Assembly (NCBI RefSeq): GCF_002909235.1
Contig: NZ_PHQQ01000013.1
Location: 1 to 64,000 of the forward strand
DNA length: 64,000 nt
Reading direction: 5' to 3'
DNA from: Arenibacter catalasegens
Lineage (GTDB): Bacteria > Bacteroidota > Bacteroidia > Flavobacteriales > Flavobacteriaceae
Of the stretch, positions 1 to 64,000 are shown in pieces. Within the stretch, counting starts at the first letter, position 1. Each line of letters begins with the position of its first letter. The translations under genes were made by a program, and so were the position numbers. The notes under the pieces were generated by a model that was not told where the DNA came from, did not search any database, and worked only from the letters and a program-made list of their open reading frames with translations.

Positions 1-87
1 CAAACAAAATGATACAAAAGCAAGCTTTTATTATGGCTTTTATGAATATGTTCGCTCATACCCACAAAAATACATATCATTACGCTA

Positions 88-112
88 CACCCGAGGCAGA
101 GCCTCGGGGAAT
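88..112. repeat. GC-rich hairpin sharing the CCGAGGCAGAGCC core
   Basis: The arms CCGAGGC and GCCTCGG pair across the loop AGA, about 30 bp beyond the stop codon of the GH16 gene. The same core recurs at 58773-58799 behind another minus-strand gene. Here no T-run follows on the minus strand, so its role as a terminator is less clear than at the second site. Confidence 0.6.
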
Positions 113-140
113 TCTATAGATTAAACTTCTATTTAGGTAC

Positions 141-923
141 TTAATAACCTTCCTTCTTTTGGTAAACCTTAACATAGTCAACCATAAAAACATCAGGGAA
201 AATCGTTTTTAAAATCTCTTCTTTTTTACTGGGATACTCCATACTCAAGATCATATATTCTTCAATATTGGAAATTCCAGTAGTGACCTCATAATACTTG
301 TAGCCATCCACATAAAAAATATATTTGTCCGGAAACCATTCAAGTCCAAAAGTGTGAAAACCCAAACTTACTCCCTTGCGATAACTCTGCATACCCTTAG
401 TAGATTGTTGGTTGGGTCCGTAGGCCCAATGCACATTGTGAGACACTATATCTGTACCTAATTTTTTAAAAAACTCCATCACATCTATTTCCGCCCCAAA
501 CTTGGCCGGATCCTCGCCTTTACTAATTCCCGGAGACTGCAGCCAAAAGGCGGCCCAAACACCTTGTGACTTTTGCAATTTGGCCCTACATTCGTAATAA
601 CCATATTTGGACATAAATTTGCCATGGGTGCCAATTGCACTACCCAAAAGGGAATCGCCTCTTTTAAGGGCATACAGTTTCAGATATCCCTTTTCAACTT
701 TTACCGCTTCCCTGGACACATAGGCAATGGCTCGCGGCCCAATTCCCCTCACTTCCCATTTGGTGGTATCCAATGTTTTTCCCTTAAACTGATCTTCCCA
801 AACCAATTTATAACCCTTTTTTTCCGGATTAAACCGTTTAGTGGATATTGGTCCTTGTGCGGGACGTTGAGCAAAAGCAAAACCAACTATAAACAAGAAA
901 CAGCATATGGATGTTAATTTCAT
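141..923 (-). CDS. secreted glycoside hydrolase family 16 protein
   Basis: This 260-residue protein begins with a signal peptide (about residues 1-19, ending FAFAQ). The rest is a single GH16 beta-jelly-roll catalytic domain. The family's catalytic signature E-I-D-V-M-E lies at residues 145-150, with E145 the expected nucleophile, D147 the assisting residue and E150 the acid/base. GH16 enzymes cleave beta-1,4 or beta-1,3 glycans such as agar, porphyran, carrageenan or laminarin. The substrate cannot be told from the motif. There is no carbohydrate-binding module and no type IX sorting domain, so a periplasmic or Sec-exported enzyme is likely. The neighbouring beta-propeller lipoprotein at 1354-2319 on the other strand supports a role in marine polysaccharide use, but no susC/susD pair is visible here. 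Confidence 0.88.
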   Translation of the reverse strand: MKLTSICCFLFIVGFAFAQRPAQGPISTKRFNPEKKGYKLVWEDQFKGKTLDTTKWEVRGIGPRAIAYVSREAVKVEKGYLKLYALKRGDSLLGSAIGTHGKFMSKYGYYECRAKLQKSQGVWAAFWLQSPGISKGEDPAKFGAEIDVMEFFKKLGTDIVSHNVHWAYGPNQQSTKGMQSYRKGVSLGFHTFGLEWFPDKYIFYVDGYKYYEVTTGISNIEEYMILSMEYPSKKEEILKTIFPDVFMVDYVKVYQKKEGY

Positions 924-1353
924 TTTAATAAAATTGTAACTTTTTCATGGTTGACTGTAAAACTAATATCGGCCTGTTTTACTACCTATATCCCTGTAAA
1001 ATTTAGCGGTATAAGACCAAAATTAGAATGTAAGTCATATGCCCAACAGAAGGGGCTATTGACCAATAGCAAGATAACAAAACTGACCCAACATTTTCGA
1101 GCAGATTCTATCAAAAACTGCCATAATCTTAACCCTAATTAAATATATTCGGAGTGTTTACCAAGTGGCCCGAGCTATCTTCTTTAAGTCCACGGCATAC
1201 TACCTATGGGCCTTCCACTCCTAACCCTTAAACAAAGCGAAAAAGTATTAATGATTCTTATTTTGACGGCTAACCATCATTGGGTGAAAAGGAATTATTA
1301 TCTTCCTCTTCAAAAGTGCAAATTAATTCTGTACAGCCAAAAATAACTACCCT
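924..1353. other. intergenic region without recognised gene
   Basis: This 430-bp gap lies between two divergently transcribed glycosidase-type genes, so it should hold both promoters. A 63-codon open frame at 951-1142 has no recognisable product and I do not call it. I see no convincing TAnnTTTG box, RNA gene or repeat. Confidence 0.5.
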
Positions 1354-2319
1354 ATGAAAAAACGCTTCCTTATACTTGCAGCCTTTACTGTTGTACTGCT
1401 AGCTTGCAAAGAAAACCAAAAATCAAAAGAAAACATAAATGAAGGTCAGCTGAATGTTAAAGCCCTCCAGGATTCCGTGCCCTTTCCTTCCGAACTAGTA
1501 CTATTTAAAACCCCCGCAGATAACCCCGTGTTTACTGGAGGTGGTGTGGATAGTTGGGATCAAAAAATTAGGGAAAGAGGGTTTATACTAAAAGAAGAGG
1601 ATACTTTCCATATGTGGTATACCGGCTTTCGTACGGAAAATGAATCGCTTTCCTTAGGTTATGCAACCTCCCCAGACGGAATTTCTTGGACACCTTATCC
1701 GGACAACCCAGTTTTTAATAAAAGTTGGACAGAGGACATGATGGTAATAAAGGTAGACGGCACCTATCACATGTTTGCCGAAGGGAAAAACGACGTAGCC
1801 CATAGACTATCTTCCACCGATAAGATTCATTGGACCGACCATGGTTCCTTGGATATGCGTAATGCCAATGGCTCTCCTTTAAGTGCAGGACCCTATGGCA
1901 CACCAACGGTTTGGCAGGAAAATAATACCTGGTATTTATTCTATGAGCGCAATGACCTGGGCATATGGCTCGCCACTTCCAAAGATTTAAAAGTATGGAC
2001 CAATATACAGGATGAACCAGTAATAAATATGGGTCCTGAGGCATACGATCAATACGGCTTAGCCGTAAATCAGATTATAAAATACAAAGGATGGTATTAT
2101 GCCTATTACCATGGAACTGCCTTCGAGGACTGGAGCCTATGGTCCACCAATGTAGCTGCGTCCAAAGACTTGGTACATTGGAAAAAATATCCCCAAAATC
2201 CAATAATGGAAGAAAATAGATCCAGCGGCATCCTAGTTCCGGATGGAAATCTGTTTAGGTTATATACAATGCACGATAAGGTGGAGGTACATTTTCCTAA
2301 AAGCCCAAAAAGGGACTAA
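1354..2319 (+). CDS. beta-propeller glycoside hydrolase-like lipoprotein (GH43/GH130-type fold)
   Basis: The 321-residue product starts with a lipoprotein signal whose lipobox LLAC puts the lipidated cysteine near residue 18. The body contains repeated propeller strands of the type HMWYTGF, LGYATSPDGISW, WYLFYER and WLATSKDLKVW, which are typical of five-bladed beta-propeller glycosidases of the GH43, GH32/68, GH117 and GH130 groups. I cannot assign a family because the catalytic acids are not diagnostic by eye. It is probably anchored in a membrane on the periplasmic or surface side and acts on oligosaccharides. It sits divergently to the GH16 gene, which suggests a shared substrate. A related hairpin repeat follows at 2714-2792. 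Confidence 0.72.
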   Translation: MKKRFLILAAFTVVLLACKENQKSKENINEGQLNVKALQDSVPFPSELVLFKTPADNPVFTGGGVDSWDQKIRERGFILKEEDTFHMWYTGFRTENESLSLGYATSPDGISWTPYPDNPVFNKSWTEDMMVIKVDGTYHMFAEGKNDVAHRLSSTDKIHWTDHGSLDMRNANGSPLSAGPYGTPTVWQENNTWYLFYERNDLGIWLATSKDLKVWTNIQDEPVINMGPEAYDQYGLAVNQIIKYKGWYYAYYHGTAFEDWSLWSTNVAASKDLVHWKKYPQNPIMEENRSSGILVPDGNLFRLYTMHDKVEVHFPKSPKRD

Positions 2320-2713
2320 GAGCAGCTATTTTATGAAGCAATTTTTTTCCTTTAGCGGAGTAATTCACGGCTATCTACTCCAAACACCACAACAAACCGC
2401 TTAGTTTGTCATGTTAAAGATGCAGGCCGAAAAAAGCCATAATGCTTCGATATAAAGCGAAACAAAATCTATGAAATACCGATATTTTACATAAAAGAGA
2501 ACAGATAATAAGAAAAGCGACTATTCGGTCTATTTGGGAAGTGCAAAATAGAATATATTTTGAGGTATTTACCCCTCCTTTTATACGATTGGAAGTTGAT
2601 ACAAGTGCCCGAATGATCTATTCACCAGTAACCTTAATTAATTGCCTGCCCTTCGCATTATCTGCTCAACTCAGCACAACCATTAAACAGGTCCAATTGG
2701 ATTCTAAAAAAAA

Positions 2714-2792
2714 AGTCCTGCGAGGTTTTTACCGACACACTAAATAGAATTTAGTGTTGGTTGATTCGGTGTCGATTGAACCTTGCAGGACT
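2714..2792. repeat. nested three-tier hairpin, divergent relative of the 9.9-11.3 kb palindromes
   Basis: The outer arms AGTCCTGCGAGGTT and AACCTTGCAGGACT pair with a single G-T mismatch. Inside them CGACAC (2733-2738) faces GTGTCG (2769-2774), and innermost ACACTAAAT (2737-2745) pairs perfectly with ATTTAGTGT (2749-2757) around the loop AGA. The outer arms share CCTGC(A/G)AGGTT with the REP-like array beside hemF. The element lies between convergent genes, a usual place for REP elements and bidirectional terminators. The rest of the gap (2320-2864) shows nothing else; a 68-codon frame at 2541-2747 overlaps the hairpin and is not a credible gene. Confidence 0.8.
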
Positions 2793-2864
2793 ACAGTAAA
2801 GGTTGGTGGTTATTAAAAATTACAAAGTATTGGTAATAGACTTTGTTCTGTGAATGCTTAAGAG

Positions 2865-3674
2865 TTAATTTCTCTTTAAACAGTATTCGATACCGCCAAC
2901 CAATTGTTGGCGAAAATTAAGGTCGTCATAGGCTTCATCGGTATGCCCCAAGCCAGTATAGAAAGAACGTCCACCATCATACTCATGATACCACGCAATA
3001 GGATGATTATCCCCATTTTTACCTCCTTCATAAGAACTTTCATCGAGCTTCATAAGTACATGAAGGTCTGGATTTATATTTTTGTAATTATACCATTCAT
3101 CAAAATGGGTCCAAATATCGGCCAAATGTTTTGTAGCCGGATGGTTGTGATCCACCACGTCTATTGTAGCCGTCTGTTGTTTGGGGTGACTTAAAAAATA
3201 GGCCCCAACCAATTTGCCATACCATGGCCATTCATATTCTGTATCAGCTGCAGCATGAACCCCCATAAAACTTCCTCCATTTTGAATGTATTTTTCAAAG
3301 GCCGCCTGTTGTGCTTCACCTAAAACATCCATGGTAGTACTTAAAAACACCACTAATTTAAACTTCTTAAGATTCTCACCATTAAATTGAAGTGAATCCT
3401 CTGTATGGGTAACGGCAAAGTTATTGGCCACACCCAATTTTACGAAAGTGGCCACGCCCTTTTCTATGGACTTATGGCGAAATCCGTTAGTTTTAGTAAA
3501 TACCAACACACGGTCTTTGGCCAATATATTGGCCGATATTATTTTTTCTGGGATTTTTACCGGTTTAGTATGAAGATTTGGATTTAAGGTAACCTCTTCC
3601 TGAATCTTGGTACTGCCACAACCAACCACAAAAACTAGTGCTATTAATGTAATAGTACATTTATATAAGCGCAT
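2865..3674 (-). CDS. ThuA-like domain lipoprotein
   Basis: The product has 269 residues with a lipoprotein signal (lipobox VVGC, cysteine near residue 19) and one ThuA-like domain. That domain has a flavodoxin/class I amidotransferase-like fold without the amidotransferase cysteine. Family features seen are VLVFTKTNGFRHKSIEKG at the start, GVHAAADTEYEWPWYGKLVG in the middle, and WYHEYDGGRSFYTGLGHT near the end. ThuA proteins occur with sugar-oxidation systems (trehalose and 3-keto-glycoside pathways), but their exact reaction is not settled. The gene is convergent with the propeller lipoprotein at 1354-2319 and is followed upstream by the AraC regulator on the same strand, 248 bp away. Confidence 0.85.
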   Translation of the reverse strand: MRLYKCTITLIALVFVVGCGSTKIQEEVTLNPNLHTKPVKIPEKIISANILAKDRVLVFTKTNGFRHKSIEKGVATFVKLGVANNFAVTHTEDSLQFNGENLKKFKLVVFLSTTMDVLGEAQQAAFEKYIQNGGSFMGVHAAADTEYEWPWYGKLVGAYFLSHPKQQTATIDVVDHNHPATKHLADIWTHFDEWYNYKNINPDLHVLMKLDESSYEGGKNGDNHPIAWYHEYDGGRSFYTGLGHTDEAYDDLNFRQQLVGGIEYCLKRN

Positions 3675-3922
3675 AAAAATTATTGATTATCAAATTGAAG
3701 TGCTAAATATCTAAAATATATAGCAACAAAACACAAAAATTACTATTATTTCCAAATTTAACTACAGTTTTCACAATAAGACCCCTACTTGTTAGAAATA
3801 AAATCTAAACCCCCAGAACATAGTCTTGAACCATACAACAAAAGGCAACCGAATGGATCCTCAATACCCCGTTTCCATATAAAAGTTTAACCTAGGAAGG
3901 ATTAGCAACATGCATTAGCAGC

Positions 3923-4813
3923 CTATGAATTGGCTAAGGACATCAGGTACTTTTTTGGAGTGGTACTATATTTTTTCTTAAAGGCGGCAATAAAATGACT
4001 GGAAGTACTGTACCCTACTTTTAAGCCCACCTCGTTAACATTATATTTTCCGGATTCCAGCATTTTACGGGCATATTCCATTTTGTAATCAAATAAAAAG
4101 CTATAAACAGAATCCCCATAAATTTGTTTAAATCCCTCCTTTAATTTCTTTAAACTGAGTCCAATTTCATCCGATAGCTCTTGTAAGCTAGGTGGCTCTG
4201 CCATTCTTGAAATAATTATTTCCTTGGCCTTTCTAATTCGCTTAACGTTGTCCTCATCCACTAAAAACGGACATTGTTCCACATCAGCATCCTGACTTTT
4301 ATTAAAATAAAGTGAAATTAGTTCATAAACCTTACCTTTAATATACAACTCCTTAATGGAACGATGCAGGTTATAATTCATAACCTGACTCAAAACTACC
4401 GCTATCGCTGGCGATACAGCCTCCTGTGAATAATATTTTTTATCCTTATTGTCTGAGCTTAAAAAAGGGATATAATCAGCCTCCTTGGAAAATAGGGAAT
4501 GGAATTTTCGAATGGTCATCACAATAGAAACCATCCAAGAATTAGTATTTAAAACAAGATTAAGAGGAAGATCTACTTGTGTATTATATAACAACAGGGA
4601 ATTATCTTCCGTCACTTCCAAGGCATATCTGCCGTCATTGAATATAAACTTAGCCCCTCCCTTTAGGCAGAAATGAAACTGTATAAAGGAACTATCAATC
4701 TCGCGGGTAACCGTCTGATTGTAAACACTATCGTTTTGAATTTTCAATACATAGAAACCATCTTCAATCAATACTTCCTCAAAAGACCCTTGAGCGATAT
4801 TTTCTTCCTCCAT
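3923..4813 (-). CDS. AraC-family transcriptional regulator, divergent from hemA
   Basis: This 296-residue protein has a variable N-terminal sensing region and a C-terminal AraC double helix-turn-helix from about residue 195. Recognisable HTH stretches are LQELSDEIGLSLKKLKEGFK and NVNEVGLKVGYSTSSHFIAA, followed by the PKKYL end of the domain. The architecture resembles PchR-type regulators, which respond to iron chelates or small ligands; this is inference. It is transcribed away from hemA across a shared region of about 200 bp that carries four regularly spaced AGCG boxes. That makes it the obvious candidate regulator of the heme operon. Confidence 0.85.
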   Translation of the reverse strand: MEEENIAQGSFEEVLIEDGFYVLKIQNDSVYNQTVTREIDSSFIQFHFCLKGGAKFIFNDGRYALEVTEDNSLLLYNTQVDLPLNLVLNTNSWMVSIVMTIRKFHSLFSKEADYIPFLSSDNKDKKYYSQEAVSPAIAVVLSQVMNYNLHRSIKELYIKGKVYELISLYFNKSQDADVEQCPFLVDEDNVKRIRKAKEIIISRMAEPPSLQELSDEIGLSLKKLKEGFKQIYGDSVYSFLFDYKMEYARKMLESGKYNVNEVGLKVGYSTSSHFIAAFKKKYSTTPKKYLMSLANS

Positions 4814-4903
4814 GTCGACTTTATATTAAAATATACTATTTAGAAACATTCTAAATTAACTAAAGACTAATTTCCCTTAACTCTGCTAAAATATGGTATT
4901 TCA

Positions 4904-4965
4904 AGCGTTTGTGTATATAAAATAGCGTTAAAAAACCACAAGCGATACTTATTGTTCCTCTAGCG
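4904..4965. promoter_or_regulatory. four AGCG boxes between araC-type gene and hemA
   Basis: AGCG occurs at 4904, 4924, 4941 and 4962, mostly as (A/T)AGCGTT, with start-to-start distances of 20, 17 and 21 bp. All four are in the same orientation, which is the layout expected for direct-repeat sites of an AraC-type dimer. Binding is inferred, not shown. Confidence 0.4.
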
Positions 4966-4989
4966 TTATTTTTATTTGGCTGATGCCGT

Positions 4990-4997
4990 TAAATTTG
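4990..4997 (+). promoter_or_regulatory. TAnnTTTG -7 box upstream of hemA
   Basis: TAAATTTG matches the Bacteroidetes -7 consensus exactly and ends 20 bp before the ATG at 5018. No TTG box is seen at the usual -33 distance, which would suit a regulator-dependent promoter. The box lies downstream of an alternative TTG at 4976, so a transcript from it supports the ATG start. Confidence 0.45.
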
Positions 4998-5017
4998 TGG
5001 CGCTCTCAAGAGTACCT

Positions 5018-6274
5018 ATGAAAGATTATCACATTTCCAAACATAGTTCGTTTTATACAATTGGCCTTAACTACAAAAAAGCCGATGCCGAGGTGCGCGG
5101 CAAATTTAGCTTGGATGAGAATGCCATAAACCGGCTATTGGAGCAGGCGAAACTTATAGAACTGGACGGCCTATTGGTAACTTCTACCTGTAACCGTACG
5201 GAATTACATGGATTTGCCCAACATCCCTTTCAACTTATAAAATTATTATGCGACAACACCCATGGCACCGTGGAGGAATTCCAAGAGGTGGCCTATGTAT
5301 ATAAGAATAATGATGCTATAAACCATCTTTTTAGAATGGGTACTGGCTTGGATAGCCAAATCTTGGGCGATTTTGAGATTATCAGTCAATTGCGACAAAG
5401 TTTCAATCGATCCAAAAAACAAAGTATTGCAAATCCATTCTTGGAGCGTCTATGCAATTCTGTAATCCAGGCAAGTAAAAGAATAAAAAACGAAACCGAG
5501 ATTTCTTCGGGAGCAACATCAGTAGCCTTTGCCTCGGTACAATACATCATAAATACTATCCCCGATATTTCAGAAAAGAATATCCTTTTGTTTGGGACCG
5601 GGAAAATAGGTAGAAATACGTGTGAAAATTTAATTAAGCATACCAAAAATTCGCACATCACCTTAATTAACCGTACCAAGGATAAGGCGGAGCGTATAGC
5701 GGGGAAATTTAATCTAGTAGTTAAGAACTACGGAGATCTACAGACCGAAATACGAAATACGGATGTCCTTATTGTTGCAACAGGAGCCCAATCGCCCACC
5801 ATTTCAAAAGAATTGATATATACAAAGAAACCTTTGTTGATATTGGACCTGTCCATTCCTAAAAATGTTTCGGACAACGTAGCCGATTTGGATAATGTTA
5901 CAGTAATACATCTTGATCACCTCTCCCAAATGACCGATAATACGCTGGAGAAAAGAAAAGAATCAATTCCCCAGGCAGAAGTGATTATTGAAGAAGTGAA
6001 GGAAGAATTTATCAAATGGTTGGAAACTCGGAAGTTTGCACCAGTCATCAAGGCTTTAAAGAAAAAATTAAAGATAATGAAAGATGAGGAATTGGACTTC
6101 CAAAGCAAAAAGCTTAGTGATTTCAACTCCGTTCAAGCAGACATTATCTCAGAGCGCATCATTCAGAAAATTACAAAGCAATTTGCCAATCATCTTAAAG
6201 ATACTGAAATAGATTCCGATACCAGTTTAGAGCTTATACAACGAGTTTTTCAACTAGAATTGGAAGCTAAATGA
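5018..6274 (+). CDS. hemA: glutamyl-tRNA reductase
   Basis: HemA reduces glutamyl-tRNA to glutamate-1-semialdehyde with NADPH, the first committed step of C5-pathway tetrapyrrole synthesis. With the ATG at 5018 the protein has 418 residues, the usual length. The catalytic cysteine is C58 in TSTCNRTEL, the nucleotide-binding loop is LLFGTGKIGR, and the C-terminal helical dimerisation domain is complete. The frame extends upstream to a TTG at 4976, but that would add 14 residues before the conserved start and would precede a likely -7 box, so I prefer the ATG. The stop overlaps the hemC start as ATGA, which indicates translational coupling. Confidence 0.97.
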   Translation: MKDYHISKHSSFYTIGLNYKKADAEVRGKFSLDENAINRLLEQAKLIELDGLLVTSTCNRTELHGFAQHPFQLIKLLCDNTHGTVEEFQEVAYVYKNNDAINHLFRMGTGLDSQILGDFEIISQLRQSFNRSKKQSIANPFLERLCNSVIQASKRIKNETEISSGATSVAFASVQYIINTIPDISEKNILLFGTGKIGRNTCENLIKHTKNSHITLINRTKDKAERIAGKFNLVVKNYGDLQTEIRNTDVLIVATGAQSPTISKELIYTKKPLLILDLSIPKNVSDNVADLDNVTVIHLDHLSQMTDNTLEKRKESIPQAEVIIEEVKEEFIKWLETRKFAPVIKALKKKLKIMKDEELDFQSKKLSDFNSVQADIISERIIQKITKQFANHLKDTEIDSDTSLELIQRVFQLELEAK

Positions 6275-7182
6275 GTAAAACAATACGAATTGGTACCCGC
6301 GATAGTCAGTTAGCCCTCTGGCAAGCCCATACCGTACAGGATCAATTACAGAAGCTTGGTTTTAACACCGAAATAATTTCTGTAAAATCTACCGGAGACC
6401 TTCTGTTAGATAAGCCCTTATATGAACTGGGCATCACCGGAATATTTACCAAAACCCTTGATATGGCTATGATCAATGGCAGTGTAGATATCGCTGTGCA
6501 TTCCATGAAAGACGTACCTACCAGGCTACCTAAAGGAATTGTACAAAGCGCAGTTCTACCCAGAGCAAATACCCAAGATATTTTGGTCTATAAAGATTTG
6601 GATTTTTTATTATCCAATGGTACCATCGCTACCGGAAGCTTACGTAGACAAGCGCAATGGTTGAATAAATACCCATTACACAAGGTTGTGGATTTACGCG
6701 GAAATGTAAACACCCGCCTTCAAAAACTTAAGGACAACCCATGGAACGGAGCCATTTTTGCCAAGGCTGGTTTGCAACGTATTGAGGTACTTCCTCCAAA
6801 CCATATTGATTTAGATTGGATGGTACCAGCACCAGCCCAAGGGGCTATGGTTGTTGTTAGCATGGGAAACGATGTGTTTTCCACGGAAGCGGTTAACGCC
6901 TTAAACGATTCCATTACAGATATTTGCACCCACGTGGAACGGGAGTTCTTGCAAATACTGGAAGGAGGCTGTACTGCACCTATTGGAGCTTTGGCCATCG
7001 TTGAACAAGATAACCTCCATTTTGAGGGTGTACTACTTTCCTTGGACGGCAAACAAAAATTAAAGGTCAAGAAATCTATTCCCGCCCGGGACTATTTAGA
7101 ACTCGGCAAGTTCTGTGCCCAAGAAATATTGGACAATGGCGGTAAGGAATTGATGGCAAAAATTAAAAAGGCGTTGGCATGA
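6271..7182 (+). CDS. hemC: hydroxymethylbilane synthase (porphobilinogen deaminase)
   Basis: This 303-residue cytoplasmic enzyme joins four porphobilinogen units into hydroxymethylbilane. The dipyrromethane cofactor cysteine is C234 in LEGGCTAPIG. Other family motifs are IRIGTRDSQLALWQA at the start, HSMKDVPTRLP, and GSLRRQAQW. It overlaps hemA by four bases and is followed by hemD, so the three are clearly one operon in pathway order. Confidence 0.97.
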   Translation: MSKTIRIGTRDSQLALWQAHTVQDQLQKLGFNTEIISVKSTGDLLLDKPLYELGITGIFTKTLDMAMINGSVDIAVHSMKDVPTRLPKGIVQSAVLPRANTQDILVYKDLDFLLSNGTIATGSLRRQAQWLNKYPLHKVVDLRGNVNTRLQKLKDNPWNGAIFAKAGLQRIEVLPPNHIDLDWMVPAPAQGAMVVVSMGNDVFSTEAVNALNDSITDICTHVEREFLQILEGGCTAPIGALAIVEQDNLHFEGVLLSLDGKQKLKVKKSIPARDYLELGKFCAQEILDNGGKELMAKIKKALA

Positions 7183-7213
7183 CCCCTACTTGGGAATTAT
7201 AAACCGAAGTACC

Positions 7214-7891
7214 ATGAGCACTACAGTTCTTTCTACAAAAATCCTAACAGCCTCGCAAAAAGCAATACTGACCAATGCCAATATTAAAGTGGAGGAGTAC
7301 AATGCCATCAATATTGAGTACTTAACACCCAACATAGACCCTGTTTTCAAAAATATCATATTTACCAGCCAAAATACAGTAAAGGCTTTTCTAAAAATAA
7401 TCGGTCCCCAAAACATCAAAAATAAATCTTATTCTGCCTTTTGTGTTGGTGAAAAAACAAAGTCCGTTTTAGAGAAAAAAGGCATAAATGTCATAGAAAT
7501 GACAAATTATGGAGCAGAATTGGCCGATATTTTGGTAAATATGTACCCAAAAGAAACTTTTTTGTTTTTGTGCGGTGATAAACGTCGGAATGAAATTCCA
7601 TCCTATCTAAAAAAACACAAGGTGGCGTTTAAGGAACAGACCTTATATCAAAATACCCCAAATCCCCTTACCTTTGCTACCGATTTTGATGGTATAATGT
7701 TTTTTAGCCCCAGTGGCATTGAAAGCTTTTTAGCCAAGAACAATTTAAAGAATTGTACTACTTTTTGTATAGGTACAACCACCGCTGCAGAAGTAGAAAA
7801 ACATACCAAAAATATTATTATTGCCCAAAAACCAACGATAGAAAGTGTCCTGGAAAGAGTTATAGCGACTTTTAAAACAAAAACTAATTAA
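7214..7891 (+). CDS. hemD: uroporphyrinogen-III synthase
   Basis: HemD cyclises hydroxymethylbilane with inversion of ring D. The family is poorly conserved, and this 225-residue protein is recognised by its two-lobed pattern (IIFTSQNTVKAFLK in one lobe, GIMFFSPSGIESFL in the other) and by its position straight after hemC. The frame opens at a TTG at 7190, but the ATG at 7214 starts the conserved part and lies 31 bp beyond the hemC stop. I therefore use the ATG. Confidence 0.9.
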   Translation: MSTTVLSTKILTASQKAILTNANIKVEEYNAINIEYLTPNIDPVFKNIIFTSQNTVKAFLKIIGPQNIKNKSYSAFCVGEKTKSVLEKKGINVIEMTNYGAELADILVNMYPKETFLFLCGDKRRNEIPSYLKKHKVAFKEQTLYQNTPNPLTFATDFDGIMFFSPSGIESFLAKNNLKNCTTFCIGTTTAAEVEKHTKNIIIAQKPTIESVLERVIATFKTKTN

Positions 7892-7976
7892 ACTTGCATG
7901 CGCTACAACAATCCCTCAATAGTATACAATTGAGGAGCTGTTTAAATAGTGTAGACAAGAAGCACACAGAAATATT

Positions 7977-9008
7977 ATGAGCATAAAAAATGATTTATTC
8001 TTAAGAGCACTAAAAGGAGAAACCGTAGAGCGCCCACCAGTTTGGATGATGCGCCAGGCAGGAAGATATTTACCCGAATTTATGGCGATCCGTGATAAAT
8101 ACGACTTCTTTACCCGTTGTAGAACGCCTGAATTGGCCAGTGAAATTACGGTACAACCCATACGCCGCTTCGGCATGGATGCCGCAATTTTGTTCAGCGA
8201 TATTTTAGTGATTCCCCAGGCCATGAATATCGAAGTGCAGATGAAACCTAATTTTGGCCCGTATTTGCCCAATCCGGTAACAGATCAAAAAGGCGTGGAC
8301 AAAGTTATTGTTCCAGATGTAAATGTGGAATTAGATTACGTTATGCAAGCCATAAAGGCGACAAAAGAGCTTTTGAACAACGATATCCCCTTGATCGGCT
8401 TTGCAGGTTCCCCTTGGACCATTTTATGCTATGTAGTACAAGGGCAGGGCAGTAAAACCTTCGATAAGGCCAAGGAATTTTGTTTTACAAATCCCGTAGC
8501 GGCACATCAGCTACTGCAAAAAATTACCGATACGACCATTGCCTATCTAAAGGCAAAAGTTAAGGCAGGTGTAGATGCCGTGCAGGTCTTCGATTCATGG
8601 GGAGGTATGTTGTCTCCAGTGGATTACCAAGAATTTTCGTTCCAGTATATACAACAGATTATAGATGGACTAAAGGATGAGGCTCCCGTAATCGTTTTTG
8701 GTAAAGGATGCTGGTTCGCATTGGGCGATATGGCCAAATCCGGTGCCGCTGCCCTAGGGGTGGACTGGACCTGTTCCGCACGTAATGCACGCTACCTTTC
8801 TGGAGGTAATATAACACTTCAGGGCAATTTTGACCCCGCAAGATTGCTTTCACCTCCAGCTATAATCAAAAAAATGGTCACTCAAATGATCAATGAATTT
8901 GGCAAGGACAAATATGTGGTAAATCTTGGTCACGGAATATTACCGAATGTGCCATTAGATAACGCAAAGGCCTTTATAGATGCAGTAAAGGAGTACGAAC
9001 AAAAATAG
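7977..9008 (+). CDS. hemE: uroporphyrinogen decarboxylase
   Basis: HemE removes the four acetate carboxyls of uroporphyrinogen III to give coproporphyrinogen III. The 343-residue protein has the N-terminal signature [17 protein letters not shown], the aspartate-containing [14 protein letters not shown], and [12 protein letters not shown]; it is full length. It starts 85 bp after hemD on the same strand and is probably part of the hemACDE transcript, although the gap could hold a weak internal signal. Confidence 0.97.
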
Positions 9009-9030
9009 AGGGGCGTATCCCTTTTTATTC

Positions 9031-9080
9031 CTACCGGAAAAAAAGGGTCGCGCTTTCCGTTATATCTTTTATTTTTATGG
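9031..9080. repeat. possible short flavobacterial intergenic element
   Basis: Downstream of hemE the sequence CGGAAA ... TTTCCG brackets a GGGTCGCGC core and is followed by a T-rich stretch. The combination GTCGCGCTTTCCG plus T-rich tail reminds me of short elements repeated in Flavobacteriaceae genomes, but only one copy is in this window, so the call is tentative. Confidence 0.25.
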
Positions 9081-9189
9081 AAACATTTTTTCGGGGAAAG
9101 GTTTAAGACAGTAAAATTGCCTCCCAAATAACCTTCCTAACTATTAAATAAAAGGATGTCACTGCAATCGCTTACGCAAAACCATTAAT

Positions 9190-9939
9190 ATGATCCAACA
9201 TATACTGAGCGGTATTAAAGCCTATCTGGGCACCTTTAAAATAATTTCCCAATTGGGGCTTTGGCACTATTTTTGGATTCCAATATTGATCAGTATTACA
9301 ATAGCGACCATGATTTTCACCTCTGCCTATGGACTCGCTGACAACGTTGGCGGGTTTCTTTCTCAATGGTGGACTTGGGACTGGGGAAGACCAACGGTAA
9401 TCCTAATTAGCGATATCTTTGGCGGACTTTTAATTATTGTTTTGGGCTTTATTCTATACAAGCATATTGTAATGGCTCTCTCAGCTCCCTTTATGAGCCC
9501 AGTTTCTGAAAAAATAGAAGCCCACCTTTTAGGAAACCAAGCAGAAAACCATCGAGATACCACTTTCGGAGAACAACTATGGCGGGGAATCCGTATCAAC
9601 CTAAGAAACCTGGTGATGGAAATTTTGTTGACCATTCCCGTTTTATTATTCGGTTTAATTCCCGTTATAGGTCTGGCTTCAACTGTTCTGCTATTTCTAA
9701 TCCAAGCCTATTACGCCGGTTTTGGAAATATGGACTATACCTTGGAGCGTCATTTTAAGTATAGCGAAAGTTTAAGCTTTGTACGAAAGAACAAAGGCAT
9801 TGCCATAGGCAACGGAATTGTCTTTATGTTCTTTCTTTTTATTCCGGTAATTGGTATAATCTTAGTGCTACCACTATCGGTTACAGCGGCAACCATGAAA
9901 ACGGTGGAACTATTGAAAGCGGAAAAAGAATTTATTTGA
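9190..9939 (+). CDS. EI24/CysZ-like integral membrane protein
   Basis: The 249-residue protein is hydrophobic, with about four to six membrane segments, for example PILISITIATMIFTSAYGLA, LLIIVLGFILYKHIVMALSA, LLTIPVLLFGLIPVIGLAS and a C-terminal VFMFFLFIPVIGIILVLPL. The pattern, with APFMSPVSEKIE after the second segment, fits the EI24 domain family that includes the sulfate transporter CysZ. The transported or modified substrate here is unknown. It sits between hemE and hemF, so a link to tetrapyrrole or sulfur metabolism is possible but unproven. Its TGA stop (9937-9939) overlaps the first bases of a REP-like half palindrome. Confidence 0.82.
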   Translation: MIQHILSGIKAYLGTFKIISQLGLWHYFWIPILISITIATMIFTSAYGLADNVGGFLSQWWTWDWGRPTVILISDIFGGLLIIVLGFILYKHIVMALSAPFMSPVSEKIEAHLLGNQAENHRDTTFGEQLWRGIRINLRNLVMEILLTIPVLLFGLIPVIGLASTVLLFLIQAYYAGFGNMDYTLERHFKYSESLSFVRKNKGIAIGNGIVFMFFLFIPVIGIILVLPLSVTAATMKTVELLKAEKEFI

Positions 9940-10180
9940 CCTGCAAGGTTGAGTGGCTGGCAGGACCTGCAAGGTTTCAAAAACCCCGGACCTACAAGGT
10001 TTTCAAAAACCTTGTAGGTCTAAAAATATGAAGCATAAAGAGCCAATGGCCGATAGCAAAGGAACAACAAAACCTGCAAGGTCGCAAAGACCTTGCAGGT
10101 TGAGAACAGTTATCCCAAAGACCTCGCAGCTTAGGTAATCTGCAACAAGGACCTGCAAGGTTTCCTAAACCTTGTAGGTC
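9938..10180. repeat. left REP-like cluster
   Basis: A half site lies at 9938-9950 and a unit with truncated right arm at 9964-9985. Three full palindromes follow at 9989-10020 (perfect 15-bp arms, 2-nt loop), 10071-10101 (perfect 13-bp arms) and 10150-10180 (one G-T mismatch). Spacers are 50 and 48 bp. The stretch 9989-10184 is a diverged copy of 10765-10957, and both share the same 25 bp at 10043-10067 and 10818-10842. Confidence 0.85.
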
Positions 10181-10196
10181 TGAAACAAGAAAAAAA

Positions 10197-10766
10197 ATGA
10201 AACTCGAAAAACTCGAAAAGGATCACTACTATCATATTTACAACCGGGGAATAAACGGTGGCCTAATATTTAAATCCAACGAAAACAAAAGCTACTTTCT
10301 AAAGTTGATTCATAAGTATTTGTCCAACAAAGTTTCCATTCTTGCATATTGTTTAATGGACAGCCATTACCATATGGCAATTCAGGTTATTGAAGAAGAA
10401 AAATTAGTTACCCAATCATTTTCAAATCTTTTCAATGCCTATGCCAAAGCATTCAATAAAATGCACAATAGAACGGGTAGTCTTTTTGAAAAACATTTTA
10501 GAAGGATTAAAATTGGTGACACTAATTATTTGAGGAACCTGATAATCTACATCAATACGAACCCGGAAAGTCATGGAGTCACCGAAGATTATAAAACATA
10601 CAAATATTCATCTTATCAGACCACTATTTCTATTCAGAACAGTCCCGATTCAGTGCCAATAACAAAGGAAGAGGTAATAAATCTTTTTGATGATCTAGGA
10701 AATTTTGAATATTTGCATGAGCAAAAAAGAAACTTAGGTCTTGACAATCTGAACTGGGATTCATGA
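10197..10766 (+). CDS. REP-associated tyrosine transposase (RAYT, Y1 HUH family)
   Basis: This 189-residue protein belongs to the IS200/IS605-like transposase clan. The N-terminal HYYHIYNRG (residues 10-18) is the RAYT opening motif. The HUH metal-binding histidines are H57 and H59 in LMDSHYHMAI. FEKHFRRIKI follows at 97-106, and the expected catalytic tyrosine is Y118 in IIYINTNP. RAYTs recognise REP hairpins as single strands and cut and rejoin them; they are usually single-copy and domesticated. The length is typical and the gene looks intact. It is flanked on both sides by REP-like hairpins, the diagnostic context. The TGA stop overlaps the first bases of the following palindrome. No separate promoter box is evident. 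Confidence 0.92.
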   Translation: MKLEKLEKDHYYHIYNRGINGGLIFKSNENKSYFLKLIHKYLSNKVSILAYCLMDSHYHMAIQVIEEEKLVTQSFSNLFNAYAKAFNKMHNRTGSLFEKHFRRIKIGDTNYLRNLIIYINTNPESHGVTEDYKTYKYSSYQTTISIQNSPDSVPITKEEVINLFDDLGNFEYLHEQKRNLGLDNLNWDS

Positions 10767-11285
10767 CCTGCAAGGTTTCAAAAACCTTGTAGGTCTGAAA
10801 ACATGAAGCATAATGAACCAATGGCCGATAGCAAAGGAACAAAAACCTACAAGGTCATAAAGACCTTGCAGGTTCAAAAGCGCAGCCCCAAAGACATCGC
10901 CGCTTAGATAATCGGCATCAAGGACCTGCAAGGTTTCAAAAACCTTGTAGGTCTGAAAAAGTGAATATGAAAAGAAATTGAAGTTTGACTCGAATGAAAG
11001 AAACCTACAAGGTCATAAAGACCTTGCAGGTTAAGTAGTCGCAAAGATTCGACCGCAAAATCAGGACTTGCAAAATCCCGAAACCCAAGACCTGCAAGGT
11101 TTCAAAAACCTTGTAGGTCAGAAAAAGTGAATATGAAAAGAAATTGAAGTTTGACTCGAATGAAAGAAACCTACAAGGTCTCAAAGACCTTGCAGGTTAA
11201 GTAGTCGCAAAGATTCGACCCGAAAATCAGGACTTGCAAAATCCCGAAACCCAAGACCTGCAAGGTTTCAAAAACCTTGTAGGTC
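10765..11285. repeat. right REP-like cluster, seven alternating palindromes
   Basis: Seven 31-bp imperfect palindromes occur in the order A-B-A-B-A-B-A, with spacers of 48, 48, 48, 56, 48 and 56 bp. In type A a G sits opposite T in the stem on the plus strand. In type B the same mismatch appears as A opposite C, so the G-T pair is on the minus strand. The last two spacer-repeat pairs (11120-11285) are a tandem copy of 10954-11119 with period 166 bp. The array ends 19 bp before hemF. Confidence 0.9.
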
Positions 11286-11304
11286 ATAAAATAAAAAAAT
11301 AAAC

Positions 11305-12210
11305 ATGAAAGATAAATTCTACGCATACATTCAACATTTACAGGATAGGATCACTGCTAAATTAGAAGCCGTAGACGGTGAAGCCAAGTTTAGGGAAGAC
11401 TTATGGGAACGACCAGAAGGCGGCGGTGGCCGATCCAGGGTGATAGAAAATGGAGCTGTTTTTGAAAAAGGCGGTGTAAATATTTCAGCTGTTCATGGAG
11501 CCTTACCAAAAAGCATGCAAAATTATTTTGGCGTTAAGGATGCCGATTTTTTTGCCTGTGGACTCAGTCTAGTTATACACCCAAAAAACCCTATGGTTCC
11601 TACCGTACATGCCAATTGGCGCTATTTTGAAATGTACGATAAAGAAGGTAAATTAGTAGACCAATGGTTTGGTGGAGGACAGGACCTAACTCCCTACTAT
11701 CTATTTGACGAGGATGCTAAACACTTTCATACAATTTGCAAAAATGCGTGCGACAAGCATAATCCAGAATTTTACAGTACCTACAAGGCAAAGTGCGACG
11801 ATTATTTCTGGAATTCCCATAGGAACGAAGCAAGAGGCATCGGAGGATTGTTTTACGACTACTGCAAAGCCACTGACAACATGACCATGGAAGATTGGTA
11901 CAATTTTGAATCCGAGGTGGGTGATAGTTTCCTCGACGCCTATACCCCCATTGTAGAGAAACGAAAAGACTTGCCTTATTCGAAAGAACAGCGAGATTGG
12001 CAAGAAATTCGTAGAGGACGTTATGTGGAATTTAACCTTGTGCATGACAAGGGTACACTTTTTGGCTTAAAGACCAATGGCCGAATAGAAAGCATATTAA
12101 TGAGCCTTCCTCCCCATGTACAATGGGTATATGACCATCACCCAGAAAAAGGAAGTGAAGAAGAACGTTTATTGAAAGTACTCACCAAGCCCAAAGAGTG
12201 GGTATCGTAA
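11305..12210 (+). CDS. hemF: oxygen-dependent coproporphyrinogen III oxidase
   Basis: HemF uses O2 to decarboxylate coproporphyrinogen III to protoporphyrinogen IX. The 301-residue protein is full length and carries the family signatures GGGGRSRVIENGAVFEKGGVN, VHANWRYFE, WFGGGQDLTPYYL and RGIGGLFYDY, plus the C-terminal RRGRYVEFNLVHDKGT. It follows the REP island directly, so its message probably carries a REP hairpin at its 5' end if transcription comes from hemE or the EI24 gene. No clear -7 box is seen in the 19 bp between repeat and start codon. Confidence 0.97.
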   Translation: MKDKFYAYIQHLQDRITAKLEAVDGEAKFREDLWERPEGGGGRSRVIENGAVFEKGGVNISAVHGALPKSMQNYFGVKDADFFACGLSLVIHPKNPMVPTVHANWRYFEMYDKEGKLVDQWFGGGQDLTPYYLFDEDAKHFHTICKNACDKHNPEFYSTYKAKCDDYFWNSHRNEARGIGGLFYDYCKATDNMTMEDWYNFESEVGDSFLDAYTPIVEKRKDLPYSKEQRDWQEIRRGRYVEFNLVHDKGTLFGLKTNGRIESILMSLPPHVQWVYDHHPEKGSEEERLLKVLTKPKEWVS

Positions 12211-12226
12211 ACCTAAACAGTGGATT

Positions 12227-12394
12227 ATGAGTAAAAAAGGCAAAGAAAAAAATACCGCCAACAAGGCAAAACATACCAAGCTTCTTAATCGAAAGAAAAA
12301 CAAGCTTAAGAAAGAGAAAGAAACCCGAAAGGAGCGACTTAAAGCGATTCAAACACAACATCGGGAAAAGGGCAATAAAGAGGAAACGAATTAG
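12227..12394 (+). CDS. 55-residue lysine-rich basic protein
   Basis: This small open frame (MSKKGKEKNT ... GNKEETN) starts 16 bp after the hemF stop on the same strand and ends 56 bp before ychJ. About a third of the residues are Lys or Arg, with no cysteine, no hydrophobic segment and a predicted charged helix in the middle. I do not recognise a family. The composition is compatible with RNA or ribosome binding, which is only a guess. Position inside an operon-like row argues that it is a real gene. Confidence 0.6.
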   Translation: MSKKGKEKNTANKAKHTKLLNRKKNKLKKEKETRKERLKAIQTQHREKGNKEETN

Positions 12395-12450
12395 TCTTTA
12401 TAAGGCAATAGAACCATATCACTAAAGGAAAAACTATATTAACAAATACT

Positions 12451-12837
12451 ATGAATTGTCCCTGCGGATCCAATAAAACGTTTGCGGATTGCTGTGAGAG
12501 AGCGCATAAGGACCTATCCAAGGTGGTAACTGCCGAACAATTAATGCGTTCCCGTTATACGGCCTTTACGCTTGCCAACGGAAAGTACCTTATGGATAGC
12601 CATCACTCTACAACCAGGCCACTAAAAGAAAGGAAGTCAATAGAAGCTTGGGCAAAATCTGTAAACTGGATAAGGTTGGAGGTTTTGGACAGTAAAAAGG
12701 GAGGAATAAACGACCAAAATGGCACAGTGACTTTTAACGCTTACTTTTTTGAAAACGGCCGGGTCGAGGTCATCCATGAAAAGTCGGACTTTGTAAAGGA
12801 AGACGGACTTTGGATGTATTTGGGTTTGGCTGAATAA
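12451..12837 (+). CDS. YchJ-family protein with N-terminal SEC-C motif
   Basis: The 128-residue protein begins with a zinc-binding SEC-C motif, CPCGSNKTFADCC (residues 3-15). A YchJ (UPF0225) domain follows, recognised by EQLMRSRYTAFTLANGKYL. SEC-C motifs bind zinc and occur in SecA and many small proteins; the role of YchJ is unknown. It lies between hemF and hemB on the same strand, but nothing in the sequence ties it to heme synthesis. Confidence 0.85.
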   Translation: MNCPCGSNKTFADCCERAHKDLSKVVTAEQLMRSRYTAFTLANGKYLMDSHHSTTRPLKERKSIEAWAKSVNWIRLEVLDSKKGGINDQNGTVTFNAYFFENGRVEVIHEKSDFVKEDGLWMYLGLAE

Positions 12838-12884
12838 TACTTGGATTAACCAATTCAATATATGCAATTTAGAACTTGTTCCAC

Positions 12885-12892
12885 TATCTTTG
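12885..12892 (+). promoter_or_regulatory. TAnnTTTG -7 box upstream of hemB
   Basis: TATCTTTG is an exact match 22 bp before the hemB ATG. A -33 TTG at normal spacing is not seen. It suggests that hemB has its own promoter and need not depend on read-through from hemF. Confidence 0.45.
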
Positions 12893-12914
12893 ATATTTAA
12901 AATAAACTAGCGCG

Positions 12915-13889
12915 ATGTACCCACTTAAAAGAAACAGAAGACTCCGTACCAATGAGGCCTTAAGGTCATTAGTCAGAGAAACCATAATATCTCCAAATGA
13001 TTTTTTAGTACCAATATTTGTGGTTGAAGGACATGGGATTAAGGAAGAAATAGCCTCTATGCCCAATTACTATAGATATAGCTTGGACCTATTGGAAAAG
13101 GAAGTTAAAGATCTTTGGGCAATGGGCTTAAAATCGGTGCTTCTCTTTGTAAAGGTCCCAGACCATTTAAAAGACAATATGGGCAAAGAAGCAATAAACT
13201 CGAATGGGCTTATGCAAAGGGCCATTAAAACGGTTAAAAATTCCTGTCCTGAGATGCTCGTCATGACCGATGTAGCACTGGACCCTTATTCCTCCTATGG
13301 ACATGATGGTATAGTTGAGGACGGCAAGATTATTAATGATGACACGGTTGAGGTTTTGGCCGCTATGAGCGTAAGTCATGCACAAGCCGGGGCCGATTTT
13401 GTAGCGCCCAGTGATATGATGGACGGCAGGATACTAAGTATTCGGGAAGCTCTGGAAGACGAAGGGTTTATAGACACAGGAATTATGAGTTATAGCGCCA
13501 AATATGCCAGTGCCTTCTATGGCCCCTTTAGGGATGCCTTGGATTCCGCTCCCGGTTTTGGTGATAAAAAAACCTATCAAATGGATTATGCCAATAGGTT
13601 TGAGGCTATTAAGGAAACGGAAATGGATATCGATGAAGGTGCAGATATCGTAATGGTAAAACCCGGGCTGTGCTATTTGGATATTGTAAGGGAGATTAAA
13701 AACGAAGTTGATGTTCCCGTAGCGGTATATCAGGTTTCAGGTGAATATGCCATGGTTAAGGCCGCAGCCGAAAAAGGCTGGTTAGATCATGATGCAGTAA
13801 TGATGGAGCAGCTCACAGCCATAAAAAGGGCGGGTGCCAATATAATTGCCAGTTACTTTGCCAAGGATGTGGTCCGTGTGTTAGGATAA
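12915..13889 (+). CDS. hemB: delta-aminolevulinic acid dehydratase (porphobilinogen synthase)
   Basis: HemB condenses two 5-aminolevulinate molecules to porphobilinogen. The 324-residue protein has the two active-site lysines K196 (SYSAKYAS) and K249 (MVKPG), the latter forming the Schiff base. The metal-site segment reads DVALDPYSSYGHDG instead of the cysteine-rich zinc motif, so this is the zinc-independent, magnesium-type enzyme. It closes the heme cluster. hemL, a protoporphyrinogen oxidase and hemH are not in the window. Confidence 0.97.
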   Translation: MYPLKRNRRLRTNEALRSLVRETIISPNDFLVPIFVVEGHGIKEEIASMPNYYRYSLDLLEKEVKDLWAMGLKSVLLFVKVPDHLKDNMGKEAINSNGLMQRAIKTVKNSCPEMLVMTDVALDPYSSYGHDGIVEDGKIINDDTVEVLAAMSVSHAQAGADFVAPSDMMDGRILSIREALEDEGFIDTGIMSYSAKYASAFYGPFRDALDSAPGFGDKKTYQMDYANRFEAIKETEMDIDEGADIVMVKPGLCYLDIVREIKNEVDVPVAVYQVSGEYAMVKAAAEKGWLDHDAVMMEQLTAIKRAGANIIASYFAKDVVRVLG

Positions 13890-13961
13890 AGTTTGATTTG
13901 GGCAGCATACTATCTCCACCCATGGAGCGTTTTTAAGCACTTAAACCTATTTTATAACAGA

Positions 13962-14474
13962 ATGAAAAACATATTTTTTATACTTGTTGGTTTTTTTATG
14001 ATACCTGTGCACTCCCAAGACCTAACTATTCCCACCTTTTTGGAAAAATGGGACAACTCCAAAACCTATCTTGTGACCTTAATAGAGGCCATGCCCTATG
14101 AAAAATTCGATTTTAAACCCACGGAAAAGCAGATGACTTTCCAAGATCAATTACTACATATAGAAAGTAATATGGACTGGTTATGTAGTACCTATTTCGA
14201 AGGACATAAATCGAACAAGCACAGGGATAGTACGGTTAAACTAACAAAAGAAGAAACCATAAAATTCGTAATTACCGGATTTGATCGGGTGAGCACCATT
14301 CTAAAAAACATCCCGTCGTCTGAACTTTCGGAAAAAGTTGAATTCTTTGCCGGCAAAAAAACTAAATTGCAAATATTAAATTTGTTGCAGGACCATGTAA
14401 CCCATCATAGGGGCCAATTAATTGTATATCTAAATCTCAATAATATAGAACCCCCAAAATATGTGGGTTGGTAA
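13962..14474 (+). CDS. secreted DinB-like protein
   Basis: From the ATG at 13962 the protein has 170 residues with an N-terminal signal peptide ending near HSQ (residue 19). The four-helix DinB domain carries a likely metal-binding histidine triad: one in QLLHIESNMDWL and two in DHVTHHRGQLIVYL. DinB-fold proteins include bacillithiol S-transferases and many uncharacterised members; export makes a thiol-transferase role less obvious. The frame opens earlier at a TTG (13893), but those 23 residues do not resemble a signal peptide. The gene ends 10 bp before the next one. Confidence 0.78.
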   Translation: MKNIFFILVGFFMIPVHSQDLTIPTFLEKWDNSKTYLVTLIEAMPYEKFDFKPTEKQMTFQDQLLHIESNMDWLCSTYFEGHKSNKHRDSTVKLTKEETIKFVITGFDRVSTILKNIPSSELSEKVEFFAGKKTKLQILNLLQDHVTHHRGQLIVYLNLNNIEPPKYVGW

Positions 14475-14484
14475 TTAATCTGCT

Positions 14485-15804
14485 ATGAAAAAAAGTACTT
14501 CTGCTTCAATTATTATACTATTAAGTATGTTTTGCAACTTACAGCTCTTGGCCTCTCAAGAAGCTGATTTAGAAGTGCTTACATACGACATTCCTTCTTC
14601 GGCGGGAATGGATTCTTTATATATTTTCTCCAAAGTTGACTCTATAATGTCCTTTGCCATTAAGGAAGAAGCCTTCCCAGGAGCACAGGTTCTGGTGGCC
14701 AAGAACAATAAAATTATTTTTCATAAGGCCTATGGATTTCATACCTATGACAGTGTTCAAGCTGTTGGCCTATCAGATATATACGATTTGGCATCGGTCA
14801 CTAAAATAATGGGGCCTCTTCCCGCATTAATGAAATTGCACGATGAGGGGAAATTGGATTTAGATGCACCCTTTAGTACCATATGGCCAAAATGGGAGAA
14901 AAGAAAGGATAAAAAAGACATTACGATAAGGGAAGTCTTTGCGCATCAAGCGGGATTGGTTCCCTATATCATTTTCCTTCAGGAGGTGATGAAAAAAAAT
15001 GGTTCCTTAAAATCGAGATTTGTAAGGGACGAACCCAGTGGCCGATTTAGCACTCGAGCATACCAAAATATCTATATAAAGGATAGGTTCAAGAAAAAAA
15101 TATATCGCCAAATCAACAGATCAAAAGTATCGGACGTAAAAAAGTACAAGTATTCCGGGCTTACTTTTTTACTTTATCCCGAAATCATTTCAAAATTGAC
15201 CAATACGGAATATGAAACCTATTTGATCCAAAATTTTTATGCTCCTTTGGGTGCAACCACTTTGGGGTTTAATCCTAAAAATAAAAATTATGCAAATAAA
15301 ATTGTGCCTACTGAAATTGACACCTTGTTTCGGCATGAACTCACCAAAGATTGGGTACACGACGAAAATGCAGCACTTTTGGGTGGAGTATCGGGAAATG
15401 CAGGATTATTTGCTTCGGCCACCGATTTGGCTAAAATGATGCAGATGTACATGAATTATGGGAGCTACAATGGTAAACGATATCTATCCGAAGCTACTGT
15501 CAGGGAATTTGCCAAAGTGCAATATCCCGAAAATGGCAATAGAAGGGGTCTAATATTCGATAAACCTGATCTGAATAATCATGAACTTACATTAGCAGAT
15601 TCTTATCCTGCACCGAGTGCCAGTCAGGACAGTTTTGGACACAGTGGGTTTACTGGTACCTTTGTATGGGCAGATCCACAAACCCAATTAGTGTATATAT
15701 TTCTATCCAACCGGGTATATCCCAGCAGAACCCATAGTAACATATACAAATACAATATTCGCTCTGCGGTACAGCAAGTATTTTACGACGCCATAATGGA
15801 TTGA
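14485..15804 (+). CDS. exported serine hydrolase of the beta-lactamase/penicillin-binding class C group
   Basis: This 439-residue protein has a signal peptide (about residues 1-25). Its beta-lactamase-like domain has the nucleophile motif S104-V-T-K107, the second motif tyrosine in YKYSGLTF, and a third motif HSG in FGHSGFTGTF. These motifs are shared by class C beta-lactamases, D-alanyl-D-alanine peptidases and esterases, so the substrate cannot be named; a cell-wall peptidase or esterase is more likely than drug resistance. It follows the DinB gene closely and is probably co-transcribed with it. Confidence 0.85.
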   Translation: MKKSTSASIIILLSMFCNLQLLASQEADLEVLTYDIPSSAGMDSLYIFSKVDSIMSFAIKEEAFPGAQVLVAKNNKIIFHKAYGFHTYDSVQAVGLSDIYDLASVTKIMGPLPALMKLHDEGKLDLDAPFSTIWPKWEKRKDKKDITIREVFAHQAGLVPYIIFLQEVMKKNGSLKSRFVRDEPSGRFSTRAYQNIYIKDRFKKKIYRQINRSKVSDVKKYKYSGLTFLLYPEIISKLTNTEYETYLIQNFYAPLGATTLGFNPKNKNYANKIVPTEIDTLFRHELTKDWVHDENAALLGGVSGNAGLFASATDLAKMMQMYMNYGSYNGKRYLSEATVREFAKVQYPENGNRRGLIFDKPDLNNHELTLADSYPAPSASQDSFGHSGFTGTFVWADPQTQLVYIFLSNRVYPSRTHSNIYKYNIRSAVQQVFYDAIMD

Positions 15805-15852
15805 GTTAAGAATTCCTGAATTAATTAGTACATTAGTATTTTATACTTTTAT

Positions 15853-16974
15853 ATGGGGCTACTAATTTTTTTTGCACTTATTTCCATCCTCGTATCCTTT
15901 TTATGCTCCATTTTGGAAGCAGTATTATTAAGTGTTCCACAAACTTTTATCAATCTTAATTTAAAAGAGGGTAAATCTTATGCGCGTGATTTGGAAACCC
16001 TTAAAAAGGATGTGGATAAACCGCTTATTGCCATTCTAACCTTAAATACCATTGCCCACACCGTGGGCGCTATTTTAGTAGGGGTTCAGGCAAAAGTGGC
16101 TTATGCTGACCTATATGGAAATACCGAAAAATCCATTTTAGGAATAGAATTTACCGAAGGCGCCATGGTGGGATTGGTTTCTACCATTATGACAATACTA
16201 ATCTTGGTAGCCTCTGAAATAATTCCCAAGACTATAGGTGCCACCTATTGGAAACAGCTAGCGAATGTTTCTACGAAAACCCTTAAAGTAATGGTTTGGG
16301 GCCTTAAATGGACCGGGATCCTCTGGCTATTACAACTTTTTACCAAACTAGTTGGAAAGAAGGGTGAACATGGAAGCGTATTTAGTAGGGAAGATTTTAG
16401 TGCCATGACCGATCTTGCCCACGAGGAAGGTGTTTTTCAAGAGTCGGAATCCACGATAATACGCAATCTTTTAAATTTCGACGAGATTAAGGTAAAGGAC
16501 GTTATGACACCTAGAGCTGTGGTAAAAATTGCGGATGAATCTACCACAATTAAAGATTTTTACGATGCCAACCCCAATATGCCATTTTCAAGAATCCCCG
16601 TGTACAGCAAGAAAATGGATAATATCACCGGGTATGTATTAAAGTATATGATTCTGGAGCATATAATCAAGAAAAATGGTAATGCCCCCTTATCCACTAT
16701 TAAAAGAGAGTTACTGGTTAGCAACAGACAAACTCCCATACCGGAGCTTTTAGAGACCTTTATTTCCAAAAGTGAGCATATTGCCCTTGTTGTTGATGAA
16801 TATGGCTCCATTAGCGGGGTAGTGACCATGGAGGACATTTTAGAGACCTTATTGGGCCTTGAAATTATGGACGAAAGCGATAGTGTGGAAGATCTGCAGC
16901 ATTTGGCACGTACAAATTGGAATGAACGTGCTAAAAGATTGGGAATTATTCAGGAAAAAGGGAAAAAGAATTAA
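15853..16974 (+). CDS. CNNM-domain/CBS-pair membrane protein (hemolysin C/CorC group)
   Basis: The 373-residue protein has an N-terminal CNNM (DUF21) membrane domain with about three to four helices over residues 1-170, followed by two CBS domains at roughly 215-335 (VKDVMTPRAVVKI and VVDEYGSISGVVTMEDILE). It ends soon after, without a full CorC-HlyC C-terminal domain. Family members transport or sense divalent cations, chiefly magnesium or cobalt. The stop and the next start overlap by one base (TAATG), so it is coupled to the MGMT gene. Confidence 0.87.
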   Translation: MGLLIFFALISILVSFLCSILEAVLLSVPQTFINLNLKEGKSYARDLETLKKDVDKPLIAILTLNTIAHTVGAILVGVQAKVAYADLYGNTEKSILGIEFTEGAMVGLVSTIMTILILVASEIIPKTIGATYWKQLANVSTKTLKVMVWGLKWTGILWLLQLFTKLVGKKGEHGSVFSREDFSAMTDLAHEEGVFQESESTIIRNLLNFDEIKVKDVMTPRAVVKIADESTTIKDFYDANPNMPFSRIPVYSKKMDNITGYVLKYMILEHIIKKNGNAPLSTIKRELLVSNRQTPIPELLETFISKSEHIALVVDEYGSISGVVTMEDILETLLGLEIMDESDSVEDLQHLARTNWNERAKRLGIIQEKGKKN

Positions 16975-17447
16975 TGGAAACCGTATTTGTAAACACTCCA
17001 CTGGGAATAGCAAAAATTGAAGGTGATGAAAACGGTATAACTTCTATCACCGTTTTTGATAGTGAAGAAAAAGTGTCAGATATCATTCCAGAGTTGCTGG
17101 AAGATGTGGTGTATCAATTACAGGAATATTTTGAAGGTTCCCGAACAGAATTTAGTTTAACCCTGAATCCGGAAGGAACAGATTTTCAAAAAAAGGTTTG
17201 GCAAGCGCTACAGCAAATACCTTATGGTAAAACATTTTCCTACCTTGAATTGTCCAAAACCTTAGGTGATACAAAAGCAATTAGGGCTGTGGCGGCAGCT
17301 AATGGCCGTAATCCCCTATGGATTGTTGTACCCTGTCATAGGGTTATTGGTAGTGATGGTTCCTTAACGGGATATGCGGGAGGCTTACATCGAAAAAAAT
17401 GGCTTTTGGAGCACGAGAGTCCCGCAAAACAGCAATCACTTTTTTAA
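16974..17447 (+). CDS. methylated-DNA--protein-cysteine methyltransferase
   Basis: This 157-residue protein repairs O6-alkylguanine by transferring the alkyl group to its own cysteine, C121 in the invariant PCHRV motif. FQKKVWQALQQIPYGKTFSY and the asparagine-hinge region RAVAAANGRNP precede it, and the C-terminal GYAGGLHRKKWLLEHE completes the domain. It is the short Ogt type rather than a fused Ada. Its start overlaps the stop of the CNNM gene. Confidence 0.95.
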   Translation: METVFVNTPLGIAKIEGDENGITSITVFDSEEKVSDIIPELLEDVVYQLQEYFEGSRTEFSLTLNPEGTDFQKKVWQALQQIPYGKTFSYLELSKTLGDTKAIRAVAAANGRNPLWIVVPCHRVIGSDGSLTGYAGGLHRKKWLLEHESPAKQQSLF

Positions 17448-17753
17448 TTTTTACAGACCTTCTGGTTTCTTCTCTTGCCGTATGGGCCTAATTTTTGGCC
17501 AGTTAAGGTACTACATCGATAAAGTCATGTTCTTTATGGAACTCCTTTCCTATTTAATTTTAAGATTCAAGGCTTAACACCAACCAAGTGGTCGGTACCG
17601 GTATTGTTGCCAATCAACTTACATATCGAAAATTATGCTTATTTCCGGGATAAAACGGCTATAGTAACAGTTCAAAATTTGTTTGTATATTTATGATTCT
17701 AGGTTTGGTTATCAAAATTATGATTAACTTTTTATGTTTAAAAACAACCTTGG
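17448..17753. other. intergenic region without recognised feature
   Basis: This 306-bp AT-rich gap lies between two plus-strand genes. I see no RNA gene, repeat or clear hairpin terminator. The 67-codon frame at 17374-17577 overlaps the MGMT gene and is not credible. Confidence 0.5.
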
Positions 17754-18467
17754 ATGTTACACAAAATTAACTTGGAGCACATACTCTTTTTGGACATAGA
17801 AACGGTCCCCGAAGAAGAGAGTTTTAAGAAACTGGACGACACCAAAAAAGAACTTTGGGAACATAAGTCGCACTACCAACGAAAAGACGAATACACAGCT
17901 GAGGAATACTATGACAGAGCTGGCATTTGGGCGGAATTTGGGAAGATAATTACTATCTCGGTTGGATATATTTATTTTAAAGGAAACAATCGGTCCTTTC
18001 GGATAACCTCATTTTATGGGGAAGAAACCAAGATTCTTAAGGATTTCAAAAATTTATTGGATACCCATTTCAACCGGCCACACCATCTCTTATGCGGCCA
18101 CAATGGCAAAGAATTCGATTTCCCTTATATAGCAAGACGAATGATTATCAACAAAATAGATTTACCTAATAAATTAGATCTATTCGGTAAAAAACCATGG
18201 GAAATAGCACATTTGGACACTATGGAGCTTTGGAAGTTTGGCGACTATAAACATTATACATCGCTTAAATTAATGGCCAATATTCTCGGAATTCCCTCTC
18301 CTAAGGAAGATATAGATGGCAGTATGGTAAAAGCCGTTTATTATGAAGACAACGACCTAGATCGCATTGTTAAATATTGTGAATTGGATGTGATAACAAC
18401 AGCCCAGGTGTTTCTACGTTTGCGAAATGACGAACTATTAAATGAAACTGAAATCAAAAGAATTTAA
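17754..18467 (+). CDS. predicted 3'-5' exonuclease of the PolB-like DEDDy type
   Basis: The 237-residue protein is a ribonuclease H-fold exonuclease. Visible acidic motifs are LFLDIET (Exo I), CGHNGKEFDFPYIARRM (Exo II region) and YCELDVITTAQVFLRLR (Exo III of the YxxxD type). It has no polymerase domain and matches the stand-alone PolB-like exonucleases of Bacteroidetes, whose cellular role is not established. DNA repair or nucleic-acid turnover is likely. It is convergent with the subtilase gene. Confidence 0.85.
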   Translation: MLHKINLEHILFLDIETVPEEESFKKLDDTKKELWEHKSHYQRKDEYTAEEYYDRAGIWAEFGKIITISVGYIYFKGNNRSFRITSFYGEETKILKDFKNLLDTHFNRPHHLLCGHNGKEFDFPYIARRMIINKIDLPNKLDLFGKKPWEIAHLDTMELWKFGDYKHYTSLKLMANILGIPSPKEDIDGSMVKAVYYEDNDLDRIVKYCELDVITTAQVFLRLRNDELLNETEIKRI

Positions 18468-18492
18468 GGAGCTCCAAATTAATATTCTCAAA

Positions 18493-20697
18493 TTAGGACT
18501 TATAGAACTTAATGGATTTTGACCCTTCCAAGTCGGCCAAGGTTAGCACATAAAGGCCAGCAGTTAGATCGGCAATATAAATTTGCTTATGCTCCGCTTT
18601 ACCGGATTTTACTACGATACCATTAAGGGAAACTATTTTATACATGGCATCCTCGGAAACATCCCCACTTATGGTCATTGAAGTTTGTACTGGATTAGGA
18701 AAAATAGAAAACTGTACTTCCAAAGTCAAGGTTTCATATTCCATATAATCGATAAACCCAGTTTCGGCACCATTGAAAGTAAATTGGTACTCCGAGCTGT
18801 ATTCCGAACTAATATTTTCGGAACAATATGTTTTCACCCTTAATAAATAGTCAGTTCCTTCTACCAGATTTTGCAGGCTAATAAAAGAATCAAAGGTGGT
18901 TTCCATATTCCATTCGTCCGTACCTTTCCTTTTGTATTCAACTTGGAAAAGTGCATCTGTATTTGCGCTCCAACTAAATGTTACTCCTGTTTCATCCGAA
19001 GTCGTCAATTCAATATCCTCTGGCGTGCTAAGAACACAATCCGTTAAGGCAATCCCTGTAATAATAATGGAAAAATTCTGTGGCCCTTGGTCTAAATTGT
19101 TTTTATGGGTTACAGTAATTGTGTATTCCCCTTTGGCATTCTGAAGGTCTATTCTTTCAAACGGATCCACTCTATTGTCACCATTAATCGCTGGAGCATC
19201 TGCATTGGCCGCATTGAGTTTCCAAGGTAAATAAGTCTTGCCACCCTTGGTAATCTTTATGTCCAAGTCATTGACCAAGGCCGGTGACATATCATTTAAA
19301 GTACCTGAATTCACAGCTCCCGTTGCAGGATCGGTCCAGGAGATTGAGGCCATTAACGGCTCTATTCCATTCGCCGTTACATTATAGGTCTTAGTTTCAC
19401 CTTCCAAAAGTGTTTCTTCCGAAATCATGGCTGAAAATCCTTTGTTGGCAATTGCCTCTACAGCAGATTTTGAATTAATAACACCCCAACCCATTTTGTA
19501 ATCTGGCCCAGGAGCATCAACATCATCTGCACTGTGCAAAACCAATCCTTTTAAAGTGGCGGCCCGCATAAAACTACCCTCCATTTGTTCGTAATATTCT
19601 TGAATCAAAAGCATGGAACCAGTTACGCCTGGTGTAGCTACCGATGTTCCATTGGCCGTTTCATAATTTGAGTCATCTTTAATACCTGTAGTATAAATAT
19701 TGGTGCCGTATGCAGCAATGTCCGGCTTAATACGACCATCATCAACAGGCCCAAAACTAGAATAGGATGCCACTGAGGCCCTTAACAATTGCCCTTGGTT
19801 ATTGGTTTCTATGTCGGCTGCAGCAACAGTAACACCATTTTTTGAGGTTGCAAATCCCAACATCAAATCAAAACCATTGGAAGCCGATCCAGAAATAGGA
19901 GCTTCATTATCCCTGCTTCTTTGAGAATTCCCCGCAGCAGTCACCATTAAATAATAAGGAGCATTGTACATAATCTTATCCCAATCCCTAGAAACCTGGA
20001 TATAGGATCCAAAATACCAATCCGGCACAGCGCTAGACCTAATTCCGTATGAGTGGTTGGATAACAACAAGCCATTAGCTGCCATTTCGGCAACCTCAAT
20101 TTTATCTCTTCTCCAATCGTTGGAAACAGCTTTTGCCTTGTAAGCCACCCCTTTGGATTTCTTGTCCAGTCCAGAAGCTACCAAAATACCGGTAACTCTA
20201 GTAGCATGCGAATCCACGATTTCACTCTCATCCAAAGTTTGTACCCTATTGTCAAATTCTTTGTGGTTCGTTAATACAGCTCCTGCGTCCCATATCCCTA
20301 CCAACATGTTCTCACCGTTAATACCCAAATCCAATAGACCGTTATCATGTAAGGCATTAGCTCTTGTAGCGGTGTTTAACTCTGTACTGAAGGTACTATA
20401 ATAAAGAGGAGTTCCATCGTCACCAATAGAAGTAAGTTCACTAAAATTTCCATCTTCCAATCTTTCAGTCAATTTCCAACCATTGGTTTTGGCAGCCTGC
20501 AATAAGGTATTATTCTCTTTGGTAAAATTCTTTTTAAGGTCATTTGTAAATACCCCTAATTTTGAGCTGCGATACTTGTCCTTAATAGTATGGATTTGTT
20601 TCTCCGTTTGCGCAAAAGAAATATTGGCAACTAAGCTAAGTGCAACTATAAGAAGGCACTTATGAATCTTTATCAATGTAGGGTTTGCGTAAGACAT
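18493..20697 (-). CDS. secreted subtilisin-like protease with type IX sorting domain
   Basis: From the ATG at 20697 the protein has 734 residues. A signal peptide ends near ANISFAQ and is followed by an S8 domain with the triad D137 (GIWDAG), H164 (DSHATRV) and S352 (NGTSVATPG). Next come a beta-sandwich domain, one fibronectin type III domain (about residues 540-625), and a C-terminal type IX secretion sorting domain (FSIFPNPVQ ... GLYVLTL ... KSIKFYKS). It should be exported across the outer membrane and released or attached at the surface, for protein degradation. The frame extends 22 codons upstream to 20763, but only the later ATG gives a clean signal peptide. Confidence 0.93.
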   Translation of the reverse strand: MSYANPTLIKIHKCLLIVALSLVANISFAQTEKQIHTIKDKYRSSKLGVFTNDLKKNFTKENNTLLQAAKTNGWKLTERLEDGNFSELTSIGDDGTPLYYSTFSTELNTATRANALHDNGLLDLGINGENMLVGIWDAGAVLTNHKEFDNRVQTLDESEIVDSHATRVTGILVASGLDKKSKGVAYKAKAVSNDWRRDKIEVAEMAANGLLLSNHSYGIRSSAVPDWYFGSYIQVSRDWDKIMYNAPYYLMVTAAGNSQRSRDNEAPISGSASNGFDLMLGFATSKNGVTVAAADIETNNQGQLLRASVASYSSFGPVDDGRIKPDIAAYGTNIYTTGIKDDSNYETANGTSVATPGVTGSMLLIQEYYEQMEGSFMRAATLKGLVLHSADDVDAPGPDYKMGWGVINSKSAVEAIANKGFSAMISEETLLEGETKTYNVTANGIEPLMASISWTDPATGAVNSGTLNDMSPALVNDLDIKITKGGKTYLPWKLNAANADAPAINGDNRVDPFERIDLQNAKGEYTITVTHKNNLDQGPQNFSIIITGIALTDCVLSTPEDIELTTSDETGVTFSWSANTDALFQVEYKRKGTDEWNMETTFDSFISLQNLVEGTDYLLRVKTYCSENISSEYSSEYQFTFNGAETGFIDYMEYETLTLEVQFSIFPNPVQTSMTISGDVSEDAMYKIVSLNGIVVKSGKAEHKQIYIADLTAGLYVLTLADLEGSKSIKFYKS

Positions 20698-20725
20698 GTT
20701 ATTGTGTACAGTAAGATTTGGACTA

Positions 20726-20733
20726 CAAATATA
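20726..20733 (-). promoter_or_regulatory. TAnnTTTG -7 box of the subtilase gene
   Basis: On the minus strand TATATTTG is an exact match 28 bp before the ATG at 20697. It lies inside the upstream frame extension and so supports the shorter start. No TTG is seen at the usual -33 spacing. Confidence 0.45.
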
Positions 20734-20847
20734 CCGCAACAAAAAAATATTATCGATTAACACCCCTTTTTATTCGATGAAATGCGCAGTTTTGTTGTGA
20801 ACAGCCAAAAAAACGACATGAAAAGTTCACTTTTAATTCAAATAAAT

Positions 20848-21822
20848 CTAGGAATTGTACTTAAATTGTATATAAACAGGAAAATGATCACTAAAACCTC
20901 CCATATATCTCCTCCCAACATAAGTTCTATGTGGATTGCCTTTGTACTTTCCTTTGAATTCGGTTAGGAAGGTTTCATCAAAAATATTGGCCTCGCAAAA
21001 GCTATGGGTTCCCTTTTCATAATTGAAGAAGGTATGGGAAACGATAATTTGATCAAATAGGCTCCAAGCTTTTCGGTAATTGGCGCTCCCCCGATCTGGG
21101 GATCTTAATGTCTCCATGGGATTGTGAAGATTATTTCTACTCATCAAGGTTTGTATACTTGTAGATGACGGGCCGTCATTAAAATCGCCCATTACAATAT
21201 AATTGGGATTTTCAATACTTTCCTCAATCCGAACCATATATTCATTAATAGTTTTAGCAGCGGCAATACGCTTATAACCTGTTTCCACCTCGCCATTCCT
21301 TCGGGATGGCCAATGATTTACAAAAATATGCACCTCTTCCCCATTTAGTATGCCATGCACATACAGTATATCCCTTGTAGTATCTCGCTGCCCTGTTAGA
21401 CTATAAACCAATAAAGGAATCGCTTCAGAGCTAATCACTTCAAAATTATCCCTGTTATACAGCAAGGCATTATCAATTCCCCTTTCGTCAGGAGAATCGT
21501 AATGAACATAATGATAGTTATAGCCATTTAAAGGGTCTGTAGCCAATAAGTCCTGGACCACAGTCTCATTCTCAACTTCAGCTACCCCAACCAAGACCGG
21601 TGGAATTCCTGCAGAAACATGCCCAATTTTAACAATAGTCTCCGCAAGTTTAGCCAGCTTTTTTTGATATCGTCTAGGAGTCCACTTTCTAGATCCATTG
21701 GGAGTATAGTCATCATCCAAAGTATACGGATCATCTATGGTATCAAATAGGTTTTCTAAGTTGTAGAAAGCTACCGTGTGCAGGGTATTGCCCGATTTCT
21801 TCTTAAAAAATGAAAAATTCAT
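20848..21822 (-). CDS. endonuclease/exonuclease/phosphatase family protein
   Basis: The 324-residue protein has the EEP fold. Conserved elements are FYNLENLFD near the start, VGVAEVENETVVQ with the metal-binding glutamate, HIFVNHWPSRR, VMGDFNDGPSS, and the C-terminal GGFSDHFPVYIQF with the catalytic aspartate-histidine pair. Members cleave phosphodiester or phosphomonoester bonds in nucleic acids, lipids or inositol phosphates, so the substrate is open. No signal peptide is present. It is divergent from hflX across 77 bp that holds a 7-bp inverted repeat. Confidence 0.87.
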   Translation of the reverse strand: MNFSFFKKKSGNTLHTVAFYNLENLFDTIDDPYTLDDDYTPNGSRKWTPRRYQKKLAKLAETIVKIGHVSAGIPPVLVGVAEVENETVVQDLLATDPLNGYNYHYVHYDSPDERGIDNALLYNRDNFEVISSEAIPLLVYSLTGQRDTTRDILYVHGILNGEEVHIFVNHWPSRRNGEVETGYKRIAAAKTINEYMVRIEESIENPNYIVMGDFNDGPSSTSIQTLMSRNNLHNPMETLRSPDRGSANYRKAWSLFDQIIVSHTFFNYEKGTHSFCEANIFDETFLTEFKGKYKGNPHRTYVGRRYMGGFSDHFPVYIQFKYNS

Positions 21823-21830
21823 TCAAAATT

Positions 21831-21847
21831 TTTAGCAGATTGCTAAA
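21831..21847. promoter_or_regulatory. inverted repeat TTTAGCA-GAT-TGCTAAA
   Basis: A perfect 7-bp inverted repeat with a 3-bp spacer lies in the short divergent gap between the EEP gene and hflX, close to the EEP start codon. It could be an operator; no regulator is identified. Confidence 0.3.
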
Positions 21848-21875
21848 ATACAAAAATCCCTTAGCAAGTATTGAT

Positions 21876-21883
21876 TAGATTTG
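21876..21883 (+). promoter_or_regulatory. TAnnTTTG -7 box of hflX
   Basis: TAGATTTG is an exact match 16 bp before the hflX ATG, which implies a very short leader. No -33 TTG at normal distance was found. Confidence 0.45.
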
Positions 21884-21899
21884 TACTATAAATAAGGAT

Positions 21900-23111
21900 A
21901 TGCTAGAGAAGAAGACCATAGATTACGAAAAAGTAGTACTCATAGGAGTAATGAACAAGGATCAGAATGAGGAAAAAGTAACCGAATATCTGGATGAACT
22001 TGAATTCCTCACCTATACTGCTGGAGGTGAAGTTTGCAGGCGCTTTGTACAACGTATAGACTTGCCCAATCCCAAAACCTATATTGGAAGTGGAAAAATG
22101 TTGGAAGTGGAGGCCTATGTCAATAGCAATGACATTGGGTCCGTTATTTTCGATGACGAACTTACTCCTGGACAACAAAGGAATATAGAAAAGCAGTTAA
22201 AATGCAAAATCCTGGACCGTACCAGCCTTATCCTGGACATTTTTGCACAAAGGGCGCAAACCAGTTATGCCCGTACCCAAGTAGAATTGGCCCAATATGA
22301 ATATTTACTCCCAAGACTAACCGGTCTTTGGACCCACTTGGAGCGCCAAAAAGGGGGTATTGGAATGCGTGGACCTGGTGAAACGGAGATAGAGACCGAT
22401 AGGCGTATTGTCCGTGATCGCATTTCCCTTTTAAAAAAGAAGTTGTTGAAGGTAGATAAACAGATGGAGACCCAAAGGGGAAATCGCGGGGCATTGGTCC
22501 GTGTAGCTCTGGTAGGGTATACCAACGTAGGTAAATCTACTCTCATGAACGTTATCAGCAAAAGCGATGTCTTTGCCGAAAACAAACTCTTTGCTACTTT
22601 GGACACTACCGTTAGGAAAGTGGTTATAGGCAACCTACCTTTTCTATTAAGCGATACGGTAGGGTTTATTAGAAAACTGCCCACCCAATTGGTAGAAAGT
22701 TTTAAAAGCACATTGGATGAAGTAAGGGAAGCAGACCTATTGCTGCATATTGTTGATATTTCCCATCCCAATTTCGAAGAGCATATAGATTCCGTAAACC
22801 AAATTCTGACGGAAATTAAAAGTTCGGATAAAAAAACCATAATGGTCTTCAATAAAATTGATCAATATGAGCATAAAACTATTGATGAGGACGATTTAAT
22901 TACTGAAAAAACCAACAAACACTTTACCATTGATGAATGGAAGAATACGTGGATGCGCCGTGTAGGCGATAGGGCGCTGTTTATATCTGCATTGAACAAG
23001 GAAAATTTGGAGGAATTCAGAAAACGGGTTTATGACGAGGTAAGGGACATACATGTTACCCGATTTCCTTACAACAACTTTCTTTATCCAGAACATTTGG
23101 ATGAATATTGA
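21900..23111 (+). CDS. hflX: GTPase HflX
   Basis: HflX is a ribosome-associated GTPase that splits or rescues stalled ribosomes. The 403-residue protein has the HflX N-terminal domain with the glycine-rich GIGMRGPGETEIETDRR linker, then a TrmE-Era-Hlr-like G domain: G1 GYTNVGKST, G3 DTVGF, G4 NKID and G5 SALN. Length and order are normal. It stands alone with its own likely promoter. Confidence 0.96.
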   Translation: MLEKKTIDYEKVVLIGVMNKDQNEEKVTEYLDELEFLTYTAGGEVCRRFVQRIDLPNPKTYIGSGKMLEVEAYVNSNDIGSVIFDDELTPGQQRNIEKQLKCKILDRTSLILDIFAQRAQTSYARTQVELAQYEYLLPRLTGLWTHLERQKGGIGMRGPGETEIETDRRIVRDRISLLKKKLLKVDKQMETQRGNRGALVRVALVGYTNVGKSTLMNVISKSDVFAENKLFATLDTTVRKVVIGNLPFLLSDTVGFIRKLPTQLVESFKSTLDEVREADLLLHIVDISHPNFEEHIDSVNQILTEIKSSDKKTIMVFNKIDQYEHKTIDEDDLITEKTNKHFTIDEWKNTWMRRVGDRALFISALNKENLEEFRKRVYDEVRDIHVTRFPYNNFLYPEHLDEY

Positions 23112-23220
23112 TGATGGCCAATCCGCAGGATTCAATAAATTTTTGATCTATTAATTAATCATCCATAATGACATTTAGAAGATGAAAGTATTGATATTCA
23201 ATATCTTTTGAATATTCTTA

Positions 23221-24060
23221 TTGAACTGGGCAGATAAACAAACTTTACACAATTTTCCAAAGTGCAGGGCATTTCTTAAAAGAGATTTGTTGGAATCATT
23301 ATTTTGTCTAACTTTAAGACAAGGAGATACTTCCCGGACCATTAACAATTACATTTTGGAAGAGAACTATCATAAATGGTATTCACCTAATCTAGGTAAG
23401 GAAATGGAAATGATGGTTTATGGCCATTGGGGCTATCCCTTGTTAATTTTTCCAACTACCAGGGGAAGATATTACGAAAGCAAAGATTTTCATTTGATCG
23501 ATTCCGTTTCTTGGTTCATAGAACAAGGTAAGGTGAAGGTATATTGTCTGGACAGTATCGACGAATTCAGTTGGTACAATAGATCTATACACCCTACAGA
23601 TCGTGTTAAAAATCACAATTGGTACGATAAAATGGTTTTGGAGGAAGTTGTGGCCAAAATTCAACATGAATCCCCAATAGGCAAGGTAGCCGTTTCCGGT
23701 TGTAGTTTCGGAGGTTATCACGCTGCCAACTTTGCTTTTAGACATCCTGAAAAAGTAAGCCACCTCTTTACCATGAGCGCGGCATTTGATATCAGAGATC
23801 AATTGGACGGCTTTTACAATGACGAGGTGTATTTTAATAATCCAGTCGATTATTTGCCAGACATGCAGAATCCAGAGCTATATAATATGAAAATAGTTTT
23901 GGGGACTAGCGAACATGATATTTGTTTGGGAGCCAACCTTAGAATGTCAGAAATTCTAAAGCGTAAAGACATTGATCACTGGCTGGACAATCGACCCAAT
24001 GCCAGTCATGATTGGCCAATATGGCGAGAAATGTTTCCCCATTATTTATCTCTAATGTAA
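23221..24060 (+). CDS. alpha/beta hydrolase (esterase-like), first gene of the amidoligase cluster
   Basis: The open frame has 279 residues from a TTG, but its true start is uncertain; similarity to the fold begins around YHKWYSPNLGKEMEMMVYG, and a TTG at 23356 or a later ATG is possible. The nucleophile is the serine in VSGCSFGGYHAANFA. A likely acid follows in GTSEHD, and the histidine is in NASHDWPIW. It resembles the esterase D/enterochelin esterase-like group and lacks a signal peptide. The next gene starts 21 bp after its stop. In the cluster it may release or trim a thioester or ester-linked intermediate; this is inference. Confidence 0.75.
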   Translation: MNWADKQTLHNFPKCRAFLKRDLLESLFCLTLRQGDTSRTINNYILEENYHKWYSPNLGKEMEMMVYGHWGYPLLIFPTTRGRYYESKDFHLIDSVSWFIEQGKVKVYCLDSIDEFSWYNRSIHPTDRVKNHNWYDKMVLEEVVAKIQHESPIGKVAVSGCSFGGYHAANFAFRHPEKVSHLFTMSAAFDIRDQLDGFYNDEVYFNNPVDYLPDMQNPELYNMKIVLGTSEHDICLGANLRMSEILKRKDIDHWLDNRPNASHDWPIWREMFPHYLSLM

Positions 24061-24080
24061 ACTTTAACACCATATACACT

Positions 24081-25271
24081 ATGAAAAAAATTGGAATACT
24101 CTTCGGTCAGGAAAATACCTTTCCGCAAGCCTTTATAGATAGGATCAACCAAAAAAACATTAGTGGGATAATCGCAGAAGCTGTTATCATAGATCAGGTA
24201 AAACAAGCCGACCCTACGGAATATGCTGTAATCATTGATCGTATTTCCCAGGATGTCCCTTTTTACCGGGCATATCTAAAAAATGCGGCCATATCCGGTA
24301 CTGCAGTACTTAACAATCCTTTTTGGTGGAGTGCCGATGAAAAATTTTTCAATAATGCCTTGGCTATAAAAACAGGGGTACCTGTTCCAAAAACCGTTCT
24401 ACTACCCTCTAAGGATAGACCGGACGATACCAGCGAAAATTCCTTTCGGAATTTAAAATACCCAATGGACTGGGAAGGTATTTTTGAACATATTGGTTTT
24501 CCTGCCTATATGAAACCCTTTTCCGGTGGTGGATGGAAAAATGTGTATAAACTCAACAATTCGGAAGAATTTTTTAAAAGCCACAGTGAAACCGGGCAAC
24601 TTATTATGATGTTGCAAGAAGAAATAGTCTTTAATGAATATTTCCGTTGCTATTGCCTTGGCGGTAATGAGGTACGTATTATGCAATATGAGCCCCGTAA
24701 TCCACATCACTTAAGATATGTTCATGACGGACCGCCATTGAGCAAAAAACTATTGGATACCGTTAAGGACTATACCATAAAATTAAATGCGGCCTTGGGT
24801 TATGATTTCAATACTGTGGAATTCGCCGTTAGGGATGGTATACCTTACGCAATAGATTTTTGTAATCCGGCACCAGATGCCGATATTAATTCCGTTGGCC
24901 AGGAGAATTTTGATTGGGTCGTTGAGACTGCAGCAAATATGGCCATTAAAAGGGCACAGGCACATAAACTCGGTCAAATGAATCTAACCTGGGGGACATT
25001 TGTAAAGAATGCCGTTACACCCAACACCCCCAAGCCAGTGGGTATAAAGACCCCCGCTGCAGCAAAGGCAAAAAAAGCTGCGGCAAAAGAGTCAACCACG
25101 GCCACAAAAAAAGCGCCTTTAAAAACAGCTGTGACCAAGGCAAAAACGAAATCGCCAGCGACCAAAAAACCGACAACTAAAAAAACAACAGCAACGAAGG
25201 CCAAAACTACAGCGCCTATAACCAAAAAAACAATCAAAAAAGCGACAACAACCAAAAGCAAGTCAAAATAG
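24081..25271 (+). CDS. ATP-grasp ligase with a histone H1-like basic tail
   Basis: From the ATG at 24081 the protein has 396 residues. Residues 1-320 form an ATP-grasp domain, with AYMKPFSGGGWKNVY as the nucleotide-binding lysine and glycine loop, MLQEEIVFNEYFRCYCLG as the adenine-contacting strand, and GIPYAIDFCNPAPDAD as the metal-binding strand. ATP-grasp enzymes couple a carboxylate to an amine or thiol through an acyl-phosphate. The last 75 or so residues are almost only Lys, Ala and Thr (AAAKAKKAAAK, TKKTTATKAKT), like histone H1 tails, and are not expected in the family. An in-frame start at 24012 lies inside the previous gene and is rejected. Confidence 0.85.
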   Translation: MKKIGILFGQENTFPQAFIDRINQKNISGIIAEAVIIDQVKQADPTEYAVIIDRISQDVPFYRAYLKNAAISGTAVLNNPFWWSADEKFFNNALAIKTGVPVPKTVLLPSKDRPDDTSENSFRNLKYPMDWEGIFEHIGFPAYMKPFSGGGWKNVYKLNNSEEFFKSHSETGQLIMMLQEEIVFNEYFRCYCLGGNEVRIMQYEPRNPHHLRYVHDGPPLSKKLLDTVKDYTIKLNAALGYDFNTVEFAVRDGIPYAIDFCNPAPDADINSVGQENFDWVVETAANMAIKRAQAHKLGQMNLTWGTFVKNAVTPNTPKPVGIKTPAAAKAKKAAAKESTTATKKAPLKTAVTKAKTKSPATKKPTTKKTTATKAKTTAPITKKTIKKATTTKSKSK

Positions 25272-25307
25272 TTTTGATACTGCCCAAACTGTAATACGTG
25301 GACATCA

Positions 25308-26402
25308 ATGGATTTTACATTAGGAGTAGAAGAAGAATATCAGGTAATAGATCCCATAACCCGTGAGTTGACCTCACATGAGCAAAAAATTGTAGAAATT
25401 GCTGATGAAATCTTGGAAGGGCAAGTAAAAGCGGAAATGCATCAGGCGGTAGTAGAAGTTGGCACAGTTATTTGCAAGGATATTAAAGAGGTGCGGTCGC
25501 AGGTTACACATTTGCGAAAAACAATATCCGAGGTAGCCACCAGCCTTGATCTTCGCATAGCCGCAGCTGGAACCCATCCTTTCTCCGAATGGGAGAAACA
25601 ATTAATTACGGTGCACCCTCGATATGATGAAATTGTACAAGAATTACAGGATGCCGCCAGATCCAATCTTATCTTTGGCCTCCATGTTCATGTAGGTATT
25701 GAGGACAGGGAAATGGCCATACACATCTTCAACTCTGTGCGCTACTTTTTACCCCATATTTATGCCCTTTCTACCAATTCCCCATTTTGGGAAGGAAGAA
25801 ACACTGGTTTTAAATCGTTCCGTACCAAAGTCTTTGATAAATTTCCACGTACCGGTATCCCGGATTTTTTTACCAGTGCCGGAGAATACGAAAGATATGT
25901 TAATCTCTTGGTACAGACGAAGTGTATAGACAATGCCAAAAAAATATGGTGGGATGTAAGGGTGCACCCCTTTTACCCGACTATCGAATTTAGAATATGT
26001 GATGTACCCCTAACCGTGGATGAAACGGTAACTATTACGGCATTGATTCAGGCCTTGGTAGCCAAACTTTATAACTTAAGAAGGAACAACCTCAACTTCA
26101 TTATTTACAAAAGGGCATTAATCAACGAAAACAAATGGCGAGCATCTAGATATGGCCTTGAAGGCAAAATGATCGACTTTGGAAAATCTATAGAAGTACC
26201 TACAAAAGAATTAATTTTGGAGCTGCTAGAGTTTGTAGATGATGTAGTGGATGACCTTGGAAGCCGGGATGAAATCAATAGAATCCATAAAATCTTAAAT
26301 GAAGGGACCGGGGCCGACAGACAATTGGCCGTTTTTGAAAAAACCAAAAACCTCAATGATGTGGTCGATTTTATTTTGAAGGAGACGGTTGCAGGGATTT
26401 AA
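25308..26402 (+). CDS. carboxylate-amine ligase of the GCS2/YbdK family
   Basis: This 364-residue protein belongs to the glutamine synthetase-like GCS2 family, which includes glutamate-cysteine ligases and YbdK. The N-terminal signature GVEEEYQ (residues 6-12) carries the metal-binding glutamates. Further conserved parts are AAAGTHPFSEW, FGLHVHVGI, and the C-terminal FRICDVPLTVDE. Such enzymes form amide bonds between a carboxylate, often glutamate gamma-carboxyl, and an amine. It lies between two further ligase-type genes with gaps of 36 and 13 bp, so it is part of one operon. Confidence 0.92.
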   Translation: MDFTLGVEEEYQVIDPITRELTSHEQKIVEIADEILEGQVKAEMHQAVVEVGTVICKDIKEVRSQVTHLRKTISEVATSLDLRIAAAGTHPFSEWEKQLITVHPRYDEIVQELQDAARSNLIFGLHVHVGIEDREMAIHIFNSVRYFLPHIYALSTNSPFWEGRNTGFKSFRTKVFDKFPRTGIPDFFTSAGEYERYVNLLVQTKCIDNAKKIWWDVRVHPFYPTIEFRICDVPLTVDETVTITALIQALVAKLYNLRRNNLNFIIYKRALINENKWRASRYGLEGKMIDFGKSIEVPTKELILELLEFVDDVVDDLGSRDEINRIHKILNEGTGADRQLAVFEKTKNLNDVVDFILKETVAGI

Positions 26403-26415
26403 ATGAACATGAAAA

Positions 26416-27240
26416 ATGTTGGATAGAAAAAAAAAGATTGCAGTTCTAGATTTATATAATGGCATTCCCAACCAAGGGCTACGATGCATACAGGAAATAT
26501 TGGATACATTTAGCGATGAGGCAGATTATCAATTCTTTGACATTAGGGCCAAAAATGAAGTGCCGGATAGCAGTTATGATATCTATATATCTTCAGGAGG
26601 CCCAGGAAATCCATTAGAAGGGGACGGAATATGGGATAAAAGATACTATTCCCTAATAGACGAACTTTGGGAACATAATAAAAATGGCCATTACCCCAAA
26701 AAGTACGTATTCTTTATTTGTCATTCCTATCAAATGATCTGTCATCATTTTGGCCTTGGGGAAATCACAAGACGTAAATCGCCTTCTTTCGGTATCCTGC
26801 CCATCCATAAGACTAAAAATGGAATAGCCGATGAGATATTTTCCAAATTGCCCGACCCCTTTTTTGCTGTGGACTCAAGAGACTGGCAACTTATACAACC
26901 TCGATTAAAAGTTTTTGAGGAAAAAGGGGCAAAAATATTGGCTTTGGAGAAAATCAGGACACATGTAGAATATGAAAGGGCCATAATGGCCGTGCGTTTT
27001 TCCAAAGAATTTGTTGGGGTACAATTTCATCCGGAGGCAGAACCGGTAAGCATGGAATTGCACTTTGCCAAATCGGAAAATGAAGAGAAAGTAGTTGCCA
27101 CCTACGGGAAAAGAAAATATAATAATATGATGGCCCATATCAGGGATACGGATAAATTGGAATCTACCTACAATTCCATCATCCCTGGATTTATTGAAAA
27201 TGCGATTAAAAAAATTGGATTATCCAAGCAAATCTCCTAA
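26416..27240 (+). CDS. class I glutamine amidotransferase domain protein
   Basis: The 274-residue protein is a stand-alone GATase1 domain. The expected nucleophile is C102 in FICHSYQMI, where the usual glycine of the nucleophile elbow is serine. H205 and E207 in VQFHPEAEP complete the triad. It should release ammonia from glutamine, or use a related gamma-glutamyl substrate, for a synthetase partner. Since it is tightly packed with GCS2 and ATP-grasp genes, ammonia supply to an amidoligase or hydrolysis of a gamma-glutamyl product are both plausible. The next gene starts 11 bp downstream. Confidence 0.88.
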   Translation: MLDRKKKIAVLDLYNGIPNQGLRCIQEILDTFSDEADYQFFDIRAKNEVPDSSYDIYISSGGPGNPLEGDGIWDKRYYSLIDELWEHNKNGHYPKKYVFFICHSYQMICHHFGLGEITRRKSPSFGILPIHKTKNGIADEIFSKLPDPFFAVDSRDWQLIQPRLKVFEEKGAKILALEKIRTHVEYERAIMAVRFSKEFVGVQFHPEAEPVSMELHFAKSENEEKVVATYGKRKYNNMMAHIRDTDKLESTYNSIIPGFIENAIKKIGLSKQIS

Positions 27241-27251
27241 AATAGGCATTC

Positions 27252-28445
27252 ATGGTAGAAAACCTTCGTCAGCAATACAATGCAGCATTCACAGATGGGA
27301 AATACAAGTCATTTTTAGAAAGTATTTCTACTACCTATAACCACAAACCTCCTTTTCGTGTTGCCGAGACCCCCATCTTTATCCCAAAATACCTGAAAAA
27401 AAGATTATTGGAGGCCTGCGAACAAGTCAACAAAGTAATCTGTCAACATAATTTTAAGGAACTTACCAAAAATGCCCTTATAGATCCATCCCAAGTAGTT
27501 CCCGGGGAGGATGACCATACTACATTTCTTCAAATGGACTTTGGAATATGTTTGGATGAGAAAGGGGATTTTATGCCACAAATGGTTGAAGTACAAGGAT
27601 TTCCTACTCTTTATTTTTTTCAAGAACTAATGGCCAAAGGCTATCGAGATAACTTCGATATTCCATCCAATTATCATCATTTAAACAATATGACTTCTGC
27701 ATATTATATTGAAAAATTAAGGGAAATTATTGTGGGCGACTGTCCTCCCGAAAATGTGATTCTTTTGGAAATAGAGCCTCATAAACAGGCTACACAAATA
27801 GATTTTTTGGCTACCGCCCACCATTTGGGAATAAAAGTAATTTGCATAAGCGAATTGATTACCGAAGGGAAGAATGTGTTTTACACCAATGACCAAGGCC
27901 AGAAAATCTCGGTACGCAGAATATATAATCGGGTTATTTTTGACGAATTATTTAAAAGGAACGATCTTCAACGGCAATTCGATTTTACCAAGGAATACAA
28001 TGTGGAATGGATTGGGCACCCTAATTGGTTTTTTAGGATAAGTAAGTTTACAATGCCCTTGATCAACAGCCCTTATGTTCCGGCATGCCATTTCTTGCAC
28101 GAATTAGAAAAGTATCCGGAGGACTTGGAAAACTATGTGCTTAAACCCTTGTTCTCCTTTGCCGGATCAGGTGTACTCATCAATGTTACCAAGCAAGACC
28201 TTGATGCCGTCCAAAATAAGGAAAACTATATTTTACAGAAAAAAGTGGCTTACGCACCTGCAATAAAGACTCCAACGGAACCGGCCAAATGTGAAATCAG
28301 GATGTTGATGATATGGGAAAAAGGAGATGAAAAAGCTAAAGTAGTCAACAACCTGGTCCGTATAAGTAAAGGGGAAATGGTAGGGGTACGCTTTAATAAG
28401 GATAAGGACTGGGTGGGCGCCAGCGTAGGTTTCTTTGAGGACTAG
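27252..28445 (+). CDS. uncharacterised ATP-grasp-like protein
   Basis: This 397-residue protein is not a family I can name with certainty. The C-terminal half has ATP-grasp-like features: ENYVLKPLFSFAGSGVLI looks like the lysine and glycine-rich loop, ENYILQKKVAYAPA like the adenine-contact strand, and CEIRMLMIW like the following strand. The N-terminal half contains MVEVQGFPTLYFFQELMA and a nucleotide-binding-like ENVILLEIEP segment. It closes the plus-strand operon and is most likely another amide-forming ligase. The gene ends 47 bp before the convergent ATP-grasp gene, with no strong terminator between. Confidence 0.65.
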   Translation: MVENLRQQYNAAFTDGKYKSFLESISTTYNHKPPFRVAETPIFIPKYLKKRLLEACEQVNKVICQHNFKELTKNALIDPSQVVPGEDDHTTFLQMDFGICLDEKGDFMPQMVEVQGFPTLYFFQELMAKGYRDNFDIPSNYHHLNNMTSAYYIEKLREIIVGDCPPENVILLEIEPHKQATQIDFLATAHHLGIKVICISELITEGKNVFYTNDQGQKISVRRIYNRVIFDELFKRNDLQRQFDFTKEYNVEWIGHPNWFFRISKFTMPLINSPYVPACHFLHELEKYPEDLENYVLKPLFSFAGSGVLINVTKQDLDAVQNKENYILQKKVAYAPAIKTPTEPAKCEIRMLMIWEKGDEKAKVVNNLVRISKGEMVGVRFNKDKDWVGASVGFFED

Positions 28446-28492
28446 AGGTGCATTGGTGCTTTTTATCTCTTTACATCCATTCCCCTGACATA

Positions 28493-29692
28493 TTAGGTAC
28501 TTGCGTGAAAATCAATTTGAATTCGCCTAGTATGTGTATTAAGCAATTCCAATACTCTCTCCTGACTCTCAGATTTTACTATATGCCCTATATGGTACTC
28601 CTTTTGTAGTTGCCAACAAATTTCATGGTCTGTAAAGCAAGATGTATCCGGATATTGAAACCGGCATAGAGACACCACAATACCTGCGTATTCATTTTTT
28701 ACCTTAGGCAGTTTATATCGCTTCCCCTTGGCCATGGCATCTTCTATAGCCGCCCATTCTTTCCATAAATTAATTCCTGTGGCAAAGAATACCATTTCTG
28801 CCAAATGGGCTCCACCGACCCGAGAGGCGGTTTCCAGAAAATAGAATTTCCCCGTTTCCCGAGATTTAATATACTCGCTATGGGAAGCACTAAAGCGCAT
28901 CCCGAAGGCCTTTAATACTTCCACATTTATTTCCTTTAGACCAATGGCATCAGGAGAATTCATCTCTAGGGTAATGGATCTAAAAATACCGTGGCCATGG
29001 GCCACATCCATGGGAGTACTTAAGTATTGGGAGGCCTGTGTAAAAACAATCTTACCATCCACAGATAAAGAATCCACATGGTATACGTCCCCAGGAGCAA
29101 ACTTCTCCAATAGATACTCGTGTCGTCGATCACCCAAGGATTCCAAAACGGACCATAACTCTTCGTTCGAAAATATCTTACGTATCCCGGTTGCAGAGGC
29201 TTCGGACCTGGGCTTAATAAGCCAAGGAGCTGGCACCAACTTTGTATATTCGTCTATATCACAATTATTGAACAATGGGGTGAATGCCGGAACAGGAATA
29301 TTGGCCTCTTCGGCCTTCATTCTCATCGCCAATTTATCCCTAAAATACCTACCTGTGGTTTGGCCCATGCCAGGTATTCTGAAATGTTCCCTTATCAAAG
29401 TAGCTTTCTCAACATCGAAATCGTCCAAGGCCACGATCCTGTCAATTTTTTGTTTGCGCATTAAAAAAGCGAGGCCAGAAATTAAATCTTCCATATTCCA
29501 AACTCCTTCCCGCTTTTCCTGCATATAGAAAATTTCATCAATAGATTCGCGAGGCCACTTTTTGTGTTCCAAACCCTTGGAAGTAATCAGTAATACCTTG
29601 TTGCCCAAAGCCTTACACGACCTTAAGAAATCTTCTCCCTTAAAAAAACTGCTAATACATAAAAAAGTGGTTTGATCGGCTTTTCCTGTCAT
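28493..29692 (-). CDS. ATP-grasp ligase (carbamoyl-phosphate synthase/biotin carboxylase-like)
   Basis: The 399-residue protein has a pre-ATP-grasp N-terminal lobe (LISGLAFLMRKQKIDRIVALDD), then the ATP-grasp core with WLIKPRSEASATGIRKI as lysine loop, YLLEKFAPGDVYHVDSL, and metal-binding FYFLETASRVGG. It resembles amino-acid or peptide ligases of the ATP-grasp_4 group. It is convergent with the plus-strand amidoligase operon and lies downstream of the M17 aminopeptidase gene on the same strand, with a 254-bp gap that shows no clear signals. Confidence 0.87.
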   Translation of the reverse strand: MTGKADQTTFLCISSFFKGEDFLRSCKALGNKVLLITSKGLEHKKWPRESIDEIFYMQEKREGVWNMEDLISGLAFLMRKQKIDRIVALDDFDVEKATLIREHFRIPGMGQTTGRYFRDKLAMRMKAEEANIPVPAFTPLFNNCDIDEYTKLVPAPWLIKPRSEASATGIRKIFSNEELWSVLESLGDRRHEYLLEKFAPGDVYHVDSLSVDGKIVFTQASQYLSTPMDVAHGHGIFRSITLEMNSPDAIGLKEINVEVLKAFGMRFSASHSEYIKSRETGKFYFLETASRVGGAHLAEMVFFATGINLWKEWAAIEDAMAKGKRYKLPKVKNEYAGIVVSLCRFQYPDTSCFTDHEICWQLQKEYHIGHIVKSESQERVLELLNTHTRRIQIDFHAST

Positions 29693-29946
29693 CGTAGTGA
29701 GGTATAACTTATTAGATGTAAAATACCCATTAATCCCTAAAAAGTCGCAAAAACAAAGGAAAAAAATGCTTCTTCGTTTCTGAATCTCCGCAGTTTATAA
29801 TTCGATGCCATAATTGCCAAGGTCATCGCACTTTTTAAACCGTTTTGAGTAAAGAATGTTAATTCATGTAACCCAAGGTTAAACAAGATGGCCATCAATA
29901 ATCTGCAAAAAAGTCATCTTGGAGTTGGCACCCCATTGATCGGAAA

Positions 29947-31443
29947 CTATTTTACCAAACCTGCAATAAAATCGGTCAAAAGTCTTACCCCAAAAGCGCT
30001 AGCTGTTTTCTGGGTATAGAATTCCGCATCCCCAAAGGCTACCCCTGCTATGTCCAAATGGGCCCATTTTGGATGTTTATCCGTAAAAAACTCCAAAAAT
30101 TTAGCAGCACTTATAGCACCGGCAATAGGCTTACCGCTATAATTTTTTACATCGGCAATATCAGATTTTATATCTCCTTCATAGGAATCCCATAATGGTA
30201 ATCGCCACAAACGTTCTCCACTTTGATCTCCTGCAGCTGTCAATTTAAGGGCAAGGTCATCATTATTAGTGAACAAGCCCCCTGCCTCATAGCCCAAAGT
30301 TTGCACACAACTTCCAGTTAGGGTAGCCGCATCTATCATTATATCTGGTTGATAATTTTTATTTAAATACGCAATGCCATCAGCCAATATTAGGCGTCCT
30401 TCCGCATCCGTATCTATAATTTCAATAGTCTTCCCAGCATATGACCCAATTACATCGCCAGGTTTTACAGCCTTGGCATCTACACAATTTTCGGTCGTCG
30501 GGATTATAGCGATAAGATGTACCGGTAATTTTAGCTTTGCTGTCAATTCTATGGCACCTAATACTGCCGCTGCTCCTCCCATATCGCTCTTCATATAATG
30601 CATATTGGATGAGCTTTTAATGGATAGCCCTCCAGTATCGAAAGTAACACCTTTTCCTACCAAGCCTACCTTAGGAGCCTCCATGTTCCTTTCCTTCGGT
30701 ATATATTCCATTATAATAAACCTAGGAGGCTCCTCACTTCCTTGACTTACGGCCAATAGCGATTTCAATCCTAATTTTTCAATGGATTTAGTGTCATGGA
30801 CTTCAACATTATAGCCAAATTCCTTACCAGAACTTATAGCAACTTCAGCTAATTTACTAGGGGTAAGCTTATTGCTAGGGGCATTTACCAACTCTAAAAT
30901 CTTAAGTTGGGTTTCAGCCGTGGCCTTCCCTTTAGCAGTGGCTTTTTTAGCAATTTCCTCCAATTTTATGGGTACAAAAAACTCCAATCCTAATTGATCT
31001 GAATCCCATTTATGCATTTTAGTTTCCGATGTTTGATACAGACCCTTTTTGTAAGTACCTAATATCAATCCACTGACTATGCCTTCGGCCACAAGAGAAA
31101 TAAAGTCAGGATTGAAATCTGCGCTGCGTATATCAATGCTCAAATTGTATGGCAATTTGGACGATTCCACTTGCATAAAGCGCTTAAAGGCATCTATTAC
31201 TACCTTTAGGGTGGGATTTGCTCCTAAGCCCAGACAGTATACCTTCTTTAAATCCTTTTGGTCAATCGGATAAAACAAGGATATTTCCTTTTTCTCAGCC
31301 TTTATTTGTTCGGTCAATAGATCACCTGGTAAATTTAAATCCCTGGCCATTTTAACTATGTTTGCCTCCAAATTCTCACCTTGAACAAAAGGTATAATCA
31401 ATACTTCCGAAGAAGGATTCCCTTGCGCTGTAATTGCAATCAT
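29947..31443 (-). CDS. M17 family leucyl aminopeptidase
   Basis: This 498-residue enzyme removes N-terminal residues from peptides using two metal ions. Metal and catalytic motifs are VGKGVTFDTGGLS, MKSDMGGAAAVL and DTDAEGRLILADG; the last differs from the textbook NTDAEGRL by one residue, which is common. The N-terminal M17 domain is present, so the protein is full length. It lies in the same transcript as the upstream alpha/beta hydrolase (gap 15 bp) and beside the ligase cluster, where it may process a peptide product; it could equally be a general peptidase. Confidence 0.95.
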   Translation of the reverse strand: MIAITAQGNPSSEVLIIPFVQGENLEANIVKMARDLNLPGDLLTEQIKAEKKEISLFYPIDQKDLKKVYCLGLGANPTLKVVIDAFKRFMQVESSKLPYNLSIDIRSADFNPDFISLVAEGIVSGLILGTYKKGLYQTSETKMHKWDSDQLGLEFFVPIKLEEIAKKATAKGKATAETQLKILELVNAPSNKLTPSKLAEVAISSGKEFGYNVEVHDTKSIEKLGLKSLLAVSQGSEEPPRFIIMEYIPKERNMEAPKVGLVGKGVTFDTGGLSIKSSSNMHYMKSDMGGAAAVLGAIELTAKLKLPVHLIAIIPTTENCVDAKAVKPGDVIGSYAGKTIEIIDTDAEGRLILADGIAYLNKNYQPDIMIDAATLTGSCVQTLGYEAGGLFTNNDDLALKLTAAGDQSGERLWRLPLWDSYEGDIKSDIADVKNYSGKPIAGAISAAKFLEFFTDKHPKWAHLDIAGVAFGDAEFYTQKTASAFGVRLLTDFIAGLVK

Positions 31444-31458
31444 ATAAGTGCTTTATAT

Positions 31459-32283
31459 TTAGTTCCTAAAATAAAGGAATTCCAAGGCGGTAGGAAATTC
31501 TTGACTCCAAAACCATTCCTCATGTTTTCCATTTGGATCAATATTGATTTCAATATTCACCTCCGCATCCTCTTTATTCCTTTCTTCAAGAATTTGCTTT
31601 AACTTTTCCACATTCCCCACCATATTTACACTTTCGGCACCACCGGCATATAGATAGATATCGGTTGGATATGGTTGATGAAAATTTATGGCATCAAAAT
31701 AAATTTTTGGCGTAATCCACAAGGAAGGCGAAAAAATCATCAATTTCCCAAAAATCGAAGGATACCTTAACCCTGCATAAATACTAATAAGTCCTCCCAT
31801 AGAACTTCCACCAACTCCCGTAAATTCTCTTTCTTTTAACGTCCTATAATTTTTATCTATATTAGGTTTAAGCGTTTCCACTAAAAACTTAAGATATTTC
31901 TTTCCGTCCCCTTTTCCCCATTTGGTTTCCTTAAAAGGAGAAAACTCCAAAACTCTTTCCTCCTCCGCATGGTCTATAGCTACTACAATAATATCGCCCA
32001 TACCATTTCTAGCCATTTCCGAAAGCTTTTCATCAATGGCCCAGTTACCAAAGGGTCCGCCCCCATCAAAAAGGTTTTGACCATCATGTAAATATAAAAC
32101 CGGATATCTTTTGGAGCTAGACTTATAGCTAAATGGCAGAAGTACTGATATTCTTCTTTTCCTGTTTAACTGCGGAATATCATAATCCTCCGCTATAATT
32201 CTTATCTCAGGGAGATAAGAGATTGGTTTCTCCTGTTGACTTCCATCGCCTTTGATCTTGTTTTCCAACATACTCTTTTCCAT
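31459..32283 (-). CDS. esterase-type alpha/beta hydrolase
   Basis: The 274-residue protein resembles the esterase D/IroE/Fes family. The nucleophile serine is in GVGGSSMGGLIS, and the histidine is in NGKHEEWFW near the C-terminus. KRRISVLLPFSYKSS and YPVLYLHDGQNLFDG are typical of the fold. There is no signal peptide. It is the second alpha/beta hydrolase of the region and starts the minus-strand operon hydrolase-M17 peptidase-(ATP-grasp). Confidence 0.85.
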   Translation of the reverse strand: MEKSMLENKIKGDGSQQEKPISYLPEIRIIAEDYDIPQLNRKRRISVLLPFSYKSSSKRYPVLYLHDGQNLFDGGGPFGNWAIDEKLSEMARNGMGDIIVVAIDHAEEERVLEFSPFKETKWGKGDGKKYLKFLVETLKPNIDKNYRTLKEREFTGVGGSSMGGLISIYAGLRYPSIFGKLMIFSPSLWITPKIYFDAINFHQPYPTDIYLYAGGAESVNMVGNVEKLKQILEERNKEDAEVNIEINIDPNGKHEEWFWSQEFPTALEFLYFRN

Positions 32284-32770
32284 AATTTTAGCCCAACAAA
32301 TGCCGACAAAGATAGTTGGTTTTGGAACAACAGTATAATCAAAGCAAATCTAATGTACTGTGTACCTGCGTATTTTGAATAAATTGTGCATTTTATGTTG
32401 GACTAATTGACCTTTCTAATAATTTTTATTCCTTAAAAAGGAACCCAAAGTAAAAAACCGTATTACCGTTTATCGAAGAAACAATACCGTTGGTTTTTTA
32501 CACAACATTCTTCAGTGCGTTCACAACAAAAATTAAGCAGAACTGTCTATTACCTTTATCTTTACATTGTATTTAAGTGGTAGTGTTTAACCCCAATCTA
32601 ACGCAAAACTTAATTCGAAGTGCTTTTTCCCCAAATCAGCACTTAACCTTAAAGTAAAATATTTAAATAAAAAACCGAATTTTACTAAAAAGACCTACTT
32701 AACTAAAAAAATGCCCCTCCTTGGAGGGGTATTTTTTTTATCTGTATTTCGACAAGTAACCGCTACAATG
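32284..32770. other. intergenic region, mostly featureless
   Basis: This 487-bp gap contains one clear terminator hairpin at 32705-32739 and the upstream region of the minus-strand hydrolase operon. The rest is AT-rich with no recognised gene or repeat. Confidence 0.5.
32705..32739. terminator. bidirectional rho-independent terminator
   Basis: CCCCTCC and GGAGGGG pair around TT (32714-32729), with an A-run before and a T-run after. It can therefore terminate in both directions. It lies 30 bp past the stop of the minus-strand gene at 32771. Confidence 0.85.
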
Positions 32771-33757
32771 TTATTGGAAATAAACAAGCATATGGGCCAT
32801 TTCCTCGGAATCGGGAACGTGCCCACCTCCAAACGTCTTGCCATTGATATGATATAATACCGGTATTACCAGAGCCACCTCGTCTGTTAGGATACAGGAG
32901 CCATGTTCCAAGACAACATTCAGAACACCGTTCCCATCGGCGACCGCAATATTTCCTTCCCCATTTTCTGGCCCAATGGGTGGATTATTGAAATTCACAA
33001 AATCATTCATAAAATCTATTTTCTCGCCTACCTTCCTAGTTGTATTAAGATAGGCCAACCAAAAGGTGTAGGTGCCATTGGGAATCATTCCCTCAAGTGC
33101 TACCTCAATACTGGAGAAATTACCTTTACAATGAACAAGTATATTCCCATGTCCGGTTTGAAATTCTGATAAAGTAATTTGATGTTCATCCGGAGCCTTT
33201 ATTGGAGTTAATAGACCTATGGGGTCATCAAATATATTGGCTGCAAAGAGTGGTTCATAGGGGTCCATTGGAGTATTGCCGTACTTATCCACTATTTCCT
33301 CCAATAATTGAACATTCCCAAAGTTTAAGTGAGCTACGACAGGTTTGGGCTCAACCACAAAATGCACTGTTGCGACCTGGTGGGGCTTAAGATCAACTGA
33401 CATAGGCATGGTAGTCACCGATTCCGAGGATAAAGGAGGCACAATACTAGCACTGTAAACCCCAAAACCCTTTGTCTCACCAGAAAATTTACCATCCACA
33501 TTGGAGAGCATTTCTACTTTTTCCGATGCATTGGTGAAAGTAACCAAGGTATTAGGGTAAGGATTCCCTAGATTATCCTTTACTGTTCCTTTTATTTTTC
33601 CAGTTAGGTACATGTGGGTATCATCATCTGACTTGATGTAACCAAATGCCATGAAAAATAGAACGGAAGTCGATATCACAATTAAAACCCAAATGGTTTT
33701 AATACATTTTACAATTCTTTTAAATTCAATTTTCTTGAAGTTTTTTGTTGATACCAT
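32771..33757 (-). CDS. membrane-anchored or exported protein with carboxypeptidase-regulatory-like domain
   Basis: The 328-residue protein has a long N-terminal hydrophobic segment (about residues 22-43, IWVLIVISTSVLFFMAFGY) that acts as signal or anchor. A small beta-sandwich domain follows (KIKGTVKDNLGNPYPNTLVTF), the usual carboxypeptidase D regulatory-like fold. The rest (about residues 150-328) is a region I do not recognise, with HGNILVHCKGNFSSIEVALEG and GPENGEGNIAVADGNG. No enzymatic motif is visible. It stands alone next to the hybrid sensor gene. Confidence 0.6.
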   Translation of the reverse strand: MVSTKNFKKIEFKRIVKCIKTIWVLIVISTSVLFFMAFGYIKSDDDTHMYLTGKIKGTVKDNLGNPYPNTLVTFTNASEKVEMLSNVDGKFSGETKGFGVYSASIVPPLSSESVTTMPMSVDLKPHQVATVHFVVEPKPVVAHLNFGNVQLLEEIVDKYGNTPMDPYEPLFAANIFDDPIGLLTPIKAPDEHQITLSEFQTGHGNILVHCKGNFSSIEVALEGMIPNGTYTFWLAYLNTTRKVGEKIDFMNDFVNFNNPPIGPENGEGNIAVADGNGVLNVVLEHGSCILTDEVALVIPVLYHINGKTFGGGHVPDSEEMAHMLVYFQ

Positions 33758-34024
33758 GATAAGGTTTTAAAGATATTTTTACTTGAGGGGAAATAATACA
33801 CTTACAACCCAAAGTTATTCCGTCAATTCCCAGAAAACTAACAACATAATCCCACATAATAACAACATAGTTCCATTGCCAATTTTGACAGTATTATTAG
33901 AGATGGAATCATAAAAATGATCCTTGGCAATGTTCCAACAATGGATAATGAAATTTTCCCAAGAATCTAAAAACACGAAAATTATTTATATCTATAAATA
34001 ACTTAAATAAGCCCACCATTTATT

Positions 34025-37000
34025 TTAATAGGCCGACGGTGAAACACCATACAATTCCTTAAAACATTTGGCAAAATAGGAGAGGTTGTTAAATCCTACT
34101 ATATATGCTATTTGGGTAACACTATCGGCTTTTTGTAACAATAATTTAGCTGCCCTTTTTAACCTGAAATTTCGAAGTAGTTCCCCGGGGGCTTCATTCG
34201 TCAGGGCTTTTAATTTACGATGCAATTGTGTTTTGCTCATGGCCAATGCCGCTTGCATTTCCGGAACGCCAAAACTAGGATCGGAAAATTTTTGCTCCAA
34301 CAAAACCAGAACGCTTTCCAAAAATTTTTGATCAATGGAAGTAACCGTTACTTTTTTGGGATCTAACTGTGCCTCCCTATGGGCAAAAAGTTCTCTAAGG
34401 GTTTGTCGTTGTTTTATAAGGTTCTTTATACGTACCATTAATTCCATACCGTCAAAGGGTTTGGTGAGATAATCGTCTGCCCCAGTTTCCAGACCCTCAA
34501 TCTTATTGGCCATGCCGGCCTTTGCAGTCAACATGATAACTGGTATATGACTAGTGCTCAAATGGGTCTTTAATAGCCTACAGAGTTCTATACCATCCAT
34601 TTTGGGCATCATTAGATCCGTTATTATAAGATCCGGCGGGTCTTTAATAGCCAATTGCAAGCCAGCCTCTCCATTAACTGCCTCTATCACCTTGTAGAAT
34701 TTGCTAATCTGTCCTTTTATATAATAACGCATATCGGCATTATCCTCTATCAAAAGAATATTAGCCATTTCTGTCTTGTCCATGGCCAAAAGATCATAGG
34801 TTCCTGGACTATAATTAAAAAATTCATTTTCCAGTTTTAAGACCTCTGTCTTCTTAGAGGTTATTCTTATTTTCTGTAGTGGCAACTTTACAATAAAGAG
34901 GGTGCCCTTATTTACATCACTGGAAACAGTAATAGTTCCTTCCATAAGTTCAACAAGGTCCTTGGAAAGGGATAGTCCTATGCCAGAGCCTTCTTTCTCT
35001 TTGGTAGTACTATTATCCACCTGATAGAAGCGATCAAAAATAAAGGGGAGTTGGTCTCTAGGGATCCCCCTTCCCGAATCTGACACCATAAGCTGCAGTT
35101 GCTGTTTCCTGAAATCGGAGGTAAAAGAGATTTCAGAACCGTCCTCACTAAATTTAAAGGCGTTACCAAGAAGATTATAAACTATGTTTTCCAATTTATC
35201 ACGATCAAAGGAAGTCCATAGCACGGTGTTTGGTATTTCTACTCGGTAATCCATATCCCGTTGTGCTGCAAGTGAGTTAAACGAAGATGTGGCAGCTCTT
35301 AGGCATTTGAAAATATCCCCTTCTGTTGGCGATAATCTTAAACTTCCGTCATCAATTTTTGAAAGGTCCAGTAGTTGATTTACCATGTGTAACAAACGGT
35401 CGGTATTCCTACGAATCATTTTTACAGTTTCTATATTAAGTTTTTGGCTGAAATTTTTTTCCAAATTCTCTATGGGACCCTTTATTAATGTAAGTGGAGT
35501 GCGAAATTCGTGCGAGATATTGGCAAAGAATCGAGACTTAGCTTTGTCCAAATCCTGTAATTTTTCCGCTTGAACCTTTAATTGATTTGCTTGATGCCTC
35601 ACTTCAGATGTTCTAACTGCAATGAGCCTTTCCAGTGCCACATTTTTAGCTTTTAGTTGTCTAGAACGAAGTTTTAGCATCGCCCATAAAAATACTAAAA
35701 AGGCGAGGAAATAGAATAGATATGCCCCCCATGTACGATACCAGGGTGGAAGTATTTCAAAATAAAACGAGCCCGAGGAGCTAATACTACCATAGATATT
35801 CTGTGCTCTTGCCCTAAAAGAATAATCGCCCTCCCTAAGATTAGTATAATCCTTCTTTACCTCGTTGGACCAGTCAGACCATGTGTCTTCAAAACCTACA
35901 AGTTGGTATTGGTATTTGTTATCATCAGAACTAATTGCTGCAAACTCGAAACGAAGTCTTTTATTGGAATATTTAAGCTGGGGTATTACTACCATCTTAG
36001 TGCTACCTCCAAAAATAGCTGAATCCCCTCCTAGGGTTACTTTTCGTATATGAGTTTTAAATAGAGGCTGGAAATTAAATGTGGTATTTAAGTCGTACTT
36101 GATTATTTCTTCCCCTCCCAGCCACAGAATATTCCTGGATTCCCAGAAAGCACTAAATTCTGTAGTACTCCTAAAGCGCTCATCATAAACCCTTTTAACC
36201 AAGTAATGGCCTTGGCCATCACCAGTAGCAGAAAATCGATATCGCCTTCCAACTATAGGATTAGATTCCAATATGATATGTTCACCCTTTTTCTGATAAG
36301 CCCTTGGATATACATAAAGTGAATCCAGGCCAAACTTTTTTCCGAAATGGGCTTCGGGCAAGAATGATTCTGAAACAATATCCAATTTAAATAATGGTCC
36401 ACCCTCCCCGTTGGAAGTCACCAATACCTCGTTTTGAATCAAATACATATTAATTGGGCCTCCAGGGAGGCCATTCTGATATCGATTAACCTTTATCTCA
36501 TTCAAACTGAGTTCCGAGGTTGAAACAGAACTTGGAAGTGTTAATTTTATAACCTTGTTCAAGGTAGTTCCCAGCCAAATAGCACCACTGGCATCTTCAT
36601 CAATAAACTTTATATCCTCAACTATCTGGTCAATATCTTTCTCTTTTTCCCAATGTCCGTTATTATTATAAATGGTAGAAAGACCGTACATCTGGCCTAC
36701 AAATACCCGGTTGGGATTGCTCGTCGATTGATGCAATACACGTGTTCCTGGCAAATATGCAATTTTGGACACTACATTATTAGATATTAAAAAAGTCCCT
36801 TCGGCGGTACCAGCCAAAAGATCTTCACCAAGAGAAAGTAAAGAGAAACAACCTGTTCCTATTTCCGGTGTTCTCTTAAACTCAAGAGACCGATTTTCGA
36901 TATGCTTACCGAGCTTAAAAAGTCCATTATAGGTACCAACGTACAATTCGCCCTTATGACTTATTATGTCAGAAACGGTACCCTCCAAGCCCAATCTTTT

Positions 37001-37993
37001 GTCATAAAAACTATAGGGCAAATATGGTTCAATCTTCGAAATACCGGTTTGCATGGCCAACCACAAAGCCTTGTGATCATCAACGACCATTCCATGGACT
37101 TGATTGTTCAAAATTCCATCGTACACTGTTAGCGTCCTAATCTGTTTACCATATTGATCCATAAAGATCACTCCCGCTTTCAAGGTCGCAAAGGCGTATG
37201 TAGAATCGGGCATTTGCTCCCCTGCGTATAATAGATTCTCTAGAAGATAATAGTCTACCTCACTTTCCATCTTTACCACCTCTTTTCCGGTATAGATAAA
37301 TAGACCTCCACTCCTTGTTGCAAAGAGCACCTGATTTTTTTTATAGGGTAAAGCAACAATTACTTTTAAATCTTTAAAAATTCTACCACCGGGAATGATG
37401 GCCAAGGAATCCCCTTGAAGTTTATAGAGTCCCTGATCCGTTATCCTTACATAGACTTGTCCATTTACCTGGAACTCCCTGTGGATTACTCCCGTATGAG
37501 GTATTATTTTCATCTCCCCATCCTGCCAATTATAAATCTCGTCGTCGGACACAAATAATACTCGATCTTCATTTGGGAATATGCGCCAAACCGTGGCATT
37601 TAAAGGATGGGCTGCAGGGATTTCTGCCGTTAAGGAACGATACACAAGAAAACCCAAGGAGTCGGGTTCCAAATAACCCAGTTCCCTATCACCACCTACC
37701 CACTTTTTATTATTCCCATCGACCACCACAGTGCGTACTGCGTTTAATCCCGGCGACGTAATAAATCTCCAAGTAGCTCCATCATACTCAAGAATACCCT
37801 CTCCATTGGCGACATATATAAAACCCTCCTTATCTTCAGTTATAAACCAATTCTGGTAATGTGCCTGATAATCTTCGTGGCTATAATTTTTTAATGAGAA
37901 AAAACCCAATTCAAAATTATCCTCACTCTTCTGGGAAAGTAGTAAAGAGGTTAGAAGTAAACAAAGGGGGAGAATGAACTCTTTCATCTCCAA
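34025..37993 (-). CDS. hybrid two-component system sensor/regulator (SusR-type HTCS)
   Basis: This 1322-residue protein combines all steps of signalling. It has a signal peptide, a periplasmic two-component propeller made of repeats such as DHKALWLAMQTGISKI, a Y_Y_Y domain, and a membrane helix (AYLFYFLAFLVFLWAMLKL). A histidine kinase follows, with the phospho-accepting H828 in ISHEFRTPLTL and ATPase motifs SDSGRGIP and GSGIGLSLSKDL. The receiver domain has D1126 in ITDLMMPKMDG, and a C-terminal AraC DNA-binding domain starts near residue 1220. HTCS proteins bind oligosaccharides and switch on polysaccharide-use loci. No susC/susD genes are adjacent, so its target is elsewhere or is one of the neighbouring secreted genes. 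Confidence 0.95.
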   Translation of the reverse strand: MEMKEFILPLCLLLTSLLLSQKSEDNFELGFFSLKNYSHEDYQAHYQNWFITEDKEGFIYVANGEGILEYDGATWRFITSPGLNAVRTVVVDGNNKKWVGGDRELGYLEPDSLGFLVYRSLTAEIPAAHPLNATVWRIFPNEDRVLFVSDDEIYNWQDGEMKIIPHTGVIHREFQVNGQVYVRITDQGLYKLQGDSLAIIPGGRIFKDLKVIVALPYKKNQVLFATRSGGLFIYTGKEVVKMESEVDYYLLENLLYAGEQMPDSTYAFATLKAGVIFMDQYGKQIRTLTVYDGILNNQVHGMVVDDHKALWLAMQTGISKIEPYLPYSFYDKRLGLEGTVSDIISHKGELYVGTYNGLFKLGKHIENRSLEFKRTPEIGTGCFSLLSLGEDLLAGTAEGTFLISNNVVSKIAYLPGTRVLHQSTSNPNRVFVGQMYGLSTIYNNNGHWEKEKDIDQIVEDIKFIDEDASGAIWLGTTLNKVIKLTLPSSVSTSELSLNEIKVNRYQNGLPGGPINMYLIQNEVLVTSNGEGGPLFKLDIVSESFLPEAHFGKKFGLDSLYVYPRAYQKKGEHIILESNPIVGRRYRFSATGDGQGHYLVKRVYDERFRSTTEFSAFWESRNILWLGGEEIIKYDLNTTFNFQPLFKTHIRKVTLGGDSAIFGGSTKMVVIPQLKYSNKRLRFEFAAISSDDNKYQYQLVGFEDTWSDWSNEVKKDYTNLREGDYSFRARAQNIYGSISSSGSFYFEILPPWYRTWGAYLFYFLAFLVFLWAMLKLRSRQLKAKNVALERLIAVRTSEVRHQANQLKVQAEKLQDLDKAKSRFFANISHEFRTPLTLIKGPIENLEKNFSQKLNIETVKMIRRNTDRLLHMVNQLLDLSKIDDGSLRLSPTEGDIFKCLRAATSSFNSLAAQRDMDYRVEIPNTVLWTSFDRDKLENIVYNLLGNAFKFSEDGSEISFTSDFRKQQLQLMVSDSGRGIPRDQLPFIFDRFYQVDNSTTKEKEGSGIGLSLSKDLVELMEGTITVSSDVNKGTLFIVKLPLQKIRITSKKTEVLKLENEFFNYSPGTYDLLAMDKTEMANILLIEDNADMRYYIKGQISKFYKVIEAVNGEAGLQLAIKDPPDLIITDLMMPKMDGIELCRLLKTHLSTSHIPVIMLTAKAGMANKIEGLETGADDYLTKPFDGMELMVRIKNLIKQRQTLRELFAHREAQLDPKKVTVTSIDQKFLESVLVLLEQKFSDPSFGVPEMQAALAMSKTQLHRKLKALTNEAPGELLRNFRLKRAAKLLLQKADSVTQIAYIVGFNNLSYFAKCFKELYGVSPSAY

Positions 37994-38236
37994 CGGTTTA
38001 TAGCTACAAGATATCCAATTTTGATGTATTTACCATCAACCTAAAAGAAAATATCATAATTCCCTATATCAATACTTAAGTTCCTTAATGTATAGGACAT
38101 AAAATTATTGAAATCTAGTGAACCCATCCTAAAGCTCCCATAATTACTGCCAATATATTTTTACGATAAACCTGTATTCATTTATAAAATCTCATTCTCA
38201 TCAAATCCTTAAACCTAATGGACAAACACTACTATG

Positions 38237-38268
38237 CAAAAAGGCCCTCCATGAGGGCCTTTTTTGTT
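38237..38268. terminator. bidirectional terminator at the end of the suf operon
   Basis: GGCCCTC pairs with GAGGGCC around a short loop, flanked by A5 on the left and T6 on the right, so the stem extends to about 12 bp. It lies 23 bp beyond the stop of the DUF3078 gene, the last gene of the suf row. Confidence 0.85.
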
Positions 38269-38290
38269 TTACACTGGTTGGTATTGCCAT

Positions 38291-39223
38291 TTAGAATGAA
38301 TAGTTAAGTCCAAATAGCCAATAGGTCTGTAAATCGTTGTCAACTGAAGCAAAAGTAGGTGTCGGATCACCCACATCTAAATTACCAATAGCATAATTTA
38401 ATGCCTCCTGCTTGTTGTCTCTTAGGCCAAATTCAAATCCCACCCCAATACCTTTCCATAAGGTATATCCGAATGAGTTGGTCCAGGTCCAGTTAGAATA
38501 ATCCGCGCTTTTATAGCTCTGAAACAATGAAAGATTGGTTTTAAAATTAACCTTGCCCAATTGTCTGGTATAATCGGCCACAATCTTGGCACCCAAGGAA
38601 GATTCAAAAACGTTATCACCAGAACTGAAAACAAAGTTGTAGTTTAAGGGGTGAATGACCACCACCAAATCAGCAATGGGCGTCCAAGTAGCACCAACCC
38701 CAATATCCAAATAGCCCGGGTCATTAAAATTATCAATAATAGTTGTCCTATACTCCCCCAAGGTAGATATGGCGAACTTGTCACTCAATTTCTGACCATA
38801 TAAAGAAGTTATATTAAAAACGTCGGTAGCTGATTGGAAACTATCGTCATCGGTTTCAATATCCTTATCATCAATTTTTACCCACCCAAGATTGATATTC
38901 AATGAGTTTCTCCAGAAATACTTAGGCTGGTTAAGATTTGCAAAGGCATTTGTGGTAATTCCTATATTTCCAGCACTAGAATTTGGAGCCCCTTTAGCGT
39001 ACCAATTGTTAAATCCGGAGAGACTGGCACCTATAGTTCCAAAAGCTCCCTTTTTCCAACCGGGTAGGGCATTAATTTTGCCTTGAATAGCATCTACGCG
39101 GCCTTGGATGGCGGAAATTGAATCTTTTTTACTCGCTTTTTCAGCTTTTAACTCCTCCAAAGTTTGGGCAACAGAAATGTTTATAGCCAACAAAGTGACC
39201 ATTGTTAGGATAATTCTCTTCAT
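38291..39223 (-). CDS. DUF3078 family protein, probable outer-membrane beta-barrel
   Basis: From the ATG at 39223 the protein has 310 residues with a signal peptide ending near INISVAQ. A short coiled region follows (EELKAEKASKKDSISAIQGR), then alternating amphipathic strands ending in WLFGLNYSF, with a terminal aromatic residue as in outer-membrane barrels. The pattern fits DUF3078, of unknown function and common in Bacteroidetes. It is the last gene before the terminator at 38237-38268 and has its own -7 box, so it can be transcribed with or without suf genes. The longer frame up to 39349 overlaps DUF2480 and is rejected. Confidence 0.8.
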   Translation of the reverse strand: MKRIILTMVTLLAINISVAQTLEELKAEKASKKDSISAIQGRVDAIQGKINALPGWKKGAFGTIGASLSGFNNWYAKGAPNSSAGNIGITTNAFANLNQPKYFWRNSLNINLGWVKIDDKDIETDDDSFQSATDVFNITSLYGQKLSDKFAISTLGEYRTTIIDNFNDPGYLDIGVGATWTPIADLVVVIHPLNYNFVFSSGDNVFESSLGAKIVADYTRQLGKVNFKTNLSLFQSYKSADYSNWTWTNSFGYTLWKGIGVGFEFGLRDNKQEALNYAIGNLDVGDPTPTFASVDNDLQTYWLFGLNYSF

Positions 39224-39251
39224 AATAGAAAGTGTTTTATTTATAGTAAAA

Positions 39252-39259
39252 CAAAAATA
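39252..39259 (-). promoter_or_regulatory. TAnnTTTG -7 box of the DUF3078 gene
   Basis: On the minus strand TATTTTTG is an exact match 28 bp before the ATG at 39223. No -33 TTG is visible at the usual spacing. Confidence 0.4.
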
Positions 39260-39296
39260 AGAAATGTTGAATAAATTGAAGGAGAGATATTGACCG

Positions 39297-39800
39297 TTAT
39301 TTTGCCTTAAACAAGGGTACAGAGGAACAGGCCTCCCCGTACATGACACTTTTAGCTACAGCCTGAATTTTGGTTGTGGCCCATAAATAGGCGTTTGGTG
39401 GTACAGGTTTATTGGAACAGCCCTTGATTATCACCGGTTTATCCACAAATTCGGAAACATCCAAATTTTCCAATATGGATTGAAAGAGGGAGGATTCCAA
39501 CAACTCCAAATCTCCAATAATAATTTTCAGGGCATAGGGTTGTAGTTTGGTAGAAATAAGCATATATGCCCAACCTGGAATAATAGCGTCCGAAGAGCAG
39601 GTCAATGCCACATAAGCATCCTTGTATTTACTCCAATCATGTTCTTCCAAATGTGCCCGAAATTCCCCTTCCCTAAGTATTAAACCCTCGTACAACCAAT
39701 CCTTAATATCCATAAGTATCCTATTCCCTTTAGGGTATAAGTCCTCTAGGTTAAAAGTCACCAATTTACTTTGGGAAACACGATTTATAATTTCAGACAT
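39297..39800 (-). CDS. DUF2480 family protein in the suf operon
   Basis: The 167-residue cytoplasmic protein matches DUF2480, a Bacteroidetes family of unknown function. Conserved-looking parts are the N-terminal SKLVTFNLEDLYP, ALTCSSDAIIPGWAYMLI, and VIIKGCSNKPVPPNAY with a cysteine in a GCS motif. The two cysteine-containing stretches and its fixed place after the DUF59 gene suggest a role in Fe-S assembly or repair, which is inference. Confidence 0.8.
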   Translation of the reverse strand: MSEIINRVSQSKLVTFNLEDLYPKGNRILMDIKDWLYEGLILREGEFRAHLEEHDWSKYKDAYVALTCSSDAIIPGWAYMLISTKLQPYALKIIIGDLELLESSLFQSILENLDVSEFVDKPVIIKGCSNKPVPPNAYLWATTKIQAVAKSVMYGEACSSVPLFKAK

Positions 39801-39874
39801 AAATTTTAAGTTTTGCTATATAAGAGGTAACCGGCAAATCTAATAGAATTATTAGTTAGGTTCAAGGTCTCGAA

Positions 39875-40207
39875 CTACAGCATCCCAAGTTCCAGTTTGG
39901 CCTCTTCACTCATTAATTCTTGGGTCCAAGGTGGATCAAAAGTAATTTCTACCTCAACATCTTTTAATTCGTCAATAGACTTCACCTTTTCTTCCACTTC
40001 CATAGGGAGCGACTCGGCAACAGGGCAGTTGGGTGAAGTTAAGGTCATCAAAATTTTAACTTCATTTTCCTCATTGACAAAAACATCATAAATCAACCCT
40101 AATTCATAAATATCCACAGGTATTTCGGGGTCATAAATTGTTTTTAAGACCCTTACTATTTTTTCTCCTAATTCCTGTGTGTCTATAGTTTCTATTTCTT
40201 CGCTCAT
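39875..40207 (-). CDS. DUF59/MIP18-type Fe-S assembly protein (SufT-like)
   Basis: The 110-residue protein is a single DUF59 (MIP18) domain: VLKTIYDPEIPVDIYELGLI, VKILMTLTSPNCPVAESLP with the conserved cysteine, and VEITFDPPWTQELMSEEA. SufT-like proteins help mature Fe-S proteins. It lies between sufE and the DUF2480 gene and belongs to the suf operon. Confidence 0.9.
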   Translation of the reverse strand: MSEEIETIDTQELGEKIVRVLKTIYDPEIPVDIYELGLIYDVFVNEENEVKILMTLTSPNCPVAESLPMEVEEKVKSIDELKDVEVEITFDPPWTQELMSEEAKLELGML

Positions 40208-40240
40208 TCTTTTGAATATTTATTGCTTGCACAATAGTCT

Positions 40241-40259
40241 CCCATTAAAATTTAATGGG
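40241..40259. promoter_or_regulatory. 19-bp near-perfect palindrome between sufE and the DUF59 gene
   Basis: CCCATTAAA and TTTAATGGG are separated by a single A. The site lies inside the operon, between two minus-strand genes, and has no T-run, so it is more likely an RNA processing or DNA-binding site than a terminator. Confidence 0.35.
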
Positions 40260-40268
40260 CCGGACCAA

Positions 40269-40691
40269 TTAATTTAATTGCGTTTGGTATGCCACGGCAT
40301 ACAATTTCAATTGTTTTATCATACTAACCAAACCATTGGCCCTAGTAGGTGATAAATGTTCTTTTAAACCGATCTCATCAATAAAATGGGTCTCGGATTC
40401 TATAATATCCTTAGGTTTTTGATTACTAAAGACCCTAATTAATATAGCAATGATACCTTTTGTGATTATGGCGTCACTATCTGCCGTAAATACCAATTTA
40501 TCATCTTCCAGTTCTGCATGTACCCAAACCTTACTCTGGCATCCCTTAATAATATTATCATCGGTTTTGTACTGCTCCTTGATCATTGGCAGGGATTTTC
40601 CAAGCTCTATCATATACTCATAGCGCTGCATCCAATCTTCGAACATGGAAAACTCATCAACGATCTCTTCTTGAATTTCTTTTATACTCAT
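40269..40691 (-). CDS. sufE: SufE sulfur acceptor protein
   Basis: SufE receives persulfide from SufS and passes it to the SufBCD scaffold. From the ATG at 40691 the protein has 140 residues with the acceptor cysteine C51 in IKGCQSKVW. The typical LGKSLPMIKEQYK and ANGLVSMIKQLK are present. The frame extends 15 codons further up, but the shorter start gives the family's normal N-terminus. It follows sufS by about 100 bp. Confidence 0.95.
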   Translation of the reverse strand: MSIKEIQEEIVDEFSMFEDWMQRYEYMIELGKSLPMIKEQYKTDDNIIKGCQSKVWVHAELEDDKLVFTADSDAIITKGIIAILIRVFSNQKPKDIIESETHFIDEIGLKEHLSPTRANGLVSMIKQLKLYAVAYQTQLN

Positions 40692-40797
40692 ATCTAATTT
40701 TTGTACCCCTTTACAAACGGTAACAATTCCATGCAAAAATACAATAAGTAATTCTGCATATCAACTATTTAAAATATTGAAAATTAACTCTATGAGG

Positions 40798-42024
40798 TTA
40801 AGACAACATTGTTTTTGCCCGGCGAACACTTGCCACCAAAACATCTACTTCTTCCTTGGTATTATAAAAACTAAAGCTGGCCCTTACGGTGCCAGGAATT
40901 TTATAAAAATCCATAATGGGTTGGGCACAATGATGTCCTGTCCTTACAGCTACACCCAATTTATCCAATATACTCCCAATATCATAGGGATGAAGACCTT
41001 CTATGTTAAAAGAAATCACTGCTGTCTTTTCTTCAAAATTACCGTAAATTCTTAATCCCTCAATAGCTAGAAGTTCTTTGGATGCATATTCCAAAAGCTC
41101 GTGTTCGTATTGGGCTATGGCATCAAAACCAATAGCATTCATATAGTCCAAAGCAGCTCCAAAGGCAATTCCACCACAAATATTCGGGGTGCCGGCCTCA
41201 AACTTGTGCGGAAGATCCGCATAAGTAGTCTTTTCAAAAGTTACTTCTGCAATCATTTCACCTCCACCTTGGTAAGGTGGTAACTTGTTTAACCACTCCT
41301 CTTTCCCATAAAGCATTCCGACTCCTGTAGGTCCACACATTTTATGGGCTGAAACTACGTAAAAATCCACGTCTAATTTCTGTACATCGGCCTTTATATG
41401 TGGCGCAGCTTGGGCACCATCAATTAAAACCGCAGCACCAACATTATGGGCAGCAATAATTATTTCCTCTATTGGATTAATAGTACCCAAAGCGTTTGAA
41501 ACATGGTTACAAAATACCAATTTGGTGCGGTGCGACAGTATTTTATGGTATTCTTCCATAATCAATTTACCTTCCACACTCATTGGAATCACTTTTAACA
41601 CAGCTCCTGTCCGCTCACAGAGCATTTGCCAAGGAACTATGTTGGAATGGTGCTCCAATGCGGAAACAACAATTTCATCCCCCTTTTTCAAAAAAGAGGT
41701 AAAACCATTGGCTACTAAATTTATACCATGAGTAGTTCCGGAAGTAAAAATAATTTCATGAGGCTTAGCTGCATTAAAATGCTTTTGTATTTTCTGCCGT
41801 GCCTGTTCATAAACATCTGTTGCCTCTTGAGACAGCGTATGCACCCCTCTGTGGATATTTGCATTATAGTTACAGTAATAATCCACAATGGCGTCTATAA
41901 CCTTCTGGGGGGTCTGGGATGTAGCAGCATTGTCTAGATACACCAAGGGATAGCCATTAACTTTCCTATTTAAGATTGGAAAGTCACTACGTATGCTCAA
42001 TATATCGAAAACAGTTTGTATCAT
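40798..42024 (-). CDS. sufS: cysteine desulfurase SufS
   Basis: SufS takes sulfur from cysteine with pyridoxal phosphate, leaving a persulfide on its active-site cysteine. The 408-residue protein has the N-terminal YLDNAATSQTPQKVIDAI, the PLP lysine in VVSAHKMCGPTG, and active-site C366 in RTGHHCAQPIM, as in group II desulfurases. It sits between sufD (42-bp gap) and sufE, in the order usual for Bacteroidetes. Confidence 0.97.
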   Translation of the reverse strand: MIQTVFDILSIRSDFPILNRKVNGYPLVYLDNAATSQTPQKVIDAIVDYYCNYNANIHRGVHTLSQEATDVYEQARQKIQKHFNAAKPHEIIFTSGTTHGINLVANGFTSFLKKGDEIVVSALEHHSNIVPWQMLCERTGAVLKVIPMSVEGKLIMEEYHKILSHRTKLVFCNHVSNALGTINPIEEIIIAAHNVGAAVLIDGAQAAPHIKADVQKLDVDFYVVSAHKMCGPTGVGMLYGKEEWLNKLPPYQGGGEMIAEVTFEKTTYADLPHKFEAGTPNICGGIAFGAALDYMNAIGFDAIAQYEHELLEYASKELLAIEGLRIYGNFEEKTAVISFNIEGLHPYDIGSILDKLGVAVRTGHHCAQPIMDFYKIPGTVRASFSFYNTKEEVDVLVASVRRAKTMLS

Positions 42025-42066
42025 GGCAAAAATTCAATGCTGGGAATTACGTTGAATAGAAACTTT

Positions 42067-43383
42067 CTAAAGGTCAAATCCTAAACGAACGCCCAATTTG
42101 TTGGCAATTAATTTGTTGATCCTAACCTTTAATTCCGGGATTCGGACACTTTCCAAAACGTTATTGGCAAAAGCGTACATTAACAATGCCCTTGCTTCTT
42201 TTTTTGGAATTCCCCTAGACTGAAGATAAAATAAGGCCTCCTCGTCCAATTGCCCAATGGTACAACCGTGGGAGCATTTTACATCGTCTGCAAAAATCTC
42301 CAATTGAGGTTTTGTATTAATGGTAGCCTTGTCACTCATTAGAATATTATTGTTCTGTTGAAAGGCATTCGTCTTTTGAGCAATTTTATCTACAATAATC
42401 TTACCGTTGAAAACCCCAGTAGAATTTTCACCATAAATCCCCTTGTAATCCTGATGACTTTCACAATTGGGCTGTATATGATGCACCAATGTATGGTGGT
42501 CTATATGTTGTTTCTCCTCAATAATGGTAACCCCTTTCATGGTAGAATCTATCCTTTCTCCATTTTGATAGAAATTAAGGTTGTTTCGGGTTAATTTACC
42601 TCCAAAAGAAAACGTATGAACCTTTACAACACTACCGTCTTTCTGATCTATATAAGTATTGTCAATCAAGGAGGCAGTTGTTAAATCGTTCTGTACCTTG
42701 TAATAATCAACATTGGAATTCTTGGCAGCATAAATCTCTGTAACCGAATTGGTTAACACTTCATTTGCCGTTAAACTCTGATGGCGTTCAATAATTTGCA
42801 TCTCCGCATTTTCTTCAGCAATTATCAAATTTCTAGGCTGCAATAATAGTGCGGCTTCATTCCCAGTTGAAAAATGAACGATTTCTATAGGCTTTTTCGG
42901 AATCTTATTCTTGGGAATGTAAATATAGGCTCCTTCCCTGCTAAAAGCAGTATTCAAGGTAGTTAATGAATCGTCCTTAGAAGCTATTTTATTAAAATAA
43001 ACATCTATTATTTGCTTGTACATGGGTTTGTTCAAGGCGGAACTCATTAGACATACATCCACTCCGTCATGAGTAGTCTCCGACAAAAAAGAACTATACA
43101 CCCCATCCACAAAGACAATCTTATAAGTGTCTATTTCATGTATAAAGTATTTTTTTACATCCCTGTATTCCAACATACTCTCCTTTTTAGGAAAGATGCT
43201 ATAATCTATTTTTTGCAGTGTATTTAGGGATGTATATTTCCAGGCCTCCTCTTTTTTCGTAGGAAATCCTTTGGCTTCAAAATTTTTAATGGCCTCCGTG
43301 CGTATATCGTGTACAGGATGATCTACATCCACACCGTTTTCAAATGCCAAGAATGAAGAAACTAATTTTTCTTTTAAATCCAT
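42067..43383 (-). CDS. sufD: Fe-S scaffold subunit SufD
   Basis: SufD forms the SufBC2D scaffold with SufB and SufC. The 438-residue protein has the late conserved segment KCSHGCTIGQLDEEALFYLQSRGI, which contains the family's histidine and cysteine, and KTNAFQQNNNILMSD before it. It is full length. A short gap with direct repeats of AGTATTCAGT separates it from sufC. Confidence 0.95.
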   Translation of the reverse strand: MDLKEKLVSSFLAFENGVDVDHPVHDIRTEAIKNFEAKGFPTKKEEAWKYTSLNTLQKIDYSIFPKKESMLEYRDVKKYFIHEIDTYKIVFVDGVYSSFLSETTHDGVDVCLMSSALNKPMYKQIIDVYFNKIASKDDSLTTLNTAFSREGAYIYIPKNKIPKKPIEIVHFSTGNEAALLLQPRNLIIAEENAEMQIIERHQSLTANEVLTNSVTEIYAAKNSNVDYYKVQNDLTTASLIDNTYIDQKDGSVVKVHTFSFGGKLTRNNLNFYQNGERIDSTMKGVTIIEEKQHIDHHTLVHHIQPNCESHQDYKGIYGENSTGVFNGKIIVDKIAQKTNAFQQNNNILMSDKATINTKPQLEIFADDVKCSHGCTIGQLDEEALFYLQSRGIPKKEARALLMYAFANNVLESVRIPELKVRINKLIANKLGVRLGFDL

Positions 43384-43390
43384 CTTTTTA

Positions 43391-43432
43391 AGTATTCAGT
43401 AATTAGTATTCAGTTTTCAGTTTTGCAAACTG
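43391..43432. repeat. short direct repeats and palindrome between sufC and sufD
   Basis: AGTATTCAGT occurs at 43391 and again at 43405, a 14-bp period, and is followed by CAGTTT-TGC-AAACTG at 43418-43432. Significance is unknown; similar ATTCAGT-rich stretches are common in this phylum. Confidence 0.35.
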
Positions 43433-43455
43433 TAGAGTGAACACTGTCAACTTAT

Positions 43456-44208
43456 TTAAATAACAGTTTCCGGTTTCAACCAATCGTACCCTTTTTCTTC
43501 CAATTCCAAAGCTAGGTCCTTGGTGCCAGATTTAACGATCTTTCCGTTGTGCAATACATGAACAAAATCCGGAACTATATATTCCAATAAACGTTGGTAA
43601 TGGGTAATAACAATGACTGCGTTGTCTTTGCTCTTTAATTTATTTACCCCATTGGCTACAATACGCAAGGCATCAATATCCAAACCGGAATCCGTTTCAT
43701 CCAAAATGGCCAATTTAGGCTCCAACATGGCCATTTGAAAAATCTCGTTCCTTTTTTTCTCTCCTCCGGAAAACCCTTCGTTCAAGGAGCGCGATAAAAA
43801 TTTCCTGTCAATTTCCAACATTTCTGATTTCTCACGAATCAATTTCAACATATCCTTAGCAGGCATATCTTCCAATCCCTTAGCTTTTCTAGATTCGTTA
43901 ATGGCCGTCTTCATGAAATTGGTCACGGAAACCCCAGGAATTTCAACGGGATATTGAAAGGAAAGAAATATTCCTTTATGTGCCCTATCTTCAGGCGAAG
44001 TGTCTTCTAGGTTTTCTCCTTCCATAATTACCTCTCCCTGGGTAATTTCAAATTCTTCCTTCCCGGCAATTACAGCCGCCAAGGTACTTTTACCTGAGCC
44101 GTTAGGCCCCATTATGGCATGTACTTCACCAGCATTAACCGTTAGGTTTATTCCCCTTAGTATCTCCTTATCTTCTACTCTAGCGTGTAAATTGTTAATT
44201 TTCAGCAT
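43456..44208 (-). CDS. sufC: Fe-S assembly ATPase SufC
   Basis: SufC is the ABC-type ATPase of the scaffold. The 250-residue protein has Walker A GPNGSGKST, signature motif GFSGGEKKRNE, Walker B LAILDETDSGLD and the H-loop in VIVITHYQRLL. GFSGGEKKR and SGLD are the SufC versions of these motifs. Order and length are normal. Confidence 0.97.
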   Translation of the reverse strand: MLKINNLHARVEDKEILRGINLTVNAGEVHAIMGPNGSGKSTLAAVIAGKEEFEITQGEVIMEGENLEDTSPEDRAHKGIFLSFQYPVEIPGVSVTNFMKTAINESRKAKGLEDMPAKDMLKLIREKSEMLEIDRKFLSRSLNEGFSGGEKKRNEIFQMAMLEPKLAILDETDSGLDIDALRIVANGVNKLKSKDNAVIVITHYQRLLEYIVPDFVHVLHNGKIVKSGTKDLALELEEKGYDWLKPETVI

Positions 44209-44360
44209 TGTTCTAAATTCAAATTATTTAAAATAATTGGCGCCTTCGGCATTTTATTAAAATCTTCTTTTTGATATTGTTATAAATCGGGTTGCAGTAT
44301 TTTTTCCTCTGGCTTATGAACCCTTCTTTGCAGAAGACTAGCCCTCAGAACCAATTTCCC

Positions 44361-45806
44361 TTATCCTACAGATCCCTCTAGACTTATTTCCAATAATTTT
44401 TGGGCTTCTACAGCAAATTCCATTGGTAATTTATTCAGTACTTCCTTGCTGAAGCCGTTTACGATCAAGGCTATTGCCTTTTCCGTATTTATCCCCCTCT
44501 GGTTGCAATAAAAGATTTGGTCCTCCCCAATTTTACTGGTAGTGGCCTCATGTTCTATTTGTGCGGTCTTGTTCTTTACTTCAATATATGGAAAGGTATG
44601 TGCTCCACATTCGTTCCCCATCAGCAAGGAATCACATTGGGAAAAGTTCCTGGCATTGTCGGCCCTACTATTAATCTGTACCAATCCACGGTAGCTGTTT
44701 TGGGATTTTCCAGCCGAGATACCTTTTGAAATAATGGTACTTCTGGTATTCTTTCCTAAATGGATCATTTTAGTACCAGTATCCGCCTGTTGATAATTAT
44801 TGGTAACGGCAATGGAATAAAATTCCCCTATGGAATTATCTCCTTTAAGTATACATGATGGATACTTCCAAGTAACTGCCGACCCAGTTTCTACCTGTGT
44901 CCAAGAAATTTTAGCATTCTTTTCGCACATTCCTCTTTTGGTCACAAAATTGAATACTCCCCCTACACCCTCTTTATTTCCAGGGAACCAGTTTTGGACG
45001 GTCGAGTACTTAATTTCGGAATCATCCAAAGCAATAAGCTCTACTACAGCAGCATGCAATTGGTTTTCATCACGGGAGGGCGCAGTACAACCTTCCAAGT
45101 AACTTACATAACTACCTTTATCGGCAATTACCAAGGTTCTTTCAAATTGTCCGGTACCTGCCTGATTAATTCTAAAATAAGTTGAAAGTTCCATAGGGCA
45201 GCGTACTCCTTTTGGAATGTAACAAAAAGACCCATCCGAAAAAACGGCCGAGTTAAGGGCTGCATAAAAGTTGTCCTTTTGGGGGACAACAGAACCTAAG
45301 TATTTCTTTACCAATTCAGGATGCTCTCTAATGGCCTCGGAAATGGAACAAAAAATTATTCCCTTTTCTCCAAGCGTCTTTTTAAAAGTGGTAGCTACCG
45401 ATACTGAATCCATAACGATATCTACGGCCACTCCCGCCAACTTCTTCTGTTCGTCCAAAGAAATACCCAATTTTTTGAAAGTGTCCAGCAATTCTGGATC
45501 TACTTCATCCAAACTGTCATACTTTGGCTTTTTATTAGGGGCGGAATAATAGGAGATGGCTTGAAAATCAGGTTTTTTATAGTGAACATTTGCCCATTCC
45601 GGCTCAACCATTTCTTTCCAAATCTTAAAGGATTCCAAGCGCCATAAGGTCATCCATTCAGGTTCTTCCTTCTTTTTGGAAATAGCGATGACTATTTCCT
45701 CATTTAAACCATTCGGAAACGTATCTGATTCTATATCTGTGTAGAAACCATATTCATACTCCTTGGTTTCCAACTCTTTTTTTAATTCTTCCTCTGTATA
45801 TGCCAT
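44361..45806 (-). CDS. sufB: Fe-S scaffold subunit SufB
   Basis: SufB holds the nascent Fe-S cluster in the SufBC2D complex. The 481-residue protein has the segments [40 protein letters not shown], and [23 protein letters not shown] with a conserved cysteine, plus [19 protein letters not shown] near the end. It is full length. A 152-bp gap follows before sufC. Confidence 0.97.
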
Positions 45807-45847
45807 TCTTCCTAATTTATCAATTGTTTACTGTAACAATTGGCTAA

Positions 45848-45895
45848 TTATTTATCATCTCCAACGCAAGCATTGGTACATTTTTTATTCCCCAT
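45848..45895 (-). CDS. possible 15-residue cysteine-containing peptide between sufA and sufB
   Basis: A tiny frame encodes MGNKKCTNACVGDDK between sufA and sufB on the operon strand, starting 7 bp beyond the sufA stop. The KCTNAC pattern could bind iron or zinc, or act as a cysteine-sensing leader peptide. The frame is so short that chance is a real alternative; no family is recognised. Confidence 0.25.
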   Translation of the reverse strand: MGNKKCTNACVGDDK

Positions 45896-45902
45896 TGTTA
45901 CA

Positions 45903-46232
45903 TTAAAGAGAGAAACTCTCTCCACATCCGCAAGTTCTTTGGGCGTTGGGATTATTGAAAACAAACCCTTTGCCATTTAGTCCCCCCGAATATTCCAGTA
46001 CCGTACCTACCAGATAAAGAAAACTTTTTTTATCCACAATAATACGCACTGCGTTGTCTTCAAAAATTTTATCGGTTTCAGAGGTCTTGTTATCAAAATC
46101 AAGTTCATAGGACAATCCACTGCAACCCCCGCTTTTTACACCTACCCGCACATAATCTTTGCTGGCATCAAAGCCTCCTTCGGCCATTAGGGCCATTACC
46201 CTCAGCTTAGCTGTTTCAGATACTTTAATCAT
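45903..46232 (-). CDS. A-type Fe-S carrier (SufA/IscA family)
   Basis: The 109-residue protein is a HesB/IscA domain with the three expected cysteines: one in SGGCSGLSYEL and two in the C-terminal RTCGCGESF. A-type carriers pass clusters from the scaffold to targets. It is first in the suf row, with a likely promoter upstream, which matches sufA by position. By sequence alone it could also be called ErpA or IscA. Confidence 0.93.
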   Translation of the reverse strand: MIKVSETAKLRVMALMAEGGFDASKDYVRVGVKSGGCSGLSYELDFDNKTSETDKIFEDNAVRIIVDKKSFLYLVGTVLEYSGGLNGKGFVFNNPNAQRTCGCGESFSL

Positions 46233-46261
46233 TCTTAATTGGATTTAATCTAAATAGTTTA

Positions 46262-46269
46262 CAAATATA
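46262..46269 (-). promoter_or_regulatory. TAnnTTTG -7 box of the suf operon
   Basis: TATATTTG on the minus strand is an exact match 29 bp before the sufA ATG. No -33 TTG lies at the usual spacing. I did not find an obvious IscR or Fur-like box. Confidence 0.5.
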
Positions 46270-46354
46270 CTACATAAGAAGGGTTTTACCATATTTCCTT
46301 ACATTAATATAACGTATAGTCAAATAGGGGATTTCTATTATAAAAGTTCCCCTC

Positions 46355-46404
46355 AAAAAAAATTGGCCAACAAAATTGCTTATCACAATTTTATGGCCAA
46401 TTTT
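46355..46404 (-). terminator. terminator between the small lipoprotein gene and sufA
   Basis: The outer arms AAAATTGGCCA and TGGCCAATTTT enclose an inner AAATTG/CAATTT stem. On the minus strand the structure ends in eight T residues. It lies 33 bp beyond the stop of the 68-residue lipoprotein gene and insulates the suf promoter. Confidence 0.8.
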
Positions 46405-46436
46405 AAAATCCATTTAGATATAATTAGGGTCGTATT

Positions 46437-46643
46437 CTAATTATCATCCCCAATTTCATCAATAGCATCATCTATTTTCTCATTAACTTCCTTATCTACC
46501 TTTTCTCCTGCCTTTTCCAGAATACCTTTATCCTTTTCCACTTCCTTCTCTATAATTACAGTTTTTTCCTTGGTTTCCCTACAGGAGGTAATGGCAAAAA
46601 AAGGCAATCCCAAAACCAAAATTGTTATAATAAATTTTTTCAT
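46437..46643 (-). CDS. small lipoprotein with charged coiled region
   Basis: The 68-residue protein has a lipoprotein signal with lipobox ITSC (cysteine at residue 21). The mature part is almost entirely charged: VIIEKEVEKDKGILEKAGEKVDKEV, ending in the acidic DDAIDEIGDDN. A helical or coiled-coil structure is likely. Function unknown; similar small acidic lipoproteins are common in Bacteroidetes. A terminator follows at 46355-46404. Confidence 0.75.
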   Translation of the reverse strand: MKKFIITILVLGLPFFAITSCRETKEKTVIIEKEVEKDKGILEKAGEKVDKEVNEKIDDAIDEIGDDN

Positions 46644-46895
46644 GTAATGTCTTTTTTAATTTACACGAATATACCAATAACTTCGGGAATACCCTGATTT
46701 AAGTCAATCCCTATTCGTTAAGTTTTAATTTAACATACCCAGTTATTCCGATTTCTCCATAAGTATATAATTCTTGATTGGACTTAATCCAGATTTAATA
46801 GTATGATATAGATCCGTAGTTATGGCATTTTCGCCTACAATAACATATTGTTGAATACAGCCTTCTTTACCCGCTAAAGACGTTCAGGCGTTTGT

Positions 46896-48239
46896 CTACT
46901 TAATTTTTAGGACAATAGCATCAGTATTTCCCTTTTGTTGCAGATTCATAAAATTGGCACTTTGGGAGTCTCCCACTAAAATTACTCCATGGTCCTGAGT
47001 TTCTATCGCATCAAAACCGAAATCGATACCGCTGCCCCCAAAAGAATTTTGCCAAATCAATTCGCCGGAAGCATTCGTTTTTATTAGCCAAATATCGTTT
47101 TCTCCTATGTTAGATGTAACGTCCCAATCTATGCTTTTGGAATTTCCTGCAATAATAAAACCCCCATCACTAGCAAGACTTACGCTTTGAGCAGCATCAA
47201 ACTGAGAACCTCCGTAATTCTTTTCCCATAATAGATTCCCATTATCATCTATTTTTATAAGCCAGATGTCCGATTCTCCATTATTTTTAGAAATATCAGT
47301 ATCATTGCTAAACGTGTTTCCTATAATTACATAAGCATTATCTTCAGTTTTCTCAATGTCGTAGGCTATTTCAATACCAGAGCCACCAAAAGACCGCTCC
47401 CAGACAAAACTACCATCACTCCCAATCTTTACCACCCAAAAATCATAACTTCCCTTGGAATTGGAAATGTCATAATCTTGACTTTCAGAAAACCCTGCCA
47501 AAACAAAACCTCCGTCCTTAGACTCCACTACCCCATGAGCCCTATCGTTATTGGTTCCTCCAAAATACTTTCGCCATTCCAAATTTCCATGTGCATCTAA
47601 TTTTGTGCCCCAAAATTCACCTACACCATGTCTTGTTAAGTAGCTGCCCTTTTCTAAATAACCGTCTGATCTAGCCGCTGTAATATCTAAAAATCCTGAG
47701 AAAAAGAACCCTCCATCGGTAGTTTGGATTAAATCATAGGAATGATCATGCCCAGAAAAACCAAAACTCCTCTCCCATTGGATATTTCCAGAGGCATCCA
47801 ATTTAAGTATCCAATTATCATGAAAGCCTTCATTACTACTGGCATCCCCATCACTACTCTGACTATAGCCGATAAGCGCATAGCCCCCATCGGTAGTTTG
47901 AACAATATTTTTACCAATATCATCCAAACTGCCGCCAAAGGTCTTACTCCATTGCAAAATGCCCTCATGGTCCAATTTTAACAACCAATAATCATTGTCC
48001 TCCATGGCCTTGTCGTTAATATCCCCGTCAATACTATTGGAAAACCCTAATATTGCATAACCCCCGTCATTAGTAGAAATAATGGCCTGGGCTGTATCGT
48101 CAAGAGAGCCCCCAAAGCTTTTAGCCCATTCCAATTCTCCTAAAAAAAGGGGATTATCTAGCTCATTCTTAGAATCTACCTTATCGTTAGAACAAGAAAG
48201 TGCGATAAAACAAAATATCAATATGGCCATTTTATCCAT
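46896..48239 (-). CDS. lipoprotein with seven WxxxFGG beta-propeller repeats
   Basis: The 447-residue protein has a lipobox (IALSC, cysteine near residue 16). Seven repeats of about 50-60 residues follow, each beginning with a W..(S/T/Y/N)(F/Y)GG motif: WAKSFGG, WSKTFGG, WERSFGF, WRKYFGG, WERSFGG, WEKNYGG and WQNSFGG. Each is followed by a DGG(Y/F) strand and (D/N)xWLLKLD-type strands. That pattern is expected of a beta-propeller, probably seven-bladed. The function is unknown, with surface binding or adhesion possible. It starts 3 bp after the stop of the upstream choice-of-anchor gene and is surely co-transcribed. Confidence 0.85.
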   Translation of the reverse strand: MDKMAILIFCFIALSCSNDKVDSKNELDNPLFLGELEWAKSFGGSLDDTAQAIISTNDGGYAILGFSNSIDGDINDKAMEDNDYWLLKLDHEGILQWSKTFGGSLDDIGKNIVQTTDGGYALIGYSQSSDGDASSNEGFHDNWILKLDASGNIQWERSFGFSGHDHSYDLIQTTDGGFFFSGFLDITAARSDGYLEKGSYLTRHGVGEFWGTKLDAHGNLEWRKYFGGTNNDRAHGVVESKDGGFVLAGFSESQDYDISNSKGSYDFWVVKIGSDGSFVWERSFGGSGIEIAYDIEKTEDNAYVIIGNTFSNDTDISKNNGESDIWLIKIDDNGNLLWEKNYGGSQFDAAQSVSLASDGGFIIAGNSKSIDWDVTSNIGENDIWLIKTNASGELIWQNSFGGSGIDFGFDAIETQDHGVILVGDSQSANFMNLQQKGNTDAIVLKIK

Positions 48240-48242
48240 TGA

Positions 48243-49481
48243 TCAATTTGATTTTTTAATTACAAAAAGTCCCGAATTAATATCACTTACCACAATTTTA
48301 TTACTAGCAAAAAAAGGAAAAACACTCCAAACTCCATTAAAATCGGTCTTGTTGTCCGCAGGGTAAGTATCGAAGAAACCTTCTTCGGCAATGGATTTAT
48401 CATTGATACCCGAAATATCCAAAACACGGACCCCAGCGGTATAATTAGCAAGGAAAAATTCACCCTCTCTTACATAGCCATTATGATCAATCGCATTGGT
48501 CTTCCCTAAATAAGTATGATGGAGGACCGGTACTGTTAAATCAGTGAAATCGAAAACTAAAGTCCGTGATGAGAATCCAAAATTCACTTCGTCCAATTCA
48601 TCTCCCAAGATAAAATACTTTTGGTCCTGAGTAAACCACCCTTGATGGGTATAGGCAAAATTACTATAGGTCATTGTAGAAATTTCTTCAGGAATAGCCT
48701 TGTTGGAAACATCCACTAAAACCACATGATCCTCATTAGCACCAACAAATACTTCTTTTCCAATAAAATTTGAATCTGGTCCGTTATAGGTTAAAACCTG
48801 CCCATCATGTGTGTAGCCTGAAGCGCCATAACCTCCGGAACTCAAAGGATTCTTGGGGTCTTGGATATTTAAAAAGTGTACTCCACCATTATATATATCA
48901 TCCCTTGCAGTGCCAACAGCATAGGCAAATCCTGTATCCTCATTGATGACAATATTATGACAATTCCCAAATCCGGTATAGAGCGCATCTGCCGTAAATG
49001 TTTCAGGAGAGGAAACGACATTCCGCAACCTTGTAAGATCCATTACTTGCATACCATGACCTTGTGCTTCAGAAACTATAAAAGCGTGATCCTTATAGAC
49101 CTTGATGTCGCGCCAAGTACTATTCACTGTAGCAGTTGGCAATTTTCCTAGATATCTTAGATTATCGGCATCGGTAATATCTATAAATGCAGTACCATTA
49201 TTTAACCCGACTATGGCATATTCCTTATTGTTTAATGTATCCGTCCAGCCCCAAATATCACTGGCCGAACTAGCCTGAAAAGTATCTAAGGAGATACGAC
49301 CAAGAAAATCATATCCATTACAAGGGTATATACCTGCCATCCCATTTACACAAGACGTAAAAGTCTTTTGTAGATCAGGGTTATCTGGATTATTGCCCTC
49401 ATCCTTGGGGCCTTCATCGCTTGAACAGCCTACAAAAAAAATAGCACAAAGTGCAGTCAGAAAGAACAAATTCCTTTTCAT
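48243..49481 (-). CDS. choice-of-anchor B family lipoprotein
   Basis: From the ATG at 49481 the protein has 412 residues with a lipobox (FFVGC, cysteine near residue 19). The body has LVIVD-like repeats: YAIVGLNNGTAFIDITDADN, KVYKDHAFIVSEAQGHGMQV and HVVLVDVSNKAIPEEI. Together with the GRISLDTFQASSASDIWGW opening, these fit the choice-of-anchor B family of secreted propeller proteins. The role is not known. The frame extends to 49544, but the ATG at 49481 gives the correct lipoprotein signal. Confidence 0.82.
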   Translation of the reverse strand: MKRNLFFLTALCAIFFVGCSSDEGPKDEGNNPDNPDLQKTFTSCVNGMAGIYPCNGYDFLGRISLDTFQASSASDIWGWTDTLNNKEYAIVGLNNGTAFIDITDADNLRYLGKLPTATVNSTWRDIKVYKDHAFIVSEAQGHGMQVMDLTRLRNVVSSPETFTADALYTGFGNCHNIVINEDTGFAYAVGTARDDIYNGGVHFLNIQDPKNPLSSGGYGASGYTHDGQVLTYNGPDSNFIGKEVFVGANEDHVVLVDVSNKAIPEEISTMTYSNFAYTHQGWFTQDQKYFILGDELDEVNFGFSSRTLVFDFTDLTVPVLHHTYLGKTNAIDHNGYVREGEFFLANYTAGVRVLDISGINDKSIAEEGFFDTYPADNKTDFNGVWSVFPFFASNKIVVSDINSGLFVIKKSN

Positions 49482-49629
49482 AGCATAGTATTTAGTTCCT
49501 TTAACCGTAAAGATAAGCCTTATCTGCAATGATTTTAGTATCAATGGGTTACCAAAGGCCTTAAGACTTGTAATTAAAACAGTAAATACACTATGAAATA
49601 AAGCTTGTCCTTATATAAATAGAATATAA

Positions 49630-52560
49630 TTATTTTCTAAAACCTAGATTGCCTTTAGGTTTTTTAGTCATCGTATACCAAGTTTCTGTGGACCAAAGCG
49701 AGTGATCGTTTTCGCTTTTAAACGGCTTTTTAATATGGATATAGACTACCTTATTCTCCTGAATTCCCTCAATTTCTAAAAATACCTTCTTTCGATCTTC
49801 TGACAGGTTTACCGATTTGATTTTAAGCTCTTCCTCTCCCAATTTTGGTCCCCCATAATCCTCTGTTGCTTCGTAATAATACTGTTCTACCGTAAAATCC
49901 TCCTTATTCAATAACTCCTTAGAATCAATTGGTTCTGTCAATTCAATTTCCATTCCATTGCTTTTGGCCCTAACCGCCAACATTTCAAAGGTTGATTTTT
50001 CATTGTAATGAAATCGATGCAAGGCATACCAAAGTCGACCCTCATGCCTCCAATTGCCTCCAGACCCCACACCTCCGGCATATAGGTCGCCATCAGGGCC
50101 CCAAACGGTCCTGTTTATTCCAGCATCCAATCCCTGAATAAAACGGAAAGCAGCACCCTGCTTTATACCATCCACCTCATCTATAAAAACCCTCTTTATT
50201 CCCCCATGGGTTACATCTCCATGTATCATTTGATCTTTATATGGGCCAATATTAAGAATTGCGGGTTGGCTTGGGGAATTGCTGATTTCACCATGTGGAA
50301 GCCAAACAAGTGGAGGATCTTCCTTATAATCCTTAACACGTTCCCAATCCGCATGCTTAAATCCGTAAAATTTTCCCTTTTCTACGCGCACAATTTTACT
50401 AGTAGGTATCCAATTTCCTTGATTATCCGCTACATATAGTGCCCCATCCGGTCCCTCGGCTATGCCATTAGGTGTTCTAAAACCTTCAGCTATAATCTCC
50501 ACTTCACTACCGTCCTTACTAATTCTTACCACCTTTCCCCTGTCCTTCACTTCTTTGAATTCAGAGCCCAAATCTGTTGCTAAAGTGGCATAAAAACTAC
50601 CCTCTTTATAAACCAGCCCAAAGGCAAATTCATGGTAATGGGAAGTAACATTCCAAGCATCACAAACCTTTTTGTACTCGTCAATTATCCCGTCACCATC
50701 GTTATCAATCAATTTGGTAAGTTCCTGCTTTTGCAATACATATAGCTCCCCGTCTACCATTTTTATTCCCAAAGGTTCGGCCAATCCTTTTGCTATTTGT
50801 GTGACTTCTATAGACTCCGGATCGTCAGTGTTATAGTTTTTCAGAATATAAACAGAACCAGTCTCATCCCAAGTACAAATGACCATCTTGTCCTTATCTA
50901 TAAAATCTATACCTCCAATCCTCGGATGAAATTCCGATGGTTTGGCCTGGAACATATCAAAGGACGGATGAACGGCATTCAATGGCATTTGATCTCCTGG
51001 TAAAGTGCTCGCCCGTTTTGGTATATATGGTGTCAATTTTCTAAAGGCACTTGCATCGTGATAAAAAACCGAATCTGGAACTACTGTAAACAGTTCCCCA
51101 TCATCTGACCATTGCAAAGAAAGTCCATAGCCTCCACCTCCTTGTTGAAATTGTAGTAAAAATTCATTCCATCCTTTTTCCAAAACAGCCTTTGAACTTA
51201 CCGCCTCAGCTCCATGATCTCCTCTGTTATCGATGATTTCGGAACCATTAAGAATCAGCACCGAGCCATCGTCACTAATAAGCCTAAATGTTTTATCCGC
51301 TTTGAAATTCGATTTTATATAACCCCTGAACTCAACGTAAAAATTTTCATTGATTTCCCCTAAGGCACCTGAAGTGGGTAAATGAATAGCAGGGGCAATT
51401 CCATTTAAGATGGGCAAGGTACTTTTGGTAAGATCTTCATATAGATCACCACTGTCATTAACCAAGTAAAAATTGGCCGCCGCCCCAGCTTGTTTGACTT
51501 TCTTATCTCCACCTCTTTTATCAATGTTATCCAAAGCAAACGTAATATCAGGGGTATTCAATGCAATATCTACCCCTTGTTCCATAGGCTCCGGCTCACC
51601 ATCTAGGGACAAAATATAATAAGTCATATTCTGTGCTTCGGATCTTGATAAATCCGGATGGGCAGACATTAGGGTAGCGCCCCAATTACCCGTACCGCCC
51701 AGTCTAATTTTGTCCGCCAAGGCACCAATAGTAGGCCAATTAAAAGGATATCGCTTTGCTATGGAATCATATGCCGGTCCTACTAGGTTTTCATGTTCAA
51801 GATGACACGCATTACAATCGCTCTGGCCCACCATTTTTCTGCCATCTGCAATCATTCCTGTATCATCAGAAATAGGTTCTTTCCAATTAACCGGAACAGG
51901 ATTAAAATACGTTTTAACCGTGGTCCTTTTTGCAATCTCCAATCCATCGCTTTGGTCTTCCCTTTTTCCACCGCTTAATACTTCCTTATATATTAATGTA
52001 TTATCCGGTCTATAATTTAATATTGGTATTAGGTCATTGGAAGAACCTTCCAGGAGGGTGAAGTTCCTAATCAATCCAGAATGGGTGTCCTCCAATTCAT
52101 ATTCCGGAATTTCCCGAATCTTAACTGTTTTTCCTTCTTTAGATATCAGTTCAAAATCGACACCCACCTGGCCTTTAATCATGGAATAACCCAAATAATT
52201 GACCTTGGGAATTTCAATGCCTTCTTGAGTTTTTAATCTCCATTGCGTTTCTTGGGATTCATCCTGCAAATAGGCAAAACCAAAACTGGTAGGCTGAATA
52301 CCGTGTGCAGTTGTGTATACCGCTCCCTCATAATTAACACCACCTTTCCATACTTTATACAAGTTTCCGGATTGCAGATTGTAACACATATACAAATCCT
52401 TATTTAAGGCAACAGTCAACATCCTTGGCTGCTTATCCATCACAGATCGAAATACCCAAGTATCTATTGGCCGATCATAAATAGCGCTACTCTCACAAGA
52501 GAGATTAAAACTTATCAAAAACAAAAGAATGGGCAAGAGGAAGAATTTGTAATATTTCAT
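49630..52560 (-). CDS. lipoprotein with cytochrome c, PA14 and sorbosone-dehydrogenase-like domains
   Basis: The 976-residue protein is lipidated at C22 (FNLSC). A heme c site CNACH lies at residues 249-253, a PA14-like domain at about 400-510 (FRLISDDGSVLILNGSEIID), and a six-bladed propeller of the glucose/sorbosone dehydrogenase type at about 550-870 (PNGIAEGPDGALYVADN, WGPDGDLYAGG). These multidomain proteins of Bacteroidetes and Planctomycetes are thought to oxidise or bind sugars and pass electrons to the heme; no substrate has been shown. It is divergent from a Tat-exported Gfo/Idh/MocA oxidoreductase gene, which fits a sugar-oxidation context. Confidence 0.85.
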   Translation of the reverse strand: MKYYKFFLLPILLFLISFNLSCESSAIYDRPIDTWVFRSVMDKQPRMLTVALNKDLYMCYNLQSGNLYKVWKGGVNYEGAVYTTAHGIQPTSFGFAYLQDESQETQWRLKTQEGIEIPKVNYLGYSMIKGQVGVDFELISKEGKTVKIREIPEYELEDTHSGLIRNFTLLEGSSNDLIPILNYRPDNTLIYKEVLSGGKREDQSDGLEIAKRTTVKTYFNPVPVNWKEPISDDTGMIADGRKMVGQSDCNACHLEHENLVGPAYDSIAKRYPFNWPTIGALADKIRLGGTGNWGATLMSAHPDLSRSEAQNMTYYILSLDGEPEPMEQGVDIALNTPDITFALDNIDKRGGDKKVKQAGAAANFYLVNDSGDLYEDLTKSTLPILNGIAPAIHLPTSGALGEINENFYVEFRGYIKSNFKADKTFRLISDDGSVLILNGSEIIDNRGDHGAEAVSSKAVLEKGWNEFLLQFQQGGGGYGLSLQWSDDGELFTVVPDSVFYHDASAFRKLTPYIPKRASTLPGDQMPLNAVHPSFDMFQAKPSEFHPRIGGIDFIDKDKMVICTWDETGSVYILKNYNTDDPESIEVTQIAKGLAEPLGIKMVDGELYVLQKQELTKLIDNDGDGIIDEYKKVCDAWNVTSHYHEFAFGLVYKEGSFYATLATDLGSEFKEVKDRGKVVRISKDGSEVEIIAEGFRTPNGIAEGPDGALYVADNQGNWIPTSKIVRVEKGKFYGFKHADWERVKDYKEDPPLVWLPHGEISNSPSQPAILNIGPYKDQMIHGDVTHGGIKRVFIDEVDGIKQGAAFRFIQGLDAGINRTVWGPDGDLYAGGVGSGGNWRHEGRLWYALHRFHYNEKSTFEMLAVRAKSNGMEIELTEPIDSKELLNKEDFTVEQYYYEATEDYGGPKLGEEELKIKSVNLSEDRKKVFLEIEGIQENKVVYIHIKKPFKSENDHSLWSTETWYTMTKKPKGNLGFRK

Positions 52561-52882
52561 TTCTTAGCTAGATAAAAACTTTTAAGTTAAATTAAGATAA
52601 CAAGATATAATAAGTTTATCAATAATCGAGTTATTGCTTAAACGATTAATTTTTTTAAAAAATAAGGTGCCGAAAAATATGTATCTTGTGAAATGGCCCA
52701 TTTTTACAGGCTAATTAGCTTTCTAAAATTCGTTGCCAAAACCTGGTATTTAAGGATTTAGAACCCCATTTTGAGAAATTAACAATTTTTATTGAAAATA
52801 TATTGAAATATCTTTATGCTGATTACAAAAATTTAATTTAAATTCAAATCCATTTTTAAAAAATAGAAAACTTTCAAAAATT
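52561..52882. other. divergent intergenic region
   Basis: This very AT-rich 322-bp gap must contain promoters for both the minus-strand cytochrome/PA14 gene and the plus-strand oxidoreductase gene. The best plus-strand candidate is TATCTTTA near 52809, one base off the -7 consensus. No repeat or RNA gene is visible. Confidence 0.4.
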
Positions 52883-54337
52883 ATGTCCAAAAAAAAGACC
52901 GCATCTAGTAACAATTCACGAAGAGATTTTATTAAAGGTACCGGCTTGGCAACTGCCGGATTTATGATCGTACCAAGACACGTATTGGGAGGTCCGGGTT
53001 ATGTTGCTCCTAGTGACAAATTAAATATTGCCGGCATTGGTGCAGGTGGTAAAGGTAGAAGTGATATTGCATCTTTCGCTGAAAGTCCCAATGTTAATAT
53101 AGTAGGGCTTTGTGATGTTGATGATAGGCAGGCTGTTGAATCCAGAAAGTCTTTCCCAAAGGCAAAATACTATGCCGATTTTAGAACAATGTTAGAAAAT
53201 GAGAAGGACAATATTGATGCCGTTTCGGTATCAACTCCAGATCACAATCATGCCGTAGCCGCCTATATGGCTATGGAAATGGGCAAACACGTGTATGTGC
53301 AAAAACCCCTAACACATGATATCTGGGAGGCTAGAATGCTTACCGAGGCTGCAAAAAAATTCAAGGTAGTTACTCAAATGGGTAATCAAGGTGGTTCTGG
53401 TGATGGCGTAAGAAAAATGAAAGAACTTTATGATACTGGTATCATAGGTGATGTACATACCGTAAAATGTTGGACCAATAGAGCTATTTGGCCACAAGCC
53501 CTTCAAACACCGACCAAAAAAGACAAAACACCAAAAGGCTTAAATTGGGACCTGTGGTTGGGTACCGCGGAAATGCGCGATTATAATGAGGCTTACCTTC
53601 CTTTTGATTGGAGAGGCTGGTCCGATTTCGGAACAGGTGCACTAGGTGATATGGCTTGCCATATTATGGATCCAGTATATAGAATACTGCCTATACTTTA
53701 CCCTAACCAAGTGGAGTGTAGTGTTTCGGATTCCTTTAAAGGGAAATTTGAAACTGCCGATTACCCCAAGAGTTTCCCTAATTCAAGTAAAATACACCTA
53801 AGCTATCCAAAAACGGATGGTAAAGGCACTGTTAAGGTTACTTGGATGGACGGTGGACTTCTGCCGGAAAGACCAGATGAAATGGGTGATGACGAAGCTT
53901 TGGGTAACTGGGATGGTGGAGTACTATTTATTGGTACAAAAGGTAAATTGTTGGCTGACTGTTATGGCGCCAACCCAAGATTGCTTCCATTATCGTTAAA
54001 CGAGCAGTTTGAAGTTGCAGAAACCATAGCTAGAGTTCCGGAAGGACACTACCTGCAATGGGTAAATGCCTGTATGGCAGGTTATGGCAATGCTGAGACC
54101 AGTTCTTCATTTGATTATGCCGGTCCTTTTACCGAAAGTATTCTTATAGGTAACTTGGCCCTTAAATCCTATTTTGAAGTAGACCCTAGTGCCGATAAAG
54201 GTAGCTTCTGGGGCGGCTCAAAATACAATGGAAGAAAACGTTTGTTATGGGATGCAGAAAACATGAGGGTTACCAACTTTGAGGCTGCCAACAAATATGT
54301 AAAGCGTAATTATAGAGCAGGATATTCTTTGGGATAG
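52883..54337 (+). CDS. Tat-exported Gfo/Idh/MocA family oxidoreductase
   Basis: The 484-residue protein starts with a twin-arginine signal: SRRDFIKG at residues 12-19 followed by a hydrophobic stretch. The NAD(P)-binding Rossmann fold begins at LNIAGIGAGGKGRSDI, and the conserved lysine is in VYVQKPLTHD, where the usual EKP motif is QKP as in related periplasmic members. The C-terminal domain ends in YNGRKRLLWD. Such enzymes often oxidise sugars or keto-sugars in the periplasm, with a tightly bound cofactor. It is divergent from the cytochrome/PA14 lipoprotein and followed by a strong terminator. Confidence 0.9.
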   Translation: MSKKKTASSNNSRRDFIKGTGLATAGFMIVPRHVLGGPGYVAPSDKLNIAGIGAGGKGRSDIASFAESPNVNIVGLCDVDDRQAVESRKSFPKAKYYADFRTMLENEKDNIDAVSVSTPDHNHAVAAYMAMEMGKHVYVQKPLTHDIWEARMLTEAAKKFKVVTQMGNQGGSGDGVRKMKELYDTGIIGDVHTVKCWTNRAIWPQALQTPTKKDKTPKGLNWDLWLGTAEMRDYNEAYLPFDWRGWSDFGTGALGDMACHIMDPVYRILPILYPNQVECSVSDSFKGKFETADYPKSFPNSSKIHLSYPKTDGKGTVKVTWMDGGLLPERPDEMGDDEALGNWDGGVLFIGTKGKLLADCYGANPRLLPLSLNEQFEVAETIARVPEGHYLQWVNACMAGYGNAETSSSFDYAGPFTESILIGNLALKSYFEVDPSADKGSFWGGSKYNGRKRLLWDAENMRVTNFEAANKYVKRNYRAGYSLG

Positions 54338-54360
54338 ACCTCTTTATTATATATTGATTT

Positions 54361-54415
54361 AAAAAGCCGGACTTTGTAAGTATCATTAAGAATACTTATT
54401 AAGGTCCGGCTTTTT
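54361..54415 (+). terminator. nested terminator after the Gfo/Idh/MocA gene
   Basis: AAAAAGCCGGAC pairs with GTCCGGCTTTTT, and inside it AAGTAT pairs with ATACTT. The 3' T-run makes it a strong rho-independent terminator for the plus strand. Confidence 0.88.
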
Positions 54416-54464
54416 AATTGTTTACTTATAGGTCCTATATTAGGGATTTAATAGATATACTCCT

Positions 54465-54472
54465 TATTTTTG
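54465..54472 (+). promoter_or_regulatory. TAnnTTTG -7 box directly before thiL
   Basis: TATTTTTG is an exact match that ends only 4 bp before the ATG at 54477. If used, transcription would begin at or beside the start codon, giving a leaderless mRNA. Confidence 0.4.
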
Positions 54473-54476
54473 CGGC

Positions 54477-55520
54477 ATGATAGAAGATAAGAATCAAGAA
54501 AAGACCGGATTAGATCAATTGGGAGAATTTGAATTGATAAAACATCTCACCAAAGATTTTACTATACGGCACAAATCTACCCTAAAAGGTATTGGTGACG
54601 ATGCTGCCGTCTTGGATTTCAAGGACAAGAAGGCCATAATTTCTACCGATCTATTAATAGAGGGCGTACATTTTGACCTCAGCTATATGCCCTTAAAACA
54701 CTTGGGCTATAAGTCGGTCATGGTAAATTTGTCCGATATCTATGCCATGAATGCTACAGCTACCCAAGTAACAGTTTCCATAGCCGTATCCAATAGATTT
54801 CCTTTGGAAGCCCTGGAAGAGTTTTATAGCGGGGTAGCCCTGGCCTGCGAAGTCTACAAGGTAGACCTAGTGGGCGGAGATACCACATCCTCTACCAAAG
54901 GAATGTTGGTCAGCGTAACCGCCATTGGCGAAGCCAATGAAGAAAATATTGTTTACCGAAGTGGGGCCAAACCCAATGATCTTTTAGTAGTTACCGGGGA
55001 TTTAGGTGGCGCCTACTGTGGGTTACAGGTTTTAGAAAGGGAAAAGGAAGTTTTCAAAGTGAATCCAAACAGTCAACCAGACCTTTCACCTTACACTTAT
55101 ATTGTGGAACGTCAGTTAAAACCGGAGGCCAGAAGGGATGTTAAAGATTTGTTGGAAAAACTGGAGATCCGTCCTACTTCCATGATCGACATTAGCGATG
55201 GACTATCCTCAGAAATTTTACATTTATGCGATAAAAGCGAAGTTGGCTGTAATTTATTTGAGGATAAAATTCCGTTGGATCCAACAGTAATTTCGGCATG
55301 TGAAGAATTTAAAATGGACAGTACGTTGGTAGCCCTAAGTGGGGGTGAAGATTATGAGCTTTTATTTACTATAGACCAGAAAGATTTTCCAAAGATAAAG
55401 GGAAATCCACATTTTACTGTGGTGGGCCATATGACCGATAAGAATGAAGGCGTAAATTTAATTTCCAGAAGCAATACCAAAATTCCTATAACCGCACAAG
55501 GTTGGAATTCTTTTTCATAA
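54477..55520 (+). CDS. thiL: thiamine-monophosphate kinase
   Basis: ThiL phosphorylates thiamine monophosphate to the active diphosphate. The 347-residue protein has the typical KGIGDDAAVLDF with metal-binding aspartates, IISTDLLIEGVHFDL, VGGDTTSSTKGMLVSVTAIG, MIDISDGLSSEI, and the late ALSGGEDYELLFTI. It stands alone between a terminator and a 277-bp gap that shows nothing I recognise. Confidence 0.96.
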   Translation: MIEDKNQEKTGLDQLGEFELIKHLTKDFTIRHKSTLKGIGDDAAVLDFKDKKAIISTDLLIEGVHFDLSYMPLKHLGYKSVMVNLSDIYAMNATATQVTVSIAVSNRFPLEALEEFYSGVALACEVYKVDLVGGDTTSSTKGMLVSVTAIGEANEENIVYRSGAKPNDLLVVTGDLGGAYCGLQVLEREKEVFKVNPNSQPDLSPYTYIVERQLKPEARRDVKDLLEKLEIRPTSMIDISDGLSSEILHLCDKSEVGCNLFEDKIPLDPTVISACEEFKMDSTLVALSGGEDYELLFTIDQKDFPKIKGNPHFTVVGHMTDKNEGVNLISRSNTKIPITAQGWNSFS

Positions 55521-55797
55521 AGAAAGGGAAACAGTTGGAAATATTACAGCATATTACCTCATGGCAAGCCAAAGAGGCGTCGAAAGGAAACTACTTATAA
55601 TATTTCGACACAAACTTCGGAGCATTCAAATCTGACTTAGTGAGTAAAAAAAGAATTCCCGAAAATCAAGGACGGTCCTTACTTAAATGTCGTGGGGCGC
55701 AGGACATCCAAGAATATGGGCGTACTTATAATTTACGGGAATAACTTCATAAACTCCGATTCCAATTGGGATCGGAATTCGTTTGCCAAAGCATAGT

Positions 55798-56049
55798 TTA
55801 GGCTACTTGTTGGGTGGCCCTATGTCTTTTCTGATAAATATCTTGTAATGTATTATTGATATCCTGTAATTCGGGAGTTAAAGCCGATAGATTTCCACTA
55901 ACATCCGTTGTCACCTCTTTACCACAGTGCACACATTGATATTCCTTAATATGCAAGGTAACCTTTTTGGATACTGAATAATGGTGTCCGAAAATACTGC
56001 AGCAAAATGCGCTGAGTTTTGTTCCGTAGTCTGTGATAACTTTTTTCAT
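55798..56049 (-). CDS. small protein with CxxC zinc-ribbon-like motif
   Basis: From the ATG at 56049 the protein has 83 residues. A cysteine pair CC (residues 16-17), histidines in GHHYSV and CVHCGKEV form a possible zinc site, similar to short prophage-type or ribosome-associated zinc-ribbon proteins. The C-terminus ends in a charged helix. I do not recognise a family with confidence. The open frame continues upstream to 56100, but the internal ATG gives a more natural N-terminus. Confidence 0.5.
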   Translation of the reverse strand: MKKVITDYGTKLSAFCCSIFGHHYSVSKKVTLHIKEYQCVHCGKEVTTDVSGNLSALTPELQDINNTLQDIYQKRHRATQQVA

Positions 56050-56314
56050 AATGCAGGTTTTAGAGTGGCATTGGTAAGGTTTAGGGACCGTGAAATGCAA
56101 AAATTAAACTTAGGGTTAATTGGCGATCGTCACTTTCTAAATGACTTTCTGATAATTAACGCCCACACCCTTCCTTTTATTGAGTACAACCTGTTTTATT
56201 TTCGTTTTTTTTTAATAAAACTTAATTTTTTCGACAAACTGCGATAATACCATGTTTAAATACCCATTTAAACTAAATGGTTTTTAACCTATCTTTCGCC
56301 CAAAATTGTTTTAA

Positions 56315-57592
56315 ATGCCCAACTTTAAGGCAACCCTTGTCTCCTCATTTGCATTATTCTCCTTATTCTTTGGAGCTGGAAATTTAATACTCCCTCCACT
56401 GCTAGGGTTTCAGTCGGGAAGTTGGTGGTGGTTAGTAGCCTTGGGTTTTGCAGTATCTGCCGTTCTAATACCTATAATGGGAATTTTGGCACATGCCAAA
56501 TTACAGGGTACCATATATGACTTTGGAAAAAAAGTCTCCCCTACATTTAGTTTGGTTTATTCCATTCTAATTTATGTTATTTCCATTGGCCTACCTTCGC
56601 CGCGAACTGCAGCCGTAACACATGAAATTGCAGTGCAACCCTTCTTTAATACTTCACCTCTTGTTACTAGTATTGTCTACTTTTCTTTGGTTTTTGTGTT
56701 TGTTATAAACCGCTCAAGCATATTGGACATACTCGGCAAGGTACTTACACCCGCCATTATTTTAATATTGGTACTGATTATAGGTATAACCATATTTACC
56801 TTGGACTTCAATTTTGGGGAAACGGGCATAATTAGTCCGTTCAGTGATGGAATTTTAGAAGGATATCAGACTTTTGATGCTATTGGGGCCGTAGTGGTTG
56901 GCGGGGTAATCATTGTCTCTATTAATCTGAAGTCGAACGCATCTTATAAAGACAAAAAGACTTTGATTCGTAATGCCGGTTGGTTGGCCGGTTTTAGTCT
57001 TTTTATAATTTATGCAGGCCTAATCCTTTCGGGAGCCTTGAACCATACTAATTTTGAAACCAATATCACTAGAATAGATTTGCTTAGCGGGATAAGCAAA
57101 ATAACCTTGGGCTATACTGCCAATGTGCTTCTAAGCATCTTGGTAAGCCTTGCCTGTTTTACTACAGCCATAGGCATTGTAACCGGAACCTCTGATTTTA
57201 TTAAGGACCGACTCCCCAATGCCAGACACGCCTACCTTATAACCGCTATAATGGGTTGCCTTCTCGGGATTCTTATGGGACAGTTTAATGTGGCCTATAT
57301 TATTACGATAGCCTTTCCAGCCCTAATGTTTATTTATCCTATCACAATCATTTTGATTCTCTTGAACGTTGTTTCAGACAAATGGGCTTCACCAATCGTC
57401 TTTAAGGCCGTGGTAATCACGACTATCGTTTTCAGTATTCCGGATTTTTTAGGAAGTTTGGGAGACTTAGCCCCCAACAAGGAAGCCTTTGACTGGATAC
57501 CCCTAAGCGAATACCGATTGGGATGGGTATTGCCGGCTGTAGTTATTTATGCGATTACGAATGTATTTGCAAAAAAAGGAAAAGTTGTTTGA
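56315..57592 (+). CDS. brnQ: branched-chain amino acid transporter, LIVCS family
   Basis: This 425-residue inner-membrane protein has about twelve hydrophobic segments and the family opening SSFALFSLFFGAGNLILPP followed by GFQSGSWWW. IGLPSPRTAAVTHEIA is the family's second conserved stretch. It imports leucine, isoleucine or valine with Na+ or H+. It stands alone; TATCTTTC just upstream is one base from the -7 consensus. Confidence 0.93.
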   Translation: MPNFKATLVSSFALFSLFFGAGNLILPPLLGFQSGSWWWLVALGFAVSAVLIPIMGILAHAKLQGTIYDFGKKVSPTFSLVYSILIYVISIGLPSPRTAAVTHEIAVQPFFNTSPLVTSIVYFSLVFVFVINRSSILDILGKVLTPAIILILVLIIGITIFTLDFNFGETGIISPFSDGILEGYQTFDAIGAVVVGGVIIVSINLKSNASYKDKKTLIRNAGWLAGFSLFIIYAGLILSGALNHTNFETNITRIDLLSGISKITLGYTANVLLSILVSLACFTTAIGIVTGTSDFIKDRLPNARHAYLITAIMGCLLGILMGQFNVAYIITIAFPALMFIYPITIILILLNVVSDKWASPIVFKAVVITTIVFSIPDFLGSLGDLAPNKEAFDWIPLSEYRLGWVLPAVVIYAITNVFAKKGKVV

Positions 57593-57706
57593 TGTTTTCT
57601 TACGATTAGAATAAACACCTGTTTAAATTATGTTTAATTTTCGTGAGCCACATGGTTTTAAGCTGGATATAAAAAATACCCATACTGCTAAATATAATCT
57701 TAATAA

Positions 57707-58609
57707 TTATAGTTTTTTGTACTCAGTTTTGAAAGAATTAAACATCGAAGTAATAATTTGTTTAGGGTCTCCATCTGAAAGACTTTCAAACGAAATATAC
57801 CCCTGATAACCTTGATTTTTAATAATTTTGGCAATTTTTTTCATATATATTGGGGTTTTGATGCCATTTGGGTATATATGTTCTTTAACAAACCAATAAG
57901 TGGCATAAGGAGCCAACTTTTCAATTTCATCATAAGGGTTTTCTCCATGCAGGCTACCTACATCTAGAATTAGACCAAACCATTCAGAATCGACCCGTGT
58001 AATTATGTCACTAATTTCGTCACTTGTGAATAAAAATTCATTGTGATTTTGCAGGCCTACGATAACACCAATCTCTTCACCGTATTTAGCACAGATTTTA
58101 TATTCCTCCACAAGCCACTCTTTTACTTCATTTTTTGAAAATCCATCATACTCATGTTTTCCAGTAAAAACCCTCATAATAGTGGCACCTAAGGTTGATG
58201 AAACTTCCAACCATTTTCTTATCCTATCCCTATCAACTTTGCGAGAATTTGCATCAGGGTTAACAAAATCATTTCTTATGCCTGTCCAAGGGATATTAAG
58301 GCCAAGTTCTAGTGCTTTGCGTTTTAAGCGGAAAAGTTCACTATTCATAGGGGGGTCTGGATATGAAGAGAAATAATATCCTGTCAGGTCCACAGAATCC
58401 AGTCCTATACTTGCCGCAAATTCCATCATCTCAAAAAATGTCATTTCGCCACCACTTAATAAGGCATTAAAGGAGTAGGCATTGACACTATATTGTAATC
58501 TATTTTTGGTTATTGCTGTAATCTTAGGGCTAGCCATAAGGCTTCGTGTGCCTAGAATAAATGGAGTGAGAGCTAGGCTCCGAATAATATTTCTTCTTTT
58601 ATTATCCAT
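57707..58609 (-). CDS. sugar phosphate isomerase/epimerase-like TIM-barrel protein
   Basis: From the ATG at 58609 the protein has 300 residues. A hydrophobic N-terminus with a paired arginine (KRRNIIRSLALTPFILG) looks like a weak Tat or Sec signal, so it may be periplasmic. The body is an AP-endonuclease-2-type TIM barrel: SIGLDSVDLTGYYF, GVIVGLQNHNEFLF, WFGLILDVGS and GYISFES carry likely metal ligands. Exported members act on keto-sugars in some Bacteroidetes. The frame also permits a start at 58621. Confidence 0.82.
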   Translation of the reverse strand: MDNKRRNIIRSLALTPFILGTRSLMASPKITAITKNRLQYSVNAYSFNALLSGGEMTFFEMMEFAASIGLDSVDLTGYYFSSYPDPPMNSELFRLKRKALELGLNIPWTGIRNDFVNPDANSRKVDRDRIRKWLEVSSTLGATIMRVFTGKHEYDGFSKNEVKEWLVEEYKICAKYGEEIGVIVGLQNHNEFLFTSDEISDIITRVDSEWFGLILDVGSLHGENPYDEIEKLAPYATYWFVKEHIYPNGIKTPIYMKKIAKIIKNQGYQGYISFESLSDGDPKQIITSMFNSFKTEYKKL

Positions 58610-58770
58610 ATCTACAATCAATTTTGGGTTTTAAAAAATAAATATTACTAAGGTAATGTCTATAATTTGCATTAAAACCTATCCCGACCAAAAGTTGAAG
58701 TTAGCAGAATTCAAATAAATAACCAATACTCAACCCTTCCCTCAAATAAATAAATCTAGAATCCAAAAAA

Positions 58771-58801
58771 AGAATCCCCGAGGCAGAGCCATCGGGGATT
58801 T
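58771..58801 (-). terminator. terminator/repeat with CCGAGGCAGAGCC core
   Basis: AATCCCCGA pairs with TCGGGGATT around the loop GGCAGAGCCA. On the minus strand seven T residues follow. It lies about 70 bp past the stop of the Xaa-Pro aminopeptidase gene. The core repeats that of the hairpin at 88-112. Confidence 0.75.
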
Positions 58802-58869
58802 ATCAAATAATATACTCGGTCCTTAGCACCAAAACAATTTGCCTATCTCTGCGCGAATAGATATTCAAG

Positions 58870-60168
58870 CTACCTCTTGGCATTCATCAGCTCCTCGATC
58901 TCCTCAACTTCAATAGGAATATTCGCCATAAGGTTAAAGGGAGCCCCTTTCTCTTGGATTACTACATCATCTTCCAATCTGATACCCATTTTTTCGGCCG
59001 GGATATATATCCCTGGCTCCACGGTATAGACCATATTGGCCACCATAGGTGTTTTTAATGCGCCGTAATCGTGGGTGTTTAATCCAATGTGATGGCTGGT
59101 ACCGTGCATAAAGTATTTTTTGTAGGCTGGCCAATCCTTATCTTCATTTTGCACATCGGCCTTATCCAACAGACCCAATCCCAATAGTTCGGAGGTCATT
59201 AACTTACCCACTTCTTTATGGTATTCTGCCCACATGGTTCCAGGCACCAACATGGCAGTGGCATCATTCTTTACACGAAGCACAGCTTCATAAACCGCTT
59301 TCTGCCTTGGAGTAAACTTACCGTTCACTGGAATAGTACGCGTAAGGTCGCTGGAATAGTTGGCGTACTCCGCCGCAACATCCATTAATATCAAATCCCC
59401 GTCCTTACATTCCCGATTGTTCTCTATATAATGCAAAACATTGGCATTATTTCCAGAAGCAATGATAGGTGTATAGGCAAATCCCTTGGACCTATTGCGG
59501 ATGAATTCGTACAACAGCTCAGCCTCTATCTCATATTCCCAGACCCCTGGCTTTACAAAACCCAATAGGCGTCTAAATCCCTTTTCGGTAATATTGCAGG
59601 CCGTCTGCATAATTGCAATTTCCTCAGCCTCCTTCACACCCCTTATTTCTTGTAAAATAGGGCTGCTCTTAGCCCATTGGTGGGCCGGGAAATCCTGTTT
59701 ACACTTTATAATAAAACGATCTTCCCTTGTTTGGGTCTCCACCGCCTGACGGTAATGTTCATTGGTATTAAAGTATACGGTATCTACCTCGGTCATTAGA
59801 TCAAAGAAAATCTTATCAAAATCCGTCAACCAATAAATCGTTGTTATTCCAGACACTTCCACAGCCTTTTCCTTGGTCAATTTTTCACCTTCCCAAACCG
59901 CTATATGGGCATTGGTTTCCCTTACAAACAAAACCTCTCTATGCTTTTTGTCTAGGGCATCCGGGAACAGTAACAAAATAGTTTCCTCTTGATCGGCCCC
60001 GCTTAAATAAAATAAATCCCTGTTCTGCTCAAAGGGCATTGTACTATCGGCACCAATGGGATAATTGTCATTAGAATTAAAAACCGCTATACTCTTTGGC
60101 TTCATATTGGCCATAAACTTCTTGCGATTCTTTATAAATAAGTTATTATCTATTTGCTGATATTTCAT
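58870..60168 (-). CDS. Xaa-Pro aminopeptidase (M24B, aminopeptidase P type)
   Basis: The 432-residue enzyme removes N-terminal residues preceding proline. It has an N-terminal aminopeptidase P domain and a C-terminal pita-bread domain with the five metal ligands in LMDVAAEYANYSSDLTRTI (two aspartates), MHGTSHHIGLNTHD (histidine), YTVEPGIYIP and IRLEDDVVI (two glutamates). It is cytoplasmic, with no signal peptide. A hairpin terminator follows at 58771-58801. Confidence 0.95.
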   Translation of the reverse strand: MKYQQIDNNLFIKNRKKFMANMKPKSIAVFNSNDNYPIGADSTMPFEQNRDLFYLSGADQEETILLLFPDALDKKHREVLFVRETNAHIAVWEGEKLTKEKAVEVSGITTIYWLTDFDKIFFDLMTEVDTVYFNTNEHYRQAVETQTREDRFIIKCKQDFPAHQWAKSSPILQEIRGVKEAEEIAIMQTACNITEKGFRRLLGFVKPGVWEYEIEAELLYEFIRNRSKGFAYTPIIASGNNANVLHYIENNRECKDGDLILMDVAAEYANYSSDLTRTIPVNGKFTPRQKAVYEAVLRVKNDATAMLVPGTMWAEYHKEVGKLMTSELLGLGLLDKADVQNEDKDWPAYKKYFMHGTSHHIGLNTHDYGALKTPMVANMVYTVEPGIYIPAEKMGIRLEDDVVIQEKGAPFNLMANIPIEVEEIEELMNAKR

Positions 60169-60186
60169 TTTTTATTGTTTTGAAGA

Positions 60187-60194
60187 CAAATTTA
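60187..60194 (-). promoter_or_regulatory. TAnnTTTG -7 box of the aminopeptidase P gene
   Basis: TAAATTTG on the minus strand is an exact match 18 bp before the ATG at 60168, implying a short leader. No -33 TTG at normal spacing. Confidence 0.4.
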
Positions 60195-60355
60195 AGAAAT
60201 AGGAAGTGCATAGCCCCACTTAGTATAAAATCATTTTTAAACAAGGGTTCATCTAGCCTTAAACTTACAAAATATCATATCTTCGCCCCATCATTTTGCA
60301 ATGCAAATACATGCGGCCTCACGCCCCAAAAAACCCTAAAAAACTGACTATTGTT

Positions 60356-62077
60356 ATGACGAAGAATCTTTTACTCCTATTTCTATGTACCACCACCCTA
60401 AGCTCGGGTCAAGTAAAAAATTCTGCAGTTACAACAGATGACTATTTAAATATCCTTAGGAGCAATATTAGTGGAGAGCTAGCCTATGAGACCACTGCAT
60501 TCGTTGAACAATTTTGGCGTGTGGTAGGCAACGAAGGTTTTAACAAAAGCATCTATAAAATTGCGGCTGGTTTGGAGGCAGCAGGATATGTCCCTGAGAA
60601 AAACGCATCTAACATAGACCGATTCACGTATAGAATTGAAAACAGGCCCCTACAGCATCCGACCTGGGAAATTATGAACGCGGAGATTACTCTTTTAGGA
60701 GACAATGAACCACTGTTGTCCTTTATTACCAATAGAAACATGGTTTATCTAAATTCAATTTCAACCCCTAAAAATGGAACTACCGCCGAAATTATTTATG
60801 TTAAGGACATGGATGATCTACAAAGGCTATCCTTAAAAGGAAAAATTATTTATACGGAACTCAATGCCTTGGAAGTCTATAATAAAGGGGTTTTAAAAAA
60901 AGGGGCCTTGGGAATAGTTAGTTACGACAACCCCGCTTATCTAAAACCAGAAAAAAACACAAATTCCATCCAATTCAGAAGTTTACCCTATGACCCTAAA
61001 AATACATGGGGAATAGCGCTTTCCTATCAGGCTAAAGAAAAACTAAAGGCCTTACTGGAAAAAGGCAAAACATTTATGAAAGTAACTATTTCCAGTAAAA
61101 TGTATCCTTCGGAAGAACTAACTATAGTGGCCAACATAAAAGGCTCCCAAATTCCTGAGGAACGTATTGTTTTTAGTGCCCATGTGCAGGAACCGGGAGC
61201 CAATGATAATGCCAGCGGCGTGGGCGCACAATTGGAAATGGCTACCGTTTCGGCACAATTGATAAAAAAAGGCAATATCGATGCCCAAAGAACTATGACC
61301 TTCCTTTGGGGGGATGAAATCATTTCTACAAAAAGATATCTAAAAGAAAATGAAAAAAGATCTGCCAATATTAAATGGGGAGTTAGTCTGGACATGGTTG
61401 GGGAAAATACAGCCCTTACCGGGGGTACTTTTTTAATCGAGAAAATGCCAGATCCCAGTGCCATTTGGACCAGGGGTAAAGATAAGCACACCGAATGGGG
61501 CGGAAAATTGCTTAGCTTGGAAGATATGAAGCCCCATTACCTAAATGATTATATGCTCCATAATTTTATGAAACAGGGGGAATTTGCCCATTGGCCAGTA
61601 AATTCCAACCCTTATGAAGGGGGCAGTGATCATACCCCATTTTTGGAAAACCATATTCCCGGATTATTGCTCTGGCATTTTACCGATCAATTTTATCATA
61701 CTGATGGGGATAGATTGGATAAGGTCTCCCAAGAAACACTTAAAAATGTTAGTATAGCAGCCTTGGGCAGCGCATTGACCTTGGTTAATGGGGATTCCTA
61801 TACGGCAGTGGATATCGTTGAAATTGTTAAAGATGCAGCTACGAATCGACTTGCAGAAGAGTTTTTGCTCAGCGAGAAATCTGTAAAGACCGGAAATCCT
61901 GTGGAAAATGAGGTAGCTATAATAAATGCTTGGGAAGATTGGTATTTAAAGGCAATAGCCTCTACGAGGGATTTGGCCTCGCCGGAAAATACGGTAATTT
62001 TGGATAAAGCCATTTTACAGGCCCAGGCCATTGTAGAATCCCAGTCCAAAATTTTTGTTTCTGAATTGGAGAAATAA
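60356..62077 (+). CDS. exported M28 family metallopeptidase
   Basis: From the ATG at 60356 the protein has 573 residues with a signal peptide ending near LSSGQ. The M28 catalytic part carries metal ligands in FSAHVQEPGANDNASG (histidine, aspartate), LWGDEI (glutamate), SLDMVGEN (aspartate) and GGSDHTPFLE (histidine). A PA-like inserted domain precedes it around residues 130-230. The enzyme is an aminopeptidase or carboxypeptidase in the periplasm or outside. The frame opens earlier at a TTG (60296), rejected because the signal peptide begins at the ATG. Confidence 0.92.
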   Translation: MTKNLLLLFLCTTTLSSGQVKNSAVTTDDYLNILRSNISGELAYETTAFVEQFWRVVGNEGFNKSIYKIAAGLEAAGYVPEKNASNIDRFTYRIENRPLQHPTWEIMNAEITLLGDNEPLLSFITNRNMVYLNSISTPKNGTTAEIIYVKDMDDLQRLSLKGKIIYTELNALEVYNKGVLKKGALGIVSYDNPAYLKPEKNTNSIQFRSLPYDPKNTWGIALSYQAKEKLKALLEKGKTFMKVTISSKMYPSEELTIVANIKGSQIPEERIVFSAHVQEPGANDNASGVGAQLEMATVSAQLIKKGNIDAQRTMTFLWGDEIISTKRYLKENEKRSANIKWGVSLDMVGENTALTGGTFLIEKMPDPSAIWTRGKDKHTEWGGKLLSLEDMKPHYLNDYMLHNFMKQGEFAHWPVNSNPYEGGSDHTPFLENHIPGLLLWHFTDQFYHTDGDRLDKVSQETLKNVSIAALGSALTLVNGDSYTAVDIVEIVKDAATNRLAEEFLLSEKSVKTGNPVENEVAIINAWEDWYLKAIASTRDLASPENTVILDKAILQAQAIVESQSKIFVSELEK

Positions 62078-62143
62078 GGCTATTAAATATTCCCTAACTC
62101 AATAAAAATTATAATTGATTTGGGGATTTAAATGAAGAAACGC

Positions 62144-62509
62144 CTAGGATATTTGATCTATATTGACCATAATCATCACAGTCCAGAGTAAGGCCGCCCA
62201 TAGCCAAAGTATGGCTACATAGGTAGCAATAAGCAGCACTTTGGAATTGGATATCTTATTTAGGAAATACCATGCCACGGCCGCAAATACAAAACTGAAG
62301 GACCATAACATACCAACCATAATAAGGGTTGGCCAAACCCAGTCACCATGCCAATCGTTTATTGTAGGAAAAGATGCAAATAGAAAAGATACTGGAAAAT
62401 ATAAAAGACCGCCCAAAGCACCCATGCTCAAGAGACCAAGTATTGCAGTTACAAAAAATGCAATTAATGAGAATTTAATATTAAATGTCCAAGTTTTCCA
62501 GAGTACCAT
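62144..62509 (-). CDS. small multi-pass membrane protein of unknown function
   Basis: The 121-residue protein has about four hydrophobic segments: IKFSLIAFFVTAILGLLSMG, LYFPVSFLFASF, LIMVGMLWSFSFVFAAVAWY and VLLIATYVAILWLWAALLW. No functional motif or family is recognised. It is convergent with the M28 peptidase gene. Confidence 0.65.
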   Translation of the reverse strand: MVLWKTWTFNIKFSLIAFFVTAILGLLSMGALGGLLYFPVSFLFASFPTINDWHGDWVWPTLIMVGMLWSFSFVFAAVAWYFLNKISNSKVLLIATYVAILWLWAALLWTVMIMVNIDQIS

Positions 62510-62845
62510 CCAATGATCTTGATTTTTACTGTTGGGTTAGCTTCTAACGCTGAGAAATCAATAAAAGTATATTCATACCAAACGGTATTTTAAATTTATG
62601 TAGGAAAATACATTAAACAAATAATCCTTCAATTGAAGGCATTTTATTAACACTATTCCCTGAAACTGCCGTTATACGTAGATTCTTTCCTTAATACTAC
62701 AGGGGTGCAAAATTCTAGACTCTTGAAATATCTTCTCAATTCAACTTTTACGTAATCCTGAAAAAAATATTTTAGAGTTATTTATTCATTACAATTATGG
62801 AATTCTTTAAATTGGTTCTAAATACCGTACATAAATTCAACAAAG
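62510..62845. other. intergenic region upstream of the sdh promoter
   Basis: This AT-rich stretch lies between the small membrane protein gene and the sdhC promoter. I see no gene, repeat or RNA in it. Confidence 0.5.
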
Positions 62846-62877
62846 TTTGTTAATAACTCGATTCTAGAGTAAATTTG
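62846..62877 (+). promoter_or_regulatory. sdhC promoter, TTTG-N20-TAnnTTTG
   Basis: TTTG at 62846-62849 and TAAATTTG at 62870-62877 are separated by 20 bp, a full match to the Bacteroidetes housekeeping promoter. The ATG follows 19 bp later. Confidence 0.75.
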
Positions 62878-62896
62878 CAATCAAAACAAATAACCA

Positions 62897-63574
62897 ATGA
62901 GTGGATTTTTAAACTCTTCAATAGGCAGAAAGTACACTATGGCCCTTTCCGCCTTTTTCTTAATGATTTTTATCCTTCAACATTTTGCCATTAATATCCT
63001 ATCCGTTTTAAGTCCGGATACCTTTAATGAAACTTCTCATTTTATGGGTACCAATCCCCTAATACAATACGCGTTGCAACCTGTATTGCTTTTTGGGGTT
63101 ATCTATCATTTTGTAATGGGATTTGTTCTGGAAATAAAAAACCGGAATGCACGGGCCATTAACTATGTCAAAAACAATGGTGCCGCCAATTCCACCTGGA
63201 TGAGTAGAAATATGATTTGGAGTGGTGGCTTTATTCTGGTTTTCCTAATCATTCATTTCTTGGATTTCTGGTTTCCTGAAATCAATACAAAATATATTCA
63301 AGGAGACATGTCCGGTTTGCTAGCCGACGGGGAAGGTTATCGTTATTACGAAGAACTTACCCATAAATTTGTCCCGATATGGAGGGTTGCCCTTTATTGC
63401 TTAGGCTTTGTTTTTCTTTCGTTGCACCTACTCCACGGCTTTAATTCCGCATTTCAATCGGTTGGTGCCAATAATAAATATACAAAAGGGTTAAAAGGAT
63501 TCGGAAAGGCGTATGCTGTTTTAATTCCATTAGGATTTATTTTCATTGCACTATTTCACCATTTTAACCATTAA
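62897..63574 (+). CDS. sdhC: succinate dehydrogenase cytochrome b subunit
   Basis: The 225-residue membrane subunit anchors succinate dehydrogenase and binds heme b and quinone. It has five hydrophobic segments, as in the single-anchor type used by Bacteroidetes. Likely heme-binding histidines lie in FILQHFAIN, YHFVMGFVLE, LIIHFLDFW and LHLLHGFNSAFQ. It ends 12 bp before sdhA on the same strand. Confidence 0.95.
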   Translation: MSGFLNSSIGRKYTMALSAFFLMIFILQHFAINILSVLSPDTFNETSHFMGTNPLIQYALQPVLLFGVIYHFVMGFVLEIKNRNARAINYVKNNGAANSTWMSRNMIWSGGFILVFLIIHFLDFWFPEINTKYIQGDMSGLLADGEGYRYYEELTHKFVPIWRVALYCLGFVFLSLHLLHGFNSAFQSVGANNKYTKGLKGFGKAYAVLIPLGFIFIALFHHFNH

Positions 63575-63586
63575 TAATACATTTCT

Positions 63587-64000
63587 ATGTCTGTATTGGA
63601 TTCTAAAGTACCAAAAGGCCCATTAAAGGATAAATGGACGACCTATAAGGATAAAATAAACTTAGTAAATCCCGCCAACAAACGAAACATCGATGTTATT
63701 GTTGTTGGAACAGGTCTTGCTGGAGGTTCTGCCGCCGCAACCTTGGCCGAGCTTGGTTATAGGGTAAAAGCATTCTGCTATCAGGATTCCCCGCGTAGAG
63801 CACATTCCATCGCAGCACAGGGAGGTATAAATGCCGCAAAAAATTATCAAGGGGATGGGGATTCTACCTATCGTCTGTTCTATGATACTGTAAAGGGTGG
63901 CGATTACCGTTCCCGAGAAGCTAACGTATACCGTTTGGCAGAGGTTTCGGCCAATATTATTGATCAATGTGTAGCACAAGGGGTTCCCTTTGCTAGAGAT
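63587..64000 (+). CDS. sdhA: succinate dehydrogenase flavoprotein subunit, 5' part
   Basis: The first 138 codons are in the window and the gene runs off its right edge. The FAD-binding Rossmann motif is [19 protein letters not shown]. The histidine that carries FAD covalently is expected in [16 protein letters not shown]. SdhA oxidises succinate to fumarate and passes electrons to the Fe-S subunit, which should follow beyond the window. The start ATG lies 12 bp after sdhC. Confidence 0.95.

Follow-up and report, generated by a model that had tools for sequence, protein, structure and literature searches.

How bacterial genomes retain domesticated transposases such as RAYTs (REP-associated tyrosine transposases) over long periods, and what these proteins do, is the question that this locus addresses. 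In the window, by which we mean the whole 64-kb stretch of DNA analysed, a 189-aa RAYT open reading frame (10197–10766, + strand) sits between an EI24/CysZ-like gene and hemF, and the gap between these two genes is filled by palindromes.

A RAYT among palindromes upstream of hemF

The features of the locus are listed here in order.

9190–9939, + strand: EI24/CysZ-like membrane protein gene, upstream of the RAYT (EI24 is the name used in an earlier note on this DNA)
9938–9950: half palindrome GACCTGCAAGGTT (repeat family D4)
9964–9976: half palindrome (repeat family D4)
9989–10020: full palindrome with an 8-nt loop, arms symmetric
10071–10101: full palindrome, arms symmetric (pattern match)
10150–10180, +: full palindrome, G·T wobble orientation + (pattern match)
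10197–10766, + strand: RAYT, 189 aa, with H57, H59, Y118 and N122
10765–10795, +: full palindrome, orientation + (pattern match)
10844–10874, −: full palindrome, orientation − (pattern match)
10923–10953, +: full palindrome, orientation +, opening a 166-bp tandem unit
11002–11032, −: full palindrome, orientation − (pattern match)
11089–11119, +: full palindrome, orientation + (pattern match)
11168–11198, −: full palindrome, orientation − (pattern match)
11255–11285, +: full palindrome, orientation +, lying in the leader of hemF with its core at −47 to −21 relative to the start codon
11305–12210, + strand: hemF, oxygen-dependent coproporphyrinogen oxidase, with its own ATG; the C-terminal domain of a fusion in many relatives

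The earlier note had described ten full and two partial palindromes of one consensus that fill the EI24–hemF gap around the RAYT, and this array is real. Nine copies in the gap match the consensus ACCTRCAAGGT-N7-ACCTTGYAGGT exactly, and no match at ≤3 mismatches turned up when the window was dinucleotide-shuffled 100 times. At the same threshold, a genome-wide search found 20 palindromes (0 with a reversed-pattern control). Nine of these lie in the gap and 11 elsewhere, so the consensus is not confined to this locus; its absence from the rest of the genome is what the note had said would refute the pairing. The tenth gap copy, which has a longer loop, is outside the 20 and was found with a separate pattern.

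The direction of most palindromes is set by a G·T wobble in the stem, at pair 4 of the 9-bp core. From 10765 to 11285 the palindromes alternate in orientation with spacings of 79, 79, 79, 87, 79 and 87 bp, and this part of the array consists of paired palindromes in alternating orientation, the arrangement by which BIMEs and REPINs are recognized. The 166-bp unit at 10923–11088 is repeated in tandem as 11089–11254 with 97% identity, and ∼185 bp 5′ of the RAYT (10001–10185) recur 3′ of it (10776–10958) with 85–93% identity. The TGA stop of the EI24-like gene (9937–9939) overlaps the first half palindrome, and the TGA stop of the RAYT overlaps the first bases of the palindrome at 10765–10795. 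The palindrome sequence is open in two reading frames. A Bacteroidetes-type promoter pattern was absent from the gap and occurred 5 times in the window versus 3.85 by chance. Of 252 palindromes, 10 (4%; control rate 5.3%) have the GTRG foot of canonical REPs no more than 9 nt from either of their feet, and recognition by this RAYT must therefore differ from that of canonical REPs. The product of the EI24-like gene has CysZ as its nearest NCBIfam model (77 bits, under the 140-bit cut-off).

The protein had been taken for a tyrosine transposase of the REP-associated type, and its residues and fold bear this out. An AlphaFold2 model (pLDDT 91.4) had as its best PDB match 4er8, the E. coli RAYT with a REP hairpin (E 4.8e-8, TM 0.59/0.67); a sequence search of the PDB gave no match. 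The HuH and Tyr motif residues are H57, H59, Y118, N122 and P123, with ∼58 residues between HuH and Tyr; the HuH motif reads SHYH rather than NHxH, with Ser instead of Asn/Asp before the first His. Scores against curated models are low: 41.1 bits against the 80-bit cut-off of the NCBIfam REP-transposase model NF047646, and 21 bits against Pfam Y1_Tnp (cut-off 23), a level also reached by the unrelated Pfam model Vac14_Fig4_bd (21.4 bits, under its own cut-off). No HTH domain was matched at E ≤ 1. The gene is single copy, with one match in its own genome at E ≤ 1e-5, and the other Y1 proteins of this genome, three strong Y1_Tnp matches and one broken, score as IS200-like. The features by which we call the protein a RAYT, or TnpAREP of class 2 TnpAY1, are the HuH/Y---NP motifs, the E. 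coli RAYT fold, and flanking cognate palindromes with copies elsewhere.

Distribution and descent of hem-linked RAYTs

A comparison of the gap in relatives, which the earlier note had proposed, gave a divided picture across 18 genomes of the genus: the RAYT precedes hemF on one contig in 8, and 9 have no RAYT match. RAYTs of named Arenibacter relatives are 81–93% identical to that of the window. Nine of the 18 genomes carry one and all 18 carry hemF; eight of the nine RAYT-bearing genomes have the one-contig arrangement. In the ninth (G202), the EI24–RAYT part and the hemF part are on two contigs, with the fetched stretches ending early, and we read this as one locus broken in assembly. Among the RAYT-less genomes, the gap holds four palindromes in G205, two in G204 (loose pattern), one each in G214, G201 and G200, one decayed copy in G207, and none in G208 and G212, the last three with hemF present. 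In G215 a run of N precedes hemF, so that a RAYT may be hidden there.

Genome-wide palindrome counts (≤1 mismatch) in these 18 genomes were 5–30 with a RAYT versus 0–17 without (Mann-Whitney p 0.003, relatedness ignored), and a palindrome in the metF–metH gap was found in 9/9 genomes with a RAYT versus 2/9 without. One finding that the earlier note had said would tell against the pairing is literally present: eight of the nine RAYT-less genomes carry 1–17 copies of the repeat. These copies fit best as relics that would have been left after loss of the RAYT, for example by recombination between direct repeats. Across eight sequences of the Arenibacter group, the RAYT had a dN/dS of 0.13; the EI24-like gene gave 0.10 and HemF 0.04.

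We then considered the family as a whole, in 199 Flavobacteriaceae genomes, one per genus. A RAYT homologue was found in 29 (no match in 170) and hemF in 169. The RAYT is inside the hem cluster in 14 of the 29 and directly before hemF in 12 of these 14; in G007 hemD and hemE flank it, and in G127 it follows hemE, with hemF 2.7 kb further on. In the other 15 genomes no hem gene was found near the best RAYT locus (≤1.5 kb a side). The complete RAYT–repeat set that had been reported for a hem operon is thus correctly described, and it is not unique to this strain, since it recurs in many Flavobacteriaceae. Two or more palindromes were present in 11/14 hem-linked genomes, 1/15 with only other RAYTs and 6/170 without a RAYT. 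G074 and G135, both hem-linked, had no match to the main pattern, which does not detect arms of the GTCAGG and CACAGG classes used by some hem-linked genomes. In an order sample (246 genomes, 44 with a RAYT match, 30 loci read), hem genes lay beside the RAYT in 8/30 loci, all in Flavobacteriaceae, and in 0/14 outside the family; a palindrome of the same form, mostly with other arms, was found in the stretch at 14/22 non-hem RAYT loci.

In a wider scan, a profile made from hem-linked RAYTs was run against 84,980 species and gave at least 518 confirmed relatives, of which the best 80 were kept. This set overlaps the family sample (L184 with G074, L175 with G138), and locus counts are not phylogenetically independent. 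In 68 of these best 80 loci hemF is downstream of the RAYT, in 41 as a separate gene (gap 60–2387 nt) and in 27 fused to it. Of the 12 best-80 loci without a downstream hemF, seven have none of the hem genes within the sequence examined; one (L114) reaches the contig end after hemC–E, two (L141 and L178) have hemC–E upstream, and two (L122 and L148) have hemB near, L148 being counted here with its hemF match upstream.

The pairing of RAYT and repeats, which the earlier note had put forward from this locus, is borne out by the fold, by the link between repeat number and RAYT presence, and by cognate palindromes beside related RAYTs. In the best 80 of at least 518 loci, the best hairpin on the upstream side of the RAYT ranked above the 99th percentile of 405 mononucleotide shuffles in 73/80, and the best one on the downstream side in 68/80; fused loci without a strong palindrome numbered 5/27 on either side. 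The arms co-vary among these best 80: of 160 hairpins, 131 conform to the 9-nt-arm form, and in these 1149/1179 cells are paired, with variants such as GCAAG, GTCAG and CACAG. Upstream and downstream arm class agree in 50 of the 54 best-80 loci that fit on both sides, “other” being counted as a class. Sharing of a 7-mer between flanking palindromes in the same best 80 was a weak signal, 87% versus 80% when permuted (maximum 86%), with one class dominating.

A RAYT tree sets 81 rows (the best 80 of at least 518 loci plus the window), among them every hem-linked RAYT, apart from 11 chosen non-hem RAYTs with an SH-aLRT of 98; for 12 of the 81 no downstream hemF was found. All fused RAYTs fall in one half of this tree (39 rows, support 90, unstarred), together with Arenibacter. 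Fused and separate states require at least four changes on the RAYT tree and three on the HemE tree, and Arenibacter therefore either split a fusion or never had one. Among the 67 of the best 80 loci with full HemE and HemF, RAYT protein distances track those of HemF (r 0.75) and HemE (r 0.64), values reached in 0 of 2000 permutations. The RAYT tree breaks up each of three genera, Winogradskyella, Polaribacter and Flavivirga; on the HemE tree three of four Winogradskyella (L168, L170 and L172) group together. In records named Salegentibacter and Mesonia, both RAYT and HemE are almost the same. We suggest that the RAYT was gained in the heme gene cluster by an ancestor within Flavobacteriaceae and would then have been inherited mostly, not strictly, vertically. 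Several observations run against strict vertical descent: besides the split genera and the near-identity between Salegentibacter and Mesonia records, the hem-linked RAYT is patchy (14/199 genera), and 7/80 RAYT-clade loci, among the best 80 of at least 518, lack any hem gene in the sequence examined.

RAYT–HemF fusions

In relatives, the RAYT and HemF can be encoded as one continuous frame, an arrangement not visible from the window alone. In the 199-genome sample, RAYT and HemF form one open frame in 9/14 hem-linked genera, and HemF codon 1 is not ATG in six of these nine. Among the best 80 of at least 518 loci, HemF begins with ATG in 41/41 unfused versus 10/27 fused loci (Fisher p 1.9e-9), and its first codon is none of ATG, GTG or TTG in 15/27 fused loci. 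In Luteirhabdus pelagi this codon is CTC. The stretch from RAYT residue 165 to HemF+25 holds no in-frame ATG, GTG or TTG in G153, G157 and G074. The ten fused loci with ATG, of the 27 among the best 80, could start HemF alone. Fused Flavivirga, Polaribacter, Hanstruepera, Gelidibacter, Aestuariivivens, Aequorivita, Winogradskyella and Luteirhabdus in the best-80 set include cultured strains, which makes assembly error unlikely.

Pfam found Y1_Tnp and Coprogen_oxidas in 5/5 fused proteins tried, with Y1_Tnp over its cut-off in three (best 27.5 bits). Among the best 80 of at least 518 loci, fused HemF deviates at 0–3 of 142 positions that are invariant in 42 unfused HemF. The RAYT domain in eight chosen fused pairs had a dN/dS of 0.066–0.135, several with dS above 1. 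A structural model of the fusion (alignment from 25 of the 27 fused sequences) predicts two domains joined by a low-confidence linker at residues 176–195 (pLDDT 74.7, pTM 0.51), with parts of the HemF half poorly modelled too.

Most linkers look like the palindrome in translation. In the best-80 set they run 9–106 codons past the aligned RAYT, and 20 of the 27 contain a motif from the translated palindrome, which reads roughly DLQGFENLAG. Their DNA, in these best-80 loci, is more palindromic than synonymous recodings (200 each) at p ≤ 0.01 in 19/27 and at p ≤ 0.05 in 21/27. A repeat family here also supplies linker sequence between two protein domains, and its palindromic form is retained at the DNA level.

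We considered whether all of this might be neutral, a REP unit having landed once before hemF and the fusions being chance readthrough, since that frame runs through the palindrome without a stop, onto a HemF that tolerates an N-terminal tail. The lack of a RAYT match in 9/18 genus and 170/199 family genomes implies that the RAYT is dispensable, and the palindrome is open in two frames. However, the RAYT is under purifying selection, fused forms included, and H57, H59 and Y118 are intact in all 68 hem-linked loci among the best 80 of at least 518 (27/27 fused and 41/41 unfused). Moreover, all 27 linkers in that best-80 set are in frame and stop-free, with a summed log10 probability in mononucleotide shuffles of −23.3 (relatedness ignored). 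We regard a purely neutral origin as unlikely.

A probable resident REPtron and its alternatives

We think it probable that the locus represents a REPtron, in which a domesticated RAYT of IS200-like kind is paired with hairpin-forming palindromes of its own, and that it became resident in the heme gene cluster and in one branch had its RAYT fused to HemF. By analogy with the E. coli RAYT, the protein would most likely bind the palindromes as single-stranded hairpins and cut and rejoin them via Tyr118, which would amplify palindromes in place and occasionally seed copies elsewhere. Transcription within the hem cluster would tie the RAYT to the heme genes. In one large branch, the RAYT frame would have continued via the downstream palindrome, open in that frame, into hemF, making HemF the C-terminal domain of a RAYT–HemF frame; the start codon of HemF itself has been lost in many species. 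A nonsense or frameshift mutation in a fused RAYT would also remove HemF, and the transposase would be kept in place; sitting among the hem genes and being joined to HemF would shield the RAYT from decay. In Arenibacter, RAYT and hemF would have stayed or become separate, with palindromes multiplied into the hemF leader. Some observations sit awkwardly with a REPtron: repeat numbers are low (∼20 in the window's genome), the RAYT scores below curated cut-offs, the GTRG foot is missing, and repeats occur without a RAYT.

On balance we lean slightly towards a stronger statement, that HemF is made as a RAYT–HemF chimera in ∼10 flavobacterial genera, and only so in eight with start-less members (at least one member without ATG, GTG or TTG at HemF codon 1), with the palindrome as a ready-made linker and the transposase locked in. 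We propose that the chimera owes its origin to the palindrome of the transposase, which can itself be read as an open frame. In its boldest form, the putative chimera would couple single-strand DNA processing to oxygen-dependent heme synthesis. HemN was found in 10/10 genomes tried; HemF is therefore not the sole coproporphyrinogen oxidase, which weakens entrenchment, and any protection of the RAYT by residence and fusion would hold under certain conditions at most, aerobic growth being an example.

A regulatory module would explain the leader palindrome differently: with or without bound RAYT, it would set hemF translation or mRNA stability, and the RAYT would be kept as a regulator. Of the 17 genus members that can be read at this position, 14 do have a palindrome ending ∼19–47 nt ahead of hemF, five of them without a RAYT; the RAYT is transcribed in the operon's direction; and the linkers are more palindromic than synonymous recodings in most fused loci (best 80 of at least 518). 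Yet no hairpin in the gap is followed by a terminator-like T tail on the + strand. A hairpin with a T-rich stretch occurs only on the − strand, antisense to transcription (6 found versus 1.6 in shuffles). Five weak matches in an Rfam search all fell short of the gathering score. Furthermore, hemF is present although the leader palindrome is missing from G208 and G212 and decayed in G207, palindromes are found beside unrelated genes too, the metF–metH gap among these places, and in fused species the palindrome is coding rather than leader. A mainly regulatory role appears rather improbable to us.

That the RAYT is an ordinary IS200/IS605 insertion sequence next to hemF, as its Y1-transposase fold and the stronger Y1_Tnp matches elsewhere in the genome (taken as IS200-type) might suggest, is extremely improbable, because it is single copy rather than one of multiple near-identical mobile copies, its place recurs across genera congruently with the hem genes, and several alternating palindromes lie on each side of it.

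Comparison with known systems

The hem-linked RAYTs offer a natural experiment, in which one RAYT clade in one neighbourhood exists as a separate gene, as a start-less fusion, or lost with palindromes left behind. Among the PMC papers listed, judged by title and the opening of the abstract, we found no report of RAYT–hem linkage or of a RAYT–HemF fusion, nor a description of a transposase locked into a metabolic gene as a form of domestication. Excerpts of Quentin et al. 2018 (PMC6006769) state that unexpectedly long proteins were removed as gene fusions or annotation errors, and a survey of this kind would miss RAYT–HemF fusions.

IS200/IS605 TnpA shares the catalytic fold of the window RAYT, which differs in having no multiplied IS copy, in its palindrome arrays and in its recurrent residence in the hem cluster. 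In the same excerpts (PMC6006769), TnpAY1 subclass 2.6, which equals Bertels group 5, comprises Bacteroidetes RAYTs with flanking “atypical secondary structures” and copies elsewhere, as here. Assignment to subclass 2.6 is ruled out by the HuH–Tyr spacing, ∼82 residues there (with a 21-aa insertion) versus ∼58 in the window RAYT; the motifs differ too, NH[FY]H, F[EQ] and Y[IV]HxNP here versus NH[LIV]H, WQ and YIH[QN]NP (PMC6006769, excerpts). The core motifs place the RAYT nearest the second motif line of subclass 2.1, which we take to be 2.1.2, with NH[YF]H, FQ and Y[IV]HLNP and a spacing in the usual 58–67 range (PMC6006769, excerpts). Proteins of subclass 2.1 are described in those excerpts as having a median of 238 aa, often a C-terminal HTH, and no REP-like sequences, whereas the window RAYT is shorter, lacks an HTH match and has palindromes.

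A close parallel is the REPtron of E. coli, RAYT/TnpAREP with REP/BIME (4er8), which shares the HUH-Tyr fold, the single gene, the alternating cognate palindromes and the dispersed copies. Unlike it, the window system has no GTRG foot, is resident in the hem cluster and is fused to HemF in relatives; and, whereas REPs usually exceed 100 per genome according to excerpts of PMC2817692, the genome of the window has ∼20 palindromes.

Placement and linkers of the hem-cluster RAYT

At two loci in the family genomes, the RAYT and its flanking palindromes do not lie before hemF, as in the window: at L061 (G127) they follow hemE, and at L066 (G007) they lie between hemD and hemE. The hemD-hemE placement also occurs in Mesonia and Salegentibacter records among the best 80 of at least 518 RAYT relatives. 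The placements at L061 and L066 may reflect relocation inside the hem cluster, or altered gene order.

Where RAYT and HemF share one open frame, some of the linkers between the two domains contain runs of AAC/AAT codons encoding poly-Asn (L063 in G036 and L068 in G168); these are possibly an in-frame microsatellite that changes length.

A small ORF downstream of hemF

A frame too short for the ORF scan's length cut-off separates hemF from a SEC-C-like gene (named by eye):

12227-12394, + strand: lysine-rich 55-aa ORF beginning MSKKGKEKNTANKAKHTKLLNRKK

A closely similar counterpart is legible in the printed sequence of G202, a genus member.

Palindromes and RAYTs outside the hem locus

Palindromes are also found elsewhere in what we take to be the window's own genome (G000):

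C7, 94439-97960 (L023): second palindrome cluster, variants of TCCTGCAAGG...CCTTGTAGGA, outside the hem locus
C56, 194374 (L026): palindrome immediately 5' of a biotin-synthase-like ORF (named by eye)

The L023 cluster adjoins MecI/BlaR1-like ORFs, likewise named by eye, and several of its variants carry GTAG or GCAG immediately 5' of the stem. Half-copies adjoin the palindrome at L026. Grouped copies were seen on other contigs in relatives (G199:C8, G206:C24, G209:C9 and G213:C66).

One fusion-bearing genome harbors an additional, non-hem RAYT (L072, G134:C23), whose palindrome class, CCTCACAGG/CCTGTGAGG, differs from that of the hem locus.
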